Assembly (NCBI GenBank): GCA_015059545.1
Contig: SVAG01000003.1
Span: forward strand, 62,001 to 126,000
DNA length: 64,000 bases
Reading direction: 5' to 3'
DNA from: Lactobacillales bacterium
GTDB taxonomy: Bacteria; Bacillota_I; Bacilli_A; RF39; UBA660
Part shown: positions 1 through 64,000 of the stretch, in pieces
Layout: every line of letters starts with the position of its first letter
Numbering within the stretch: the first letter of the stretch is position 1
The notes under the pieces: model-generated
What the model was told of the DNA's origin: nothing
Database searches by the model: none
What the model saw: only the letters and a program-made list of their open reading frames with translations
Translations under genes and position numbers: made by a program

Positions 1-58
1 ATATAATAGAGCAATGATGTTACTTGAATATTTAAAAAATAATATAGAGAACTTATAA
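1..58 (+). CDS. hrcA: C-terminal end of HrcA-like heat-shock repressor (partial)
   Basis: Only the last 18 codons are present, ending at TAA 56-58. The visible tail, YNRAMMLLEYLKNNIENL, resembles the end of HrcA proteins, where a Tyr-x-(R/K)-(A/V) stretch is followed by a Leu-rich helix. The gene ends 9 nt before grpE, which is the usual hrcA-grpE-dnaK-dnaJ order. HrcA represses this operon through CIRCE operators; any CIRCE site would lie upstream of the window. The assignment rests mainly on position. Confidence 0.6.
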   Translation, partial: YNRAMMLLEYLKNNIENL

Positions 59-67
59 GGAGAATTT

Positions 68-2622
<2,555 letters not shown>

Positions 2623-2629
2623 TAAGGTG

Positions 2630-2651
2630 AAGTTCTAGTTATCTAGAACTT
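2630..2651 (+). repeat. Inverted repeat between dnaK and pepF
   Basis: AAGTTCTAG (2630-2638) and CTAGAACTT (2643-2651) form a perfect 9-bp hairpin with loop TTAT. No T-run follows, so it is not a standard intrinsic terminator. It may be an mRNA stability or processing element that adjusts dnaK relative to pepF-dnaJ, or a weak attenuator. Confidence 0.6.
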
Positions 2652-2673
2652 TATCACTATTAAAGGAGAAAAT

Positions 2674-4476
2674 ATGGAAAAACAAAAAACAAGATCTGAA
2701 ATAGAAGAAAAATATAAATGGGATTTAACTACAATTTATAAATCAGATGAATTATGGTATAAAGATTTAGAAAAAGTAAGTAAAGAGACAGAAAAAATAT
2801 CAGAATTCAGAGGTAATATAGTAAATAGTTCATCAAATTTACTTAAATATTTAAAATTTGATGAAGATTTAGAAAGAAAATTATATAAATTATATTATTA
2901 TGCTAGTTTAAAACATGATGAAGATACTACTAATCCTATATATCAAGAAATGATTGGAAAAATAGATGATGTTATAAAAAAATCAAGTGAATTATCAGCA
3001 TTTGTATCTCCAGAAATGTTTAGCGTAGATTATGAAACAATTAAAAAATATATAAATGAAGAAAAAGGGTTAGAAGAATATAAATTTACATTAGAAAACT
3101 TTTATAGATTTGAAAAACATAAATTAAATGAAACAGAAGAAAGAATATTATCTTCTTTATCTAATGTATTAGGAATATCACAAGAAGTTTATAAATCATT
3201 AACTAATTCTGATTTGAAATTTGGCTTCATTAAAGATGAAAATGGTAAAGAAGTAGAATTTACCAATAGTAATTATTCAAAATTTATTCATTCTAGTGAT
3301 AGAAATGTAAGAAAACAAGCATTTCATTTAATGCATGAAACATATGGAGATTATAAAAATACAATTTCTAATACTTTTAAAGGAAATGTAGATTATTTAA
3401 CAGAAATGGCTAAAATAAAAAAATTTAATAATTCTTTAGAAGCATCTTTATTTTCTGATAATATAGATACATCTGTATACAATAATTTAATTGATACAAT
3501 TAATAAAAATTTAAATACAATATATAAATATTTTGATTTAAAAAAAGAAGTGCTAAATTTAGATGAAATACATTTATATGATATTTATGTAGAATTAGTT
3601 AAAGACTTAGATAAAGAATATTCTTTTGAAGAAGCAAAAGATTTAGTCTTTAAAGCATTATCTCCGCTTGGAGAAAACTATTTAAAAGACTTACAAAAAG
3701 CTTTTGATGAAAGATGGATCGATGTTTATAATAATAAAGGAAAAAGAGGAGGAGCTTATTCTAGTGGATTCTATGACACTAATCCGTTTGTGCTTTTAAA
3801 TTACGAAGGTAAATTAAAAGATGTATCAACATTAGCGCATGAATTAGGTCATTCAATGCATACATATTATTCATGTCAAAATAATCCATATACAGATTCT
3901 GATTATAAAATATTTGTAGCAGAAGTAGCTTCTACAGTAAATGAATTATTATTATGTATGTATTTAATAAAAAATTCTAAAGATGATAAAGAAAAGATGT
4001 TTGTACTAAATGAACTAATGGAATTATTTAAAGGTACAATTTATAGACAAGTAATGTTTGCTGAATTTGAACGTGATATGCATGCATTAAAAGAACAAGG
4101 TGAAATTCTAACTAATGAATTATTATCAAATGAATATTATAAATTAAATCAAAAATATTTTGGACCTAATGTAGTAGTAGATGAAGCTATAAAATATGAA
4201 TGGTCAAGAATACCTCATTTCTATTATAATTTTTATGTTTATAAATATGCAATTGGGCTATCATCAGCATGTCATATAGTAAATAATATATTAGAAGGTA
4301 AAGAAAATGCGTTAGAAAATTACTTATCATTCTTAAAATCAGGTGGAAGTGATTATCCAGCTAATGAACTTAAAATAGCTGGTGTTGATGTTACAAGCCC
4401 TGAAGTTATAGAAAGCGCTATTAAAATGTTTGATAATGTAATTGATGAATTTAAAACTTTATTTGAAAAGATGTAA
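2674..4476 (+). CDS. pepF: Oligoendopeptidase F (M3 family metallopeptidase)
   Basis: This is a cytoplasmic zinc peptidase that degrades short peptides. The zinc motif is H389-E390-x-x-H393 in LAHELGHSMHTYYS, and the third ligand region is FVAEVASTVNELLL. Length is 600 residues, typical for PepF. The start follows AAAGGAG. It sits between dnaK and dnaJ, and the stop is 11 nt before the dnaJ start, so it is probably co-transcribed with the chaperones. It could clear peptides released during heat stress; that role is inferred from position. Confidence 0.95.
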   Translation: MEKQKTRSEIEEKYKWDLTTIYKSDELWYKDLEKVSKETEKISEFRGNIVNSSSNLLKYLKFDEDLERKLYKLYYYASLKHDEDTTNPIYQEMIGKIDDVIKKSSELSAFVSPEMFSVDYETIKKYINEEKGLEEYKFTLENFYRFEKHKLNETEERILSSLSNVLGISQEVYKSLTNSDLKFGFIKDENGKEVEFTNSNYSKFIHSSDRNVRKQAFHLMHETYGDYKNTISNTFKGNVDYLTEMAKIKKFNNSLEASLFSDNIDTSVYNNLIDTINKNLNTIYKYFDLKKEVLNLDEIHLYDIYVELVKDLDKEYSFEEAKDLVFKALSPLGENYLKDLQKAFDERWIDVYNNKGKRGGAYSSGFYDTNPFVLLNYEGKLKDVSTLAHELGHSMHTYYSCQNNPYTDSDYKIFVAEVASTVNELLLCMYLIKNSKDDKEKMFVLNELMELFKGTIYRQVMFAEFERDMHALKEQGEILTNELLSNEYYKLNQKYFGPNVVVDEAIKYEWSRIPHFYYNFYVYKYAIGLSSACHIVNNILEGKENALENYLSFLKSGGSDYPANELKIAGVDVTSPEVIESAIKMFDNVIDEFKTLFEKM

Positions 4477-4487
4477 GGTGGTGAAGT

Positions 4488-5588
4488 ATGAATAAGAGAG
4501 ATTATTATGAAGTCTTAGGTGTTGATAAAAATGCTAGTGAAGCAGAAATAAAATCAGCTTTTAGAAAACTTGCTAAAAAGTATCACCCAGACGTATCTAA
4601 AGAACCAGATGCAGAAAGTAAATTTAAAGAAGCACAAGAAGCATATGCAGTACTTTCAGATACACAAAAAAGAAATCAATATGATCAATTTGGACATTCT
4701 GCATTCCAAAATGGAGCAGGAGGTGCTGGAGGATTTGATTTCGGTGATTTCGATTTTTCAGATATATTTGGTGATTTATTTGGTGGAGGATTTGGATTTG
4801 GTAGTTCTAGAAAATCCGCAAATAGAGCTAGACGTGGTAGTGATGTACTAAAATATATCGATTTAACTTTTGAAGAAGCAGTATTTGGTTGTAAAAAAGA
4901 TATTAAATTAGATGTTCATGAAGATTGTCCTGAATGTAATGGATTAGGAGGACATGGTAAAAAAACTTGTCCTACATGTAATGGTAGTGGTATGGAAACA
5001 GTAGAACAAAGAACAATGTTTGGAATTTTCCAATCTAGAACTACTTGCCATACATGTAGTGGAACTGGTTCATCTTTTGATAAAAAATGTAATAAATGTC
5101 ATGCTACTGGTAAAGTAAAAGTTAATAAAACATTAGAAGTTAAAATTCCAGAAGGTGTTGATACAGGTAATAGACTTAGACTTCCAGGAAAAGGTGAAGC
5201 TGGTATTAATGGTGGACCTAACGGAGATGTTTATTTAGAATTTAATGTAAAATCTCATCCATTATTTGAAAGAGATGAAGATGATATTTATATTACTTTA
5301 CCACTTACAATAACAGAAGCAGTACTTGGATGTAAAAAAGAAATTCCAACTATTTATGGTAATGTTAAATTATCTATTCCTAGTGGAAGTTCTACAGGTG
5401 ATAAACATAGATTAAAAGGAAAAGGTATATCTAATGTAAATAATCATATTAAAGGTGATATGTATGTTATATTAGATATAATAATACCTAAAAAATTATC
5501 TAAAGAACAAAAGAAATTATTTGAATCATTAGATAAAACTAATTTAGATCCAAATAATGAAATAAAGCAAATTGAAAAATACTTATAA
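4488..5588 (+). CDS. dnaJ: Chaperone protein DnaJ (Hsp40)
   Basis: DnaJ delivers substrates to DnaK and stimulates its ATPase. The J domain has HPD at residues 33-35. A Gly/Phe-rich linker covers about residues 75-105. Four zinc-finger repeats follow: [24 protein letters not shown] and CNKCHATG; the fourth has Ala where the family has Gly. The C-terminal substrate domains are intact. Length is 366 residues. The Shine-Dalgarno is AAGGTGGTGA. The stop codon TAA (5586-5588) forms the loop of the terminator hairpin that ends the operon. Confidence 0.97.
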
Positions 5589-5603
5589 TAAGTATTTTTT
5601 TAT
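5577..5603 (+). terminator. Intrinsic terminator of the heat-shock operon
   Basis: AAATACTTA (5577-5585), loop TAA (the dnaJ stop codon) and TAAGTATTT (5589-5597), followed by a T-run. Confidence 0.85.
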
Positions 5604-5630
5604 TGACAATAAATTGTTTTAGTTTATAAT
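5603..5630 (+). promoter_or_regulatory. Candidate upstream sigma-A promoter
   Basis: TTGACA (5603-5608), 16-bp spacer, TATAAT (5625-5630). This is near consensus and sits directly on the T-run of the preceding terminator. It would give a leader of about 70 nt for the gene at 5709, which also has a closer -10 box. Confidence 0.65.
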
Positions 5631-5687
5631 AATGTAATGATTGTATAGAAAATACATAATTCGACAAATATTTTAAATTAAAAATCA

Positions 5688-5708
5688 TATAATAGACAAG
5701 GTGATAAA
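5688..5708 (+). promoter_or_regulatory. Compact -10/Shine-Dalgarno module
   Basis: TATAAT (5688-5693) is followed by an AAGGTGAT ribosome-binding site, with the start codon only 15 nt after the -10 box. Confidence 0.55.
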
Positions 5709-6131
5709 ATGTTTAACTTCAAAGAAATAGAGTTTATGAAAATTTATATATCATTAATGTATAAATATGGATATTGTTATTTTGATTTATCTAAAGAATA
5801 CTTAGAAGGTTATATACATGAATTAAGTAAATTAACTCAAATAAAGAAATTTTTTGATGATGATAAAATATTCGAAAATATATTTTTATATGATGAATTA
5901 ATGGGCAATTATACTAATTTTATAAATATTATATTATATGTTACAAATAATCCAATCAATTCATTTTATAATGAAAAAGCTGATATATTAATGGTTAATT
6001 TTAATGATGAAATAGTAGAACAAAATTTAAGTAAAACTAAATATATGGATATAAATGTAGTGAATTCTATAGTTGATTATATGATTAGTTATATAAATCA
6101 TAATATAAAAATAAAAGTTATTACTAAATAA
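5709..6131 (+). CDS. Hypothetical protein, 140 residues
   Basis: No family is recognised. The product is a soluble-looking acidic protein rich in Tyr, Phe, Ile and Asn, with no signal peptide or clear membrane segment. It opens with FNFKEIEFMKIYISLMYKYG and ends with a segment rich in Ile and Lys. The start is supported by AAGGTGAT six nt upstream. It is monocistronic: two candidate promoters lie upstream and an intrinsic terminator overlaps its 3' end. Coding is supported by the good ribosome-binding site, intact frame and local codon use. Confidence 0.75.
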   Translation: MFNFKEIEFMKIYISLMYKYGYCYFDLSKEYLEGYIHELSKLTQIKKFFDDDKIFENIFLYDELMGNYTNFINIILYVTNNPINSFYNEKADILMVNFNDEIVEQNLSKTKYMDINVVNSIVDYMISYINHNIKIKVITK

Positions 6132-6156
6132 ACAATTGTATAGTTGTTTATTTTTT
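6127..6156 (+). terminator. Intrinsic terminator
   Basis: AATAAACAA (6127-6135) pairs with TTGTTTATT (6144-6152), followed by T residues. The arm includes the stop codon of the preceding gene. The T-run touches the next extended -10 box. Confidence 0.8.
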
Positions 6157-6180
6157 GTTATAATTTATTAGGTGATGTTT
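6156..6180 (+). promoter_or_regulatory. Extended -10 promoter and ribosome-binding site of miaB
   Basis: TG-T-TATAAT with the hexamer at 6159-6164, then AGGTGAT; ATG is at 6181, 16 nt after the -10 box. A predicted mRNA start falls at or just before the Shine-Dalgarno. Confidence 0.7.
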
Positions 6181-7605
6181 ATGTTAGTACCAAGTTTAAA
6201 AGAAGCAAAAATTAGAACTAAAAAAGAATCTATTGTAAAGGTAGATGAATATAAAATAGATGATAGTTTAAAAAAAATAGGCGTTAATAAAAAATACTTT
6301 TTAAAAACATATGGATGTCAAATGAATGAACATGATTCTGAAAATATAAAAGCTATTTTAGAAGATATGTCATATACAAGTACTGATGATATGGAAGAAG
6401 CTGATTTAATTCTTTTAAATACATGTGCGATAAGAGAAAATGCTCATAATAAAGTATTTGGATATTTAGGTAGAGCGAAAAATCTTAAAGAAAGAAAAAA
6501 AAATGTATTAGTTGGTATTTGTGGATGCATGGCTCAAGAAGAAGTAGTTGTAAATAAAATATTAAAAGATTATAAATGGATGGATATTGTATTTGGAACT
6601 CATAACATTCATAATTTACCTAATATATTAAATAATGCAATTGAAAAACAAAAATTAGAAGTAGAAGTATTAAGTTGTGAAGGAGATATCATAGAAAATA
6701 TTCCTGTTAAAAGAGATTCTAAATATAAAGCATGGATTAATATTATGTATGGATGTGATAAATTCTGTACATATTGTATAGTTCCATATACTAGAGGAAA
6801 ACAAAGAAGTAGAAGAAAAGAATTTATTTTAGAAGAAGTAGAACAATTAGTAAAAGATGGATATTTAGAAGTAACTTTATTAGGACAAAATGTTAATGCT
6901 TATGGAAAAGATTTAGATACTGATTATAAAATGGAAAACTTACTTGAAGATGTAGCAAAAACAGGTATAAAAAGAGTAAGATTTGTAACAAGTCATCCAT
7001 GGGATTTTACAGATAATATGATAGAAGTAATAAAAAAATATGATAATATAATGCCTTATATACATTTACCACTTCAATCAGGATCAGATAGAATTTTAAA
7101 GCTAATGGGTAGAAGATATACTAAAGAATCATATTTAGAACTTTATAGAAAATTAAAAGAAGCACTTCCTTATTCTTCAATAACAACAGATATTATAGTA
7201 GGATTTCCTGGTGAAACAGAAGAAGATTTTAAAGAAACTTTAGATGTTGTAGAAAAATGTAAATATGATAGTGCATTTACATTTATATTTTCACCTAGAG
7301 AGGGAACACCAGCAGCTAAAATGGAAGATAATGTTTCATTAGAAGAAAAACAAGATAGACTTCAAAGATTAAATGAATTAATAAATAAATATTCAAAAGA
7401 AGCAAATTTAAAATATGAAGGAAAAACAGTACCAGTTTTAATAGAAGGTGTAAGTGAAAAAGATGATGATACATTAATGGGATATACTGATACTATGAAA
7501 CTTGTAAATGTTAAATGTGATAAAAAATATATAGGTACTATTCAAAATGTAGAAATAAAAGAAGTTAAAACATGGAGTATGGATGGAGAAATAAAGGAGA
7601 ATTAA
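6181..7605 (+). CDS. miaB: tRNA-2-methylthio-N6-dimethylallyladenosine synthase MiaB
   Basis: This radical SAM enzyme adds a methylthio group to i6A37 of tRNAs reading UNN codons. The N-terminal domain binds the auxiliary iron-sulfur cluster through Cys in KTYGCQMNEHDSE, LNTCAIRENA and GICGCMAQE. The SAM cluster motif is YGCDKFCTYCIVPYTRG. A C-terminal TRAM domain follows. Length from ATG 6181 is 474 residues. In-frame GTG and ATG codons at 6172 and 6175 lie inside the AGGTGAT ribosome-binding site, so I reject them. A 47-residue gene begins at 7607, immediately after the stop. Confidence 0.95.
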   Translation: MLVPSLKEAKIRTKKESIVKVDEYKIDDSLKKIGVNKKYFLKTYGCQMNEHDSENIKAILEDMSYTSTDDMEEADLILLNTCAIRENAHNKVFGYLGRAKNLKERKKNVLVGICGCMAQEEVVVNKILKDYKWMDIVFGTHNIHNLPNILNNAIEKQKLEVEVLSCEGDIIENIPVKRDSKYKAWINIMYGCDKFCTYCIVPYTRGKQRSRRKEFILEEVEQLVKDGYLEVTLLGQNVNAYGKDLDTDYKMENLLEDVAKTGIKRVRFVTSHPWDFTDNMIEVIKKYDNIMPYIHLPLQSGSDRILKLMGRRYTKESYLELYRKLKEALPYSSITTDIIVGFPGETEEDFKETLDVVEKCKYDSAFTFIFSPREGTPAAKMEDNVSLEEKQDRLQRLNELINKYSKEANLKYEGKTVPVLIEGVSEKDDDTLMGYTDTMKLVNVKCDKKYIGTIQNVEIKEVKTWSMDGEIKEN

Positions 7606-7606
7606 T

Positions 7607-7750
7607 ATGGCTTTAAAAACACAAACTAGAGATACATTGGAAAGATTAAATGATTTATGTGAACAAAACGGAATTGAAATAATAATTCCTGATTTAACAA
7701 AAAAAGAAGACAAAAAAGAAGATAAAAAAGAAGATAAAAAGAAAAAATAA
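7607..7750 (+). CDS. Small protein, 47 residues, with a (KKED)3 tail
   Basis: A short reading frame directly downstream of miaB, with ribosome-binding site AAAGGAGA. The first 31 residues look like a folded helix plus strand (MALKTQTRDTLERLNDLCEQ, then NGIEIIIPDLT). The tail is three exact KKED units encoded by a 12-nt tandem repeat (7700-7735), then four Lys. The repeat also forms the 5' arm of the transcription terminator. I recognise no family. The spacing and ribosome-binding site argue that it is real. Confidence 0.7.
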   Translation: MALKTQTRDTLERLNDLCEQNGIEIIIPDLTKKEDKKEDKKEDKKKK

Positions 7751-7763
7751 TCTTCTTTTTTTC
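7725..7763 (+). terminator. Intrinsic terminator inside the 3' end of the 47-residue gene
   Basis: AAAAAGAAGAT (7725-7735) pairs with ATCTTCTTTTT (7750-7760), followed by Ts. Each of the three upstream 12-nt repeats could serve as the 5' arm. Confidence 0.75.
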
Positions 7764-7764
7764 A

Positions 7765-7784
7765 TATAATGTAGTGGTGATATT
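7765..7784 (+). promoter_or_regulatory. Compact -10/Shine-Dalgarno module
   Basis: TATAAT (7765-7770), then GGTGAT; ATG follows 14 nt after the -10 box. Confidence 0.6.
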
Positions 7785-8405
7785 ATGTATGTTATTTCAC
7801 ATAGAGGTAATGATAAACATAAGTTTAAAGAAAATACATTAGAAGCTATTAATGAAGTGTTAAAATGTAATTATATAGATGGAGTTGAGTTTGATGTAAG
7901 AATGACTAAAGATAATAAATTTATATTAAGTCATTCACCAATATATAAAGATGATTTAATTAAAAATAAAAAACAGAAAAAATTAAATTTGGATGAATTA
8001 AATTATGTTTTAAAAAATATAAAAACAAATAAAATAATATTGATTGATATTAAATATGAATTATTTGATTATAAAAGAGTAGCTTTATACTTAAATAAAG
8101 TATTAAAAAAATATAAAAGATTAAATATTTATATTTGTAGTTTCAATTATGATTTAGTTTTATATATGAAAGAAAAATATAATTATACATCAGGATTATT
8201 AGTATCAAATGTTATAAATAGGGGGAAAGACTATAGCTTATTTGATTTTATATCTATTAATTATAAAGTAGATAAAAAGATTAATAATATATTAATGTAC
8301 TGGACTATAAATAAAAAAGATATAATGAAAAAATATTTAAATAAAGATGTATATATTATAACGGATAAACCATATTTAAAAGAAGAATTGAAGAAAAATT
8401 ATTGA
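7785..8405 (+). CDS. Glycerophosphodiester phosphodiesterase family protein
   Basis: Members of this TIM-barrel family hydrolyse glycerophosphodiesters to sn-glycerol 3-phosphate and an alcohol. Visible motifs are the N-terminal HRG in YVISHRGNDKHK, the ENT motif (FKENTLEAI), and the metal and catalytic stretch VEFDVRMTKDNKFILSHSP with its ExD and final His. At 206 residues it is at the short end of the family, and the barrel's second half is brief. No signal peptide is seen, so it is probably cytoplasmic. The TGA stop overlaps the -35 box of the tRNA promoter. Confidence 0.85.
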   Translation: MYVISHRGNDKHKFKENTLEAINEVLKCNYIDGVEFDVRMTKDNKFILSHSPIYKDDLIKNKKQKKLNLDELNYVLKNIKTNKIILIDIKYELFDYKRVALYLNKVLKKYKRLNIYICSFNYDLVLYMKEKYNYTSGLLVSNVINRGKDYSLFDFISINYKVDKKINNILMYWTINKKDIMKKYLNKDVYIITDKPYLKEELKKNY

Positions 8406-8430
8406 CAATAAAAACATTATATTGTAAAAT
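8402..8430 (+). promoter_or_regulatory. Sigma-A promoter of tRNA-Ser
   Basis: TTGACA (8402-8407), 17-bp spacer, TAAAAT (8425-8430). The expected start is about 9 nt before the mature tRNA 5' end. The -35 box overlaps the preceding TGA stop. Confidence 0.75.
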
Positions 8431-8445
8431 TATTTATGTAAGTTT

Positions 8446-8536
8446 GGAGCAGTACTCAAGAGGCTGAAGAGGCGCCCCTGCTAAGGGTGTAGGTCGGGCA
8501 ACTGGCGCGAGGGTTCAAATCCCTCCTGCTCCGCCA
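8446..8536 (+). tRNA. tRNA-Ser, anticodon GCT
   Basis: The acceptor stem GGAGCAG pairs with CTGCTCC, followed by G and an encoded CCA. The anticodon stem CGCCC/GGGTG (one G-T pair) encloses the loop CTGCTAA, giving anticodon GCT, which reads AGC and AGT. The T arm GAGGG-TTCAAAT-CCCTC is intact. The long variable arm is as expected for serine. The 91-nt gene has its own promoter and terminator. Confidence 0.95.
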
Positions 8537-8546
8537 TTTAAAAATT

Positions 8547-8573
8547 AAATTCTGAAATTCAGAATTTTTTTAT
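8547..8573 (+). terminator. Intrinsic terminator of tRNA-Ser
   Basis: AAATTCTGA (8547-8555), loop AAT, TCAGAATTT (8559-8567), then a T-run. Confidence 0.85.
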
Positions 8574-8647
8574 TTTCTGTATTCGAGATATGTGATTTTT
8601 TTAGAAAAAAAGATGATAAAATACTTAATAAACGAAAAAATAAATAA

Positions 8648-8676
8648 TTGATTTTTAAATATTCTTTTGTTAAACT
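8648..8676 (+). promoter_or_regulatory. Candidate sigma-A promoter
   Basis: TTGATT (8648-8653), 17-bp spacer, TAAACT (8671-8676), placed 17 nt before the start codon of the next gene. Confidence 0.5.
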
Positions 8677-8693
8677 TATTATAGGTGAGTATA

Positions 8694-9497
8694 ATGAAAA
8701 CAATCATATCAATAAATAAAAAATTTATGGTTTATACACCATATGAATTAATTAATTTAATTAAACAAAATTCAAAAAATGTAGATGGCTTTGAAATTAG
8801 TATTAATTATCGTAATGAACAAGAAGTAGAATATTTAAAAGAATTAGCAAACTATTGTAAGATTAATAATTTACATTTTCAAGTACATGGTAATAGTTCA
8901 TTATCTATAGAAGAACAAATTAATTTTTTAAGATTGTTAGAAAATATATCTGATTACTTTGAATATAAAATTAATGTAGTGTTACATTCTATAAAAGCAG
9001 ATTCTAATGAAGAAAGTATTAAATTAACTACAGAATATTTAACAGAAATTGTTAATAAAATAGATAATTCTAAATTAATTATAAGTTTAGAAAATTTAAA
9101 TGATATCCCAGAAGAAGATAGATTAAATCTTAAAGATATTATGCCTATAGTTGCGAATGATGAAAGAATATTTTTAACATATGATATAGGACATGAATTA
9201 GATGATTTTAATAATGATATTGGTTTTGATTCTAGTCTTGTTCCATTACTTTCAAATGTTCATATACACACAATGTCATATGACTTATATCATGGTGGCT
9301 TTGATCACAATCCAATTTTTAAACATGATCCTAATTGGAATGTTTTGTTAAAGGCATTATTGTTTTTAAAAAATAATAACTATGATAAAAGTATAGTTTT
9401 TGAATATGATTTATATATATGTCCTGGAGATACGATAGAAGAAAAAATTATTTCTTATTGTAAATCAATTGATTATGTATCTGAAAGATTAAAATAG
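8694..9497 (+). CDS. Sugar phosphate isomerase/epimerase-like TIM-barrel protein
   Basis: The pattern fits the AP endonuclease 2/xylose isomerase-like barrel superfamily. Alternating strands carry FQVHGNSSLS, NVVLHSIKAD, LIISLENLND, FLTYDIGHELDD and NVHIHTMSYD, and these hold the expected His, Glu and Asp metal ligands. A late IVFEYDLYI segment supplies another Glu. Length is 267 residues from ATG 8694; I treat the in-frame GTG at 8685 as part of the AGGTGAG ribosome-binding site. The substrate cannot be read from sequence. No sugar-metabolism genes adjoin it, and it has its own terminator. Confidence 0.75.
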   Translation: MKTIISINKKFMVYTPYELINLIKQNSKNVDGFEISINYRNEQEVEYLKELANYCKINNLHFQVHGNSSLSIEEQINFLRLLENISDYFEYKINVVLHSIKADSNEESIKLTTEYLTEIVNKIDNSKLIISLENLNDIPEEDRLNLKDIMPIVANDERIFLTYDIGHELDDFNNDIGFDSSLVPLLSNVHIHTMSYDLYHGGFDHNPIFKHDPNWNVLLKALLFLKNNNYDKSIVFEYDLYICPGDTIEEKIISYCKSIDYVSERLK

Positions 9498-9516
9498 ATT
9501 AAAATCTATTTTTTTT
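9491..9516 (+). terminator. Intrinsic terminator
   Basis: AAAATAGAT (9491-9499), loop TAAA, ATCTATTTT (9504-9512) and Ts. The stop codon TAG (9495-9497) is inside the 5' arm. Confidence 0.8.
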
Positions 9517-9518
9517 AA

Positions 9519-9541
9519 TATAATTTATTAGAGGTGATTTT
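9519..9541 (+). promoter_or_regulatory. Compact -10/Shine-Dalgarno module before an ATT start
   Basis: TATAAT (9519-9524) and GAGGTGAT (9531-9538) stand in the same arrangement as at other genes here, but the codon at the expected ATG position (9542-9544) is ATT. Confidence 0.6.
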
Positions 9542-9748
9542 ATTTCATTAGAAGAATTTAAGAATTATATTGAAAGTAGAAATAATAATTTAACAGTTGA
9601 TGAATATTTATATATTACGAGTTATATTGATTTAATAAATTCTATGAGATATATTGGTGGAGATAATCTTTTTGAGATTATTACTATTAATAATAATTAT
9701 TTTCAAATAAATATAGAAGGTGATATTAAAACAAAGAAAAAGAACTAA
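9542..9748 (+). CDS. Small hypothetical protein, 68 residues, apparent ATT start
   Basis: An open frame runs from ATT 9542 to TAA 9748 behind a strong promoter and GAGGTGAT site. The product begins (M)SLEEFKNYIESRNNNLTVDE and ends with a Lys-rich tail, and looks like a small alpha/beta protein. No ATG, GTG or TTG occurs in frame near the ribosome-binding site; the next in-frame ATG is about 36 codons in and lacks one. Either ATT is used, as in infC and pcnB of E. coli, or the start has decayed. The family is unknown. Confidence 0.55.
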   Translation: MSLEEFKNYIESRNNNLTVDEYLYITSYIDLINSMRYIGGDNLFEIITINNNYFQINIEGDIKTKKKN

Positions 9749-9763
9749 TAAAGTTCTTTTTTT
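9737..9763. terminator. Bidirectional intrinsic terminator
   Basis: AAAAAGAACT (9737-9746) pairs with AGTTCTTTTT (9752-9761), loop AATAA, with T-runs on both strands. It serves convergent genes whose stop codons overlap by two bases. Confidence 0.8.
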
Positions 9764-10608
9764 AACATTTCAATATTTTCATTTAATAAACTAAAATAAT
9801 CTTCTTTTTCACTTCTTTGTTTATCAGTTATATTACTTAAATTATTTATTTCAAGTAATTCAACATTTGTTGTTTTAACTAAAGTAGTAACTGTATTATT
9901 AACTTCAGTACCACTTAGAGTAAATATATATTTTACTGTTTTGTTTTCAATTAGTTTTTTAGCATCTACTAAATTTTTTTCACTTACACCATTATTATCT
10001 TCTAAAGATATAACTGTAAATCCATATTTTTCTAAGAATTTAAGAGTATTGTTATCAGTTATAATAGTTTTATGTGTTGCGTTTTCATATAAAACTTTTA
10101 ATGTAGCATCAATTTTTGAAATTCTTAATTTTAAATCATCATAATTATTAGTTATTTCTTCTTTTAAGTAATGATTTTCTATGTATTCAAGTAAACCATT
10201 TTTAATATTTCTTGATATCATTAAGAAATTTGAAGGGTCAAGCCATAATTCATCTTCATTATATGTATATTCAATACTTTGACTAGCATCAATTATTAAT
10301 AAATTTTTATTATGTTTAACAAACTTTGAAACATAAGTTTCTTCTTTACCTATACCATTAAATATGAATAGTGAACCTTTAGAATAGTCTTTAATTTGTT
10401 TACTATTAAGATCATATTTTTTTATATCAGAACCATCTGGATAAATACTTTTTATTTCACTGTGTTCTCCATATAATTCACTTGTAATATATTCAATAGG
10501 GTAAGCAGTTGTATAAATTGTAATATCTTCAAAATTATCTCTTTTAAAACATCCTGTTAAAGTAAGTATAATTGTACTAATTAAAAATAAATAAGTTAAT
10601 TTTCTCAT
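9745..10608 (-). CDS. ZnuA/AdcA-like metal ABC transporter substrate-binding lipoprotein lacking the usual histidines
   Basis: A lipoprotein signal with lipobox LTGC (Cys20) starts the protein. The body follows the cluster A-I metal-binding protein pattern: YTTAYPIEYITSELYG, SIYPDGSDIKKYDL, LFIFNGIG, ELWLDPSNF, a long connecting helix, then KTIITDNNTLKFLEKYGF. At positions where zinc or manganese proteins carry His (as in PHDYEP, HVWLDP and SHDAFGYF) this one has Lys, Glu and Asp. Length is 287 residues. No permease or ATPase gene adjoins it; the only operon partner is yidD, overlapping by 4 nt. Binding of something other than Zn/Mn, or a lost transport role, is possible. Confidence 0.75.
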   Translation of the reverse strand: MRKLTYLFLISTIILTLTGCFKRDNFEDITIYTTAYPIEYITSELYGEHSEIKSIYPDGSDIKKYDLNSKQIKDYSKGSLFIFNGIGKEETYVSKFVKHNKNLLIIDASQSIEYTYNEDELWLDPSNFLMISRNIKNGLLEYIENHYLKEEITNNYDDLKLRISKIDATLKVLYENATHKTIITDNNTLKFLEKYGFTVISLEDNNGVSEKNLVDAKKLIENKTVKYIFTLSGTEVNNTVTTLVKTTNVELLEINNLSNITDKQRSEKEDYFSLLNENIEMLKKELY

Positions 10609-10826
10609 AATTCCTCCTTGTTTGGTACAGGATCATATCCACCTTTATTAAAGGGGTTGCACCTAAATATTCTTTTAATTGTTAAAATTGTTCCTTTAAT
10701 AAATCCATATCTTTCATATGCTTCTAGTGAATAATTTGAACATGATGGTATAAATTTACATTGACCATGTGAACTAAAAGGTATTGATTGATATAGTTTT
10801 ATTAACTTTATCATTATTTTTTTCAT
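10605..10826 (-). CDS. yidD: Membrane protein insertion efficiency factor YidD
   Basis: YidD is a small amphipathic protein linked to YidC-dependent membrane protein insertion. The 73-residue product shows the family core: QCKFIPSCSNYSLEAYERYG, then RIFRCNPFNKGGYDPVP, with its conserved Cys residues. It overlaps the downstream lipoprotein gene by 4 nt. The start codon lies only 7 nt after a TATAAT box on the minus strand and has no clear ribosome-binding site, so the mRNA may be leaderless. It is not beside rnpA/yidC, the most common context. Confidence 0.93.
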   Translation of the reverse strand: MKKIMIKLIKLYQSIPFSSHGQCKFIPSCSNYSLEAYERYGFIKGTILTIKRIFRCNPFNKGGYDPVPNKEEL

Positions 10827-10833
10827 ATTATTA

Positions 10834-10862
10834 ATTATACTAAAAAAATAAATAATTGTAAA
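10834..10862 (-). promoter_or_regulatory. Promoter of yidD, predicted leaderless
   Basis: On the minus strand: TTTACA (10862-10857), 17-bp spacer, TATAAT (10839-10834). The start codon A is at 10826, so the expected transcription start falls at or next to the ATG. The -35 box overlaps that of rnc on the other strand. Confidence 0.65.
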
Positions 10863-10899
10863 TAAGGTATTTCTTTGATATAATTAAATAGGTGATAAT
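10856..10899 (+). promoter_or_regulatory. Promoter and ribosome-binding site of rnc
   Basis: TTGTAA (10856-10861), 17-bp spacer, extended -10 TG-A-TATAAT (hexamer 10879-10884), then AGGTGAT. ATG is 15 nt after the -10 box. Confidence 0.7.
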
Positions 10900-11562
10900 A
10901 TGGAAATACTTAATAAATTAGATATTAAAACTTCAAATGAAAAATTATATCAAACAGCTTTAACACATACTTCATATGCAAATGAACATGGATTAGAAAG
11001 TTATGAAAGATTAGAGTATTTAGGAGATGCAGTATTAGAACTTGTAATGAGTGAATATTTATATACTAACGGTAATTATAAAGAAGGGGAAATGACTAAA
11101 CTTAGAGCTCATTATGTATGTGAAGATGCTTTATATGAATATTCTATTAATTTAGGATTAAATGAGGATTTAAGACTAGGTAATGGAGAATTACAAAGTG
11201 GTGGAAAATATAGAAAAGCCATAGTTGCAGATATATACGAAGCTTTTATAGGTGCTATATTTTTAGATCAAGGATTTATAAAGGCTAAAGAATTTATTTA
11301 TGAATCAGCTATTCCATATGTAGAAAATAATTCGTTTGAATTTATAAAAGATTATAAATCCGAATTACAAGAATTAGTTCAAACAGATAAAAGAAGTTTA
11401 GAATATTCAATTATTAATGAAGAAGGACCAGCTCATAATAAAACATTTACTGCAGTTGTAAAAATAGATAATATATTATATGGAACTGGTATATCACATA
11501 GTAAAAAAGATGCAGAACAATTAGCAGCTAAAGATGCATTGTTAAAAAGCGTTAAAAACTAG
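10900..11562 (+). CDS. rnc: Ribonuclease III
   Basis: RNase III cuts double-stranded RNA in rRNA precursor processing. The catalytic signature ERLEYLGDAVLELVMSEYL is present with its acidic residues, as is the later acidic pair in VADIYEAFIGAIFLD. A double-stranded RNA-binding domain fills about residues 150-220 (YKSELQELVQ through GISHSKKDAEQLAAKDALL). Length is 220 residues, close to the usual size. The 531-residue TPR gene follows 25 nt downstream and may share the transcript. Confidence 0.96.
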   Translation: MEILNKLDIKTSNEKLYQTALTHTSYANEHGLESYERLEYLGDAVLELVMSEYLYTNGNYKEGEMTKLRAHYVCEDALYEYSINLGLNEDLRLGNGELQSGGKYRKAIVADIYEAFIGAIFLDQGFIKAKEFIYESAIPYVENNSFEFIKDYKSELQELVQTDKRSLEYSIINEEGPAHNKTFTAVVKIDNILYGTGISHSKKDAEQLAAKDALLKSVKN

Positions 11563-11587
11563 TTTTATATTTTAGGGGGAAAGTAGT

Positions 11588-13183
11588 ATGAGACCTACAA
11601 AAAAACGTTTAAGAAAATATGGGAATAGAGCAGAAAAGAAAAAAATTAATTTGATTAAAAAACATGGGATTGAAGGAATTAGAAGTTTACTTGATGAATC
11701 AAAATTTGTATTAGCAAAAACTTGCATGGATGAATATATAGAAGAAAATGGTTATGATTGTTATATTATTCATGAGTATGGAAAATATTATTCAAAACAA
11801 TTTAAATTAAGTGAAGCAAGAAAATGTTTTGAAAAAAATATAAACGATAACAGTGAAAATATTTGTTATTCACTATTTGAATTAAGTAAAATAGAAAAAC
11901 TAGAAAGAAATTACGATGAAGCTATTAAATGTTTGCATGCTATAATAAGATCAAATCATTATGATAAAAGTCATGCTAGAATTGAACTTGCTAAAATTTA
12001 TACTATATTAGAAAATTATGATTTTGCAGAAGATATTTTATTAGAAATATTAAATGAAGATTTTAGTGAACATACATATGAAGTAGCTAAAAGTTGTCTT
12101 ATACAATCTAAAATAAATAGTGGAAAAATAAAAGATGCTGAAAAATTATTAGAAGAATTAAAAGAAAATAGTAATCATCCTAAAGTTAAATTTTTAGAAG
12201 GACAATTAGAAGAAAGAAAAAATAATAAATTAAAAGCATATGAGATATATCATGAAATAATTAGAAATGGTAGGGAATGTACTGAAAATGCTTCATATGA
12301 ATTAGCTAAAATAGAAATGGAAATAGAAAATTATGATGAAGCTATAAAAGTGATAGATTTATTTATTGATGATAATAGTATTAGATATAATGTTGAAATG
12401 TTTGAAATAAAAATAAATTGTTACATTAAAATGGGTGATTATAGTAAAGCTAAAGAGTGTATAGATAAATTAATAAGTTTGAATGATAAATGTGAAAATA
12501 TAGTTAATTATTATTTAGGAAAAATTGAATTTTATACTAAAAATTATTTTGAATCTTTAGAATATTATAATAAAATTGATGAAACTAACTTTAGAACATA
12601 TAGAGATTCACTTTATAAAAAAATGTGTTGTCTTATTAAATTAGAAAGATATGAAGATGCATATAATACATTTGAAGAATTAAAAAGAGTAGATGTTAGT
12701 AAAAGATATTATGGAAAATATAATACTTTAGAATTATATTTAAAAGGTATGATGGGACAATCATGTGAAGTAGAACCTAGATGTTATATAGAAACTTTAT
12801 TAATTGACTATGATTATGATTTAGTTATTGAACATATAAATAAACATAAAGAACCAGATGAAACAAAAATTAGTCATACAATATTTAATGAAAATATTGA
12901 TACTTATGAATTATATAATTATGCATTAGATCAAATTAATGAAGAAAACTATTTAAATAATAGTTTCAATGATGCATATGTATTTAAATATGAAGGTGTA
13001 GGTTATAGTAATACAAAAGAACTTAATTATGTAAAAGTTGTAACAATACCGAATACAAAAAAAATTATTACAATGTATCCATATGATTATATTGTTAATT
13101 TAAAAACAAAAGAAAAAGATAAAACAAAAATTAAAAAAACATCTAGAATTGATAAATTTAATCAAAAATATGGTATTGCGTAA
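11588..13183 (+). CDS. Tetratricopeptide-repeat protein, 531 residues
   Basis: The product is a soluble helical-repeat protein. From about residue 60 to 370 it is built of TPR-like helix pairs, for example SEARKCFEKNINDNSENICY, EAIKCLHAIIRSNHYDK and ENYDFAEDILLEILN. The N-terminus (RPTKKRLRKYGNRAEKKK) is strongly basic and could touch nucleic acid. The last 160 residues are not repeats and end in a Lys-rich tail. It follows rnc by 25 nt. TPR proteins act as scaffolds, and no partner can be named. Ribosome-binding site is AGGGGGA. Confidence 0.8.
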   Translation: MRPTKKRLRKYGNRAEKKKINLIKKHGIEGIRSLLDESKFVLAKTCMDEYIEENGYDCYIIHEYGKYYSKQFKLSEARKCFEKNINDNSENICYSLFELSKIEKLERNYDEAIKCLHAIIRSNHYDKSHARIELAKIYTILENYDFAEDILLEILNEDFSEHTYEVAKSCLIQSKINSGKIKDAEKLLEELKENSNHPKVKFLEGQLEERKNNKLKAYEIYHEIIRNGRECTENASYELAKIEMEIENYDEAIKVIDLFIDDNSIRYNVEMFEIKINCYIKMGDYSKAKECIDKLISLNDKCENIVNYYLGKIEFYTKNYFESLEYYNKIDETNFRTYRDSLYKKMCCLIKLERYEDAYNTFEELKRVDVSKRYYGKYNTLELYLKGMMGQSCEVEPRCYIETLLIDYDYDLVIEHINKHKEPDETKISHTIFNENIDTYELYNYALDQINEENYLNNSFNDAYVFKYEGVGYSNTKELNYVKVVTIPNTKKIITMYPYDYIVNLKTKEKDKTKIKKTSRIDKFNQKYGIA

Positions 13184-13192
13184 ACATATAGT

Positions 13193-13220
13193 AAAATGAT
13201 AGTAAACACTATCATTTTTT
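13193..13220 (+). terminator. Intrinsic terminator
   Basis: AAAATGATAGT (13193-13203), loop AAAC, ACTATCATTTT (13208-13218), then Ts: an 11-bp perfect stem. Confidence 0.9.
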
Positions 13221-13229
13221 CATTATATT

Positions 13230-13255
13230 TGTTATAATGGTTATTAGGTGATTAT
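13230..13255 (+). promoter_or_regulatory. Extended -10 promoter of the rlmN-prkC operon
   Basis: TG-T-TATAAT with the hexamer at 13233-13238, then AGGTGAT; ATG is 17 nt after the -10 box. Confidence 0.7.
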
Positions 13256-14281
13256 ATGAAAAATATATATGATTACACATTAGAAGAGTTAGAAGAATAT
13301 TTTATTTCAATAGGTGAAAAGAAATTTAAAGCAATTCAACTTTTTGAATGGTTATATAAAAAAAGAGTAGATGATTTTGATTTAATGAGTAATATAAAAA
13401 TTGATACTTTAAATAAATTAAAATCTGAATTTGAAATTGGAAAATTAGAAATAATAAAAAAACAAGAAGATAAAGATGTAGTTAAATATTTGTTTAATTT
13501 AAATGATAATAATAAAGTAGAAGCAGTTCTTATGTTACATGATTATGGAAATAGTTTATGTGTATCAACACAAGTAGGATGTAATATGGGATGTTCATTT
13601 TGTGAAAGTGGAAGACTAAAAAAAGTTAGAAATTTAAGTACATATGAAATGGTTATGCAAATACTTAAAATAGAAGAAGATTTAAATTTAAGAATATCTC
13701 ATGTAGTATTAATGGGAATTGGAGAACCATTTGATAATTATGATAATGTAATAAGATTTATAAAAATAATAAATTCTGGTAAAGGTATAGATATAGGAGC
13801 AAGACATATTACTGTATCAACATGTGGTATAGTACCAAAAATAGAAGAATTTATAAAAGATGGAAATCAAATTAATTTAGCAATTTCATTACATGCTCCT
13901 AATAATGAAATTCGTGATAAAATAATGAAAATAAATAAAGTTTATAAAATAGAAGAATTAATTAAAGTGTTAAAAAAATATATAGAAAAAACAAATAGAA
14001 GAGTAACATTTGAATATATTTTATTAGATAATGTAAATGATAGTAAAGAGTGTGCTATAGAATTATCTAAATTACTTAAGGGTATGAATTGTTATGTTAA
14101 TTTAATACCTTATAATGAAACAAGTCATATAGAATACAAAAAAAGTAGCAAAGAAAAAATAATGAATTTCTATGATACTTTGAAAAAAAATAATATTAAT
14201 GTTACAATAAGAAGAGAATTTGGTAGTAAGGTAGATGCTGCATGTGGACAACTTAGAGCTAACTATGAGGAGGCGATTTAA
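13256..14281 (+). CDS. rlmN: Dual-specificity 23S rRNA/tRNA adenine-C2 methyltransferase RlmN
   Basis: This radical SAM enzyme methylates C2 of A2503 in 23S rRNA and A37 in some tRNAs. The SAM cluster motif is CNMGCSFC, preceded by STQVG. Other family segments are MGIGEPFDNYDNV, the LAISLHAPNNEIRDKIM strand, and a C-terminal AACGQLRA carrying the catalytic Cys. Length is 341 residues. It is the first gene of a tightly packed operon; its TAA stop shares the A with the next ATG (TAATG). Confidence 0.97.
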   Translation: MKNIYDYTLEELEEYFISIGEKKFKAIQLFEWLYKKRVDDFDLMSNIKIDTLNKLKSEFEIGKLEIIKKQEDKDVVKYLFNLNDNNKVEAVLMLHDYGNSLCVSTQVGCNMGCSFCESGRLKKVRNLSTYEMVMQILKIEEDLNLRISHVVLMGIGEPFDNYDNVIRFIKIINSGKGIDIGARHITVSTCGIVPKIEEFIKDGNQINLAISLHAPNNEIRDKIMKINKVYKIEELIKVLKKYIEKTNRRVTFEYILLDNVNDSKECAIELSKLLKGMNCYVNLIPYNETSHIEYKKSSKEKIMNFYDTLKKNNINVTIRREFGSKVDAACGQLRANYEEAI

Positions 14282-15015
14282 TGAATTATTATTATTTAAC
14301 TGATCCAGGTAAAATTAGGGATCATAATGAAGATAATGTAATAATTGTAAAAAATGAAGCAAATGAAATATTAATGGCTGTAGCAGATGGTATGGGTGGA
14401 CATCTTTGCGGAGAGGTTGCTTCTTCGATTGCAATTACACATATAGCTGATAGATTTAAAAGTATAAGTTCAATAGGAAATAAAGAAGATGCTGAAAGTT
14501 GGATTCAATCAACAGTTAGTGAAATAAATGCATTAATTTATAAATATACAGAAGAACATCCTGAAAGTATAGGAATGGGTACAACTTTTGTATGTGCTAT
14601 CATTACAAAAGATTTCTTACTATATGGTAATATTGGAGATTCATCTGGATTTGCAATTAAAGGAGATAAAATTCAAAAAATAACAAATGATCATACTTTA
14701 GTTAGTTTACTTGTTAAATCTGGTGAGTTAACAGAAGAAGAAGCAGAAAATCATCCTAAAAAGAATGTTTTACTTAAAGCACTTGGAGCAACTACAACTG
14801 TAGATATGGATATATTTGATGTAGAAACAGATGTAGATGGAGTTCTTTTATGTAGTGATGGTATGACAAATATGTTAGATAAAGAACAAATATTGAATGT
14901 TATAAAAGAAGATTCTAGTATTGAAGATAGAGTACAAAAATTAATAACAAAATGTAATAACAGAGGTGGAACTGATAATATTTCAGTTGCTTATTTAGAA
15001 AAAGGAGTTGAATAA
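14281..15015 (+). CDS. prpC: PP2C-family serine/threonine protein phosphatase
   Basis: This metal-dependent phosphatase should reverse phosphorylation by the adjacent PASTA kinase. PP2C motifs are in order: DPGKIRDHNEDNV, VADGMGGHLCGEVAS, GNIGDSSGF, LLCSDGMTNML and RGGTDNISV, with metal-binding Asp residues in place. Length is 244 residues, typical of PrpC/Stp. Translation is coupled to rlmN by a one-base stop/start overlap, with GAGGAGGCGAT as ribosome-binding site. The kinase gene begins 2 nt after its stop. Confidence 0.96.
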   Translation: MNYYYLTDPGKIRDHNEDNVIIVKNEANEILMAVADGMGGHLCGEVASSIAITHIADRFKSISSIGNKEDAESWIQSTVSEINALIYKYTEEHPESIGMGTTFVCAIITKDFLLYGNIGDSSGFAIKGDKIQKITNDHTLVSLLVKSGELTEEEAENHPKKNVLLKALGATTTVDMDIFDVETDVDGVLLCSDGMTNMLDKEQILNVIKEDSSIEDRVQKLITKCNNRGGTDNISVAYLEKGVE

Positions 15016-15017
15016 AC

Positions 15018-16925
15018 ATGATAATTAGAGGTCAAAAAATAAATGATCGTTATGAAATAATAAGAAATATTGGAGAAGGTGGAATGGCTAATGTTTATTT
15101 AGCTCTAGACACAATATTAAATAGAAAAGTTGCTGTTAAAATATTAAGAGGAGATTTAGCAACTGATGAAAAATTTGTTAGAAAATTCCAAAGAGAAGCA
15201 AGTGCTGCTAGTAATTTAGATCATCCAAATATTGTTGGAATATATGATGTAGGTGAAGATGATGGAAATTATTTTATTGTAATGGAATATGTAGAAGGTC
15301 AAACTTTAAAAAGTTTAATCAAAAAAAGAGGATCTTTAACATTACTTGAAGTAATTGATATAATGACACAACTTACTAGTGGAATTGAACATGCTCATGA
15401 AAAAGGAATAATTCATAGAGATATAAAACCACAAAATGTTTTAATACTGGATGATGGATTAGTTAAAATTGCTGATTTTGGTATAGCACAAGCTTTAAAT
15501 AGTAATGAACTTACACAAACTAATTCAGTAATGGGATCAGTTCATTATTTACCACCAGAACAAGCAAATGGACTTGGATCTACTTATAAATCTGATATAT
15601 ATTCACTTGGAATATTAATGTTTGAACTTTTAATAGGAAAAGTTCCATTTAAAGGAGAAAATGCTGTAGAAATAGCAATTAAACAAATGAAAGATCCAAT
15701 ACCTAGTGTTTGTGATATTAAAGAAGATATTCCACAATCAGTAGAAAATATCGTATTAAAATCTACAGCAAAAAATCCTAAAAACAGATATGATACTGTA
15801 GAAGAAATGAAATATGATATTAGAACTTGTTTAGATGATGATAAAAAAGAAGAACCTAAATTAGTATTTGAATTTCCTGAATTTGAAAAAGATGAAGAAG
15901 TTATTACTAGAACAAGATCTAGAAGAAATGAAGATATAGAAGAACAAGATGAAATAGATGAAACATTTAAAGAAGAAAAGAAAAGCAATAAAGCTATTTG
16001 GATAACAGTAATTATATTAACTTTATTAGTTGCTGTAATATTATTCTTTGTTGTTATATTTCCAAATATGAATGCTCCTAAAACTATAGAAATACCAGAT
16101 GTTTCAAATATGAGTGTAAAAGAAGCAACAGATGAACTAGAAAAAATAGGACTTAAAGTTAGTACAGAAGATAAAACTGATTATAGTGATGAAGTAAAAG
16201 AAGATTATGTTATTAAAACTAGTCCAAGAGCTGGGAAATCAATTAAAGAAGGTGCTACAATTACATTAGTAGTATCACTTGGAAAAGAAGGTTTTGAAGC
16301 AGAAAACTATGTTGGACAAAATTATTTAACAGTAAAAGCTATTTTAGAAGGTAAGAAAATAGTTGTTGAAACAGATGAAGAAGAACATACAAAAGATGAA
16401 ACAGAAATAAAAGAAAATATTATTTTAAAACAAGATGTAGAAGTTGGAAAAAAATTAGTTCCAGGAGATAAAATAACTTTAACAATTCCTAAATTTATAG
16501 TAAATTATCCAGATTTTGTAAATGAAGTATATACAATAGAAGAAGTAGAAAAATTCTGTAAAGAAAATGGTGTAACACTAGTTAAAAAAGAAAAAGAATC
16601 TTCAACAGATAAAGATGGTTCAATAATTTATCAAAGTAGAACTGCTGGTACTAAAGTAGTTAGTGGTACAACTTTAACTATAACAGTATCAAAAGCACCT
16701 ACAGTAACACCAGAACCAGAAAAATGTGCTGAAGGACAAGAACTTAAAAATGGTAAATGTGTTGCAATAACATGTGCAGCTAATCAAGAATTAAAAGATG
16801 GTAAATGTGTAGATAAACAAACTACAACAACTCCATCAACTGAAACTACAAATACTGATAAAAAAGAAGAAACAACAACTGGAACAGAAACAAACACACA
16901 ACCTACTACTGGAACACAAGGATAA
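15018..16925 (+). CDS. prkC: PASTA-domain serine/threonine protein kinase
   Basis: This membrane kinase links cell wall state to growth, division and spore germination in Firmicutes. The cytoplasmic kinase domain has GEGGMANVYLA, the Lys in VAVKIL, HRDIKPQN (His133) and DFG (Asp153). One membrane helix lies near residues 326-350. Three extracellular PASTA domains follow, about residues 355-560. After them come two short Cys repeats (CAEGQELKNGKCV and CAANQELKDGKCV) and a Thr-rich tail, an addition I do not know from standard PrkC. Length is 635 residues. It is co-transcribed with its phosphatase. Confidence 0.96.
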   Translation: MIIRGQKINDRYEIIRNIGEGGMANVYLALDTILNRKVAVKILRGDLATDEKFVRKFQREASAASNLDHPNIVGIYDVGEDDGNYFIVMEYVEGQTLKSLIKKRGSLTLLEVIDIMTQLTSGIEHAHEKGIIHRDIKPQNVLILDDGLVKIADFGIAQALNSNELTQTNSVMGSVHYLPPEQANGLGSTYKSDIYSLGILMFELLIGKVPFKGENAVEIAIKQMKDPIPSVCDIKEDIPQSVENIVLKSTAKNPKNRYDTVEEMKYDIRTCLDDDKKEEPKLVFEFPEFEKDEEVITRTRSRRNEDIEEQDEIDETFKEEKKSNKAIWITVIILTLLVAVILFFVVIFPNMNAPKTIEIPDVSNMSVKEATDELEKIGLKVSTEDKTDYSDEVKEDYVIKTSPRAGKSIKEGATITLVVSLGKEGFEAENYVGQNYLTVKAILEGKKIVVETDEEEHTKDETEIKENIILKQDVEVGKKLVPGDKITLTIPKFIVNYPDFVNEVYTIEEVEKFCKENGVTLVKKEKESSTDKDGSIIYQSRTAGTKVVSGTTLTITVSKAPTVTPEPEKCAEGQELKNGKCVAITCAANQELKDGKCVDKQTTTTPSTETTNTDKKEETTTGTETNTQPTTGTQG

Positions 16926-16926
16926 T

Positions 16927-17760
16927 ATGCAAGGAAGAATAGTTAAATTAATAAGTAATGATTACACAGTATTAAGTGATAATAAAACTTATGTGTGTAA
17001 AAGTAGAGGTTTATTTAGAAATAAGAATATTAAACCATTAGTAGGGGATTTGGTAATATTTGATGAAGAAAATAATTATATATTAGAAGTATTACCTAGA
17101 ACTAATAGTTTAGTAAGACCTCCAGTATCTAATATAGATCAAGCACTTATAGTATCGAATGTAAAACCTACATTCGATACTAATCTATTAGATAAATTAT
17201 TGTGTATTATTGAATATAATAATATAAAACCAATAATATGTTTTACTAAATTAGATTTATTAAATGAAGAAGAATTAATTCATATTAATAAATATATATC
17301 TTATTATAAAAAAATAGGTTATCAAGTATTTGTTAATACAGAAATAGAAGAAATAAAAAAAATATTTAAAGATAAAATAACAGTATTTACAGGACAAACT
17401 GGTGCAGGTAAATCAACATTAATTAATAATATCGATACAAATTTTAACATACTAACTGGTGAAATATCTAAAGCACTAGGAAGAGGTCGTCATACAACTC
17501 GTCATGTTGAACTTCATAATGTATGTGGTGGATTAGTTGCTGATACCCCTGGATTTTCAGATGTAGACTTCTATGATATGAAAAAAGAAGATATAAGAGA
17601 TAATTTTATAGAATTTAATGATTATAAAGAAAATTGTAAGTTTAGAGATTGTATGCATCAAAATGAACAAATATGTGAAGTAAAGAAAAAATTAGAAGAA
17701 AATGAAATAATAAAATCAAGATATGAAAATTATTTAAATTTTATAAGGAGGTCTTTATGA
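16927..17760 (+). CDS. rsgA: Ribosome small subunit-dependent GTPase RsgA
   Basis: RsgA is a circularly permuted GTPase that checks maturation of the 30S subunit. An OB-fold begins the protein, then the GTPase motifs in permuted order: FTKLDL (G4), GQTGAGKST (G1), GRHTTRHVEL (G2) and DTPGFSDVDF (G3). The zinc knuckle reads CKFRDCMHQNEQIC. Length is 277 residues. The start is one base after the prkC stop, and the TGA stop overlaps the rpe start by ATGA. Confidence 0.96.
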   Translation: MQGRIVKLISNDYTVLSDNKTYVCKSRGLFRNKNIKPLVGDLVIFDEENNYILEVLPRTNSLVRPPVSNIDQALIVSNVKPTFDTNLLDKLLCIIEYNNIKPIICFTKLDLLNEEELIHINKYISYYKKIGYQVFVNTEIEEIKKIFKDKITVFTGQTGAGKSTLINNIDTNFNILTGEISKALGRGRHTTRHVELHNVCGGLVADTPGFSDVDFYDMKKEDIRDNFIEFNDYKENCKFRDCMHQNEQICEVKKKLEENEIIKSRYENYLNFIRRSL

Positions 17761-18368
17761 TAGCAGTATCAATCCTTGGAATAAAAGAAGATAAATTAAA
17801 TAATTATAAAAAAATAGATAATACAAGCTGTGATTATATTCATTTAGATGTAATGGATGGAATATTTGTAGAAAATAAAGTAGATTTTGATTTTAATTAT
17901 AATTTCAATAAAAAATTAGATATACATTTAATGGTTAAAAATGTAGAAGAATATATTAATAAATATAAAGTATTAAATCCAGAATTTATAACATTTCATA
18001 TTGAAGTAGAAGAAGATATAGATAAATTAATTAAAATATTAAAAGATAATAATATTAAAGTAGGTATATCTATAAAACCTAATACAGATATTAATTTATT
18101 AAATAAATATTTACCTTATATAGATTTAATACTTGTTATGAGTGTTGAACCAGGTCGTGGGGGACAAAAATTTATAGAAGAATCTACAAATAGAATTAAT
18201 TATTTGAAAGAAATAAGAGAAAAAAATAATTATAAATATTTAATAGAAGTAGATGGTGGTATTAATTATGATACTATATCTAAAGTAAGTAATGCTGATA
18301 TTAAAGTAGTAGGTAGTTATATAACTAATAATGATAATTATGAAGAACAAATAAAAACTCTAAAATAG
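17757..18368 (+). CDS. rpe: Ribulose-phosphate 3-epimerase
   Basis: This TIM-barrel enzyme interconverts ribulose 5-phosphate and xylulose 5-phosphate in the pentose phosphate pathway. The metal and catalytic motifs are HLDVMDGIFVENKVDF, DIHLMVKN, MSVEPGRGGQKF and EVDGGIN. Length is 203 residues, slightly short for the family. It overlaps rsgA by 4 nt with AAGGAGGTC as ribosome-binding site. It is last in the operon; its stop codon lies inside the terminator hairpin shared with convergent sspI. Confidence 0.95.
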   Translation: MIAVSILGIKEDKLNNYKKIDNTSCDYIHLDVMDGIFVENKVDFDFNYNFNKKLDIHLMVKNVEEYINKYKVLNPEFITFHIEVEEDIDKLIKILKDNNIKVGISIKPNTDINLLNKYLPYIDLILVMSVEPGRGGQKFIEESTNRINYLKEIREKNNYKYLIEVDGGINYDTISKVSNADIKVVGSYITNNDNYEEQIKTLK

Positions 18369-18378
18369 AGTTTTTTTT
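18354..18378. terminator. Bidirectional terminator between rpe and sspI
   Basis: AAAACTCTA (18354-18362), loop AAA, TAGAGTTTT (18366-18374), with T-runs on both strands. The rpe stop codon is at the base of the 3' arm. Confidence 0.8.
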
Positions 18379-18583
18379 ATAAATTATTCATTAAAGTATT
18401 TAATATATCATCTTTAGTTTCATCAGTACAATTATTCCATAAAACTTCAAAGAAAACACCAAGTCCAGGTAATATAACTTCATCTTTAGAATTAATTGAA
18501 GAATTAATTGATTTTTCTATTTCAGATGTATTTGCTTCTTTAAAATTATTTCTTATATGTTTTCTTATATCAATATTACTCAT
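18377..18583 (-). CDS. sspI: Small acid-soluble spore protein SspI
   Basis: SspI is a minor spore core protein made in the forespore. The 68-residue product contains the family signature LPGLGVFFEVLW near residues 38-49, flanked by acidic helices; B. subtilis SspI has LPGLGVLFEVIW at the equivalent place. The ribosome-binding site is GAAAGGATGAT. A forespore-type promoter candidate lies upstream on the minus strand. The gene is monocistronic and convergent with rpe. It supports a sporulating Bacilli host. Confidence 0.9.
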   Translation of the reverse strand: MSNIDIRKHIRNNFKEANTSEIEKSINSSINSKDEVILPGLGVFFEVLWNNCTDETKDDILNTLMNNL

Positions 18584-18602
18584 AATATCATCCTTTCTAT
18601 TA

Positions 18603-18631
18603 TATTTTGTTAAAAAAATATATAAATATTC
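18603..18631 (-). promoter_or_regulatory. Candidate sigma-G promoter of sspI
   Basis: On the minus strand: GAATA (18631-18627), 17-bp spacer, CAAAATA (18609-18603). The B. subtilis sigma-G consensus is GHATR at -35 and CATNHTA at -10; this matches 5 of 5 and 6 of 7. In AT-rich DNA chance matches are likely, so the gene's identity is the main support. Confidence 0.5.
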
Positions 18632-18655
18632 ATTATATAAATAATAATATTTATA

Positions 18656-18684
18656 TTGATAAATAAAAAAAAATGTAGTATATT
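18656..18684 (+). promoter_or_regulatory. Candidate sigma-A promoter
   Basis: TTGATA (18656-18661), 17-bp spacer, TATATT (18679-18684), 25 nt before the start codon of the next gene. Confidence 0.6.
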
Positions 18685-18709
18685 AATATTAGAGTAAAAA
18701 GGTGATAGT

Positions 18710-19087
18710 ATGAATAATGATATAGATGTTATTGAAATAAATGATAATCCAGATTTATTAGATGAAACATTTGAAATATTAAATAAAAGATTAGATATTT
18801 TAGATCAACTTAATAAAAAAACAAAAGAACTAGAACTTTTAAAAATGGAACATCAAAAACTTTTAGATAATAATGAAAAAAATAATTATAAAGAAAAAGA
18901 AAGATATAAAAAAATAAAAGAATTAACAGAAGAAATAAACAAAATTAAACAAGAAAATATCGACTTACAAAAGAAAATATTAATGTTAAAAACATTAATT
19001 AAAATTGTATTTAAAGAATATGGAATGGAAAGTATTTTAAAAACAACAAAACTTAGTTTAGAACAAATAAAAAAATATTTAGATTAA
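18710..19087 (+). CDS. Coiled-coil protein, 125 residues
   Basis: No family is recognised. Residues about 25-105 are Lys/Glu/Leu-rich heptads predicting a long coiled coil (LDILDQLNKKTKELELLKM, then KIKELTEEINKIKQENIDL). A short C-terminal tail ends LEQIKKYLD. No membrane segment or signal is present. It begins with AAGGTGATAGTATG and ends at a bidirectional terminator facing a coat-like gene. It may be a small cytoplasmic scaffold. Confidence 0.7.
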   Translation: MNNDIDVIEINDNPDLLDETFEILNKRLDILDQLNKKTKELELLKMEHQKLLDNNEKNNYKEKERYKKIKELTEEINKIKQENIDLQKKILMLKTLIKIVFKEYGMESILKTTKLSLEQIKKYLD

Positions 19088-19114
19088 AAAAAGAATGAAA
19101 TCATTCTTTTTTTT
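19084..19114. terminator. Bidirectional terminator
   Basis: A 12-bp stem of 19086-19097 and 19102-19113 (AAAAAAAGAATG and CATTCTTTTTTT) with loop AAAT ends both the coiled-coil gene and the convergent gene. Confidence 0.85.
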
Positions 19115-19418
19115 ACATCATTTGATAATTTGAATTGCTGTATTTATTGTTTGAAAAATTAGAATTATTATAAATGTTTTCTAAATTAGAAATTCTTCTA
19201 TCTAAATTATTAATTTCTTGCTCAATATTATTTAATTGTTGTTCAAAGTTATTAACAGTATTATTTGTAGTAGTTGAATTAGTAGTAGGATAATTCATCA
19301 TAGGAGAAGCCATATTCATACCTTGATAAGGCATTCCCATAGGTGGTACCATATTCATTCCTTGATAAGGTGGATATATTGGGTATGGCATACCACAATC
19401 TCTATTGTCTTTTTTCAT
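19113..19418 (-). CDS. Met/Pro/Tyr-rich protein with coiled coil, possible spore coat or surface protein
   Basis: The N-terminal half repeats PYQGMNM twice within a Met, Pro, Gly and Tyr-rich stretch (residues about 10-45). A Thr/Asn linker follows, then a coiled coil (FEQQLNNIEQEINNLDRRIS) and an Asn/Ser/Tyr tail ending QMM. Such composition is common in spore coat proteins, but I recognise no family. The start is ATG 19418 after AGGAGTGTG. A possible sigma-E-like -10 (CATATATT) lies upstream on the minus strand without a good -35. Length is 101 residues. Confidence 0.65.
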   Translation of the reverse strand: MKKDNRDCGMPYPIYPPYQGMNMVPPMGMPYQGMNMASPMMNYPTTNSTTTNNTVNNFEQQLNNIEQEINNLDRRISNLENIYNNSNFSNNKYSNSNYQMM

Positions 19419-19494
19419 AAACACACTCCTTCTAATTAAATATATGTTATTAGAAATAAAAATTACATATTTTCTTTATTAAAAAAAATTAAAA

Positions 19495-19518
19495 TGTTAT
19501 AATTAATTAGGTGATATT
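19495..19518 (+). promoter_or_regulatory. Extended -10 promoter of rnhB
   Basis: TG-T-TATAAT with the hexamer at 19498-19503, then AGGTGAT; ATG is 15 nt after the -10 box. Confidence 0.7.
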
Positions 19519-20136
19519 ATGAGACTTTATGAATATGAAGAAGAATTAATTAAAAATGGTATTAAATATATAGGAGGTACAGATGAAGCAGGTAGAGGAC
19601 CATTAATTGGACCTGTAGTTGCGGCTTGTGTAGTCTTACCACTTAATTATCAAAATGAAATAATAAATGATTCAAAAAAATTAACAGAGAAAAAAAGAGA
19701 AGAATTATATGATGTTATAATGAATGATGCGTTAAGCGTTGGAATAGGAATAGTAGATGCGAATGTTATTGATGAAATAAATATATATGAAGCATCTAAA
19801 CTTGCAATGATAAAAGCATATAAAGAAGCTAATAAAAACTTAAAAATTGAACATTTACTTACAGATGCAATGGAACTTGATATAGAGATACCTTTTACAA
19901 AAATAATAAAAGGAGATGCTAAAAGTATTACAATTGCGGCTGCATCAATAATCGCAAAAGTAACAAGAGATAGAATGTTACTTGAATTAGATCGTAAATA
20001 TCCAATGTATGGTTTTAAAAATCATAAAGGTTATCCTACTAAAAAACATATAGAAGCAATCCATAAATATGGATTAATTGAAGGTTATAGAAAAACATAT
20101 GGACCAGTAAAAGAAATGTTGGAGGAGATAAAATGA
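19519..20136 (+). CDS. rnhB: Ribonuclease HII
   Basis: RNase HII removes ribonucleotides and RNA primers from RNA-DNA hybrids. The signature GGTDEAGRGPLIGPVVAACV holds the first catalytic Asp and Glu. Later motifs are ITIAAASIIAKVTRDR and YGFKNHKGYPTKKH. Length is 205 residues, normal. The TGA stop overlaps the next start by ATGA, so the DHH gene is translationally coupled. Confidence 0.96.
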   Translation: MRLYEYEEELIKNGIKYIGGTDEAGRGPLIGPVVAACVVLPLNYQNEIINDSKKLTEKKREELYDVIMNDALSVGIGIVDANVIDEINIYEASKLAMIKAYKEANKNLKIEHLLTDAMELDIEIPFTKIIKGDAKSITIAAASIIAKVTRDRMLLELDRKYPMYGFKNHKGYPTKKHIEAIHKYGLIEGYRKTYGPVKEMLEEIK

Positions 20137-21053
20137 AAGATTTACTAATTTCACATGTATCAGATAATGATGGAGTAAGTCCAGTAATACTTTTGAAACT
20201 TTGTAAAGTAGATTTTGATTATGAACTTAAAGAAATTAATGAACTAGAAGATTATTTTAACGAAATATTAGAAACTGATTTAAGTATTTATAATAATATA
20301 TATGTTACTGATTTAACAATACCGGAAATTACTTATGAGAAGATAAATAAAAGTATTTATAGAGATAAATTTAAAGTATTTGATCATCATAGAACACATT
20401 TATACGCTAATGAATTTGATTATGTAACTATTGATATAAATGAATGTGGTACTACATTATTTTATAATTATTTAAAGAAAAAATATAAATTTAAAAAAAT
20501 AGTAAAAGAATATGTAGAACATATAAAAAATATTGATTTATGGTTATGGAAAGATAAAAATGATTTGATTGCTAAAGGATTAAATGATTTATTTCATATA
20601 TATGGTAAAACAAGATATATAGAAGAAATGTATCAAAAATTAAGAAAAAACAAAAAATTTAAATTATCTAAATTTGAAAATGAAATTTTAAAATTAGAAC
20701 AAGAAAAAATAGATAGATATATACTACAAAAAGAAAAAGATATGATGATAATTAAATACGAAAATTATACTGGAGGATTAATTTTTTGTGAAAAATATAA
20801 AAGTGAAATGGGTAATACATTATCTATAAATCATCCAGAACTAGATTTTATTGTTATGATTAATTTATCAGGTGGTATAAGTTTTAGAACTGATAAAGAC
20901 ATAGATTTATCTATAATAGCAGAAAAATTAAATGGTGGAGGACATGCTAAAGCTTGTGGAGCACCTATACCAAATGAATATAAAATAGAATTAATAAATA
21001 AAATATTTAAAGGGTGTGAAATAATTGAAAATAAAGAAGATAGTAACAGGTAG
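20133..21053 (+). CDS. DHH-family phosphoesterase
   Basis: DHH/DHHA1 phosphoesterases cleave oligonucleotides or cyclic dinucleotides with Mn ions. The first motif reads SHVSDNDGVSP, the DHH motif is FKVFDHHRTH, and the DHHA1 domain ends with NGGGHAKACGAP. Length is 306 residues. The short form without membrane or GGDEF parts resembles oligoribonuclease-type members rather than GdpP. It overlaps rnhB by 4 nt and the next gene by 29 nt. The substrate is not determined. Confidence 0.85.
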   Translation: MKDLLISHVSDNDGVSPVILLKLCKVDFDYELKEINELEDYFNEILETDLSIYNNIYVTDLTIPEITYEKINKSIYRDKFKVFDHHRTHLYANEFDYVTIDINECGTTLFYNYLKKKYKFKKIVKEYVEHIKNIDLWLWKDKNDLIAKGLNDLFHIYGKTRYIEEMYQKLRKNKKFKLSKFENEILKLEQEKIDRYILQKEKDMMIIKYENYTGGLIFCEKYKSEMGNTLSINHPELDFIVMINLSGGISFRTDKDIDLSIIAEKLNGGGHAKACGAPIPNEYKIELINKIFKGCEIIENKEDSNR

Positions 21054-21546
21054 TTTAGAAGAAAATTGTTATGTACTTGTTAATAATGGTGATTGTTTAG
21101 TAATAGATCCAGGTGATGATTTTTATAAAATAAAAGAAGAAATAAAAGATTTAAATTTATTAGCTGTTTTAATAACACATCATCATTTTGATCATGTAGG
21201 TGCTTTAGATGAATTATTAGAATATAAAAATGTTAAAATTTATGATTATAATTTAGAAGAAAAAGAATATGAAATTAATAATTTTAATTTTAATATTATA
21301 AAAACATCAGGACATACTAGTGATTCTATAACATTTTATTTTAAAGAAGAAAAGGTTATGTTTACAGGTGATTTTATATTTAAAGGTACTATTGGTAGAA
21401 CTGATTTACCAACCGGTGATATGAAAGAAATGGAAAATAGTATAGATAAGATTAAAAAATATGATAAAAATATTACTTTATATCCAGGACATGGAGATAA
21501 TACTACTTTAGAAGATGAAATAAATAATAATTGCTTTTTCACATAA
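21025..21546 (+). CDS. Metallo-beta-lactamase fold hydrolase (glyoxalase II-like)
   Basis: The binuclear metal motif is THHHFDHVG, followed by the single His in SGHTSDSITF, the Asp in FTGDFIFKGTIGRTD, and the final YPGHG. This small MBL pattern (173 residues) is typical of the YqgX/GloB-like group. The start is TTG 21025 behind AGGGTGTGA; no in-frame ATG is available nearby. It lies inside the end of the DHH gene by 29 nt. Its stop codon overlaps the first unit of an 11-bp repeat array. Confidence 0.85.
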   Translation: MKIKKIVTGSLEENCYVLVNNGDCLVIDPGDDFYKIKEEIKDLNLLAVLITHHHFDHVGALDELLEYKNVKIYDYNLEEKEYEINNFNFNIIKTSGHTSDSITFYFKEEKVMFTGDFIFKGTIGRTDLPTGDMKEMENSIDKIKKYDKNITLYPGHGDNTTLEDEINNNCFFT

Positions 21547-21581
21547 TATTCACATAAACTTCATTTTAAATTCACATTGAT
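21538..21581 (+). promoter_or_regulatory. Four 11-bp phased direct repeats, OmpR/PhoP-type box
   Basis: TTCACAT starts at 21538, 21549 and 21571, with a degenerate TTCATTT at 21560, so the units are exactly 11 bp apart. B. subtilis PhoP boxes are TT(A/C/T)ACA repeats with the same 11-bp period. The array lies directly upstream of an extended -10 box (TG-T-TATATA, 21581-21589). Confidence 0.6.
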
Positions 21582-21591
21582 GTTATATACT

Positions 21592-21758
21592 TTTATCATC
21601 GAAGGGAGATGATAAAAAGTAAGTATAATTAATTAAAATATACAATTAAAAAAATATTAATATACACTCCTTAAAATTCTATAAGAATTTTAAATACTAA
21701 ATGCTAAAAATGTGAAACCTATCAAACTTAAACTAGATATTAAATATCTAGTTTTTAT
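21592..21758 (+). ncRNA. Candidate structured small RNA
   Basis: This stretch has no credible reading frame but has RNA features in order. After an extended -10 box comes a 5' hairpin ATCATC-GAAGGGA-GATGAT (21595-21613), then an AU-rich single strand carrying ACACTCC (21664-21670). A perfect 10-bp hairpin follows (21671-21680 with 21684-21693, loop ATA), and finally an intrinsic terminator. The predicted length is about 160 nt. A 3' UTR of the upstream gene is the alternative. The C-rich single strand could pair with AGGAGTGT-type ribosome-binding sites seen at several genes here. Confidence 0.4.
21730..21758 (+). terminator. Intrinsic terminator of the candidate small RNA
   Basis: AAACTAGATAT (21730-21740), loop TAA, ATATCTAGTTT (21744-21754), then Ts. 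Confidence 0.85.
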
Positions 21759-21806
21759 TTGAAAAAATTCTTTATAATGGTATAATTATATTGTTTAGGT
21801 GGTAAT

Positions 21807-23078
21807 ATGAAAAGAATAAATGGAAAGAGTTATTTAATTATAGGGTTAATTTTAATAATAATTGGAATTTTTACATTAATAGGTAGTGTAGATTTATTTA
21901 AAAGTGTAGCAAACCTAGTTTTTATCTTTATGGTTTTAATTAGTATAAAAGATTTATTCAGTTTTATTTTAAAAAAGCCTAACAAAGATATAAAATTATT
22001 TATTAAAATATTTAATGTAATAATATCTATTTTAGCTCTTATATTTAACGAATATTCTATCGCAATTGTGCCAATTATTTTTTCTGCTTATTCACTTTTA
22101 AATGCATTTATAAATAGTTTGAATTTTATATTGTTAAAAATAAATAAAATTAAGGGAGGATATAAACTTTTATTCTTTGGTTTATTTTATTTATTAATAG
22201 GTGTAATTATATTATTGGGACCTATAGTTCATTTAGATTTTGTTCTTTTAGTATTAGGAATATATTCAATATTATTAGGATTTAGTTTTGTTTTTGATTA
22301 TTTAGAAATAAATCATTTTAGAAGATTCTTTAAAATCAGAATTTGTTTACCAAGTATTTTAGAAGTGTTTATACCACTTTCTGTATTACAAAAAGTAAAT
22401 AGAAAAATTAATAATGATGAAGAAATAGTTTTAGAAGAAAAAAAAGAAAATATAAATCCTGATTTAGAAATCTTTGTTCATGTTACACAGAATGGATTTG
22501 GAACATTAGGACATATGGATATATATTTTAATGGAGAATTTATTTCGTATGGAAATTATGATATAAGTAGTTATAAATTATATGATGGTATTGGAAGAGG
22601 TATATTATTTATTATAAAAGATAAACAAAAATATATTGATTTTTGTATTGAAGATAATAAAAAAACATTGTTTTCTTTTGGAATTAAGTTAAATGAAAAA
22701 GAAAAAAAACAAATAGAAAAAAATATTAATAAAGTAAAAGAAAATTTAAAAGAATGGTATCCTCCATATGTACAAGCTAAAAATAAAAACAAAAAAGCAA
22801 AAATAAAAGATTATATGGATTATTCTAGTAGACTTTATAGAACAACTAGTGCTGATTTTTATAAATTTAAAACGGGTAAGTTTAAAAGCTTTTCTGTTCT
22901 TGGAAATAATTGTGTTTCATTTGCTAATAAAATAATAGGTAGTGTATTAAAAGATAAATTTAAATTTTATGGAGTATTAACGCCAGGAACTTATTATGAC
23001 TATTTAGAAAGAGAATTTATGAAAAAAGGGAGTATAGTTGTAAGTAAAAAGATATATACTAAATCAAGTAAAAACTAA
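21807..23078 (+). CDS. Membrane protein with C-terminal permuted papain-like hydrolase domain
   Basis: The N-terminal 170 residues hold six or so membrane helices in HdeD/DUF308-like pairs (YLIIGLILIIIGIFTLIGSV and later). From about residue 220 a soluble domain begins with FVHVTQNGFGTLGHMDIYFN and contains LGNNCVSFANKIIG. The His in GHMDIY followed much later by the Cys in NNCVSFA matches the reversed His-then-Cys order of permuted NlpC/P60 (YiiX-like) enzymes. This could be an amidase or lipid/peptidoglycan hydrolase. Length is 423 residues. The fusion looks unusual. Function is inferred only from motif order. Confidence 0.65.
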   Translation: MKRINGKSYLIIGLILIIIGIFTLIGSVDLFKSVANLVFIFMVLISIKDLFSFILKKPNKDIKLFIKIFNVIISILALIFNEYSIAIVPIIFSAYSLLNAFINSLNFILLKINKIKGGYKLLFFGLFYLLIGVIILLGPIVHLDFVLLVLGIYSILLGFSFVFDYLEINHFRRFFKIRICLPSILEVFIPLSVLQKVNRKINNDEEIVLEEKKENINPDLEIFVHVTQNGFGTLGHMDIYFNGEFISYGNYDISSYKLYDGIGRGILFIIKDKQKYIDFCIEDNKKTLFSFGIKLNEKEKKQIEKNINKVKENLKEWYPPYVQAKNKNKKAKIKDYMDYSSRLYRTTSADFYKFKTGKFKSFSVLGNNCVSFANKIIGSVLKDKFKFYGVLTPGTYYDYLEREFMKKGSIVVSKKIYTKSSKN

Positions 23079-23096
23079 TATTTTACTTGATTTTTA
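23061..23096 (+). terminator. Intrinsic terminator
   Basis: A 13-bp stem of 23061-23073 and 23081-23093 (AAATCAAGTAAAA and TTTTACTTGATTT). The loop contains the stop codon of the membrane protein gene. Confidence 0.9.
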
Positions 23097-23142
23097 TATA
23101 AAATATTGTATAATATTATAACACCAGAAATGAGGGGATTTT

Positions 23143-23763
23143 ATGAGTATGAAAAATGGATTAATTAAAGGAAATGAAGAATTAAATAAACAATTACTAA
23201 ATAATGAAAAAAATTTATTAAAAGAAAGAAATTCTTTAAGAATTTTATATGAAGAAACAAAAATAGAAATTTTTGATGTAGAAGAACAAATACAAGAACT
23301 ACATTTAAAAAATAAAGAATATAAGGATTATAAAAAAGATTTAATAGGTAGATTTTTAATAAATATTGTAGAAATGTTAGTTGTATTTGGAATTTTTGCT
23401 GCAGTACCTAATATACTATTTAATTTAAGTGCAGAATTTGCTAAAGTTTTATATATAGTTCTTGGAATTTCATTTGTATCAATTGATTCTTTATTATTTT
23501 GGATTTTAAAAAGTGAAATAAAAGATTATATAAAAAATGAAGATGTAAATGACTTTAATGGAAAAAATATTGCTTATCTAGAAGAAAATAGAGAAGCATT
23601 AGAAGAACAAGTTAAAGAAATAAATCAACAATTAGTAAATACTGAAAATAAATTAAATAAAATGCATAATGCATTTATGAAAAGAGGGATTGTTTCACCT
23701 AGAAACAATGAATATTCTAATGATGAAAATGTAAAGTCAAAACAAAAAATAATTGAAAAATAA
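23143..23763 (+). CDS. Coiled-coil membrane protein, 206 residues
   Basis: No family is recognised. The order is a coiled coil (about residues 10-70), two adjacent membrane helices around VEMLVVFGIFAAVPNILF and VLYIVLGISFVSIDSLLFWI (about 78-125), and a second coiled coil (145-180). This hairpin-in-membrane layout would place both coils on the same side. The start follows GAGGGG. A PheRS T-box leader begins directly after it. Confidence 0.7.
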   Translation: MSMKNGLIKGNEELNKQLLNNEKNLLKERNSLRILYEETKIEIFDVEEQIQELHLKNKEYKDYKKDLIGRFLINIVEMLVVFGIFAAVPNILFNLSAEFAKVLYIVLGISFVSIDSLLFWILKSEIKDYIKNEDVNDFNGKNIAYLEENREALEEQVKEINQQLVNTENKLNKMHNAFMKRGIVSPRNNEYSNDENVKSKQKIIEK

Positions 23764-23789
23764 TAATATTATGTTATAATTATATTGTA

Positions 23790-23999
23790 AAAGCGATTAT
23801 GAAGACATAGTAATAAAATTAATTATTTAAAGAGAGTTAGTGGTTGGTGTAAACTAACAATAATATTTTATGAATTCACCTTCTAGCAGTATAAACAAAA
23901 TTTGTACCGGTAACGCGTTATAGTATTAAGGTAATTTTAATTACAAATTAAGGTGGTACCACGTCAAGCACGTCCTTATATAGGATGTGTTTTTTTATT
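23790..23999 (+). promoter_or_regulatory. T-box riboswitch, tRNA-Phe responsive, upstream of pheST
   Basis: The conserved T-box AAGGTGGTACCACG is at 23950-23963. The specifier codon TTC (Phe) is at 23875-23877 in the context GAATTCACC, typical of T-box stem I. The stem I region contains GTTAG and CTAAC arms (about 23837-23859). A terminator follows the T-box. Uncharged tRNA-Phe should stabilise the antiterminator and raise pheST expression. A TATAAT box lies just upstream, near 23776-23781. Confidence 0.92.
23969..23997 (+). terminator. T-box regulated terminator
   Basis: CACGTCCT (23969-23976) pairs with AGGATGTG (23982-23989), one G-T pair, then a T-run. It overlaps the region that competes with the antiterminator. 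Confidence 0.9.
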
Positions 24000-24013
24000 G
24001 AAAGGAAGATATT

Positions 24014-25048
24014 ATGGAAAAATTATTAAATGAAATTAAAGAAAAGATAGAAAATGTAACTGATTTAAAAACACTTAATGAATTAAAAGTAGAATATTTA
24101 AGTAAAAAAGGTCCAATTACAGAATTATCACTTAAAATGAAAGATTTAAGTATTGAAGAAAAAAAAGAATATGGAATGAAATTAAATGCTTTTAAAACAG
24201 AAGTAAATAATTTATTTGATACTCTAAAAGAAAAATTAGAAATAGAAGAATTAAATAAAAAATTAGAAAGTGAAAAAATAGATATTACATTACCTAGTAA
24301 AAGAATACGTAAAGGTTCTAAACACCCAATGACAAGAATTAAAGAAGAATTAGAAGATTTATTTGTATCTATGGGTTATGAAGTATATGATGGACCAGAA
24401 ATAGAAACAGATGAAAACTGTTTCCAAAAACTTAATTTACCACTTGGACATCCAGCAAGAGATGCTCAAGATACATTCTATTTAGAAAATGAATATGAAG
24501 CATTCTTACTTAGAAGTCAAACTTCAACAGGACAAGTAAGAGTAATGGAAGCAAATCAAGATAAAGGACCTATTAGAATAGTATGTCCAGGTAAAGTATA
24601 TCGTAGAGATGATGATGCTACTCATTCACATCAATTCATGCAAATGGAAGGGTTAGTAATAGATGAGAATGTTTCTATGGCTGATTTAAAAGGTACATTA
24701 GAAACATTCTGTAAAAAATTATTAGGTGAAAAAACAAATGTTAGATTTAGACCAAGTTATTTCCCATTTACAGAACCATCTGTAGAAGTAGATGTTACAT
24801 GTTTTAAATGTGGAGGTAAAGGTTGTTCTTTATGTAAACAAACAGGATGGATTGAAGTTTTAGGAGCAGGTATGGTTCATCCAAATGTTTTAAGTATGTG
24901 TGGATATGATCCTGAAAAATATCAAGGATTTGCATTTGGTACAGGATTAGATAGATTTGCAATGTTTAAATATGGAATAACTGATATTAGAACTATGTAT
25001 GGAAATGATGAGAGATTTTTAAATCAATTCTCTAGAAAGGATGATTAA
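24014..25048 (+). CDS. pheS: Phenylalanyl-tRNA synthetase alpha subunit
   Basis: With PheT this forms the tetramer that charges tRNA-Phe. The N-terminal coiled coil binds tRNA. Class II motifs are visible: HPMTRIKEELEDLF, YRRDDDATHSHQFMQMEGL (motif 2) and FGTGLDRFAMFKYG (motif 3). A Cys cluster near residue 265 (CFKCGGKGCSLC) is common in PheS. Length is 344 residues. The ribosome-binding site is AAAGGAAG. Expression is controlled by the T-box leader. Confidence 0.98.
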   Translation: MEKLLNEIKEKIENVTDLKTLNELKVEYLSKKGPITELSLKMKDLSIEEKKEYGMKLNAFKTEVNNLFDTLKEKLEIEELNKKLESEKIDITLPSKRIRKGSKHPMTRIKEELEDLFVSMGYEVYDGPEIETDENCFQKLNLPLGHPARDAQDTFYLENEYEAFLLRSQTSTGQVRVMEANQDKGPIRIVCPGKVYRRDDDATHSHQFMQMEGLVIDENVSMADLKGTLETFCKKLLGEKTNVRFRPSYFPFTEPSVEVDVTCFKCGGKGCSLCKQTGWIEVLGAGMVHPNVLSMCGYDPEKYQGFAFGTGLDRFAMFKYGITDIRTMYGNDERFLNQFSRKDD

Positions 25049-25049
25049 T

Positions 25050-27404
25050 ATGAAATTAAGTAGAAAGTTTTTAAGTGATTATGTAGAAATAGACGATATA
25101 TCAACTAAACAATTAGCAGAAGATATGACTAATGTAGGTAATGAATATGATAGTTGTGAAAAATTAATACCTGCTACTAATTTAGTAATAGGTAAAGTTC
25201 TTGAATGTTCTGATCATCCTGATAGTGATCATTTACATGTTTGTAAAGTAGATATTGGAACAGAAGTATTAGATATTGTTTGTGGTGCACCTAATTGTCG
25301 TAAAGATTTAAAAGTAATAGTTGCTAAAGTAGGAGCTAAACTACCAGATGGTGAAATAAAAGCAGGTAAAATTAGAGGATGTGACTCTAATGGTATGTTA
25401 TGTGCAATGAGTGAATTAGGATTAGATTCTAAATTCTTAAAAGAAGAAGATTATAGTGGAATATATGAGTTAGATGAAGATGCAATAGTTGGAGAAGATC
25501 CAATTAAATACTTAGGATTAGATGATGAAGTAATTGATTTTGAATTAACTTCAAATAGAGGAGATTTATTAAGTATACTTGGAATGGCTTATGAAGTAGG
25601 AGCAATCTATTCTAAAAAAGTAAAAGATATAGATTTATCTTATAATGAAGAAGGAAATATTAACTTTAATTTAAAAATTGAAACAGATGCTTGTCCATTA
25701 TTTTTAGCAAAACAAGTTAAAAATGTAACTATAAAAGAAAGTCCTGAATTTATAAAAAATAGATTAATAGCTAGTGGTATTAGACCAATTAATAACGTTG
25801 TAGATATTTCAAATTATGTTATGTTAGAAACAGGACAACCATTACATTTTTATGATAATGATCGTTTAGGAGATACTATACTAGTTAGAATGGCAGAAGA
25901 TAATGAAAAACTAACTACATTAGATAATGAAGAAAGAACTTTAACTAGTGAAGATATAGTTATAACAGATTCAAAAAATGCTGTAGGTCTTGCTGGTGTA
26001 ATGGGAGGACTTTCTACAGAAATAGAAAATGATACAAAAAATATTTTAATAGAAGCAGCTATATTTAATAATGTTAAAATTAGAAAAACAGCTAAGAAAA
26101 TACTTAGAAGTGAAGCTTCAAATAGATTTGAAAAAGGACTTGATCCAAAAAGAACATATATGGCTATAGATAGATGTTGTAATTTACTTTCTAAATATGC
26201 AGATGCTACTATAGTAGGTGGATTAGTTGAATATAATAAAACAAATAGTGAAGATAAAATAATAGAAGTATCACTTGATAAAATAAATAAAGTATTAGGT
26301 GTAAAAATAACTGAAGAAGAAGTAATTGATATATTAACTAGATTAGGTTTTGAGGTTACTTCTAATAATAAAATTTTTACTGTAATAGTACCATCTAGAA
26401 GACTAGATATTTCAATAAAAGAAGATATTATTGAAGAAGTTGGTAGATATTATGGTATGGATAATATAATAGGTACAACTATGACTTTACCATTAAAAGA
26501 AGGTAAATATGATAAAACAATAAGACAAATTAAAAATAAAATGATTTCTATGGGACTTGATGAAGCATTATCATATGCTTTAATACCAGAATCAGAAGTA
26601 AATAAATTTACATTAGATAAATTTACTCATATTAATTTAGCTGATCCTATGAGTGAAGATAGAAAAACATTAAGATACAGTTTACTTTATTCACTAAAAG
26701 AAATATATGAATATAATAAAGCACGTAATTATAAAAATGTATGTGTATTTGAAATAGGAAAAGGATTCTACAAAGAAAATGACGAATATAAAGAAGAACA
26801 AAAATTGGCATGTCTTATGACAGGAGATTATTATTTAGATATAAATGATAAAAAAGTAGATTTCTATGTTATAAAAGGTGTAGTAGAAGAATTATTAGAT
26901 TTCTTAGGATATAATGGTAGATATAGTATTACAGAAGGAAATCTTTCAAGTGAATTCCATCCAGGACAAAGTGCTGTTATAGTACTTCAAGGAAAAGAAA
27001 TAGGTGTTATTGGTAGATTACATCCTAATGTTACAAAAGATCCAGTATTTGTATTTGAAATTAATTTAGATAAATTATTAGTTAATAAAGTATCAACAAT
27101 TAAGATGAAAGAAATATCTAAATTCTTACCAATGACTAAAGATTTAGCATTCATTCTTGATAAAAATACTCCATCTAAAAAAATAGAAGATATTATAAAA
27201 AAAGCTGGAGGAAAATTATTAAATAGTATAAAAGTATTTGATGTTTATACCGGTGAAAATGTAAGTGAAAATGAAAAATCGATAGCTTATAAATTAGAAT
27301 TTTTAGATAATACTAAAACTTTAACTGAAGATGAAGTAATGCCTATTTTTAATAAGATAATAGAAGAAGTAGAAAAAAATGGTGCTAGAATAAGAGATAA
27401 GTAA
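25050..27404 (+). CDS. pheT: Phenylalanyl-tRNA synthetase beta subunit
   Basis: PheT carries tRNA recognition and the editing site. The order is an N-terminal domain with an EMAP-type tRNA-binding fold (KVLECSDHPDSDHLHVCKVD), the B3/B4 editing domain (SNRGDLLSILGMAYE and IRPINNVVDISNYVM), B5, the core, and the C-terminal ferredoxin-like anticodon-binding domain (ISKFLPMTKDLAFIL). Length is 784 residues from ATG 25050. An in-frame ATG at 25041 overlaps the AAGGATGAT ribosome-binding site, so I reject it. Confidence 0.98.
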   Translation: MKLSRKFLSDYVEIDDISTKQLAEDMTNVGNEYDSCEKLIPATNLVIGKVLECSDHPDSDHLHVCKVDIGTEVLDIVCGAPNCRKDLKVIVAKVGAKLPDGEIKAGKIRGCDSNGMLCAMSELGLDSKFLKEEDYSGIYELDEDAIVGEDPIKYLGLDDEVIDFELTSNRGDLLSILGMAYEVGAIYSKKVKDIDLSYNEEGNINFNLKIETDACPLFLAKQVKNVTIKESPEFIKNRLIASGIRPINNVVDISNYVMLETGQPLHFYDNDRLGDTILVRMAEDNEKLTTLDNEERTLTSEDIVITDSKNAVGLAGVMGGLSTEIENDTKNILIEAAIFNNVKIRKTAKKILRSEASNRFEKGLDPKRTYMAIDRCCNLLSKYADATIVGGLVEYNKTNSEDKIIEVSLDKINKVLGVKITEEEVIDILTRLGFEVTSNNKIFTVIVPSRRLDISIKEDIIEEVGRYYGMDNIIGTTMTLPLKEGKYDKTIRQIKNKMISMGLDEALSYALIPESEVNKFTLDKFTHINLADPMSEDRKTLRYSLLYSLKEIYEYNKARNYKNVCVFEIGKGFYKENDEYKEEQKLACLMTGDYYLDINDKKVDFYVIKGVVEELLDFLGYNGRYSITEGNLSSEFHPGQSAVIVLQGKEIGVIGRLHPNVTKDPVFVFEINLDKLLVNKVSTIKMKEISKFLPMTKDLAFILDKNTPSKKIEDIIKKAGGKLLNSIKVFDVYTGENVSENEKSIAYKLEFLDNTKTLTEDEVMPIFNKIIEEVEKNGARIRDK

Positions 27405-27433
27405 AAAAATAGTTGAAAAAACTATTTTTTTAT
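27403..27433 (+). terminator. Intrinsic terminator after pheT
   Basis: AAATAGTT (27407-27414), loop GAAAA, AACTATTT (27420-27427), extended by A and T tracts. It includes the pheT stop codon. Confidence 0.85.
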
Positions 27434-27497
27434 TGTATTATTAATTATAGGGTAATGTAAAATAAATGTAAATAATAGTAATTAGGAGTTGACTTTT

Positions 27498-30400
27498 ATG
27501 AAAAAATCATTAATAAATAAAAAAGGATTTACATTAGTAGAATTATTAGCAGTAATAGTAATACTAGCAATTATAGCCTTAATAGCGGTACCAATAACAT
27601 TAAATGTGTTAGAAGATTCTAAAAAATCAAGTATAAAAGTAGGAACAACACATTATATAGATACTTTAGAAGATGAATTACAATATGATAATATAAATTT
27701 AGATGAAATTTCATCAGGGATGTATTTAGTAAAGAAAGATGGAACATTAGAAGTAAATGGAGAAGAAAAAGAACTTGAAATGAAGGGTAATTTACCTGAA
27801 AATGGAGTTATTTGTGTTAATGAAGATGGTTTAGTAGAATCGTATTCGGTTGTATTAGATGGATATGTAGTAACTAATACAAATGGAACACAAAAAATAG
27901 AAGCAGGAACAGCTCCAAAAAGTTTAACATGTAATGTAGCAGAAGAAACTGTAGAAATTGTAATACCAGAAAATGCTGCAGTATGTAGTCAAGATAAAAA
28001 AGTAGAAATAAATTATCCAGAATATGAAGAAGTAGCAAAAGAATATAGTTTAGATAGAGAAACATGGAAAGAATATACTGGTGTTATAACATTAGATAAA
28101 AATACAACATTATATGCAAGATTAAGAGATACAAGAAATAATAAAATAAGTAGTGTAGCAACACATGTATTTACAACTATAGATAATACAAAAATGACAA
28201 AAATATCACCATCAGTAGTATTATCATCAGAAAAACCAACTAGTCAAATAGAAGTAACATTTAGACAAACAGATAATTGTGGAGTAGATGAAAGTACAAT
28301 AAAATATGGAATAAGTACAACAAAAGATGGAGAATATAAATGGCAAGATAGTGCTATATTTAGTGGATTAAAAAATAATACAACATATTTTATAAAAACA
28401 AAAGTCAATGATATAGCAAATAATGGGACAGTAGAATCAGAAATTAGTGAAATAACAACTAAAAACTTTGGAACTTGTAATATAGATATTTCAGATTATG
28501 GAAAATGGACACCAAGTAAAAATGTTACAATAACAGGAGAAACTATTTCAGGAACAACTTTACAATATAAAGTTTATAAAGCATCAATAAGTGATGATAG
28601 TGGATGGATAGATACAACAAGTGGTGTTAAGTTCAATATTGATACAATGTCAATTTCTGAAGCACCTACAACAATTACTTGTAGATATGTAGAAAAAAAT
28701 GAAAAAGAAGAAATTATTAATACATTAGATCCAGCTATTTCTAAAAATATAGTTACAATAGATACAACAAATCCAGCTTTAATATTAGGAGTTGCATCAG
28801 CATCAACAAACAGTGTAACAATTCCAATAAGCTTAAATGAAGATGAAGAATCAGGAATAAAAGAAACAGTATGTAAATATGGAACAAGTAGTGGAAGTTA
28901 TTCAAAAACAGGAACAATAAGTGATGGAAAATGTATATTAGAAAAATTATCAAATAATACGACATATTATTATCAAATAATAACTACAAATAATGCAGGT
29001 ACAAGTACAACAAAAACAGGAAGTGCAAAAACAGGAGATTTTGCAACAGTTGAAATAACACAAAATACAAAAGAATGGACAACAAGTAAAACAATTAAAA
29101 TAACAGGGTCAACAAGTGGAAGTAAGCTACAATATCAACTTAATTCAACAAAAGGTGAATGGATAGATATTGATAGTGGTGATACGATAACTATTACTTC
29201 AAATGCAACAATCTACGCAAGATTATGGGATGGAACAAATTCAAGTTCAGTAGCAAACTTAACAGTAACAACAATAGATACAACAGCCCCAGAATTGACA
29301 TTAGGACCAGCAACAGTAACAACAAAGTCAATAACAATACCAATAAATGTAAATAAAGATGAAGAATCAGGAATAAAAAACACAACATGTAAATATGGAA
29401 CAAGTAGTGGAAGTTATACAAGTACAGGAACAGTAAGTAATGGAAAATGTACAATAAGTAATGTAAAAAATGGAACAACATATTACTATCAAGTAGTAAC
29501 AACAAATGCATCAGGAATAAGTACAACAAAAACAGGAAGTACAAAAACAGGAGAATTTGCAGGAATAACAATAACACCAAATAGTACAAGTTGGACAACA
29601 AGCAAGACAGTAACAATAAGTGGAACAACATCAGGAGCAACACTACAATATAGAGTAGTAAGTGGAACAACAGTTAAGAAAGATTGGACAACATATAGTA
29701 ATGCAATCACAATAAATTGGACAGCAACAAGTACAACACCAACATATGTATATGCAAGATTTAGTGATGGAGTAAACTATAGTAATCAAGAATCATTAAC
29801 GATAACAACAGTAGATACAACAGCACCAGAATTAATATTAGGAACAGCAACAGTATCAACAAAAAGTATAACAATACCAATAAATGTAAATACAGATAAT
29901 GAATCAGGAATAAGTGGAACAACATGTAAATATGGAACAAGTGAAGGAAGTTATACAAGTACAGGAACAATAAGTAATGGAAAATGTACAATAAGTAATG
30001 TAAAAAATGGAACAGATTATTATTATCAAATAACAACGACAAATGGAGCAGGAACAAGTACAAAAGTAACAGGAAGTACAAAAACAGGAGAATTTGGTGG
30101 AATTACATTAACAGCAAGTAGTTCAGAATGGAAACCAAGTAAAACTGTAACAATAAGTGGAAGTACAAATGGAGCAACATTACAATATAAGATAGTAAGT
30201 GGAACAACAGTTAAGAAAGATTGGACAACATATAGTAGTGCAATCACAGTAAATTGGGTAGCAACAACAACAACACCAACATATGTGTATGCAAGATTCT
30301 ATGATGGAGTAAACTATAGTAATCAAACAAGTTTAACACTTACAAAAGTAGATTCAACAGCAGCAAGTACAACAGCGCCAACAGTAGCAGCAAGTACAAC

Positions 30401-33400
30401 AAATCCAACAAAAGCAGCAGTTGTAACAATAAAACAAGCAGACTCTGAATCAGGAATAGCAAGTAAAGAATATGGATATTCAACTTCATCAACTGGAACA
30501 TATACATGGGGAACAAGTAGTACAATAAGTGGTTTAACACAAGGTGGAACATATTACTTTAAAACAAGAGTAAAAAATGGAGCAGGAACAGGATGGACAG
30601 AATCAGCAGCATCAACAGCATATAAAGTAACAGCAATGACAAATTGTAGTATATCAATGAGTAATGCTGGAAAATGGGCAACAAGTAAAACTGCGACAAT
30701 AACAGGAAGTCAAACAGGAGTAACATTACAATATAGAGTAGTAAGTGGAACAACAGAAAAAGTAGCATGGACAACAGTAAGTAGTGGAAAAACACAAACA
30801 ATAAATTGGGCAGCGAATACAACAACACCAACATATGTATATTGTAGAATGACAGATGGAACAACAACAGTAAATGGAACAACATACACAGAAACATATA
30901 TAGATACAACAGCAGCAAGTACAACAGTTCCAACATTAGCAGCAAGTACAACAAATCCGACAAAAGCTGTAGTAGTAACATTAAAACAAGCAGATGGTGA
31001 GTCAGGAATAGCAAGTAAAGAATATGGATATTCAACTTCATCAACAGGAACATATACATGGCAAACAAGTAATACAATAACAGGATTAACACAAGGTGGA
31101 TCATACTTTATAAAAACAAGAGTAAAAAATGGAGCAGGAACAGGATGGACAGAATCAGCAGCATCAACAGCATATAAAGTAACAGCAATGACAAATTGTA
31201 GTATATCAATGAGTAATGCTGGAAAATGGGCAACAAGTAAAACTGCGACAATAACAGGAAGTCAAACAGGAGTAACATTACAATATAGAGTAGTAAGTGG
31301 AACAACAGAAAAAGTAGCATGGACAACAGTAAGTAGTGGAAAAACACAAACAATAAATTGGGCAGCGAATACAACAACACCAACATATGTATATTGTAGA
31401 ATGACAGATGGAACAACAACAGTAAATGGAACAACATATACAGAAACATATATAGATACAACAGCAGCAAGTACAACAGTTCCAACATTGGCAGCAAGTA
31501 CAACAAATCCAACAAAAGCTGTAGTAGTAACATTAAAACAAACAGATGGTGAGTCAGGAATAGCAAGTAAAGAATACGGATATTCAACAAGTTCAACAGG
31601 AACATATACATGGCAAACAAGTAGTACAATAACAGGACTTACACAAGGTGGAACATATTACTTTAAAACAAGAGTAAAAAATGGAGCAGGAACAGGATGG
31701 ACAGAAACTGCGGCAGTACCATATTCACCGACAAAAATATCTAGTTGTTTAATTTCTATGAATACTTCAAATTGGGCAGCAAGTAAAACAGCAACCATAA
31801 CAGGAAGTCAAACAGGAGTAACATTACAATATAGAGTTGTGAGTGGAACAACAGAAAAAGTAGCATGGACAACAGTAAGTAGTGGAAAAACACAAACAAT
31901 AAATTGGGCGGCGAATACAACAACGCCAACATATGTATATTGTAGGATGACAGATGGAACAACAACAGTAAATGGAACAACATATACAGAAACAAAAGTA
32001 GATATAACAGCAGCAAGTACAACAGCGCCAACATCAGTGGCAAGTACAACAAATCCAACAAAAGCAGCAGTAATAACAAATAAACAAGCTGACGGAGAAT
32101 CAGGAATAGCAAGTATACAATATGGATATTCAACAAGTGCAAGTGGAACATATACATGGCAAACAAGTAGTACAATAACAGGACTTACACAAGGAAAAAC
32201 ATATTATTTAAAAACAAGAGTAAAAAATGGAGCAGGAACAGGATGGACAGAGTCATCATATGTACAACATGCAGTACCAGCAATGACACCATGTAGTATC
32301 TCAATGAGTAATGCAGGAGTATGGAAGACAAGTAAGACAGCAACAATAACAGGAAGTCAAACAGGAGTAACATTACAATATAGAGTAGTAAGTGGAACAA
32401 CAGAAAAAGTAGCATGGACAACAGTAAGTAGTGGAAAAACACAAACAATAAATTGGGCGGCGAATACAACAACGCCAACATATGTATATTGTAGAATGAC
32501 AGATGGAACAACAACAGTAAATGGAACAACATATACAGAAACAACAGTAGATCCAACAGCAGCAAGTACAACAGCACCAACAGTAACAGCAAGTACAACA
32601 AATCCGACAAAAGCAGCAGTAGTAACATTAAAGCAAGCAGATGGTGAGTCAGGAATAGCAAGTAAAGAATATGGATATTCAACTTCATCAACTGGAACAT
32701 ATACATGGGGAACAAGTAGTACAATAAGTGGATTAACACAAGGTGGAACATATTATTTTAAAACAAGAGTAAAAAATGGAGCAGGAACAGGATGGACAGA
32801 ATCTTCTGCGACAAGTTATAAAGTAACAGCAATGACAAATTGTAGTATATCAATGAGTAATGCTGGAGTATGGAAAACAAGTAAAACTGCGACAATCACA
32901 GGAAGTCAAACAGGAGTAACATTACAATATAGAGTAGTAAGTGGAACAACAGAAAAAGTAGCATGGACAACAGTAAGTAGTGGAGCTACAAAGACAATAG
33001 ATTGGGCCGCAAATACAACAACACCAACATATGTATATTGTAGAATGACAGATGGAACAACAACAGTAAATGGAACAACATATACAGAAACAACAATAGA
33101 TAGAACAGCTCCAGGAACAGCAAGTTCAACAATAAGAATAGGATCAAGTACAGGAACAGTAAGAGCAAACACAACAGCATGGACAAATCAAACATTATGG
33201 TGGGGAAGCTTTACAGCGACTGATACAGGAGGTTCAGGAGTAAGTTATTATCAATATTCAAATGGATGTACAGGAACATCTAGTGGAACATTAAGTGCAT
33301 CATACACATATTCATCAAATGTAAATTATACATTCTGTATAAGAGCAGTAGATGCAGCAGGAAATGCAGGAGCATGGAGTGGAGCATATTATATAAAAAT

Positions 33401-34544
33401 AGATAAAACAGCACCACCAACACCATCATCAGTAATAAGAACTGGTTCAAGCAGTGGAGCAACGAGATCAAATTCAAGTTCATGGACAAAAGATACAATA
33501 TGGTGGGGAAGTTTTAGTTCAACAGATACTGGAGGATCAGGAACGAGTTCTTACCAATACTCATCAGGATGTACAGGAACATCAAGTGGAACATTGAGTG
33601 CATCATATACATATTCGTCAACAAGAAATTCAACTTTCTGTATAAGAGCAGTGGATGCAGCAGGAAATGCAAGTGCATGGAGTGGGGCATACTACTTTAA
33701 GATAGATAAGACAGCGCCAACTTGTGGATCATGGTCAGGTGGAAGTACATCTTGGGCTAAGAGTAGAACAATACAAGTTACATGTAGTGATGGTCATAGT
33801 GGATGTGCAGCATCAGCATTTACAAAATCATATACAACAACAACGACAACTGCAACAGTATCAATAGGTATAAAAGATGCAGTAGGGAATACAGCAACAT
33901 GTACATATCCATCAGCTGTATCAATATATGTAGATACAACAGCACCAACTTGTGGATCATGGTCAGGTGGAGGTTCGTCTTGGACAAAAAGTAATAGGTC
34001 TGTTAGTGTTGGATGTAGTGATTCACATAGTGGATGTGCAGCTACATCATATTCAGTAACATATTCATCAACAACAAAGACAGCAACACCTTCAACAACA
34101 ATAAAAGATAAAGCAGGAAATTCAAGAACTTGTACAGGTTCATCAATGAATATTTATGTAGATAAAACCGCACCAACAATTACAATGACACCGGCAGCTG
34201 GAACATATTATAGCGGTAATACGGTTGCGGTATCATGTAGTGATGCACATTCAGGAATGGTTTCATCAACAGGAGCTTATCTAGAAGATTTAAATTATGT
34301 TACCAAAGGAACATCAAGTACATCACAAACTTTAGCTACAACGGGTACAAGAACAGCAACTGGAAAATGTACAGATAATGTAGGAAATGTTTCAACAGCT
34401 ACTAGAAAATATACAATAAATTATGCACCTCCTAGTACTTGTAAACATTTAGGATGGACATGTGAATATTGTAATAGTATAGGTGGAACATGTGTATCTG
34501 GTACAACTAGTTGTTCTAACTGTAATTGTCAATATTCATGTTAA
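27498..34544 (+). CDS. Giant prepilin-like repeat protein, 2,348 residues
   Basis: The N-terminus is a class III prepilin signal, INKKGFTLVELLAVIVI, with cleavage expected after Gly10 and Glu at position 5 of the mature form. The body is a chain of beta-sandwich (Ig/fibronectin-like) units. Three looser units of about 175 residues, each opening with DTT(A/N)P, begin near residues 420, 592 and 771. Five units of 182-184 residues cover about residues 955-1869. Cys- and Trp-containing DKTAPTCGSWSGG units follow. The last 34 residues hold eight Cys. Real pilins have 130-200 residues, so this is probably a surface fibre or adhesin displayed through a pilus-type machine. The start is ATG 27498 after TAGGAG. 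Confidence 0.85.
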   Translation: MKKSLINKKGFTLVELLAVIVILAIIALIAVPITLNVLEDSKKSSIKVGTTHYIDTLEDELQYDNINLDEISSGMYLVKKDGTLEVNGEEKELEMKGNLPENGVICVNEDGLVESYSVVLDGYVVTNTNGTQKIEAGTAPKSLTCNVAEETVEIVIPENAAVCSQDKKVEINYPEYEEVAKEYSLDRETWKEYTGVITLDKNTTLYARLRDTRNNKISSVATHVFTTIDNTKMTKISPSVVLSSEKPTSQIEVTFRQTDNCGVDESTIKYGISTTKDGEYKWQDSAIFSGLKNNTTYFIKTKVNDIANNGTVESEISEITTKNFGTCNIDISDYGKWTPSKNVTITGETISGTTLQYKVYKASISDDSGWIDTTSGVKFNIDTMSISEAPTTITCRYVEKNEKEEIINTLDPAISKNIVTIDTTNPALILGVASASTNSVTIPISLNEDEESGIKETVCKYGTSSGSYSKTGTISDGKCILEKLSNNTTYYYQIITTNNAGTSTTKTGSAKTGDFATVEITQNTKEWTTSKTIKITGSTSGSKLQYQLNSTKGEWIDIDSGDTITITSNATIYARLWDGTNSSSVANLTVTTIDTTAPELTLGPATVTTKSITIPINVNKDEESGIKNTTCKYGTSSGSYTSTGTVSNGKCTISNVKNGTTYYYQVVTTNASGISTTKTGSTKTGEFAGITITPNSTSWTTSKTVTISGTTSGATLQYRVVSGTTVKKDWTTYSNAITINWTATSTTPTYVYARFSDGVNYSNQESLTITTVDTTAPELILGTATVSTKSITIPINVNTDNESGISGTTCKYGTSEGSYTSTGTISNGKCTISNVKNGTDYYYQITTTNGAGTSTKVTGSTKTGEFGGITLTASSSEWKPSKTVTISGSTNGATLQYKIVSGTTVKKDWTTYSSAITVNWVATTTTPTYVYARFYDGVNYSNQTSLTLTKVDSTAASTTAPTVAASTTNPTKAAVVTIKQADSESGIASKEYGYSTSSTGTYTWGTSSTISGLTQGGTYYFKTRVKNGAGTGWTESAASTAYKVTAMTNCSISMSNAGKWATSKTATITGSQTGVTLQYRVVSGTTEKVAWTTVSSGKTQTINWAANTTTPTYVYCRMTDGTTTVNGTTYTETYIDTTAASTTVPTLAASTTNPTKAVVVTLKQADGESGIASKEYGYSTSSTGTYTWQTSNTITGLTQGGSYFIKTRVKNGAGTGWTESAASTAYKVTAMTNCSISMSNAGKWATSKTATITGSQTGVTLQYRVVSGTTEKVAWTTVSSGKTQTINWAANTTTPTYVYCRMTDGTTTVNGTTYTETYIDTTAASTTVPTLAASTTNPTKAVVVTLKQTDGESGIASKEYGYSTSSTGTYTWQTSSTITGLTQGGTYYFKTRVKNGAGTGWTETAAVPYSPTKISSCLISMNTSNWAASKTATITGSQTGVTLQYRVVSGTTEKVAWTTVSSGKTQTINWAANTTTPTYVYCRMTDGTTTVNGTTYTETKVDITAASTTAPTSVASTTNPTKAAVITNKQADGESGIASIQYGYSTSASGTYTWQTSSTITGLTQGKTYYLKTRVKNGAGTGWTESSYVQHAVPAMTPCSISMSNAGVWKTSKTATITGSQTGVTLQYRVVSGTTEKVAWTTVSSGKTQTINWAANTTTPTYVYCRMTDGTTTVNGTTYTETTVDPTAASTTAPTVTASTTNPTKAAVVTLKQADGESGIASKEYGYSTSSTGTYTWGTSSTISGLTQGGTYYFKTRVKNGAGTGWTESSATSYKVTAMTNCSISMSNAGVWKTSKTATITGSQTGVTLQYRVVSGTTEKVAWTTVSSGATKTIDWAANTTTPTYVYCRMTDGTTTVNGTTYTETTIDRTAPGTASSTIRIGSSTGTVRANTTAWTNQTLWWGSFTATDTGGSGVSYYQYSNGCTGTSSGTLSASYTYSSNVNYTFCIRAVDAAGNAGAWSGAYYIKIDKTAPPTPSSVIRTGSSSGATRSNSSSWTKDTIWWGSFSSTDTGGSGTSSYQYSSGCTGTSSGTLSASYTYSSTRNSTFCIRAVDAAGNASAWSGAYYFKIDKTAPTCGSWSGGSTSWAKSRTIQVTCSDGHSGCAASAFTKSYTTTTTTATVSIGIKDAVGNTATCTYPSAVSIYVDTTAPTCGSWSGGGSSWTKSNRSVSVGCSDSHSGCAATSYSVTYSSTTKTATPSTTIKDKAGNSRTCTGSSMNIYVDKTAPTITMTPAAGTYYSGNTVAVSCSDAHSGMVSSTGAYLEDLNYVTKGTSSTSQTLATTGTRTATGKCTDNVGNVSTATRKYTINYAPPSTCKHLGWTCEYCNSIGGTCVSGTTSCSNCNCQYSC
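30361..33105 (+). repeat. Five tandem ~549-bp coding repeats
   Basis: Units begin at 30361, 30913, 31465, 32011 and 32560 (lengths 552, 552, 546, 549 and about 546 bp), each opening CAGCAAGTACAACA. Units 1 and 2 share more than 250 nearly identical bases in their second halves. Units differ by in-frame losses of one or two codons. They encode 182-184-residue units of the giant prepilin-like protein. High DNA identity suggests recent duplication and copy-number change by recombination. Confidence 0.9.
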
Positions 34545-34572
34545 AAAATAAAAAAAGAAAGAAGGAATAAAA

Positions 34573-34983
34573 ATGAAAAAAGTAATAAGTTTATCAATCA
34601 CAATGTTATTAGTTTTAGGACTAGTAACAGGATGTGGATGTAATAAAAAAGAAAAAGAAGAAAAGAAAGAAGAAATCAAAGTAAACACAAATAAAGATGT
34701 AGTAAAAGATCAAGAAGTAGATGGAATCAAAATGACAAATACATCATTAGTAACAACAAATGGAATATCAAAATTAGTAACAAACGTAACAAATAATAGT
34801 GATAAAGATTATAAATTAGATGAATACATGATTATCATCAAAGATAAAGAAGGAAAAGAAATTGTAAGAATTCCAGGATATGTAGGAGATACAATTAAAG
34901 CAGGAGAAACAAGAACAATCAATTCATCAGTAGATAGAGATTTATCTAATGCTGGAAGTATTGAATATGAAGTTAAAAAATAG
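34573..34983 (+). CDS. Small lipoprotein with FxLYD-like domain
   Basis: The signal peptide ends in a lipobox VTGC with Cys21, followed by a Lys/Glu-rich linker. The remaining 85 residues form one beta-sandwich: GIKMTNTSLVTTNGISKLVT, then VTNNSDKDYKLDEYMIIIKD and a DRDLSNAGSIEYEVKK end. The pattern resembles FxLYD domains of Gram-positive lipoproteins. It starts 28 nt after the giant protein's stop with a GAAAGGA site and no terminator between, so the two are likely co-transcribed. An accessory role at the surface is inferred. Confidence 0.75.
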   Translation: MKKVISLSITMLLVLGLVTGCGCNKKEKEEKKEEIKVNTNKDVVKDQEVDGIKMTNTSLVTTNGISKLVTNVTNNSDKDYKLDEYMIIIKDKEGKEIVRIPGYVGDTIKAGETRTINSSVDRDLSNAGSIEYEVKK

Positions 34984-35006
34984 ACTATAAAAATAGTCTT
35001 TTTTTT
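34983..35006 (+). terminator. Intrinsic terminator
   Basis: GACTAT (34983-34988), loop AAAA, ATAGTC (34993-34998), then eight Ts. It starts on the last base of the preceding stop codon. Confidence 0.85.
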
Positions 35007-35020
35007 ATAAATTCAATTTA

Positions 35021-35049
35021 TTGACTTTGTATTAAAAATAATTTATACT
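35021..35049 (+). promoter_or_regulatory. Sigma-A promoter of a surface protein gene
   Basis: TTGACT (35021-35026), 17-bp spacer, TATACT (35044-35049), followed by a TATAGGATAGGAG leader shared with two other envelope genes. Confidence 0.75.
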
Positions 35050-35081
35050 TGTTGTATAGGATAGGAGTGTGTAAGGTGAAT

Positions 35082-36983
35082 ATGAATAATAATTATGAAA
35101 ATAAAGAAAAAACTAAAGAAGAATTAGTTGATAATAATAAGGAAAACAATGAAATTGAAGTAGTAGAATCTAATAATAATCAACCTAATAAGAAAAATAG
35201 TAAAAATATAATTTTTATTATTATAGGTTTAGTTTTAGTTGTTGCTATAGTTTCAATTTTATTAATTAATAACCGTGATAAAGTTAAAAAACAAGAAGCA
35301 AAAGAAAAAGAAGAAACAAAAGAAGAAATTATAGAAGATGAAAATAATGATGAAGATGAAGAAACAATTATAAAAGATACAACAGAAAAAGTAACAAAAA
35401 AATTATATATTGTTAAAGAAAATGAAACAGATTCTGATGATGATTTTTATTATTTAAATGTTCAAGAAACAAGTAATTTAGAACAAGAAGAAGGTTATAA
35501 AAAAGAAATTATAGGTACTTATAATTGTAAAAATGAAAATTGTAAAGATTTAGGTGTTCATAGTAATTATAACAATGTAGTAACTATATATGATGGTGAA
35601 GTTATTGTTTATAATTTTAAATCAAATAAAAAATATAATACTGGAATAAAATTAACACTAGATGAAGAAGGTTCATATGATGAAGTTATTTTATTAGCGG
35701 AAACTGAAAAAAGAATTTATGGTTTATTATTTTCAGAAGATGTAGAAGATGAAAAATCAAAATTTTATATATTTGAAAATGGAAAATTTAGTTTTAAATT
35801 TGAAAAAGATAATTTATCTATGGCAGATCCTTATTTAAGTAAAGGTTATCTAAATTATTTTAAAACAAATGATGAAGAAACAAAATGTACAAGTTCATTA
35901 ATAAATATAAATGACGGAAAAGAATATTTAAAAGTTAACAATAAAAATTATCATTTAGACTATACAACAAATATACCAATGATAGCTGATGGATGTTCGT
36001 ATGATTCAAAAATTAATCTATTAGATGATAATTTTAAACCAATTCTTGATAAATACTATGAACAATTCGAAAATGTTGATGATAATATTTATTTGTATGA
36101 TGAAAAAGGTAAAGAATATTCGATATATAATACAAAAACAAAATCAGTAACTAACAAAAAAACTGATTATGGTGTTTTGAGTTTTTCTAAAGATTATATA
36201 TTAGTAGAAAAAGATGGAAATTTCGCATTAACTGATTATAATAATAAAGTAGTAAAAGAATTTGGGTCAACAAAAAATACATCATTAACACCATTCTTTA
36301 ATTATTATGATGAACATGATGATAAACCAGCAGGAATATATTTTGGTGTACAAGATGAAACAAAAGATGATTATTGTTATGAATATTATTACAATCCAAA
36401 AACAGGAGAATCTAAAAAATTCAATATAGAATGTGGTGGATACGCTAAACCTGTATTATATTTATATCCAACAAAAACTACAGAAGTAACAGTTAATTTT
36501 GAAAAAGAAAATTTATTAACAACAACATATCCAAAATTTGATAAAGAATGGAAAGTAACTGCTCATAAAAATGGAGATTTATATGATAAAAAAGGTAATT
36601 ATTACTATGCATTATATTGGGAAGAAGAAAAAAATCACACAGTAGATTTTAGTGAAGGATTCTATGTTACTGAAGATAATGCAATAACATTCTTAGAGGA
36701 AAAATTAACTTATATTGGTTTAAATGCTAAAGAAAGAAATGAATTTATTATGTATTGGTTACCAATATTAGAAAATAATAAAAAAAGCTTAGTTTATTTT
36801 GAATTAACTGAAGAAAGAGATAGTTATAATAAAATTAAAATTAGTCCAAAACCAGATTCAATGTTAAGAATAGCAATTCATATTAAAAAAGTAGATAAAA
36901 AAATAAATATAAAAGAGCAAAAATTAACTAAATTTAATCGTAGTGGATTTACTGCAGTTGAATGGGGTGGAGTTAAATACTAG
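35082..36983 (+). CDS. Membrane-anchored extracellular protein with conserved C-terminal domain
   Basis: A charged cytoplasmic N-terminus is followed by one membrane helix (IIFIIIGLVLVVAIVSILL, about residues 38-60), an acidic linker, and a large outside part. Residues about 150-445 look like beta-propeller repeats. The last 165 residues form a distinct domain beginning AKPVLYLYPTKTTEVTVNF and ending SGFTAVEWGGVKY, which I have seen as an unnamed domain in proteins of low-GC bacteria and candidate phyla. The start is ambiguous: I use ATG 35082, while GTG 35076 is possible. Length is 633 residues. Confidence 0.7.
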   Translation: MNNNYENKEKTKEELVDNNKENNEIEVVESNNNQPNKKNSKNIIFIIIGLVLVVAIVSILLINNRDKVKKQEAKEKEETKEEIIEDENNDEDEETIIKDTTEKVTKKLYIVKENETDSDDDFYYLNVQETSNLEQEEGYKKEIIGTYNCKNENCKDLGVHSNYNNVVTIYDGEVIVYNFKSNKKYNTGIKLTLDEEGSYDEVILLAETEKRIYGLLFSEDVEDEKSKFYIFENGKFSFKFEKDNLSMADPYLSKGYLNYFKTNDEETKCTSSLININDGKEYLKVNNKNYHLDYTTNIPMIADGCSYDSKINLLDDNFKPILDKYYEQFENVDDNIYLYDEKGKEYSIYNTKTKSVTNKKTDYGVLSFSKDYILVEKDGNFALTDYNNKVVKEFGSTKNTSLTPFFNYYDEHDDKPAGIYFGVQDETKDDYCYEYYYNPKTGESKKFNIECGGYAKPVLYLYPTKTTEVTVNFEKENLLTTTYPKFDKEWKVTAHKNGDLYDKKGNYYYALYWEEEKNHTVDFSEGFYVTEDNAITFLEEKLTYIGLNAKERNEFIMYWLPILENNKKSLVYFELTEERDSYNKIKISPKPDSMLRIAIHIKKVDKKINIKEQKLTKFNRSGFTAVEWGGVKY

Positions 36984-37003
36984 CAATTTGCTAGTATTTA
37001 TTG
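36975..37003 (+). terminator. Terminator-like hairpin
   Basis: AAATACTAGCA (36975-36985), loop ATT, TGCTAGTATTT (36989-36999). The 11-bp stem is perfect but the T-run is short. The stop codon TAG is inside the 5' arm. Confidence 0.7.
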
Positions 37004-37027
37004 TATAATTATAAAAGGAGGAGTAAT

Positions 37028-37417
37028 ATGAAAAAAATAGTTGGAGAATTTAGAGAATTTATCGCAAGAGGAAATGTAATTGATTTAGCAGTTGGGGTTG
37101 TTATAGGATCAGCATTTGGAAAAATAGTAACATCATTAGTAAATGATATATTAATGCCTTTAATAGGTGTAATATTAGGAGGTATTGATTTTACATCATT
37201 ATCATTTAAAATAAATGATGCAGTTATTAAATATGGTTTATTTATCCAAAATATAATTGATTTCTTAATAGTAGCATTCTGTATCTTTATATTAGTTAAA
37301 TTTGTAAATAAATTAACTAGTATTAAGAAAAAGGAAGAAAAGAAAGAAGAAGCAAAAGCTAAATCAGATGAAGTTAAATTACTAGAAGAAATAAGAGATT
37401 TATTAAAGAAAAAATAG
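37028..37417 (+). CDS. mscL: Large-conductance mechanosensitive channel MscL
   Basis: MscL opens under membrane tension and releases solutes during hypo-osmotic shock. The first helix region reads [20 protein letters not shown], the family signature, with [18 protein letters not shown] next. A second helix ([17 protein letters not shown]) and a C-terminal helical bundle ending in [12 protein letters not shown] follow. Length is 129 residues from ATG 37028, which has the strong site AAAGGAGGAG. Confidence 0.96.
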
Positions 37418-37436
37418 GCAGTTAATCTGTCTTTTT
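37416..37436 (+). terminator. Weak intrinsic terminator after mscL
   Basis: AGGCAG (37416-37421), loop TTAAT, CTGTCT (37427-37432) with one G-T pair, then four Ts. It overlaps the mscL stop codon. Confidence 0.6.
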
Positions 37437-37486
37437 AATTGTAAAAAATAGATATTTATATTATAATAATACTAGGAGATGAATAT

Positions 37487-37924
37487 ATGTTTGAAATATT
37501 TAATGAAATAGATGAAAATATAGATACTAAAGATATTATAGAAGTATTAAATATAGGTATAAAAAAATTAAATTTAAAAGATATAGAATTTAATGTAATA
37601 CTTACTAATAATGAATATATTCATGAATTAAATAAAGAATATAGAAATATAGATAGAGAAACGGATGTAATTACATTTGCTTTAGAAGATGATTTAAGTT
37701 TTCCTGAAATGGAAAATAGAGTTTTAGGAGATATTTATATAAGTATAGATAAAGCACGCACACAAGCAGAGGAATATGGTCATTCTTTTAAAAGAGAATT
37801 ATGCTTTTTAGCAGTACATGGATTTTTACATTTATTAGGATATGATCATATGGTAGAAGAAGAAGAAAAAATAATGTTTAACTTACAGGAGGAAATTTTA
37901 AATGAAGCCAAAATCACTAGATAG
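37487..37924 (+). CDS. ybeY: Endoribonuclease YbeY (rRNA maturation factor)
   Basis: YbeY is a zinc RNase acting in 16S rRNA 3' maturation and ribosome quality control. The metal motif HGFLHLLGYDH (H-x3-H-x5-H) is present, preceded by YRNIDRETDVITFAL, the UPF0054 signature. Length is 145 residues. It starts the ybeY-dgkA-cdd-era block and overlaps dgkA by 23 nt. The usual upstream neighbour phoH is absent here; mscL is present instead. Confidence 0.96.
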   Translation: MFEIFNEIDENIDTKDIIEVLNIGIKKLNLKDIEFNVILTNNEYIHELNKEYRNIDRETDVITFALEDDLSFPEMENRVLGDIYISIDKARTQAEEYGHSFKRELCFLAVHGFLHLLGYDHMVEEEEKIMFNLQEEILNEAKITR

Positions 37925-38282
37925 AAAAAAATTAAGAAATAGTTTTAAATTTGCTTTAAATGGTATTAAACAATGTATAAATAATGAACAAAATATGTTT
38001 ATTCATTTTACAGTTGCTTCTATAGTAGTAATTGGAGCATTTGTATTTCATATAACTGTTACAGAATGGATGTTATGTTTAGTAATGATTGCACTTGTAT
38101 TTGCTGCAGAACTTATAAATACAAGTATAGAAGCAGTATGTGACTTAGTATCAAAAGAAGAAAATGATTATGTAAAAACCGCTAAAGATACAGCGGCAGG
38201 CGCAGTACTAGTTTTCTCATTTGCTGCATTCTTAATAGGATTAATGGTATTTTTACCTAAAGTATTAGAGGTGATTTTATGA
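37902..38282 (+). CDS. dgkA: Diacylglycerol kinase family protein (undecaprenol kinase type)
   Basis: A small integral membrane kinase; Gram-positive members phosphorylate undecaprenol in the cell wall carrier cycle. The signature EWMLCLVMIALVFAAELINTSIEAVCDL is spread over residues 65-92, with the catalytic Glu within AAELINTSIE and a following KEENDYVKTAKDTAAGAV segment. Three membrane helices are apparent. Length is 126 residues. It overlaps ybeY at its start (site CAGGAGGAAA) and cdd at its end by ATGA. Confidence 0.93.
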   Translation: MKPKSLDRKKLRNSFKFALNGIKQCINNEQNMFIHFTVASIVVIGAFVFHITVTEWMLCLVMIALVFAAELINTSIEAVCDLVSKEENDYVKTAKDTAAGAVLVFSFAAFLIGLMVFLPKVLEVIL

Positions 38283-38665
38283 AAGAAAAATTAAAAAAAT
38301 TATTAGAAAATAGTTATAGTCCATATTCTAAATTTAGAGTAGCTAGCATAGTCGTTATGAAAGATGGCAAAGAATTTAATGGTGTAAATGTCGAAAATGC
38401 TAGCTATGGAGCAGCAGTCTGTGCTGAAAGAACAGCAATTTTATCAGCAATTGCAGCTGGATATAAAAGATATGATTTTGAAGCTCTTTACGTGATGTGT
38501 GATAACGATAAAATAGGTATGTCTTGCTTTGTATGTAGACAAGTAATAAGCGAAATGTTTGAAAAAAACAAATATGTTATTGCAATGAATCCTAGTGGTG
38601 AAGAAGTAAAATATACTGTAGAAGAATTATGCCCATACCCATTTAGTGATGAGGATTTAAAATGA
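38279..38665 (+). CDS. cdd: Cytidine deaminase
   Basis: This enzyme deaminates cytidine and deoxycytidine in pyrimidine salvage. The zinc site is C48-A-E50 in GAAVCAERTAIL, with the remaining Cys ligands in MSCFVCRQVISEM (usually PCGACRQ). Length is 128 residues, normal for the homotetrameric form. It is coupled by 4-nt overlaps to dgkA upstream and era downstream. Confidence 0.95.
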   Translation: MKEKLKKLLENSYSPYSKFRVASIVVMKDGKEFNGVNVENASYGAAVCAERTAILSAIAAGYKRYDFEALYVMCDNDKIGMSCFVCRQVISEMFEKNKYVIAMNPSGEEVKYTVEELCPYPFSDEDLK

Positions 38666-39546
38666 GAAGTGGATTTGTAACACTAGTAGGAAGACCAAAT
38701 GTTGGAAAAAGTACATTACTTAATAGTATAATTGGTACTAAAGTTGCTATTACATCAAATAAACCTCAAACAACACGTAATATAATACAAGGTATTTATA
38801 ATGAAGAAGAAACACAAATAATATTTGTAGATACACCTGGTATTCATAAACCTAATCATAAATTGGGAAATTATTTAAATAAACAAGCTTATTATAGTAT
38901 AAACGATGTAGATGTTATTTTATTTTTAGTAGATGCTAAAGAAGGATTGGGTAGTGGAGATAAATTTATAATTGAAAAATTTAAAGAATTAAATAAACCA
39001 GTTATATTAGTATTAAACAAAATTGATAAATTAACTAGAGATGAAATTTTCTTAAAAATAAATGAATGTAAAGATTTATATCCATTTAGTGATATAGTAC
39101 CAGTATCAGCTTTAAAAAATAATAATACTAAAGAATTAATGAAAGTAATTAAAAATTATTTGACAGATGATATTAAATACTATGATGATAATTATATAAC
39201 TAATAAACCTATTACTTTTACAATAGGAGAAATTATTAGAGAAAAAGTATTTAATTTAACAGATGAAGAAGTACCACATTCACTAACTTGTATAGTAGAA
39301 AATATAGAAAAGAAAAACAACAGTTATTATATAAATGCTGCTATTATAGTAGATAGAGATTCACTTAAAAGAATAATTATTGGTAAACAAGGTAGCATGG
39401 TTAAAAATATAGGTATGAAAGCAAGACCGGAAATAGAAAATTTATTAGGTAAAAAGGTATATTTAGAAATATTTGTTAAAGTAATAAAAAAATGGAGAGA
39501 TAAAGAAAAATATTTACAAGAATTTGGTTTCAATGATTTTGAATAA
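38662..39546 (+). CDS. era: GTPase Era
   Basis: Era binds the 3' end of 16S rRNA and is needed for 30S assembly. GTPase motifs are GRPNVGKST (G1), TTRNIIQG (G2), DTPGIH (G3), NKID (G4) and VSALK (G5). The C-terminal KH domain contains IIIGKQGSMVKNIG. Length is 294 residues. The start overlaps the cdd stop by ATGA. The ybeY-dgkA-cdd-era-recO arrangement supports the call. Confidence 0.98.
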   Translation: MRSGFVTLVGRPNVGKSTLLNSIIGTKVAITSNKPQTTRNIIQGIYNEEETQIIFVDTPGIHKPNHKLGNYLNKQAYYSINDVDVILFLVDAKEGLGSGDKFIIEKFKELNKPVILVLNKIDKLTRDEIFLKINECKDLYPFSDIVPVSALKNNNTKELMKVIKNYLTDDIKYYDDNYITNKPITFTIGEIIREKVFNLTDEEVPHSLTCIVENIEKKNNSYYINAAIIVDRDSLKRIIIGKQGSMVKNIGMKARPEIENLLGKKVYLEIFVKVIKKWRDKEKYLQEFGFNDFE

Positions 39547-39564
39547 AGAAATGGATTTGAAAAA

Positions 39565-39945
39565 ATGATATATGATAGAGAATATAAATATTCATTTATT
39601 AACAAAATAGAATTTGATAATAAATATTTAGGTTGTAAAATAGATGGAAGTAAATATAAAAAATATATATTAGTGTCTTATAAAGATAATAATAAAATTA
39701 AATATATTGATATTCCAAATGAAAGTTATTTATATAAATTTAATAATATAATTAATAATTGTGAGATAGAAGAAATTATTTCAACTTGTATTCATTTTGA
39801 TGCTATGTATGATGAATTGTACTATTTTCATATAAATGACTTATATTTTATTAAATATAAAATGTCTGATGAAGATATGAAATTATTTGGATTAAATAAC
39901 GATAGTAAAAAAATAAAAACAATATTAGAAAAAATGTTTGAATAA
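39565..39945 (+). CDS. Hypothetical protein, 126 residues
   Basis: No family is recognised. The product is rich in Tyr, Lys, Ile and Asp without membrane segments. It opens MIYDREYKYSFINKIEF and contains a beta-rich middle (KYILVSYKDNNKIKYIDI) and a helical C-terminus. It sits 18 nt after era. The ribosome-binding site is poor, so translation may depend on read-through from era. It is an insertion between era and yqzL compared with the usual Bacilli order. Confidence 0.6.
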   Translation: MIYDREYKYSFINKIEFDNKYLGCKIDGSKYKKYILVSYKDNNKIKYIDIPNESYLYKFNNIINNCEIEEIISTCIHFDAMYDELYYFHINDLYFIKYKMSDEDMKLFGLNNDSKKIKTILEKMFE

Positions 39946-39982
39946 AATTAAATATAATCATCATTATTAAATAGGTGATTAT

Positions 39983-40093
39983 ATGAAAAAAGAATTATTA
40001 TGGGATTTATTTAAAAAAACAGGAAAAATAGAATATTATTTAAAATATAAGGAGTTAGATAAAAATGGAAGTAATAGTAGGGAAAACTTATAG
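39983..40093 (+). CDS. yqzL: YqzL-like small protein, 36 residues
   Basis: A short frame begins after AGGTGATTAT. The product MKKELLWDLFKKTGKIEYYL then KYKELDKNG matches the YqzL pattern (W-x-x-F-x-x-TG-x-x-x-x-YL-x-(Y/F)KEL). B. subtilis yqzL lies between era and recO, as here. The last 29 nt overlap the next gene. Function is unknown in the family. Confidence 0.8.
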   Translation: MKKELLWDLFKKTGKIEYYLKYKELDKNGSNSRENL

Positions 40094-40286
40094 ACATTTT
40101 AAAGGAACTTTATATAAAGTAATAGCTATTGCTAAAAACTCTGAAACATTAGAAGACATGGTTGTATATGCTCATGATGATAAGGTCTGGGTAAGACCTT
40201 ATGATATGTTTGTAGAAAAAGTAGATAAAGAAAAATATCCGGATGTAGAACAAGAATATAGATTTGAATTAGTAAGTAGTGATTAA
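40065..40286 (+). CDS. DUF1653 family protein, 73 residues
   Basis: The sequence EVIVGKTYRHFKGTLYKVI, then the VVYAHDDKVWVRPYDMFVEK stretch, fits DUF1653, a small SH3-like beta-barrel of unknown function. The site AAGGAGTTAG supports the start. It overlaps yqzL at its 5' end, and recO begins one base after its stop. I do not know of this family in the standard era-recO interval. Confidence 0.85.
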   Translation: MEVIVGKTYRHFKGTLYKVIAIAKNSETLEDMVVYAHDDKVWVRPYDMFVEKVDKEKYPDVEQEYRFELVSSD

Positions 40287-40287
40287 A

Positions 40288-41016
40288 ATGTTAAAAGATA
40301 TAGATGGTATAGTAATAAGCGAACAAGATTATAAAGAATCAAGTAAAATTATTAAGATAATGACTCGTGATGGAATTATTAGTTTAATAGCAAAAGGTTC
40401 TAGAAAATTAAAAAGTGATCTTAGAAATACTACAACTAAATTAACTTATGGTACATTTAATATGTATTATAAAGAAGATAATTTATCTACATTAAAAGAA
40501 GTAGATATAATAAATTATTTTAAAAATATAAAAAAAGATATAGTAAAGGTGAGTTATGCATCATATTTAATAGAATTAGCAACTCAAGTTATGAAACAAA
40601 ATAATCATTCTGATATATATAGTTTATTAATAAGTTCATTAGAAAAAATAGATGAAAATTTTGATCCTTTAGTTATTACAAATATATTAGAACTTAAATA
40701 TTTAGATTATTTAGGAGTAATGCCTATTATAGATGAATGTAGTCTATGTGGAACTAAAACATCTATTGCAACTATATCAGGTAGAAGTGGTGGTTATGTT
40801 TGTAATAAATGTTTAACAAATGAATTTGTTGTAGATGAAAAAACAATTAAACTTATAAGAATGTTTTGTTATGTAGATATATCTAAAATAAGTAAATTAG
40901 AAATTGGTGATAAAGTAAAAAGTGAAATAAATAATTTCTTAGATGATTATTATGATAAATATACAGGATTATATTTAAAAACAAAAACATTTTTACAAGA
41001 TTTAAATAAGTTTTAG
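40288..41016 (+). CDS. recO: DNA repair protein RecO
   Basis: RecO loads RecA on SSB-coated DNA with RecR. The N-terminal OB-fold reads IDGIVISEQDYKESSKIIKI with the TRDGIISLIAKGSRK segment. The zinc finger has two CxxC pairs: CSLCGTKTS and YVCNKCL. Length is 242 residues from ATG 40288; GTG 40279 in frame is an alternative that would overlap the previous gene. The ribosome-binding site is weak, consistent with translational coupling. Confidence 0.93.
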   Translation: MLKDIDGIVISEQDYKESSKIIKIMTRDGIISLIAKGSRKLKSDLRNTTTKLTYGTFNMYYKEDNLSTLKEVDIINYFKNIKKDIVKVSYASYLIELATQVMKQNNHSDIYSLLISSLEKIDENFDPLVITNILELKYLDYLGVMPIIDECSLCGTKTSIATISGRSGGYVCNKCLTNEFVVDEKTIKLIRMFCYVDISKISKLEIGDKVKSEINNFLDDYYDKYTGLYLKTKTFLQDLNKF

Positions 41017-41025
41017 GAGGTAGTT

Positions 41026-41430
41026 ATGAATTATGTTTATTTGATTTGTCCTTTTGTGGCTTTAATTAGTTGTCAATTAATGAAATCAATAGGAGAACTA
41101 ATAAAATACAAAAAATTTAATGTTTATCGTTTGTTTAATGGTAATGGTGGAATGCCTAGTACTCATACAGCATTTGTTTCTTCAATTACAATGTTAATTG
41201 GTTTTAAATTAGGATTTGAGACTCCTTTATTTGCACTTGCATTTACAACTTCATTTGTAATATCTTATGATGCTATGGGTGTAAGACAAGAAGCTGGAAA
41301 ACATGCAAAAATTATTAACAATTTAATAAATGAAAAAAAATTAAAAGAAGAGTTAGGACATAAAGCTTTAGAAGTAATTGTAGGATATATATATGGTACA
41401 ATAATGGCTTTTCTATTTTATTTAATATAG
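41026..41430 (+). CDS. Divergent PAP2 family membrane protein
   Basis: Members (DUF212, YuiD type) are small membrane proteins related to phosphatidic acid phosphatases. The core reads GNGGMPSTHTAFVSSIT, then YDAMGVRQEAGKHAKIIN and LGHKALEVIVGYIYGT. These match the PAP2-like PSxH and RxxH-type elements. Four helices are expected in 134 residues. The site TAGGAGGTAGT is strong, and the gene lies 9 nt after recO. The lipid substrate is unknown. Confidence 0.88.
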   Translation: MNYVYLICPFVALISCQLMKSIGELIKYKKFNVYRLFNGNGGMPSTHTAFVSSITMLIGFKLGFETPLFALAFTTSFVISYDAMGVRQEAGKHAKIINNLINEKKLKEELGHKALEVIVGYIYGTIMAFLFYLI

Positions 41431-41439
41431 TTAGCATTA

Positions 41440-41468
41440 TTGACATTAAAAATATAATTATGTTATAT
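41440..41468 (+). promoter_or_regulatory. Sigma-A promoter
   Basis: TTGACA (41440-41445), 17-bp spacer ending TG, TTATAT (41463-41468), 26 nt before the start codon at 41495. Confidence 0.65.
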
Positions 41469-41494
41469 TAGAAAAAATATTAAGGAGTGTATGT

Positions 41495-42616
41495 ATGAAT
41501 AAAAAAAATAAAATAATAACTGTAGTTATGGCAATAATTGCTGCAGGATTAATGTATGGTCTTATATATAATAATTTACCAAAAGAAATAGAAAATAAAA
41601 ATTTAAAAGACAACAAAACTAATGAGAAAAATAACATAAAGACAGAACAAAAAGAAGAATCAGAAGAAAATACAAAAGTAGAAGAAAAAACAGAAGAAAC
41701 ACCAAAGAAAGAGGTTGCTGTTGAAGATAAATTTATCAAAAAACAAATAAATAGTAAATATAAAGATGTAAAATTTGTTGTTGGATTTATGAATTTAGAT
41801 AATAATGATGTTACTGATTATTATTCTACAAATGGATTACATGAAAAACTATTAAAATTATTTGATTCAAATGATTTAAAAAAAGCTCAAATCGATGATT
41901 ATATTGTACCTTCATTTTATGATAATGCTAAATTATATTTTGGAATTTATGATAATGAGGAAGAATATGCTGTTCTAACAGGATATGGATATATTGATTT
42001 ATCACAAGAAAATCTAGCTATAGTGAAACTAGATATTGATAAAAAATATCCATTGAATGAAAAATTTGTTGTAAATAATGATTCAATTTATTGGGTTGGA
42101 ACAGGTCAATATAATATATTATATAAATATAATATAAATACAAAAAAAGTTACAACAGTATTAACAGAAAAAGATAATTTAACTAATGATAATTTTACTT
42201 TAGATAAAGATAATAATATTATATATTATATAGAGTCTGTAGATGAAAATAATATAATAATTAAAAGTATTAAAACAAATGTAACAGAAAATAAGAATGT
42301 AACAGAAAAATTAAATTTGACTAAAATGCTTGATCATTATGAAGATGGAAGTTTATTTGCATATGAAAATTATGTTTTTGGAAATCATTTAAATAAAAAA
42401 CGTTTAACTTATTGTAAACCGATGAAAAAAGGTTGCCCTTTTGGTGTAATATTGAGTGAAGATGATAATGCAAATTTAAATATAAAATTCGCAAATTACA
42501 TAAAAAATAATAAGTTATATTTTTATGATGATGAAGGAGATGTTCATGATATATATTCATATGACATAAAAGAATTAGAATATAAACAAGAAGAAGAATA
42601 TATATTAGGTTTCTAA
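41495..42616 (+). CDS. Membrane-anchored extracellular protein, 373 residues
   Basis: One N-terminal membrane helix (IITVVMAIIAAGLMYGLIY) is followed by a Lys/Glu/Thr linker and an extracellular domain of short beta repeats (SIYWVGTGQYNILYKYNINT, NNIIYYIESVDENNIIIKSI) resembling a propeller. I recognise no specific family. The gene is monocistronic with its own promoter, AAGGAGTGT site and terminator. Layout is similar to the 35082 and 44908 genes: one helix, charged or Asn-rich linker, then a repeat domain. Confidence 0.65.
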   Translation: MNKKNKIITVVMAIIAAGLMYGLIYNNLPKEIENKNLKDNKTNEKNNIKTEQKEESEENTKVEEKTEETPKKEVAVEDKFIKKQINSKYKDVKFVVGFMNLDNNDVTDYYSTNGLHEKLLKLFDSNDLKKAQIDDYIVPSFYDNAKLYFGIYDNEEEYAVLTGYGYIDLSQENLAIVKLDIDKKYPLNEKFVVNNDSIYWVGTGQYNILYKYNINTKKVTTVLTEKDNLTNDNFTLDKDNNIIYYIESVDENNIIIKSIKTNVTENKNVTEKLNLTKMLDHYEDGSLFAYENYVFGNHLNKKRLTYCKPMKKGCPFGVILSEDDNANLNIKFANYIKNNKLYFYDDEGDVHDIYSYDIKELEYKQEEEYILGF

Positions 42617-42621
42617 TTATT

Positions 42622-42653
42622 AAAAAATATTGACTTTGAAGTCAATATTTTTT
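42622..42653 (+). terminator. Intrinsic terminator
   Basis: AAAAAATATTGACT (42622-42635), loop TTGA, AGTCAATATTTTTT (42640-42653): a 14-bp stem. Confidence 0.9.
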
Positions 42654-42668
42654 ATAATTTAATTGTAG

Positions 42669-42705
42669 TAGTATTATATACTATTTAAGTAGAAAGAGGG
42701 ATAAT
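42669..42705 (+). promoter_or_regulatory. Promoter region of rubrerythrin with a palindrome over the -10 box
   Basis: TAGTAT-TAT-ATACTA (42669-42683) is a perfect 15-bp dyad that contains the likely -10 TATACT (42677-42682). Its position suits a repressor operator. It is not a clear match to the PerR consensus. Confidence 0.45.
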
Positions 42706-43245
42706 ATGGAATTAAAAGGATCAAAAACAGAACAAAATTTAATGACTGCATTTGCAGGAGAAAGTCAAGCAAGAAATAAATATACTTATTATGCTTCAAA
42801 AGCTAAAAAAGAAGGATTTGTGCAAATTGCTTCAATATTTGAAGAAACAGCTAATAATGAAAAAGAACATGCTAAAATATGGTTTAAATTATTACATAAT
42901 GATGGTGTTCCTTCTACAATTGAAAATTTAAAAGACGCTGCAGAAGGAGAAAACTATGAATGGACAGATATGTATGATAGTTTTGCTAAAACAGCAAAAG
43001 AAGAAGGATTTGATCATATAGCTTATTTATTTACAGAAGTAGGTAAAATAGAAAAAGAACATGAAGAAAGATACAGAAAATTACTTGATAATATTGAATC
43101 AGGTAAAGTATTCGTAAGTGAAGCACCTACAATGTGGATATGTCGTAATTGTGGACATATTCATTATGGAGAAAAAGCTCCTGAAGTTTGTCCAGTGTGT
43201 GCACATCCACAAAGTTATTTTGAAAGAAGAGCAGTTAATTATTAA
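42706..43245 (+). CDS. rbr: Rubrerythrin
   Basis: Rubrerythrin reduces hydrogen peroxide in anaerobes. The N-terminal four-helix diiron domain has the Glu-rich helices [52 protein letters not shown] and [13 protein letters not shown]. The C-terminal rubredoxin domain has CRNCG and CPVCAHP. Length is 179 residues. It is monocistronic. Its presence implies an anaerobe that meets some oxygen. Confidence 0.96.
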
Positions 43246-43256
43246 TTGCTTTTTTT
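43231..43256 (+). terminator. Intrinsic terminator after rubrerythrin
   Basis: GCAGTTAA (43231-43238), loop TTA, TTAATTGC (43242-43249), one G-T pair, then seven Ts. The stop codon is in the 3' arm. Confidence 0.8.
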
Positions 43257-43265
43257 AATATTTAG

Positions 43266-43274
43266 TGATATAAT
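43266..43274 (+). promoter_or_regulatory. Extended -10 promoter of the alpha/beta hydrolase gene
   Basis: TG-A-TATAAT; the start codon is 21 nt downstream, with GAGGCGATGAT as the ribosome-binding site. Confidence 0.6.
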
Positions 43275-43295
43275 TTTTTTTCATGAGGCGATGAT

Positions 43296-44021
43296 ATGAG
43301 AAGAATAGCAATTTTAATAATACATGGATTTGCTGGTGGTATATACGATCAAGAAGATTTAGCTAATAGATTAGAATTAATAAATAAATTTGATGTATAT
43401 TCTTTTACATTACCAGGACATGATAAATATATATTAAATAATATTACTAAAGAAGATTGGATAAAAACAGCTGAATATCATGTAGAAAGATTGATAAAAA
43501 ATGGTTATAAAAAAATATATGTTATAGGACATAGTATGGGTGGAGTAATTAGTTGTTCATTAGCTTTAAAATATAAAGAAATTAAAAAGATAGTTTTAGC
43601 GGCACCAGCTTTTGAATATTTATTTTCAAATCATACATTAAAAGGATATAAAGAATCTATAAAACAAGGATTATGTGTTTTAAAAAGATTTAATGGTATT
43701 AAAGAAGTATTATCTAGAATGATAAAAGTTCCTAAAAAAACTATAAAAGAATTTAGAAAACTAGTAGATACTAATCAAGATGTAATTAGTAAATTAAATA
43801 TTCCAGTTTTAATTATTCATGGAACTAATGATGATATAGTACCTTGTAATAGTTCAATTAAGATATTTGATAAAATACCATCTTTATCTAAAAAATTATT
43901 AGTAGTTAAAAATCTTTCTCATAGAGTATTTAAAGATGTGAAACAAGATGAAATTATATCTGAAACGGTTGATTTTTTAAATAATAAAAATAAAGAAATG
44001 ATTTTAAAAGAAATTATATAA
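43296..44021 (+). CDS. Alpha/beta hydrolase (carboxylesterase-like)
   Basis: The fold begins ILIIHGFAGGIYDQEDLANR. The nucleophile elbow is GHSMGG near residue 84, the acid lies in LIIHGTNDDIVP, and the His in NLSHRVF, giving a complete Ser-Asp-His triad. Length is 241 residues with no signal peptide. It resembles Est30-like carboxylesterases or monoacylglycerol lipases; the substrate is unknown. The sigG gene follows 52 nt later, with a hairpin between. Confidence 0.82.
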   Translation: MRRIAILIIHGFAGGIYDQEDLANRLELINKFDVYSFTLPGHDKYILNNITKEDWIKTAEYHVERLIKNGYKKIYVIGHSMGGVISCSLALKYKEIKKIVLAAPAFEYLFSNHTLKGYKESIKQGLCVLKRFNGIKEVLSRMIKVPKKTIKEFRKLVDTNQDVISKLNIPVLIIHGTNDDIVPCNSSIKIFDKIPSLSKKLLVVKNLSHRVFKDVKQDEIISETVDFLNNKNKEMILKEII

Positions 44022-44026
44022 TGATT

Positions 44027-44073
44027 AAAAAATCTCTTTTTGTATCATAAAAGATATGAAAGGAGATTTTTTT
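44027..44073 (+). promoter_or_regulatory. Hairpin sequestering the sigG ribosome-binding site (or terminator)
   Basis: AAAAAATCTC (44027-44036) pairs with GAGATTTTTT (44063-44072), which contains the end of the AAAGGAGA site and the spacer before ATG 44074. An inner TATC/GATA stem (44043-44046 with 44053-44056) shortens the loop. It could terminate the hydrolase transcript and, when transcribed through, hide the ribosome-binding site. A leader hairpin limiting sigG translation is known in B. subtilis. Confidence 0.6.
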
Positions 44074-44850
44074 ATGTCACGTAACAAAGTAGAAATTTGT
44101 AACGTGAATACTGCGAATATTAAGGTTTTAACTAATGAAGAAATGACTATCCTTTTTAAAAAATTAAAAGATGGTGATTTAAGTGCTAAAGAAGAATTAA
44201 TAAATGGTAATTTAAAATTAGTTTTATCTATTTTAAAAAAATATAATAATAGAGTAGATAATATGGATGACTTATTTCAAGTAGGATGTATTGGACTTAT
44301 AAAAGCAATAGATAATTTTGATTTAAAATTTGATGTTAAATTTTCTACATATGCAGTTCCTATGATATTAGGTGAAGTTAGAAGATATTTAAGAGATTCA
44401 TCTAGTATTAGAGTAGCCCGTAGTATAAAAGATACAGCATATAAAATAATGAAATTAAAAGAAGAATTAACTAATAAATTAGGTAAAGAACCTAGTATTA
44501 AAATGATATCAGAAAAACTTGGAATAACTGAATTTGAAGTTGCTAATGCTATGGATGCTATGAAAGATACAGTTAGTATGTTTGAACCTATTTATAATGA
44601 TGGTGGGGATACAATATATTTAGAAGATCAATTAGATGATAAAAGTAATAATATGTATTCATTAGATATGAAAATATCATTAAAAGATGCTTTAAATAAA
44701 TTAAAAGAAAAAGAAAAATATATATTAATTGAAAGATATATAACAGGTAAAACACAACTTGAACTTGCAGAAGAAATTGGAATATCACAAGCTCAAATAT
44801 CAAGATTAGAAAAAAGTGGATTAGAAAATATAAAAAAAATGATTAATTAA
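44074..44850 (+). CDS. sigG: Forespore sigma factor SigG
   Basis: SigG directs late forespore transcription. The N-terminus MSRNKVEICNV is the SigG hallmark (B. subtilis has MSRNKVEICGV). Region 2 reads NGNLKLVLSI, DDLFQVGCIGLIKAIDNFD and FSTYAVPMILGEVRRYLRD. Region 4 ends with KTQLELAEEIGISQAQISRL. Length is 258 residues from ATG 44074; an in-frame ATG at 44056 is upstream of the AAAGGAGA site and is rejected. It is not next to sigE/spoIIGA, unlike in Bacillus. I see no clear sigma-F promoter immediately upstream. Confidence 0.95.
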   Translation: MSRNKVEICNVNTANIKVLTNEEMTILFKKLKDGDLSAKEELINGNLKLVLSILKKYNNRVDNMDDLFQVGCIGLIKAIDNFDLKFDVKFSTYAVPMILGEVRRYLRDSSSIRVARSIKDTAYKIMKLKEELTNKLGKEPSIKMISEKLGITEFEVANAMDAMKDTVSMFEPIYNDGGDTIYLEDQLDDKSNNMYSLDMKISLKDALNKLKEKEKYILIERYITGKTQLELAEEIGISQAQISRLEKSGLENIKKMIN

Positions 44851-44855
44851 TACGA

Positions 44856-44884
44856 TTGACTTTTTTATATAATGAACGTATAAT
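44856..44884 (+). promoter_or_regulatory. Sigma-A promoter of a surface protein gene
   Basis: TTGACT (44856-44861), 17-bp spacer, TATAAT (44879-44884), then the leader GTAGAATAGGAG. Confidence 0.8.
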
Positions 44885-44907
44885 TTATGTAGAATAGGAG
44901 AGTATGT

Positions 44908-46437
44908 ATGAATAATAATCAAAATCAATTTAATAGTTCAAATAATAATCAAAATTTATATGGTAATAATAGCCAAACAACAACTAACAACGTTAATTTA
45001 AACAATGTACAACCACAATACAATAGTGCACAACAACAGTATAATAATATGAATACTGTTCAACCACAATATAATACAAATACTATAAATAATTCAAATA
45101 ATGTTCAACAAAATAATAGTATGCAACCACAATACAATAATTTAAATACTAATCAATCTCAACAAAATACCAATTTAAGTGGTTTACAACAACAATATAG
45201 TAATAATATTAATACACAACAAACATCTAATAATTTAAATACTGTGCAATCACAATATAATAGTAGTAATATAAATACTAATTTTAATCAACAAACTATA
45301 CCAAATGATAATGTTGTGAAACCAACATCAAGTTTTGAACCTTTAAATTCAAATGATAATAACTCAAATAATGATTCAAATAATAATTTTTCTAAAAAAA
45401 ATAACAATAAATTTATTCCTATAATTATTATTGCACTAGTTGTAATAGTAGGTATTATTTTATTAGTTAGTCTTTTAAATAAAAAAAATAATGATGTAAA
45501 TAAAGAAAATAAAGGTACAGCAACTGAAAATATTAATAGTAGTGGATTTGTTACAATGGCATTTTCAAAAGGGAAATATTTTATTGGGTTAACAGCTGAT
45601 GGAAATATTTATCAAATAGGAAAGTTAAATTATGGTGGACAAGAATATAAAACGACTACTAAAATAGCTTCTAATGTAAAAAAAGCTTATTTTGGAAATT
45701 ATAATTTATATATAAATAACAAAAATGAAGTATATCATATGGGGTTAGGATTAAATGGTGGAACTTCAAAAGAATTTAAAAAAATATTTGATAATGCTAA
45801 AGATGTAACAACAAACGGTTTTACTGTATTTGTTGTTGATAATAATAATAACCTTTATGTAAGACATAATCCATTTGGTAAATCTTTTGCTTGCGGATTT
45901 AAAGAATATTATACATCTGAATTTGTTAAGGTTAAAGAAAGTGTAAAAGCTGCATATCCAGGAACGTCAAATTATTATTACATTACATTAGATAACAAAT
46001 TATATGTAAATAATGGAACTACTGATGAATTAATTATGGAAAATGTAAAAGAAATTAATGATTATTCATATGGTTCAAAAATTATAATAATAGATAATAA
46101 TAATACAGCACATCAATATAATAATCAAACAAAACAAGTTACTAAATTGTTAGATAATATAATTAAATCAGATGGTTATTATATGATTGATAAAAATCAT
46201 AATGCTTATAAAATTAATGAACGTAGTGAAACAGGTGAATTTAGTAAAATTGAAGAAATTATGAATGTATCTTACATTATAAAACATGGTAAATATACAA
46301 AATTAAAAGCACCTCATAACACTTATGTACTAGCAAAATATATAGGAACTGATGGAAAAATCCATATTTATTTAGATGGTAAAGATAATACATACACAGT
46401 TAAAAATCTTGATGATATATTAAAATTTGATGTATAA
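44908..46437 (+). CDS. Asn/Gln-rich membrane protein with RCC1/propeller-like repeats
   Basis: The first 150 residues are Asn, Gln, Ser and Tyr with repeated VQPQYN or similar units, a prion-like low-complexity segment placed in the cytoplasm. One membrane helix follows (FIPIIIIALVVIVGIILLVSLL, about residues 170-192). The outside part has repeats of about 45 residues with a GLTADGNIYQIG or VVDNNNNLYVR pattern, reminiscent of RCC1-type propellers. Length is 509 residues. It has its own strong promoter and terminator. Function is unknown. Confidence 0.7.
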   Translation: MNNNQNQFNSSNNNQNLYGNNSQTTTNNVNLNNVQPQYNSAQQQYNNMNTVQPQYNTNTINNSNNVQQNNSMQPQYNNLNTNQSQQNTNLSGLQQQYSNNINTQQTSNNLNTVQSQYNSSNINTNFNQQTIPNDNVVKPTSSFEPLNSNDNNSNNDSNNNFSKKNNNKFIPIIIIALVVIVGIILLVSLLNKKNNDVNKENKGTATENINSSGFVTMAFSKGKYFIGLTADGNIYQIGKLNYGGQEYKTTTKIASNVKKAYFGNYNLYINNKNEVYHMGLGLNGGTSKEFKKIFDNAKDVTTNGFTVFVVDNNNNLYVRHNPFGKSFACGFKEYYTSEFVKVKESVKAAYPGTSNYYYITLDNKLYVNNGTTDELIMENVKEINDYSYGSKIIIIDNNNTAHQYNNQTKQVTKLLDNIIKSDGYYMIDKNHNAYKINERSETGEFSKIEEIMNVSYIIKHGKYTKLKAPHNTYVLAKYIGTDGKIHIYLDGKDNTYTVKNLDDILKFDV

Positions 46438-46440
46438 ATA

Positions 46441-46470
46441 TTAGAATTCAACTAAATGAATTCTTTTTTT
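46441..46470 (+). terminator. Intrinsic terminator
   Basis: AGAATTCA (46443-46450), loop ACTAAA, TGAATTCT (46457-46464), then Ts. Confidence 0.88.
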
Positions 46471-46514
46471 GTTAAATAATATATATTTATTCATATTATT
46501 TATTAGGTGATAAT

Positions 46515-46739
46515 ATGTATTTATCAGAATTACAAAATAAAGATATTGTTAATATAAAAGATGGTAAAAAAGTAGGAAATATAGTAGATGTAACAATAAA
46601 TAATGAAGGACAAATGACATCGTTAATAATACAAAAAAATAAATTTAATTTTTTTAGAGGAAATAATGATGATGAAATAAGATGGAATCAAATAAAAAAA
46701 ATAGGAGAAGATGTAATACTAGTTGATACAAATAATTAA
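46515..46739 (+). CDS. YlmC/YmxH-family PRC-barrel protein, 74 residues
   Basis: The small PRC-barrel reads MYLSELQNKDIVNIKDGKKV, then GNIVDVTINNEGQMTSLII and a final VILVD. YlmC/YmxH proteins of this size occur widely in spore formers, and some are linked to sporulation. The start follows AGGTGATAAT. No other gene is in its transcript apart from the glycosyltransferase 47 nt downstream, which has its own promoter. Confidence 0.82.
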   Translation: MYLSELQNKDIVNIKDGKKVGNIVDVTINNEGQMTSLIIQKNKFNFFRGNNDDEIRWNQIKKIGEDVILVDTNN

Positions 46740-46762
46740 TGTTGCAGACTTTCTTTTTTATA

Positions 46763-46786
46763 TGTTATAATTAATTAGGTGGTAAG
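46763..46786 (+). promoter_or_regulatory. Extended -10 promoter of the glycosyltransferase gene
   Basis: TG-T-TATAAT with the hexamer at 46766-46771, then AGGTGGTAAG; ATG is 15 nt after the -10 box. Confidence 0.68.
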
Positions 46787-47788
46787 ATGAAAGTATTATT
46801 ATATACAGAATTTGAAAATCAAATAGGTAAATCAGGTCTTGGGAAAGCAATTAAACATCAAATGAGAGCTTTAGAAGATAATAATGTCCCTTATACAACA
46901 AATAAAAAAGATGATTATGATATTGTCCATATAAATTTTTATGGACCTAAATCATATTACATGGCTAAAAAAGCTAGAAAAAATAATAAAAAAGTTATAT
47001 ATCATGCTCATTCAACAGAAGAAGATTTTAGAAATTCATTTAAATTTTCTAATCAAATCGCACCTTTGTTTAAATGGTGGATTTGTAAGTGTTATAAGTT
47101 AGGACATCATATAATAACTCCAACACCATATTCAAAAAAATTACTAGAAGGTTATGGACTTAAAAATATAAGTGCTATCTCTAATGGTATAGATACTAAT
47201 TATTTTAAAAAAGATTCTAAATTAGGAGAAGAGTTTAGAAAAAAATATGGATTTACTAAAGATGATAAAGTAGTAATGGGAATAGGTTTATATTTAGAAA
47301 GAAAAGGAATATTAGATTTTGTTGAACTTGCTAAAAGATTACCAGAATATAAATTTATATGGTTTGGATATACAGATTTAAAATTAGTTCCTAAAAAAAT
47401 AAAAGAAGCAGTTACTACTAAACTACCTAATTTAATATTTGCAGGATATGTAGAGCCTTCTATGATTAAAGGTGCATTAAGCGGAGCTGATTTATATATA
47501 TTTCCAACACTAGAAGAAACAGAAGGAATTCCTATTATGGAAGCATGTGCTTGTAAACAAAAAGCTATAATTAGAGATATACCAGTATTTTCAGGTTGGT
47601 TAGAAGATAATAAAACAGTATATAAAGCTAAAGATATAGATGATTTTGAAATAAAAATAAAGAAAATATTAAATAATGAATTACCTGATTTAACAGAAGA
47701 AGCATATAAGGTTGCAATGTCACGTGATGTTAAAAAAGTAGGTAAAGAACTTATAGAAATATATGAAAAAGTAATGAAAGAAGACTAA
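46787..47788 (+). CDS. GT4-family glycosyltransferase
   Basis: The two Rossmann halves of a GT-B enzyme are visible. The N-terminal half has DIVHINFYGPKSYY and KKVIYHAHSTEEDFR. The C-terminal half has GIGLYLERKGILDFVELAKRLP and the donor-binding ETEGIPIMEACAC (E-x7-E). Length is 333 residues. Similar enzymes are glycolipid (diacylglycerol) glucosyltransferases, and the Gram-positive setting makes a membrane glycolipid role plausible but unproven. It is monocistronic. Confidence 0.85.
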   Translation: MKVLLYTEFENQIGKSGLGKAIKHQMRALEDNNVPYTTNKKDDYDIVHINFYGPKSYYMAKKARKNNKKVIYHAHSTEEDFRNSFKFSNQIAPLFKWWICKCYKLGHHIITPTPYSKKLLEGYGLKNISAISNGIDTNYFKKDSKLGEEFRKKYGFTKDDKVVMGIGLYLERKGILDFVELAKRLPEYKFIWFGYTDLKLVPKKIKEAVTTKLPNLIFAGYVEPSMIKGALSGADLYIFPTLEETEGIPIMEACACKQKAIIRDIPVFSGWLEDNKTVYKAKDIDDFEIKIKKILNNELPDLTEEAYKVAMSRDVKKVGKELIEIYEKVMKED

Positions 47789-47805
47789 ACGTCTTTTTCT
47801 TTTTT
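47777..47805 (+). terminator. Intrinsic terminator
   Basis: AAAGAAGAC (47777-47785), loop TAAAC containing the stop codon, GTCTTTTTC, then Ts. Confidence 0.7.
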
Positions 47806-47813
47806 GTTAAATT

Positions 47814-47837
47814 TGTTATAATGAATATGGTGATATA
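47814..47837 (+). promoter_or_regulatory. Extended -10 promoter of the apbE-led operon
   Basis: TG-T-TATAAT with the hexamer at 47817-47822, then GGTGATAT; ATG is 15 nt after the -10 box. Confidence 0.7.
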
Positions 47838-48857
47838 ATGCAAGATAGAATAAATAAATTAATATGGTTAATAGTTATAATACTTATTATTATATTTGGA
47901 ATATTATTTATAAAAAATAAAAATATAAAAAAAGAATATACTTCTAAATTCTATTATATGGATACATATATACATGTAAAAGTATATAGTGATGATTTTG
48001 AAAAAGCTAATAAAGCATTAAAAGAAGTAGAAAAAATGTATAAAGAGTATCATGAATTAACTGATAGATATAATAGTTATGACAAAATTAATAATTTATA
48101 TTATATAAGAAATAATGAATCAGATGATGAATATATAAAAATAGATAAAAGATTATACGAAATTTTAGAATATGGAAAAGATGCTTATGAAAAAACAGAT
48201 GGATTAGTTAATATAAGTATGGGAAATGTTATTGATGTTTGGAAAAAATATCGTGATAATAAAAATGGAATACCTAGTAAAAAAGAACTAAAAAAATCTA
48301 ATACAGAAGATATTGATGATATTATTTTAAAAGATGGTAATAAAATTAAAAATAATCATGTTAATATAGATTTAGGTTCTATATCTAAAGGATATACAAC
48401 ACAAAAAGTTGGAGAATATTTAGATAAAATTGGAATTACTGAATATTTGATAAATGCTGGTGGTAATGTATTAGTTGGTAAACATTATGAAGATTCTAAT
48501 TATAAAATAGGTATTGAAGATCCAAATAATAAAAATGATATTTTTACTGTATTAAAAGGTAATAATATATCAGTTGTAACAAGTGGAGGATATGAAAGAT
48601 ATTACGAATATGAAGATAAAAAATATCATCATATAATAAGTCCTAAAACATTATATCCAACAGATTATATGAAAAGTGTTACTGTAATTACTAAAGATAG
48701 TGCACTTGCTGATATGCTATCTACATATTTGTTCTTATTGAGTATAGAAGATGGTAAAGATTATATAAATAATTTAGAAGATGTAGAAGCTATATGGTAT
48801 ACAAATGATGATGAAATAGTTTTATCAGATGGTGCTAAAAAATATGTTCATAAATAA
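47838..48857 (+). CDS. apbE: FAD:protein FMN transferase (ApbE)
   Basis: ApbE attaches FMN from FAD to a Thr or Ser of exported flavoproteins. An N-terminal helix (LIWLIVIILIIIFGILFI) anchors it outside the membrane; there is no lipobox. Family motifs are YYMDTYIHVKVY, DLGSISKGYTTQKVGEYLD, LINAGGNVLVGK and DSALADMLSTYLFLL with metal-binding Asp. Length is 339 residues. It leads a four-gene cluster that also encodes a possible FMN-binding acceptor lipoprotein. Confidence 0.93.
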   Translation: MQDRINKLIWLIVIILIIIFGILFIKNKNIKKEYTSKFYYMDTYIHVKVYSDDFEKANKALKEVEKMYKEYHELTDRYNSYDKINNLYYIRNNESDDEYIKIDKRLYEILEYGKDAYEKTDGLVNISMGNVIDVWKKYRDNKNGIPSKKELKKSNTEDIDDIILKDGNKIKNNHVNIDLGSISKGYTTQKVGEYLDKIGITEYLINAGGNVLVGKHYEDSNYKIGIEDPNNKNDIFTVLKGNNISVVTSGGYERYYEYEDKKYHHIISPKTLYPTDYMKSVTVITKDSALADMLSTYLFLLSIEDGKDYINNLEDVEAIWYTNDDEIVLSDGAKKYVHK

Positions 48858-49203
48858 AAAAGATAAGATATTAATTATTAGTTTATTACTTATATCTTTA
48901 TTTAGTATATTAATACTAAATTTAAATCAAAAACAAGGTAATATAGCGTATGTATATCATGATAATAAACTTTTAAAAAAAGTGGATTTAAATATAAATA
49001 AAACATATACTTTTGATGGAGATAAAGGTAAAGTAATAGTAACTGTTAAAAATAAAAAAATCAAAGTAGATAAAGAAACTAGTGAATATCACTTATGTTC
49101 TAAAATGGGATATATAAGTAGACCGCATGAAACAATTATATGTTTGCCTAATAAAATAGTAATTGAAATTGGTGGTAATGAAGTAGATACAGTGGTGAGA
49201 TAA
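48844..49203 (+). CDS. NusG domain II-containing membrane-anchored protein
   Basis: An N-terminal helix (ILIISLLLISLFSILILNL) precedes one beta-barrel domain of about 85 residues with EYHLCSKMGYISRPHETIICLPNKIVIEI, the NusG_II signature split around the two Cys. Length is 119 residues from ATG 48844; ATG 48829 is an alternative. It overlaps the end of apbE, and its stop overlaps the next start (TAATG). Such proteins travel with Gx transporters and FMN-binding lipoproteins; the Listeria EetA protein may be similar. Confidence 0.8.
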   Translation: MFINKKDKILIISLLLISLFSILILNLNQKQGNIAYVYHDNKLLKKVDLNINKTYTFDGDKGKVIVTVKNKKIKVDKETSEYHLCSKMGYISRPHETIICLPNKIVIEIGGNEVDTVVR

Positions 49204-49697
49204 TGGATATAAGAAAAACAATTAATTTTTCAATGTTACTTGCTTTATCAGTTGTATTAAGTATATTTGAAAGTTTAATTCCTATTATAAACGGAAGTAT
49301 ACCAGGTTTAAAATTAGGATTTGCTAATATAGTAATATTATTTATACTTTATAGATACAAATTTAAAGATGCTATATATTTATCAATATTAAGAGTTATA
49401 TTAGTTGCTCTTTTAAGAACAGGTTTTGGTATTAATTTTATCTTTAGTTTAGTAGGTGCTATACTTTCTGTATCGGCAATGTTTATATTTAAAAAATTAA
49501 AATTTTCTATTATAACAGTAAGTGTTATGGGATCAATTTTTCATATAATAGGTCAAATTATAACAACAATTATTTTATTAGATACATTTAATTTAATATA
49601 TTATTTACCATATCTTATTATATTTAGTGTAATTACAGGATTTATAATTGGTGTAATTACAAATGAAATATTAGAAAGAACAAAAGAAATTATATAG
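49203..49697 (+). CDS. Gx transporter family membrane protein
   Basis: Five or six membrane helices make up the 164-residue product. The family signature is SIFESLIPIINGSIPGLKLG with FANIVILFILYRY, and a conserved RTGFGINFIFSLVGAILS. The group was long mislabelled heptaprenyl diphosphate synthase component I and looks like an ECF-type substrate-binding membrane protein. In Listeria a similar protein (EetB) supports flavin-based electron export. It is coupled to its neighbours by one-base and 8-nt spacing. Confidence 0.87.
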   Translation: MDIRKTINFSMLLALSVVLSIFESLIPIINGSIPGLKLGFANIVILFILYRYKFKDAIYLSILRVILVALLRTGFGINFIFSLVGAILSVSAMFIFKKLKFSIITVSVMGSIFHIIGQIITTIILLDTFNLIYYLPYLIIFSVITGFIIGVITNEILERTKEII

Positions 49698-49705
49698 GAG
49701 GAAAT

Positions 49706-50170
49706 ATGAAAAAAATTATAATTAGTTTAATTTGTTTAATAAGTTTAACAGGATGTGAAAAAATAGTAGAAGGTGATTATAAAGAAGGAACATATATGGG
49801 TAGTGATGTATATACTTCTTATGGAAAACAATATGTAACAACTTCAGTTATTTATGTAGATAGTAATGGTGCTATTAAATCATGTTTTATAGATTCAACA
49901 TATGTACAAAATAATGTTAATACTACTAAAAAAACATTGGGAGATGCTTATGCTATGAAAGAAACTTCTAAAAATATAGGAGTTATACCAGGTGGAGCTG
50001 AATGGTATGAACAAGTTAAGGTTATTGAAGATAAAGTAGTAGAAAATCAAGGATTAAACTGGGTTAAATATGATGAAACAGGTACTAAATTAGATGGAGT
50101 ATCAGGAGTTACTATAACAGTTGATTCATATATAAGAGCAACTTCTAAAGCACTTGAACAAGCAAAATAA
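49706..50170 (+). CDS. FMN-binding domain lipoprotein
   Basis: The signal ends in lipobox LTGC (Cys17). The body is one FMN-binding domain: VEGDYKEGTYMGSDVYTSYG, then DGVSGVTITVDSYIRA. The flavinylation motif is normally (S/T)GA(S/T)x(S/T); here it reads SGVTIT, with Val in place of Ala and Thr available as the acceptor. Length is 154 residues. It is last in the apbE operon, so ApbE is its likely modifier. It resembles a single-domain version of Listeria PplA. Confidence 0.87.
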   Translation: MKKIIISLICLISLTGCEKIVEGDYKEGTYMGSDVYTSYGKQYVTTSVIYVDSNGAIKSCFIDSTYVQNNVNTTKKTLGDAYAMKETSKNIGVIPGGAEWYEQVKVIEDKVVENQGLNWVKYDETGTKLDGVSGVTITVDSYIRATSKALEQAK

Positions 50171-50191
50171 AGCGTAAAGTTTTATTTTTTT
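50165..50191 (+). terminator. Intrinsic terminator of the flavin operon
   Basis: AAATAAAGC (50165-50173), loop GTAAA, GTTTTATTT (50179-50187), one G-T pair, then Ts. The stop codon is inside the 5' arm. Confidence 0.75.
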
Positions 50192-50193
50192 GT

Positions 50194-50222
50194 TTGTGAT
50201 AATGAATTGTTTATGTTATACT
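50194..50222 (+). promoter_or_regulatory. Promoter of prepilin-like gene
   Basis: TTGTGA (50194-50199), 17-bp spacer, TATACT (50217-50222) preceded by TG-T. The leader TATAGAATAGGAG is shared with the 44908 gene. Confidence 0.7.
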
Positions 50223-50247
50223 ATTTATATAGAATAGGAGAGGTAGA

Positions 50248-51801
50248 ATGAAAAAAAAAGGATTTACATTAATAGAACTTTTAGCAGTTATAGTAATACT
50301 AGCTATAATAGCACTAATAGCGACACCTATTATATTAAATATGATAGAAAATGCTAGAAAGAGTGCAGCTGCAGATAGTGCATATGGATATATTGAAGCT
50401 ATAGAGTATAATAATAGTATGGCAGATTTAGGAATAAATAATAATTATACAAAAATAACAGATGGTAAAGATTTAGATGTAACAGGATTAGATGTAAAAG
50501 TAAAAGGAACAAAACCATCAAGTGGAGTAGTTACAATATCAAAAGGAAGAGTAGCAGCAGCAAATTTATGTGTTGACGGATTTTCGGTAATATATAATGG
50601 AGAAAAAGTAACAGAAGTTACTAAGGGTAATGAATGTGCAAGTAGTACATCAAAAGAAGAAACTGTTTATAAAGATTATGAAATAGGTGAATTAGTATGG
50701 TTTGATCCAGTAGGTTATAAATATTGTAAAGAAGGGGAAAATAATTGCTATTCTTGGATAGTATTAAATAATAATAAAGAAAAACGTAATTTAGATTTAA
50801 TTTATGCTAAAGATGAAAATTCATTAAAGTGGAGTAAAGATTTATTAACAGTTTTAAATGAATATACATCTTCTTGGAATGATAAGTTGTTTGTAGATTA
50901 TAACTATAATCTTGAAACATATTTTGATTATAGTAATTCAAAAGCTAGAATTCCATTAGTGTCTGAAATGAGTGACGCAATTCATAAAAAATTAAATGAC
51001 AATGGTAGTTGTGCTGATAGTTCAAATTCTTGTGTAATGGCTAATATAGGTACAGGTAAAATGACTCGTTTTTGGTATGAGGATTCAGAAATAAATTCAG
51101 GTGATATGATGGAGTTTCAATATATTTCACCTATTCCAAATTATTATATACATCCAGTTATAAATATAGGTTCTGAAAAAAATGCTACCCCAGAAGAAAT
51201 ATATGTTAGTCAAAGAAAAGATAAATATGAAAATGGGGATATAATATATTTGAATCCTAAAGATTTACAAGAGGAATGTACTGCCAAAAATTCTAAAAAT
51301 GAAAAAGGAAAAACAGAAGGATGTATGAAATGGTATGCATTCTTAGATAGTAAAGATAATTCTAAGGTTAAATTACTTTTGGCTCATAATACAACAGCAA
51401 CAACATGCTATAATTCTGTGTCGACTGAATTAAATAAATTAAAATGGAATTTAAATGAAAGAGTAATAAAAGCAGATGAAGTTGCACAAATTATTGATGT
51501 AAAAACATTTAATAGTTCAACATCATCATCTAGAGATTACTTCCATTTTGATGTAAACGATGAACCAAAAGAAAAATATGTATGGCTATTTGATTATTCA
51601 AATGGTTGTGATGCTTATGGCTGTAAAAATACAGAATATAGTACACAGGGTTATTGGACAAGCGAACAACCAGCTAATGAAAAAGATAATTATGCTTGGG
51701 CTGTAAGCAGTTTAGGTTTTATAAACTATTATGGTCTTGGTGTATGTGATATCGTTGGTGTTCGTCCAGTAATAGAAATAGAAAGATCATTAATTAAATA
51801 A
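50248..51801 (+). CDS. Prepilin-like protein with DUF6273-like C-terminal domain
   Basis: The class III signal is MKKKGFTLIELLAVIVILAI with cleavage after Gly5 and Glu5 in the mature chain. A short pilin stalk follows (SAYGYIEAIEYNNSMADLG). After residue 130 two Cys-containing modules appear (GELVWFDPVGYKYCKEG and GDIIYLNPKDLQEEC). The end, YWTSEQPANEKDNYAWAVSS through GVRPVIEIE, resembles DUF6273 domains of low-GC bacterial surface proteins. Length is 517 residues. It may be a tip or minor pilin presenting a binding domain. Confidence 0.78.
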   Translation: MKKKGFTLIELLAVIVILAIIALIATPIILNMIENARKSAAADSAYGYIEAIEYNNSMADLGINNNYTKITDGKDLDVTGLDVKVKGTKPSSGVVTISKGRVAAANLCVDGFSVIYNGEKVTEVTKGNECASSTSKEETVYKDYEIGELVWFDPVGYKYCKEGENNCYSWIVLNNNKEKRNLDLIYAKDENSLKWSKDLLTVLNEYTSSWNDKLFVDYNYNLETYFDYSNSKARIPLVSEMSDAIHKKLNDNGSCADSSNSCVMANIGTGKMTRFWYEDSEINSGDMMEFQYISPIPNYYIHPVINIGSEKNATPEEIYVSQRKDKYENGDIIYLNPKDLQEECTAKNSKNEKGKTEGCMKWYAFLDSKDNSKVKLLLAHNTTATTCYNSVSTELNKLKWNLNERVIKADEVAQIIDVKTFNSSTSSSRDYFHFDVNDEPKEKYVWLFDYSNGCDAYGCKNTEYSTQGYWTSEQPANEKDNYAWAVSSLGFINYYGLGVCDIVGVRPVIEIERSLIK

Positions 51802-51828
51802 AATCATTCATTTGATTTTATTTTTTTG
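51796..51828 (+). terminator. Intrinsic terminator
   Basis: AAATAAAATCA (51796-51806), loop TTCATT, TGATTTTATTT (51813-51823), then Ts. The stop codon lies in the 5' arm. Confidence 0.88.
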
Positions 51829-51888
51829 TTGTATAAAAATATTAAATATGATAATATAGAAAACATAATAATTAATAAAGGAGCATTT

Positions 51889-53109
51889 ATGGAAGAATTA
51901 GAAAGAAAATATATTGATTTAATATTAAAGAGATGTTTAAATTTTGAACAATCTAAATCCTTAATGATTAATTGTGATTTTAAAGAACATGTAGAATTTG
52001 CTTTAAAAGTAAAAGAAAGAGCAAATGAACTTGGAATATTAGATGTATGCATAAATGTAAATGATTTAGATGACATACATGAATATTTAAAAAATACAGA
52101 TATAGAAGATATAGTAGTTAATCCATTAATTGATAGAAGTAATTGGGATAAATATGCAATTAAAGGTGGTGCTATCTTATTTTTAAGTTCTACTGTACCA
52201 GGTTTGATGGATGATATAGAAGAAGAAAAAATTACAAAATGGGTTAAAGAAAGAGAAAAAACAACAAGATATTATAGAAAAAATGTAAGTAAATATACAT
52301 TTCCATGGACAATTGCAGCTCTTCCTAATGAAAGATGGGCAAATATAGTTTTTAAAAACGATACAAATGCATATCAAAAATTATATTTAACAATTATGAA
52401 AATGTGTATGATTGATAGAGAAAACCCTATAGAAGAATGGAATAAATATATAAAAGAAAATAATTATTATAAAGATATATTAAATAGTCTTAATATAACT
52501 AAAATGCACTATACTAATTCATTAGGTACAGATTTAAATATAGAAATACCAAGTAATAATACATGGATTAATTTAGATAAACCAGATGCTTTAGGAAACC
52601 AAATGATTGCTAATATGCCTAGTTATGAAATATTTACATCTCCAGATTATAGAAAAACAAATGGTATTGTATATGCAAGTAAACCACTTTATTATAATGA
52701 TACATGTATTAATGATTTTTATTTAGAATTTAAAGATGGTAAAATTGTTTCATGTTATGCTAAAGAAGGACAAAAACTATTAGAAAAAATGATATCTACA
52801 CATGAAAATGCATCATATTTAGGAGAAGTAGCTTTAGTACCTTATAATTCTCCTATATCAAATACAGGATTAGTATTTAATGAAACATTATTTGATGAAA
52901 ACGCATCTTGTCATTTGGCTTTAGGTGATGGTTTTATGAAATGTTTTGCTGATCATGATAAATTAACAGAAGAAGAATTAAAAGAAAAAGGATTAAATGT
53001 TTCAAATATGCATGTTGATTTTATGATAGGAACTGGTGATTTAAAAATAGAAGCACAAACTAACAAAGGAAAAATATTAATTTTTAAAAATGGTAATTTT
53101 AATTTATAA
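51889..53109 (+). CDS. M29 family aminopeptidase
   Basis: This is a co-catalytic metal aminopeptidase of the AmpS/PepS/AmpT group, acting on peptides in the cytoplasm. Metal and catalytic stretches are LGEVALVPYNSPISNTGLVF, then NETLFDENASCHLALGDGF, and the late NVSNMHVDFMIGTGDL. Length is 406 residues, typical. The start is ATG 51889 after AAAGGAG; the frame is open further upstream but lies in the preceding terminator. Confidence 0.92.
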   Translation: MEELERKYIDLILKRCLNFEQSKSLMINCDFKEHVEFALKVKERANELGILDVCINVNDLDDIHEYLKNTDIEDIVVNPLIDRSNWDKYAIKGGAILFLSSTVPGLMDDIEEEKITKWVKEREKTTRYYRKNVSKYTFPWTIAALPNERWANIVFKNDTNAYQKLYLTIMKMCMIDRENPIEEWNKYIKENNYYKDILNSLNITKMHYTNSLGTDLNIEIPSNNTWINLDKPDALGNQMIANMPSYEIFTSPDYRKTNGIVYASKPLYYNDTCINDFYLEFKDGKIVSCYAKEGQKLLEKMISTHENASYLGEVALVPYNSPISNTGLVFNETLFDENASCHLALGDGFMKCFADHDKLTEEELKEKGLNVSNMHVDFMIGTGDLKIEAQTNKGKILIFKNGNFNL

Positions 53110-53137
53110 AATATTAAAGATACTTTAATATTTTTTC
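53108..53137 (+). terminator. Intrinsic terminator
   Basis: AAAATATTAAAG (53108-53119), loop ATA, CTTTAATATTTT (53123-53134), then Ts: 12 bp, beginning inside the stop codon. Confidence 0.9.
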
Positions 53138-53143
53138 TTTATT

Positions 53144-53167
53144 TGTTATAATTAAATAGGTGATAAT
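53144..53167 (+). promoter_or_regulatory. Extended -10 promoter of holA
   Basis: TG-T-TATAAT with the hexamer at 53147-53152, then AGGTGATAAT; ATG is 15 nt after the -10 box. Confidence 0.7.
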
Positions 53168-54109
53168 ATGTATTTATATTATGGATTAGAACAATTCTTA
53201 ATTAGTAAAGAAATTGATAAGATTAAAAAAGATAATAATATAGAAGATATTGATATAGTTAGATATGATTTAGAAAATACTAAATTAGAAACTATAATAG
53301 AAGATGCTTTATCTATATCTTTATTTAGTAATAAGAAATTAATAATAGTAGATAATGCTTATATATTTACTGGAACAACAAATAAAAAATTAATTGAACA
53401 AAATACCGATGTTTTAAAAGATTATATTAATAATGGTGAATTTACTAATATTATAATTTTTAATATATTAAAAGAAAAACTTGATGAAAGAAAAAATATT
53501 GTTAAATTAATAAAAGAAAAAGGTATTGTTAAAGATTTTAATCTATCTAACAATATAAATAAATATATATTAGATATGTTTGATAACTATAAAATATCTA
53601 ATAATAATATAAATTTATTAATAAATAGAGTAGGTAGTAATTTAGAAATATTAAGTAGAGAAATAGAAAAAATCAAAATATATAAAGATAATGATCTAGA
53701 AATAAAAGAAGAAGATATAATTAATTTGACTACTAAAAATATAGATACTGACTTTTTTAGTTTAATTGAAAATATTGTATCTAAAAATAAAGAAAAAGCG
53801 TTAGAAAGTTATTTTGAAATAATTAAATACGGTGAAGAACCTATAAAAATAATAGTTGTACTTGCTAATAAATTTAGACTTATATATCAAGCTAAAAATT
53901 TATATAAAAAAGGATATTCTGAAAAAGATATAAGTTCATTATTAGGAAGCAATTATTATGCTATAAAAAAATGTTTAGAAAGTAGTAGAAAATATAGTGA
54001 TAAAGTATTACTTGATTGTATTTTAAAACTTGCTAATTTAGATATAGATATTAAAAATGGTAAAATAGATAAAAATTTAGGTTTAGAATTATTTATTATG
54101 ACATTATAA
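53168..54109 (+). CDS. holA: DNA polymerase III delta subunit
   Basis: HolA opens the beta clamp in the clamp loader. The start MYLYYGLEQFLISKEIDKIK is the family opening. An AAA-like first domain contains LFSNKKLIIVDNAYIF, and the lid has LINRVGSNLEILSREIEKI. The collar contains EPIKIIVVLANKFRLIYQAK. Length is 313 residues. It lacks a usable Walker A motif, as usual for delta. It is convergent with the PilB-type gene and shares a bidirectional terminator with it. Confidence 0.9.
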   Translation: MYLYYGLEQFLISKEIDKIKKDNNIEDIDIVRYDLENTKLETIIEDALSISLFSNKKLIIVDNAYIFTGTTNKKLIEQNTDVLKDYINNGEFTNIIIFNILKEKLDERKNIVKLIKEKGIVKDFNLSNNINKYILDMFDNYKISNNNINLLINRVGSNLEILSREIEKIKIYKDNDLEIKEEDIINLTTKNIDTDFFSLIENIVSKNKEKALESYFEIIKYGEEPIKIIVVLANKFRLIYQAKNLYKKGYSEKDISSLLGSNYYAIKKCLESSRKYSDKVLLDCILKLANLDIDIKNGKIDKNLGLELFIMTL

Positions 54110-54135
54110 AAAGACACTTAATAGTGTCTTTTAAA
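54108..54135. terminator. Bidirectional terminator
   Basis: AAAAAGACACT (54108-54118), loop TAAT, AGTGTCTTTT (54123-54132), with T-runs on both strands. Confidence 0.88.
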
Positions 54136-55534
54136 ATTGTATATCGATTGTATCTAAATCTTTTAATATATCATTAACATTTATCATGTTATTTTTAATT
54201 TTTTCTTCTGTTGAAACATTTTTATTTATTTCTTCAGTTTTTGTAGGTGGAGTTATATTTGCTACTTCTTCTTTTTCAGCACTATGATTACTTATATTTG
54301 TTAAATCTAAAGCATCTTTTAAACTTGATTCTCCTTCAGTTGATTTATCATCATTATCTAATTCTATTATTTTTAATATTTCTTCAACTGTTGTTTCACC
54401 ATTTGCTACTTTTTCTAAACCATCTTGAAGTAGGGTATTAACATCACTACTATAAACTAATTTTCTTAATTTATCTTTTCTAAGATTACTACTAATAGCA
54501 TCTTTTATTTCTTGATTAACTAATAATACTTCATGGATAGCTATACGACCTTTATAACCATTTGAACATTCTTCGCATCCTTCAGTAGTGTATATTTCTT
54601 CAACATCTTTATTTAAAACTTTTTTAAATAGATCTTTTTCATATTCATTTGTTTGTCTTTTTGTTTTACAGTTTGGACATAATTTTCTAGCTAATTTTTG
54701 TGATACAATTCCTGTTAAAGCACTTGAGAGTAGGTATCTTTCAACATCCATATCTAATAAACGTTCAATTGTATTAAGTGAGTTATTGGTGTGGATTGTA
54801 GATAATACTAAGTGTCCTGTAATAGAAGCACGAACAGCTATTTTAGCAGTTTCTGTATCACGAATTTCCCCAATCATTATAATATTAGGGTCTTGACGTA
54901 AGATAGAACGTAGTGCATTAGCAAATGTAAGACCAATTTCACTGTTTGTTTGTACTTGGTTAACACCTTCAATATTCATTTCTATTGGGTCTTCAACTGT
55001 AATAATATTAGTGTCTTCTTTATTTAGTCTTTGTAATACAGAGTATACTGTAGTAGATTTCCCAGATCCAGTAGCACCTGTTACTAAAATAATACCATTT
55101 GGAGCTGAAATCATTTTTACTATTTTTTCATAATTTTCGTCTGTAAATCCTAAAGATTCAAGTCCAGCTTGACTCATTGTATAATCCAAGATACGGACAA
55201 CTATTTTTTCTCCATTTATAGTAGGTAAGCAAGATACACGAAGATCTAAATCAATATTTTGTAATGTTGTTTTAATAGCACCATCTTGTGGTAATCTTGA
55301 TTCAGTTATATTCATACCTGATATAATTTTAATACGTGTTATTAAGTTCTTTTTAATATCATTAGGAACTTCAGCATAATCTATTAAAGCACCATCTATA
55401 CGTATTCTAATTAACATGAAATTTTCATGTGGGTCAAAGTGAATATCACTCGCATTTCTTTTACTACTATCAACTAATATTTCATTTACTATTTCAACTA
55501 CAGGGATTTTATCAAAATCAAATTTTTTTAACAT
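54131..55534 (-). CDS. PilB/GspE-type assembly ATPase
   Basis: This hexameric ATPase powers type IV pilus or type II secretion fibre extension. The second N-terminal domain is present (ASDIHFDPHENFMLIRIRID), but the first MshEN/N1 domain is missing. Walker A is GATGSGKST, the Asp box ITVEDPIEMNIEGVNQ, Walker B DPNIIMIGEIRDTETA, and the His box STIHTNN. The zinc motif has CPNC and CEECSNGYKGR. A low-complexity acidic tail extends from about residue 395. Length is 467 residues. It is divergent from two prepilin genes. PilC and the prepilin peptidase are not in this window. Confidence 0.93.
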   Translation of the reverse strand: MLKKFDFDKIPVVEIVNEILVDSSKRNASDIHFDPHENFMLIRIRIDGALIDYAEVPNDIKKNLITRIKIISGMNITESRLPQDGAIKTTLQNIDLDLRVSCLPTINGEKIVVRILDYTMSQAGLESLGFTDENYEKIVKMISAPNGIILVTGATGSGKSTTVYSVLQRLNKEDTNIITVEDPIEMNIEGVNQVQTNSEIGLTFANALRSILRQDPNIIMIGEIRDTETAKIAVRASITGHLVLSTIHTNNSLNTIERLLDMDVERYLLSSALTGIVSQKLARKLCPNCKTKRQTNEYEKDLFKKVLNKDVEEIYTTEGCEECSNGYKGRIAIHEVLLVNQEIKDAISSNLRKDKLRKLVYSSDVNTLLQDGLEKVANGETTVEEILKIIELDNDDKSTEGESSLKDALDLTNISNHSAEKEEVANITPPTKTEEINKNVSTEEKIKNNMINVNDILKDLDTIDIQF

Positions 55535-55588
55535 AAAAAATTCAACTCCTTTTTATTCTTAATTTAGGACTAGATTTTATCCTAGATA

Positions 55589-55600
55589 TATTATATAATA
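55589..55600. promoter_or_regulatory. Palindromic shared -10 region between PilB-type and prepilin genes
   Basis: TATTATATAATA is self-complementary and provides a TATAAT on each strand (plus 55594-55599, minus 55595-55590). On the minus strand TTGCAT lies 18 bp upstream. This suggests overlapping divergent promoters for the ATPase and the prepilins. Confidence 0.5.
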
Positions 55601-55637
55601 TTATTAGGGTAAAATGCAATAACAAAGGAGTTAATTT

Positions 55638-56174
55638 ATGAAAAAAAGAAATAAGGGGTTCATGTTAATTGAAACATTAGTTGTATCTACTTTTATAATA
55701 ACAGTACTTATATATTTATATATTCAATTTGTTAATTTAAAGAAAAGTTATGACACAAGTTTTAGTTATGATACTATACCAGGATTATATAGTGCTAAAG
55801 AAATTGATAAATTTATAAATAATAATTATGGATATGCTGATTTCATTGAAGAAGTTGATTCTAATGATAATAAATATATTGAATTAGTAGATGAAAATAA
55901 ATGTGATTATATATACTTTTCAGGTAATATTAATTATTGTGATAGACTTATAAGTAATTCTAATATGAAAACTGTATTGCTTGCTAGTACAGATATAAGT
56001 AAATTAAAAGAAAATTTAAAAACAAACAATCCTTATTCAAATGAATTATATTTATATGTAAAAAATATGAATTTAAAAAATTTAGAAAATTCTTATATTT
56101 TAATTGTTGAGTATAATGATAAAACTTTCTCATATGTAAAAATTGAAAAGACTGTAGGTGAAGATAATGAATAA
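55638..56174 (+). CDS. Prepilin-like protein, 178 residues
   Basis: The signal is KRNKGFMLIETLVVSTFIIT with cleavage after Gly7 and Glu5 conserved. A long N-terminal helix is followed by a mixed alpha/beta domain with two Cys (NKCDYIYFSGNINYC) and an end FSYVKIEKT. The size is right for a minor pilin. The site is AAAGGAGTT. The next prepilin gene starts 8 nt before its stop. Confidence 0.8.
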   Translation: MKKRNKGFMLIETLVVSTFIITVLIYLYIQFVNLKKSYDTSFSYDTIPGLYSAKEIDKFINNNYGYADFIEEVDSNDNKYIELVDENKCDYIYFSGNINYCDRLISNSNMKTVLLASTDISKLKENLKTNNPYSNELYLYVKNMNLKNLENSYILIVEYNDKTFSYVKIEKTVGEDNE

Positions 56175-57486
56175 AAAGGGATTTACAGTTGTTGAACTTA
56201 TGACTACATTTGCTTTAGTAGCCATTATTTCTATTTTATTAATAAATCTTACTATTACTTTAAAAGAAATATATGTAAATGGTGATATGAAAACAGCCCT
56301 TCTTACAAAACAAGGAACTATGACAGATAAAATATATAAAGATTTGAAAGAAAATAAATTAATTAGTTTAACTTCTTGTGGAACTAATTGTATTAATTTT
56401 GAATATGAAACTGGTACTAAAGTATTAAAAATTAATAAAGACAAAAAAATATTAACTTATGATAATTATTCAATTAAATTAGGTGATGGAGGATATTTTG
56501 GTACTGTAGAAATTAGTAATTATGATTCAGATATAGGATATATTTTAAATTTAAATGTTCCTATATATAATAGACTTGTAAAAGGAAATTTTGGTATAAA
56601 TATTAATCATCAATTAGAAGATTTAATATTTGATGATACAATTTCTTTTGATATTGTAGAAAAAAATAAAAAAATTATATGTAAAAGAGCAGTAAATCTT
56701 CATACTGAAGAATGTAAACAAACTGATGAAGAATATTTTTGTAGTGCTGCAGGTTATACAAAAAATGGTTCAAAAGGAACATCTATAATTACTTATGGTA
56801 ATTTTGGCATAAAAGGTGTACTTACAAGTGGAGATGCATTTGATTGTGATGTTAATGGTGATGGAATTTATAATGCAGAAAATGAAAGATTTTATTATTT
56901 AACTGATATAGATAAAAATACTGCATCATTAATTTATTATAATAATACAGCAAAAGGTGTGCCAGATAATACAAATGCTAGTTCAGTTGCATATGATGAT
57001 ACTCATGGAACAACAAATGATACTGTTAAGAATAATTATGGACCAGTAACAGCAATAACTAATTTACCTACAACAACTCAATGGAAAAATGTAAAATTAA
57101 AAAATATTAATAGACAAATTTTAAATGAATCAGGTGGTTCTACAACAGCAGCCGGAACACTTCCTGCTAAATTTAATTATAGTGGATATACAGCAAGGTT
57201 AATAACAGTTGATGAACTAGATAAAGCTTGTAAAGTGACTATTGGAACAGAATCAAAAGGAGAATTTGATAATTGTATCTATTTATTAGAAAATTCAATT
57301 TTTTCAAGTGATTCAATCAATAGTAATAAAGGATATTGGATAGAAAATGCTAGTAAAAAAAATATTAATTCTTCATGGACTTTTTATTCAGGAGGCAGAG
57401 CAGGAGTTCGTAATCTAGTATATAATAATAATGGATATGGTGTTAGACCAGTAATAGAAGTGGCTAAGGAAAATATTGCATATTAA
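56167..57486 (+). CDS. Prepilin-like protein with EF-hand loop and DUF6273-like end
   Basis: The signal MNKKGFTVVELMTTFALVAI has cleavage after Gly5 and Glu5. Residues about 20-165 look like a minor pilin domain with Cys pairs. A calcium-loop-like DVNGDGIYNAENE follows near residue 230. The end, GYWIENASKKNINSSWTFYS through NNGYGVRPVIEVA, resembles the C-terminal domain of the 50248 protein. Length is 439 residues. The start is ATG 56167 after AGGTGA; in-frame GTG 56158 is part of that site. Confidence 0.78.
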   Translation: MNKKGFTVVELMTTFALVAIISILLINLTITLKEIYVNGDMKTALLTKQGTMTDKIYKDLKENKLISLTSCGTNCINFEYETGTKVLKINKDKKILTYDNYSIKLGDGGYFGTVEISNYDSDIGYILNLNVPIYNRLVKGNFGININHQLEDLIFDDTISFDIVEKNKKIICKRAVNLHTEECKQTDEEYFCSAAGYTKNGSKGTSIITYGNFGIKGVLTSGDAFDCDVNGDGIYNAENERFYYLTDIDKNTASLIYYNNTAKGVPDNTNASSVAYDDTHGTTNDTVKNNYGPVTAITNLPTTTQWKNVKLKNINRQILNESGGSTTAAGTLPAKFNYSGYTARLITVDELDKACKVTIGTESKGEFDNCIYLLENSIFSSDSINSNKGYWIENASKKNINSSWTFYSGGRAGVRNLVYNNNGYGVRPVIEVAKENIAY

Positions 57487-57508
57487 AAGCACTTATTTGT
57501 GCTTTTTT
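57485..57508. terminator. Bidirectional terminator
   Basis: AAAAGCAC (57485-57492), loop TTATTT, GTGCTTTT (57499-57506), with T-runs on both strands. Confidence 0.85.
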
Positions 57509-58430
57509 ATATTATAAAATCAAATAAAAAGTATATTAATAAGCCGGTAATAGAAGAATGAAGTAATCTTGCTATTAGATATGGTTGATATTTAATTGGA
57601 GTATCAGAAATTATACTTTTTACTTGCATATGAACACTTATTCCTCCAAATGAAAGTATCATTCCAATAATGGTACTTTTTTGTTTTAAAGTGATATCTA
57701 ATATACTTATATTACTAATACCACCTGTCATTTCTAAAATACCACTTATAATACCTTTTATATATGGATTAAATACTATATATTCATTCAATAAATTAGT
57801 TATTACTAAAAATACTATGATAGTACCCAGTATTAAAAAAAGAGTATTAAATGCATTTAAAATAGAAGTAGATAGTATATTTGAAAAAGATAAAGTTTCT
57901 TTTTTTATATTCATATTTGTATTGTTAATAGGTGTTTTAATTATATTTCTAAGTAAAAAACCAACTATAAAATTAGTTAAATAATGAATTATTAATATAA
58001 ATAATCCAATTTTTTTATTATTTAAAAAAGTAATAGAAATAGCACCTAATATAAATAAAGGATTAGAAAAATGAGTAAACATAAGTATTTTAGTAGCTTC
58101 TAATTCATTTATTTCTCCTTTTAAATATAAATCTTTTGTATATTTAGAATTACTTGGAAAACCTGATATCATACTCATTACTAATATAAAAGCACATTTA
58201 GAATTAATTTTAAAAAAATTATTCATTATGGGTTTAAATAACTTAGAAATAAATTCTACAAAACCATAATTTACTAATAATTCTGAAATAATAAAAAAAG
58301 GAAAAAGAGAAGGAAAAATACTATTTTTAAATATTTCTATTGCTTGTACAACAGTATTTATAACAATAGAAGAATTTAAAAGAATTAAATATGCTACTAC
58401 GATAAGAAAAATCATTATTATCTTTTTCAT
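57507..58430 (-). CDS. ylbJ: Sporulation integral membrane protein YlbJ
   Basis: YlbJ is a Gate-domain membrane protein needed for spore formation in B. subtilis. The product has eight or so helices and the family stretches SIFPSLFPFFIISELLVNYG, ISGFPSNSKYTKDLYLKGE and FTHFSNPLFILGAIS, with a later MILSFGGISVHMQVKSII. Length is 307 residues, shorter than Bacillus YlbJ. It is divergent from ylbL; in Bacillus ylbJ and ylbL are also near each other. The promoter-to-ATG distance is 16 nt. Confidence 0.9.
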   Translation of the reverse strand: MKKIIMIFLIVVAYLILLNSSIVINTVVQAIEIFKNSIFPSLFPFFIISELLVNYGFVEFISKLFKPIMNNFFKINSKCAFILVMSMISGFPSNSKYTKDLYLKGEINELEATKILMFTHFSNPLFILGAISITFLNNKKIGLFILIIHYLTNFIVGFLLRNIIKTPINNTNMNIKKETLSFSNILSTSILNAFNTLFLILGTIIVFLVITNLLNEYIVFNPYIKGIISGILEMTGGISNISILDITLKQKSTIIGMILSFGGISVHMQVKSIISDTPIKYQPYLIARLLHSSITGLLIYFLFDFII

Positions 58431-58440
58431 TTATTTCACC

Positions 58441-58475
58441 TTACTAATTATATGTAATTATGATATAATTAGTAA
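58441..58475. promoter_or_regulatory. Symmetric divergent promoter of ylbJ and ylbL
   Basis: TTACTAATTATA (58441-58452) is repeated inverted as TATAATTAGTAA (58464-58475). Each arm carries one gene's TATAAT (plus 58464-58469; minus 58452-58447) and a TTACTA placed 17 bp from the opposite -10. The whole region reads the same on both strands except for the 11-bp centre. It could also be a repressor operator. Confidence 0.6.
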
Positions 58476-58506
58476 GAAAAACATATAATTATTTGAAAGG
58501 ATTAAT

Positions 58507-59502
58507 ATGAAAAAAATAATAAATTTATTAAAAAATAATATATCTTTTATTTTAACTTTAATTATTACATTTTTTGTTTTAACATTTGAACTTCCTTATT
58601 ATATAGAAGCTCCAGGTGGTTTAATAGATTTAAAAAATAGATATGAAATAGAACAAAGTTATGATATAAAAGGTAGTATTAACATGACATATGTATCAGA
58701 GTATAAAGCTACAATAGCAACTTTTTTAATAGCAAAACTAAATAATGATTTAGATATTTATAAAAAAGAAGAAATATTACCTAATAATATAACAGAAGAA
58801 GAAAATGATTTTTTAGGTGAGATGTTACTTAAAGAAGCTAGTAATAATGCTATTATAAATGCTTATAAAAAAGCCGAAAAAGAATATAAAATAGTAGATG
58901 AAAAATTATATGTAACATATATATATGAAGAAGCTAAAACTGATTTAAAAATAAAAGATCAAATTATAAGCGTTGATGGTATTAATGTAAAAAACAAACA
59001 AGAAATAAATAATATTATTAAAAATAAAAATATAAATGATATGATAAATATTAAAGTAATTAATAATAAAAAAGAATACAATAGATATGCTTATGTATTA
59101 AAAGATAATATTATTGGAATAATAGCAACAAGTAATAAAAAAATAAACACATTTCCTAAAATAAAAGTAAATTATGAAAATAATGAATTTGGATCTAGTG
59201 GTGGACTTATGACATCTTTATCAATATATAGTAAATTAATAAATTATGATATTACAAATGGATATACTGTTTCTGGTACAGGAACAATTGATGATGCTGG
59301 AATAGTAGGGGAAATAGATGGTGTTAAATATAAATTAAAAGGTGCTGTTAAAGAAAACGCTGATATTTTCTTAGTTCCTTGTGGAGATAATTATAAAGAA
59401 GCAATTAAATTAAAAAAAGAGAACAATTATGATATAGAAATAGTAGAAGTTAAAACATTTGATGATGTAATTAATTATTTAAATAAAAAAAGAGATATCT
59501 AA
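58507..59502 (+). CDS. ylbL: Lon-like PDZ serine protease YlbL/SepM
   Basis: A membrane-anchored protease facing outside; B. subtilis YlbL acts in DNA damage checkpoint recovery. One N-terminal helix (ISFILTLIITFFVLTFELPY) is followed by YYIEAPGGLIDL, a PDZ domain around LKIKDQIISVDGINVKN, and a Lon protease domain. The catalytic Ser is in FGSSGGLM (about residue 231) and the Lys in DGVKYKLKGA. Length is 331 residues. Confidence 0.92.
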   Translation: MKKIINLLKNNISFILTLIITFFVLTFELPYYIEAPGGLIDLKNRYEIEQSYDIKGSINMTYVSEYKATIATFLIAKLNNDLDIYKKEEILPNNITEEENDFLGEMLLKEASNNAIINAYKKAEKEYKIVDEKLYVTYIYEEAKTDLKIKDQIISVDGINVKNKQEINNIIKNKNINDMINIKVINNKKEYNRYAYVLKDNIIGIIATSNKKINTFPKIKVNYENNEFGSSGGLMTSLSIYSKLINYDITNGYTVSGTGTIDDAGIVGEIDGVKYKLKGAVKENADIFLVPCGDNYKEAIKLKKENNYDIEIVEVKTFDDVINYLNKKRDI

Positions 59503-59515
59503 TCTCTTTTATTTT
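59488..59515. terminator. Bidirectional terminator
   Basis: AAAAGAGAT (59488-59496), loop ATCTA with the ylbL stop, ATCTCTTTT (59502-59510), serving both convergent genes. Confidence 0.8.
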
Positions 59516-60423
59516 GCTTCTAAAAATAAATTTTTATTGTATATATGTTCATTGTCTTTTTTGTTTTCAAGTGTTTTAGTATCAATTAAATAGTAGTCAA
59601 ATTGTAAAATATTTTTTCCAGTATTAGTAACTGGGTCATCCCAAGTTAAATCTAAATGTTTCCAACTATTATTTATATATATATAATTCCATATATGATT
59701 TTCACTTGATATTTTATAACTTTTAATATTCATTTTTTCTAAAAATAATTCCATAGCATCTGTATAACCACCACATAATCCAATTTTTTGTATTAGTGGG
59801 CCATAAGCAGTATTTGATTTATATTTTCTATCTTCAGTAGCTGTATTAACCCAATTTTTATCATAAACCGAGTTATTTATAATATAGTTATGTATTGTTT
59901 TAATTTTTTGTTCATCTGTCATTGTATTATTGATAATTTTATTATATATAGTATCAACTTGTTTATTTATTAATGTAATTTCATAATTATTATATAGTTT
60001 AGTTATATCAACTGTAATTCTTCCAAAATTATTCATATTAACACTTATAGAATTATAACTGTTATATGGATGAACGTAATTATTAATAATAGATAATATT
60101 TCGTTTTCTGGATCTGTTATTTCTTCAATATCTTTAACACAATCTTTATATTCTTCACCACAATAAAATGTAAAATTAGTTTCACCATTATTAAGAATTG
60201 TATAGAAAACATTATATAATTCTTGTTTACTATTTGGATAGAAATTATTTGTTCTTTGAACGAATTCAAAATCATAATTTCTTGTATATTCATTTGGAGT
60301 AGGGATAGAACATTCCTTTTTATATATAAAATTATCTATTACATAATTAGTGATATTCTCTTTATAACATAATGTAAGAATTAATAATGTTGTAAGAAAT
60401 AAAAACGCAAATACTTTTTTCAT
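59509..60423 (-). CDS. Transglutaminase-like exported protein
   Basis: An N-terminal hydrophobic helix (VFAFLFLTTLLILTLCYKE) is a signal or anchor. Residues about 175-285 form a transglutaminase/protease-like fold with a complete triad: Cys in IGLCGGYTDAMELFL, His in SENHIWNYIYI, and Asp in WKHLDLTWDDPV. Such proteins act as peptidases or crosslinkers at the surface. Length is 304 residues. No operon partner is seen. Confidence 0.85.
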   Translation of the reverse strand: MKKVFAFLFLTTLLILTLCYKENITNYVIDNFIYKKECSIPTPNEYTRNYDFEFVQRTNNFYPNSKQELYNVFYTILNNGETNFTFYCGEEYKDCVKDIEEITDPENEILSIINNYVHPYNSYNSISVNMNNFGRITVDITKLYNNYEITLINKQVDTIYNKIINNTMTDEQKIKTIHNYIINNSVYDKNWVNTATEDRKYKSNTAYGPLIQKIGLCGGYTDAMELFLEKMNIKSYKISSENHIWNYIYINNSWKHLDLTWDDPVTNTGKNILQFDYYLIDTKTLENKKDNEHIYNKNLFLEAK

Positions 60424-60470
60424 ATTATCACCTAATATAATTATAACACATAAAGTTTATTAATCAATTA

Positions 60471-60493
60471 AAAAAAATGTCATTAGACATTTT
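60471..60493 (-). terminator. Intrinsic terminator of rpsT
   Basis: The stem is 60486-60493 with 60474-60481 (on the minus strand AAAATGTC and GACATTTT), loop TAAT, then Ts. Confidence 0.8.
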
Positions 60494-60755
60494 ATTGCAT
60501 ATCATTTACTTTTTTAGTTAATCTTGATTTATTACGAGCTACATAGTTGTTTGTAACAACTTTTGCTGATCCAGCCTTGTCAATTCTTTTAATTGCTACT
60601 TTTAAAGCTTCTTTAGCAGCATCTTTATCTTTACTAGCTACAGCTCTTTCAACGTTTTTAATAGCTGTTTTCATACTAGCTTTGTAATTATTATTTATAA
60701 CTCTTTTCTTTTCAATAGTTTTTACTGCTTTTTTAGCATTTTTCATATTTGGCAT
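60492..60755 (-). CDS. rpsT: 30S ribosomal protein S20
   Basis: S20 binds 16S rRNA early in 30S assembly. The 87-residue basic helical protein reads MPNMKNAKKAVKTIEKKRVI, then NYKASMKTAIKNVERAVASK and KNKSRLTKKVNDM-type ends (ARNKSRLTKKVNDM here), as in other S20 proteins. The site GGAGGTGAAA is strong. The minus-strand promoter has TTGCTT, a 17-bp spacer and TG-A-TAAAAT. It is divergent from gpr, as often in Firmicutes. Confidence 0.97.
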   Translation of the reverse strand: MPNMKNAKKAVKTIEKKRVINNNYKASMKTAIKNVERAVASKDKDAAKEALKVAIKRIDKAGSAKVVTNNYVARNKSRLTKKVNDMQ

Positions 60756-60809
60756 ATTTTCACCTCCAAGTCATTAACATATCCATTTTATCAAAAAAAA
60801 TATAAAAAA

Positions 60810-60840
60810 GCAAATAAAAAGTATAATTTTGGTAAAAATA
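60810..60840 (+). promoter_or_regulatory. Candidate sigma-F promoter of gpr
   Basis: GCAAA (60810-60814), 16-bp spacer, GGTAAAAATA (60831-60840). The second element is a full match to the sigma-F -10 consensus GGNAANAHTR; the first matches GYWTA at four of five. gpr of B. subtilis is transcribed by sigma-F and sigma-G. The start codon is 14 nt downstream. Confidence 0.65.
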
Positions 60841-60854
60841 TTAATGGTGATACT

Positions 60855-61886
60855 ATGAGTCATGAAATAAATTTAGAAAAATATGAAATAAGAACGGATT
60901 TAATAGATGAAGTAATAGAAAATAAAAAAATCGATAATATAAATTCTAATGTTGAAAATATTGATAATATAAAAATACAAAATATTCATTTAGATAAAAA
61001 ATCAAGTAAATTAATAAATAAAAAAGAAGGAAATTATACAACAATAATATTTGATGATATTACAGATTATGATAATAAAGAAAAAGTAAAAAATATATTT
61101 ATAAATGAATTAAAAAAAATAATAGATAATTTAAATATTAAAGATAAAAAAGCCTTAATAATAGGACTTGGAAATGAAAAATCAACTCCAGATTCATTAG
61201 GGCCATTATCAGTTAATAATATTATTGTTACAAATCATTTATATATGTTAGATGAATTAGATGATGGATTTATACCTGTTTCAGCCTTTATACCGAATGT
61301 AACAGGTGTTACAGGTATAGAAACTAGTGATTTAATAAAAAACGTCGTAAATAGCGTAAAACCATCGTTTTTGATAGTAATTGATTCATTAGCAAGTAGT
61401 TCTATTGATAGAGTTAATAAAACTATTCAAATAACTGATACAGGTATTCATCCTGGAAGTGGGGTAGGAAATAGTAGAAAAGAAATAAGTTATGAAACAA
61501 TTGGTATACCAATAATCGCAATTGGAGTTCCAACAGTTGTAGATGCAACTATTATAGTAAGTGATACTATAAATTATATGGAAAAACATTATGTATTTAA
61601 TAAAAAATTTCAGAATGATCCTATGAGTAAGTTAACAATAAGTAGTAGTGTAAATTATTTAAAAAATGAAATAAATGTTTCTTTAGAAGATAAAAAAGAA
61701 TTATTAGGTTTATTAGGTAATTTTAATAAAGAAGAAATAAAAACACTTATATTTGAAGTGTTAAATCCAATTGGTTATAATTTAATGGTTACTCCTAAAG
61801 AAATTGATTTTGTAATAGAAAAATTAAGTGATATTATTGGAAATGGTATAAATAGAGCTCTTCATAAAAAAATAGAAAATATATAA
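60855..61886 (+). CDS. gpr: GPR germination endopeptidase
   Basis: GPR degrades small acid-soluble spore proteins at germination. The N-terminus has EIRTDLIDE, the region of propeptide self-cleavage. Conserved stretches include IIGLGNEKSTPDSLGPLSVN, IPNVTGVTGIETSDLIK, VIDSLASSSIDRVNKTIQIT and THPGSGVGNSRKEIS-type sequence (IHPGSGVGNSRKEIS). Length is 343 residues. It is monocistronic with a forespore-type promoter, and has the nearby spore genes spoIIM and ylbJ. Confidence 0.96.
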   Translation: MSHEINLEKYEIRTDLIDEVIENKKIDNINSNVENIDNIKIQNIHLDKKSSKLINKKEGNYTTIIFDDITDYDNKEKVKNIFINELKKIIDNLNIKDKKALIIGLGNEKSTPDSLGPLSVNNIIVTNHLYMLDELDDGFIPVSAFIPNVTGVTGIETSDLIKNVVNSVKPSFLIVIDSLASSSIDRVNKTIQITDTGIHPGSGVGNSRKEISYETIGIPIIAIGVPTVVDATIIVSDTINYMEKHYVFNKKFQNDPMSKLTISSSVNYLKNEINVSLEDKKELLGLLGNFNKEEIKTLIFEVLNPIGYNLMVTPKEIDFVIEKLSDIIGNGINRALHKKIENI

Positions 61887-61887
61887 A

Positions 61888-61913
61888 AAAACTTATATGT
61901 TATAACATATAAG
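61888..61913 (-). terminator. Intrinsic terminator of the small membrane protein gene
   Basis: On the minus strand CTTATATG, loop TTATAA, CATATAAG, then a T-run (the A tract at 61884-61891). It contains the stop codon. Confidence 0.8.
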
Positions 61914-62007
61914 CAAACATTGTAGCAAGTATTGATATAGTAATAGCTACTAACATAAAAATAGCTAATATTCTTTGTCCATTACTTGTTTTTTTCTTTT
62001 TACTCAT
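61900..62007 (-). CDS. Small membrane protein, 35 residues, DUF4044-like
   Basis: The product MSKKKKTSNGQRILAIFMLV continues with AITISILATMFAYML: a basic start followed by one membrane helix. This resembles the DUF4044 family of Bacilli (MAKKKK then one helix). The site GAGGTGATTATA is strong, and a TATAAT box lies upstream on the minus strand. The stop codon is inside the terminator. Function is unknown. Confidence 0.78.
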   Translation of the reverse strand: MSKKKKTSNGQRILAIFMLVAITISILATMFAYML

Positions 62008-62081
62008 TATAATCACCTCTAAGTTACGTATTAATTATAATATATTTTAATAAAAAAAGGAATATATTTTATAAAATTAAA

Positions 62082-62102
62082 TATAATTTAATAGGTGATT
62101 TT
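62082..62102 (+). promoter_or_regulatory. Compact -10/Shine-Dalgarno module of spoIIM
   Basis: TATAAT (62082-62087), then AGGTGATTTT; ATG is 15 nt after the -10 box. Confidence 0.55.
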
Positions 62103-62729
62103 ATGAAAGTATTGGACAAGTTAAAAAGAGAGTTTAAATGTAATAAAAAAGGATTATTATTTTTATTTGGAATCACAATTATTGGTTTTTTATTTGGTGT
62201 TTTATTTATTACAATAATAAGTGAAAGTGATAAATTACTAATAAAAGATTATGTTCAATCATTTATTAATAGTATTAGAAATAATAAAATTAATTTAGTA
62301 GATAATTTTAAAAATATCTTTTTTTCTAATTTTTCTTTTATTTTAATCGTTTGGTTGTTAGGAATGTCTGTAATAGGAATACCTATAAATATATTTTATT
62401 ATTTTATTAATTCATTTATATTAGGATTTTCTATTACAGCATTTATTCTTACTTATAAATTAAAAGGATGCATTTTTTCTTTAATTTATATTATTCCTCA
62501 TAGTATAATTAATTTATTAGTTTTTACTATTTTAATATACTATACAATTAATTTTTCATTAACTTTAATATTTGCTATTTCAAAGAAAAAAAGTATAAAT
62601 TTTAAAACTATTATAAATCAATATTTAAAAGTATTTATTTTTAGTTTTATTGTAATAGTTTTAACTAGTTTATATGAAGCGTTTGTTATTCCTAATATAA
62701 TGAATAAATTATTATTTATTATTAAATAA
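62103..62729 (+). CDS. spoIIM: Stage II sporulation protein M
   Basis: SpoIIM works with SpoIID and SpoIIP in peptidoglycan degradation during forespore engulfment. The protein has five or so helices, with the conserved stretch FILIVWLLGMSVIGIPINIF, then GFSITAF and an IPHSIINLLVF segment. Length is 208 residues, close to the usual size. The promoter looks vegetative; no sigma-E pattern is clear to me. Confidence 0.92.
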   Translation: MKVLDKLKREFKCNKKGLLFLFGITIIGFLFGVLFITIISESDKLLIKDYVQSFINSIRNNKINLVDNFKNIFFSNFSFILIVWLLGMSVIGIPINIFYYFINSFILGFSITAFILTYKLKGCIFSLIYIIPHSIINLLVFTILIYYTINFSLTLIFAISKKKSINFKTIINQYLKVFIFSFIVIVLTSLYEAFVIPNIMNKLLFIIK

Positions 62730-62786
62730 TAGTTTAATTTTTAATAAATTTATGATATCATATTTACATTATTAAGGCGTGATTTT

Positions 62787-63518
62787 ATGGAGTTATCAGT
62801 TTGTAAACAAATAAATGTATATGATTTTGTATATTCATTAATTAGCATTCTAAAAAAGAAAGGTATAAATGAAATAAATGTTGATGAATTAAAATATTCA
62901 TTAAATTATTTTAGTTTATTTGATAAATATCAATATTTATTTAGTAATATTAATCCTTTGTTTGAATTAGAAAATATTATTGATGCATTATATATTGCAG
63001 GATATATTTTTCGATTTAATTCAAACAAAAATATTATATATTTAATAAAAGATAAAGAAAATGAAAATGATTTAAATAATGAATTTAATTTGATTGTTAA
63101 TCAATTAGCAGATGAAGTAATTTTATTAATGAATAGTAAAAAACAAATTGATGATATTGAAGTAATAAATCCAAATATGAAAAATTATCAAATTATTTCA
63201 GGTTTATATGGTGATGAAATTATTAAATGGGATTTAATTACTGATGGAGATATTAATATAATCTATGATATTAATCATAAAGGATATTTTCATGATTTTA
63301 GAAATAAAAATGTAATATTAATATTAAATGAAGTGTTTGCTAAAAAAATAATATTAGAAAATGCTACTTTTGCTATTAAACAAGGAAGAATAGATGATGT
63401 TATTTTTAAAAATATATTATATGCTGAATGTTTAAATGAAGAAAAGTTTAATAAAATATCAAATTATTTTGATCAAATAGAAATAGAGGATTCAAAAGTA
63501 AAAAGAATATCTTTATAA
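62787..63518 (+). CDS. Hypothetical protein, 243 residues
   Basis: No family is recognised. The product is soluble, mixed alpha/beta, rich in Asn, Ile and Asp. The N-terminal half (QINVYDFVYSLISILKKKG) looks helical, like a small winged-helix or anti-termination type domain, but I cannot support this. The C-terminal half has a strand-rich segment (DGDINIIYDINHKGYF) and ends with charged helices. The ribosome-binding site is AAGGCGTGAT. It has its own terminator before mnmA. Confidence 0.65.
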   Translation: MELSVCKQINVYDFVYSLISILKKKGINEINVDELKYSLNYFSLFDKYQYLFSNINPLFELENIIDALYIAGYIFRFNSNKNIIYLIKDKENENDLNNEFNLIVNQLADEVILLMNSKKQIDDIEVINPNMKNYQIISGLYGDEIIKWDLITDGDINIIYDINHKGYFHDFRNKNVILILNEVFAKKIILENATFAIKQGRIDDVIFKNILYAECLNEEKFNKISNYFDQIEIEDSKVKRISL

Positions 63519-63554
63519 AATAATTTAATAGTTATGCTGTTAAATTATTTTTTA
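63519..63554 (+). terminator. Intrinsic terminator
   Basis: AATAATTTAATAG (63519-63531), loop TTATG, CTGTTAAATTATT (63537-63549), one G-T pair, then Ts. Confidence 0.85.
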
Positions 63555-63580
63555 TGTTATAATTAATTTGTGGTGATAGT
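63555..63580 (+). promoter_or_regulatory. Extended -10 promoter of mnmA
   Basis: TG-T-TATAAT with the hexamer at 63558-63563, then TGGTGATAGT; ATG is 17 nt after the -10 box. Confidence 0.7.
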
Positions 63581-64000
63581 ATGAAAAAAGTTATTGTTGG
63601 AATAAGCGGAGGAGTAGATAGCTCTGTAGCAGCTATTTTACTTAAAGAACAAGGATATGAAGTGGTAGGATTAACTTTTATATTTACTGATGATTTTGAT
63701 TCAAATGACGCTACATTAGTATGTCAAAAATTAAATATTGAACATCATATTATTGATTATCGTGATGAATTTAAAAATATTGTAATTAATAGTTTTATAA
63801 ATGATTATAATAATGGTATTACACCAAATCCTTGTGTATTATGTAATAGAGAAGTTAAGTTTAATTTTTTATATAAAAAAATGCTAGAATTAGATTGTGA
63901 TTATATAGCAACTGGTCATTATGCTAAAATAGAAAACGGTAAACTTTATTGTAGTAAAGATATTAATAAAGACCAAACTTATTTTTTAGCTGGCCTTACT
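63581..64000 (+). CDS. mnmA: tRNA-specific 2-thiouridylase MnmA (partial, N-terminal 140 residues)
   Basis: MnmA thiolates U34 of tRNA-Lys, -Glu and -Gln. The PP-loop is ISGGVDSSVAAILLKEQGYE. The catalytic Cys region NPCVLCNREVKF and the ATGHYAKIE and DQTYFLAGLT stretches are present. The window ends inside the gene, so the C-terminal domains are not visible. The start follows TGGTGAT. Confidence 0.97.
   Translation, partial: MKKVIVGISGGVDSSVAAILLKEQGYEVVGLTFIFTDDFDSNDATLVCQKLNIEHHIIDYRDEFKNIVINSFINDYNNGITPNPCVLCNREVKFNFLYKKMLELDCDYIATGHYAKIENGKLYCSKDINKDQTYFLAGLT

Follow-up and report, generated by a model that had tools for sequence, protein, structure and literature searches.

The window, meaning the whole stretch of 64,000 nucleotides that was analysed, carries four open reading frames on one strand at 47838-50170. 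As an earlier note on this DNA had proposed, apbE, a NusG_II gene, a Gx transporter gene and the gene of an FMN-binding lipoprotein form one tight operon here. The features are as follows:

47838..48857, plus strand: apbE, encoding a membrane-anchored FAD:protein FMN transferase of 339 aa (Pfam ApbE, E 6e-68)
48829..49203, plus strand: gene of an EetA-like NusG_II domain protein, a small membrane-anchored accessory of 124 aa (PF07009, E 3e-27)
49203..49697, plus strand: gene of a Gx transporter, an EetB-like ECF substrate-binding subunit and predicted FAD exporter of 164 aa (PF07456, E 2e-35)
49706..50170, plus strand: gene of an FMN-bind2-like single-domain lipoprotein (the carrier) of 154 aa, with lipid-bearing Cys17 and predicted flavin site Thr136 (alignment, 2KZX profile match)
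50154..50196, plus strand: terminator-like stem-loop with a T-run at the operon end (fold -12.4 kcal/mol, z -3.8)

The NusG_II frame overlaps apbE and is itself overlapped by the Gx frame by 1 base, while 8 bases, with AGGAGG ahead of the lipoprotein gene, separate Gx from the last gene. The stem-loop and T-run behind the lipoprotein gene make an operon end there plausible; the structure was absent from the output of a GC-based terminator scan, which is uninformative in AT-rich DNA. The identical gene order was seen in dozens of related genomes, which excludes a chance arrangement, and in almost every related locus the NusG_II gene adjoins apbE and Gx. The Pfam searches bore out the gene identities assigned earlier (ApbE, EetA-like, EetB-like and flavin lipoprotein), the last of these through its homologues and 2KZX. 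Direct reading of the ApbE sequence showed an N-terminal hydrophobic anchor and the stretches DLGSISKGY, HHIISPKT and ADMLST. The reading frames at the locus include neither ndh2 nor DMK genes, again as claimed. Elsewhere in the window we observed a sigma-F/G-like factor gene (44056-44850), a 509-aa protein (44908-46437) that has no Pfam match and whose long N-terminus, rich in Asn and Gln, precedes a TM helix, immediately 3' of the operon a 517-aa protein bearing a prepilin-type N-methylation signal (50248-51801), and a type II/IV secretion ATPase gene (54131-55534).

The carrier has the lipobox LTGC, with Cys17, and the flavin motif DGVSGVTIT. Its match to Pfam FMN_bind was weak (E 0.0014, 19.7 bits, below the gathering cut-off of 22), apparently because of an insertion: the alignment places 71 residues onto 43 profile positions. 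FMN_bind matched 23 of 27 carrier homologues, several of them above the gathering score, and a profile of the 27 homologues matched the solved structure 2KZX over the full domain (E 9e-14). In the alignment of these 27 sequences, C17, W100, D130 and T136 are invariant. The AlphaFold model of the carrier has a pLDDT of 89, and a Foldseek comparison of this model with the PDB returned nothing useful, all E values being above 0.1. FMN-bind2 proteins (PMC10979944) and 2KZX share with the carrier a domain of ~150-160 aa and an insertion relative to Pfam FMN_bind, but multi-domain FMN-bind2 members usually have 2 or 4 domains, whereas the carrier has one. FMN-bind2 domains tend to pair up in multi-domain proteins (PMC10979944); since the carrier fits FMN-bind2 in size, it plausibly works as a homodimer. 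Other Bacilli have tandem pairs of carrier genes or one apparent two-domain protein of ~300 aa (L215, L219, L221; L217, L218, L222), an arrangement that fits FMN-bind2 domains working in pairs. The lipoprotein signal peptidase gene lspA lies at or just 3' of the carrier gene in many relatives (L080, L083, L087, L089, L090, L092, L099 and others). A carrier match in genome G070 (E 7e-4, 29% identity) proved to be spurious on reading of the sequence.

The predicted flavin-accepting Thr is present in 70/70 carriers and the motif Asp in 69/70. At the position of the motif Ala of FMN-bind2 proteins, carriers have mostly V or C (V 38, C 28, A 3, F 1), and the motif Gly is retained in 53/70 and lost in 17/70. 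The earlier description of a single-domain carrier with SGVTIT in place of SGAT was confirmed, with the qualification that SGVT is the family norm, Ala being found in just 3 of the 70. As Val is usual at this position across the carriers, SGVT is a family trait and no defect of the protein in the window. An Ala-to-Val exchange in the flavinylation motif leaves ~50% of flavinylation (PMC12052999). Judged from the sequences, SGVT is no argument against flavinylation of the carrier.

We searched the host genome (1.19 Mb, 11 contigs, 93% complete, which leaves some scope for missed genes) with Pfam profiles. The results showed a single ApbE match genome-wide, the apbE of the operon, and, besides the carrier, just one other FMN-bind protein, an RnfD-RnfG fusion of 471 aa on contig C11. 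The rnf cluster on this contig consists of rnfC, rnfDG, rnfE, rnfA, a 43-aa Cys-rich membrane ORF and an 89-aa rnfB, and the operon lies on a different contig (C2). The fusion has flavinylation sites in both parts, DTVSGATIS in RnfG and DTIGSATPL in RnfD. With one ApbE and an Rnf that has flavinylation sites in RnfD and RnfG, the operon ApbE must at least serve Rnf. RnfC combines Complex1_51K (NADH/FMN) and 4Fe-4S domains, which makes NADH the likely donor. The genome has just one EcfA-EcfA'-EcfT set, located away from the operon.

RnfB of the host (C11:160-429, minus strand) consists of a TM helix and one PF04060 [4Fe-4S] domain; domain search and alignment showed that the polyferredoxin C-terminal domain is lacking. 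Characterised RnfB proteins have two to seven [4Fe-4S] clusters in the polyferredoxin part (PMC12174285), and an RnfB without this part is a further departure from characterised Rnf. Short RnfB proteins of 83-96 aa were found in some 20 related genomes, and proteins of 105-106 aa in an Erysipelotrichaceae MAG and Peloplasma. An intact Rnf complex using this carrier had been named in the earlier note as evidence against its own reading; this holds in part, as Rnf is indeed present, with an RnfB that is unusually short. A separate ferredoxin gene beside rnfB was considered as a stand-in for the lost half, and none was seen in the loci of relatives that were inspected. In several loci (L012, 429-557 minus strand; L114, L109, L115, L119), a very small Cys-rich ORF of 43-56 aa with a single TM helix separates rnfA from the short rnfB, and the one at rnfA/rnfB in the host genome is PF12669-like.

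The operon had been read as a minimal Listeria-type extracellular electron transfer (EET) locus. The Listeria locus (ndh2, dmkA/B, eetA, eetB, fmnA, fmnB, pplA), in which PplA has two FMN-bind domains, shares FmnB/ApbE, EetA, EetB and an FMN-bind lipoprotein with the host, but the host lacks Ndh2, the UbiA/DMK route and an adjoining FmnA, its carrier is single-domain, and it has Rnf. For ndh2 and DMK genes, whose search in the rest of the genome had been suggested, the results were negative in this 93% complete assembly. No match to the UbiA-type prenyltransferase profile (PF01040) was obtained in the host genome, the control being positive in 14/14 reference genomes, and 24 of the 27 carrier genomes likewise had no UbiA above the cut-off. 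The host matches to PF07992 (Pyr_redox_2) were TrxB, MnmG and three other FAD proteins, with no recognisable Ndh2 among them. Ndh2 in or near the cluster serves as the operational criterion of a Listeria-type EET system (PMC8238504). An EetB-type ECF-S subunit and ApbE were thus found, and Ndh2, DMK genes and a two-domain PplA-like carrier were not. Because Ndh2 and UbiA are lacking, we rejected membership in the Listeria type; the gene identities and a flavin carrier outside the cytosol are what stands of the EET-like reading.

EetB of Listeria (PF07456), an ECF-S subunit, binds FAD and exports it for flavinylation, deletion of Listeria eetA gives no EET phenotype, and eetB is co-localised with Rnf in 572 Clostridia genomes (PMC9973259). 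Given FAD export by EetB and the silent eetA deletion, three of the four operon genes are flavinylation machinery and not electron carriers. In the sister genome G030, rnf and the module lie on the same contig at a distance of ~19 kb. Of two Clostridia MAG loci obtained by the carrier search, one (L224) reads rnfC-D-G-E-A-B-NusG_II-Gx-carrier-ApbE, and in the other, on a shorter contig (L226), the quartet follows directly 3' of rnfB, with rnfA before. In Peloplasma aerotolerans (L294), apbE-NusG_II-Gx is located directly 3' of rnfB and is contiguous with the rnf genes. The Rnf-associated flavinylation modules of Clostridia (PMC9973259) have PF07456, NusG_II and ApbE in common with the operon, and the two Clostridia relatives have the FMN-bind lipoprotein too, directly 3' of rnfB. 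The host differs from them in that its module is unlinked from rnf, its rnfD and rnfG are fused, its RnfB has 89 aa, and its lipoprotein carries SGVT. The operon most probably belongs with the Rnf-associated flavinylation modules, to which it adds an extra single-domain FMN-bind2 lipoprotein.

Co-occurrence was assessed in 145 genomes of the same family. The carrier was found in 27 of them, RnfA/E in 28, fused RnfDG in 31 (recognised among the FMN-bind matches by the length of their open frames) and ApbE in 40. RnfDG was present in 26/27 carrier genomes versus 5/118 carrier-less genomes (Fisher 1e-22, a value that overstates the evidence because the family genomes are related). The one carrier genome without any Rnf, G072, is a fragmented MAG. 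Three Rnf genomes without the carrier (G059, G063, G093) retain apbE-NusG_II-Gx, which argues that this trio serves Rnf and that the carrier is an add-on. We regard service of the trio to Rnf as very probable. Sequence and co-occurrence together support the existence of the module, its connection with RnfDG and the lack of UbiA.

Four carrier genomes of the 145-genome sample lack RnfA/E, and three of these have rnfC-rnfDG with no rnfA/E/B after it (L228-L230), an arrangement referred to here as half-Rnf. In 50 further genomes, all 16 with a Gly-less carrier (S[RKTS]CT) were without a PF02508 match and had the RnfD domain (16/16). We read 14 loci of this set, 13 of which showed rnfC-rnfDG without rnfA/E/B, including one (L280) that breaks off shortly behind rnfDG and so does not show what follows; the 14th (G168, L287) keeps two RnfA/E-like genes. 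Half-Rnf clusters are those of L228-L230, L275-L286 and L288. The half-Rnf genomes, 20 distinct ones, fall in about three places on the ApbE-NusG_II-Gx tree, which points to about three separate origins. The carrier is kept in 20/20 of them and the whole operon in nearly all, on the available contig; G022 has the trio on one contig and the carrier on another. That rnfA/E/B are lost while rnfC-rnfDG and the carrier are retained hints, more strongly than any other observation, that RnfC-RnfDG-carrier functions as a unit in its own right. The motif Gly is lost in 16/20 half-Rnf carriers versus 0/39 carriers of genomes scored with RnfA/E, a scoring that rests on a search in nearly all cases and was assigned by default in the remaining ones. 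Another Gly-less carrier (L158) belongs to a genome unscored for RnfA/E. Smaller remnants were observed in G098 (L289) and G002 (L290), where rnfC is accompanied by an RnfD of 357-359 aa that has no RnfG domain; these two genomes have an orphan apbE, and the carrier is absent.

In electron route, the half-Rnf of the relatives resembles the Nqr/Rnf-like two-subunit complexes, for which a one-way flow from NAD(P)H to extracytosolic FMN-bind domains has been proposed (PMC8238504, PMC10979944). The two differ in composition: in the two-subunit systems, an RnfD-like protein and a PF00175 NAD-binding domain form one fused protein, whereas half-Rnf has a true RnfC and an RnfD-RnfG fusion. A literature search of limited scope found no description of half-Rnf or of an RnfB without polyferredoxin, and nothing direct on partial Rnf complexes or on EetB, ApbE and Rnf combined.

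We propose, with a probability of roughly 0.6, that the operon is the flavinylation module of an Rnf-type complex plus one extra flavin lipoprotein that gives Rnf a quinone-free outlet. In the proposed mechanism, Gx/EetB would work with the general ECF ATPases and T subunit to move FAD across the membrane, and ApbE would transfer FMN from the exported FAD to Thr residues of the fused RnfD and RnfG and of the lipoprotein, with NusG_II in an assisting role. The lipid-anchored, one-flavin lipoprotein would then take electrons from the RnfG/RnfD flavins to an acceptor outside the cytosol. Electrons would pass from NADH (or ferredoxin) through Rnf, those of NADH by way of RnfC, RnfD and RnfG in turn, to the lipoprotein, with no quinone and no Ndh2. 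That the carrier is flavinylated, what reduces it and which way the electrons move are inferences; that the carrier is an Rnf electron outlet seems to us slightly favoured over its not being so. The S[RKTS]CT motif of the half-Rnf clade speaks against the outlet, as it represents further decay, and these carriers may hold covalent flavin weakly or not at all. The placement of rnf and operon on separate contigs of the host and the Rnf-less carrier genome G072, fragmented as it is, also count against the proposal. The search yielded no gene of an extracellular acceptor. The co-occurrence of carrier and Rnf could also reflect a common need for ApbE rather than direct electron exchange.

Among the other explanations, the one that survives best is that the operon does flavinylation housekeeping alone. 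The trio would then modify RnfD and RnfG, and the lipoprotein would be a minor or no-longer-flavinylated passenger, such as an Rnf lipoprotein with a role in structure or assembly. It would account for the loss of the motif Ala in 67/70 carriers and of Gly in 17/70, where RnfG is mostly SGAT-like, and for the carrier's being missing from some Rnf genomes. However, the near-complete conservation of Thr and Asp across the 70 carriers is a pattern expected solely for a site in use, and Val in place of Ala is tolerated experimentally (PMC12052999), so that we hold this explanation to be unlikely. Less probable still is a lipoprotein that feeds a dedicated extracytosolic fumarate- or urocanate-like reductase encoded elsewhere. 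ApbE substrates often serve such reductases (PMC8238504), and reduction of substrates of this kind had been suggested for the locus, but a reductase with an FMN-bind domain is absent from the genome, where a search covering such enzymes returned RnfDG and the carrier alone, and none adjoins the operon in the loci of relatives. A reduced Listeria-type EET, with an Ndh2/quinone pool elsewhere passing electrons through the lipoprotein to iron or other extracellular acceptors, is the least probable: the four shared gene families and the known case of a Lactiplantibacillus EET that needs nothing but externally supplied quinones (PMC10746273) would fit it, but the missing UbiA and Ndh2-like proteins, the one-domain carrier, and synteny and co-occurrence favouring Rnf speak against it.

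The outlet proposed for Rnf bears on a broader point, since current models tie Gram-positive flavin-based EET to Ndh2 and quinones. If true, a quinone-free route from RnfC-RnfDG to a flavin lipoprotein would explain how very small fermenters could dispose of electrons. A more tentative extension, which we consider possible at clearly less than even odds, is that in this lineage of uncultured Bacilli a ferredoxin-driven ion pump, Rnf, is evolving towards export of electrons without quinones. RnfB would first have lost its polyferredoxin half, and RnfA/E/B would then have disappeared in about three independent lines, leaving a path from NADH through RnfC and RnfD-G to the lipoprotein, with the operon in the window as its flavinylation kit and decay of the carrier motif as part of the change. 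Because relatives have lost RnfA/E/B naturally, the question can be tested by comparing full with half complexes. In addition, a single ApbE that would act on canonical SGAT and on altered SGVT, SGCT and S[RKT]CT sites is a natural system for testing how specific flavinylation is. A few family genomes (L231-L235, in G072, G129, G016, G041 and G116), some of them without Rnf, encode another small FMN-bind protein of ~95-132 aa, which is unrelated and carries SGAT-type motifs such as SGATVSS, SGTTVSS, AGATYSS and TGATASS.
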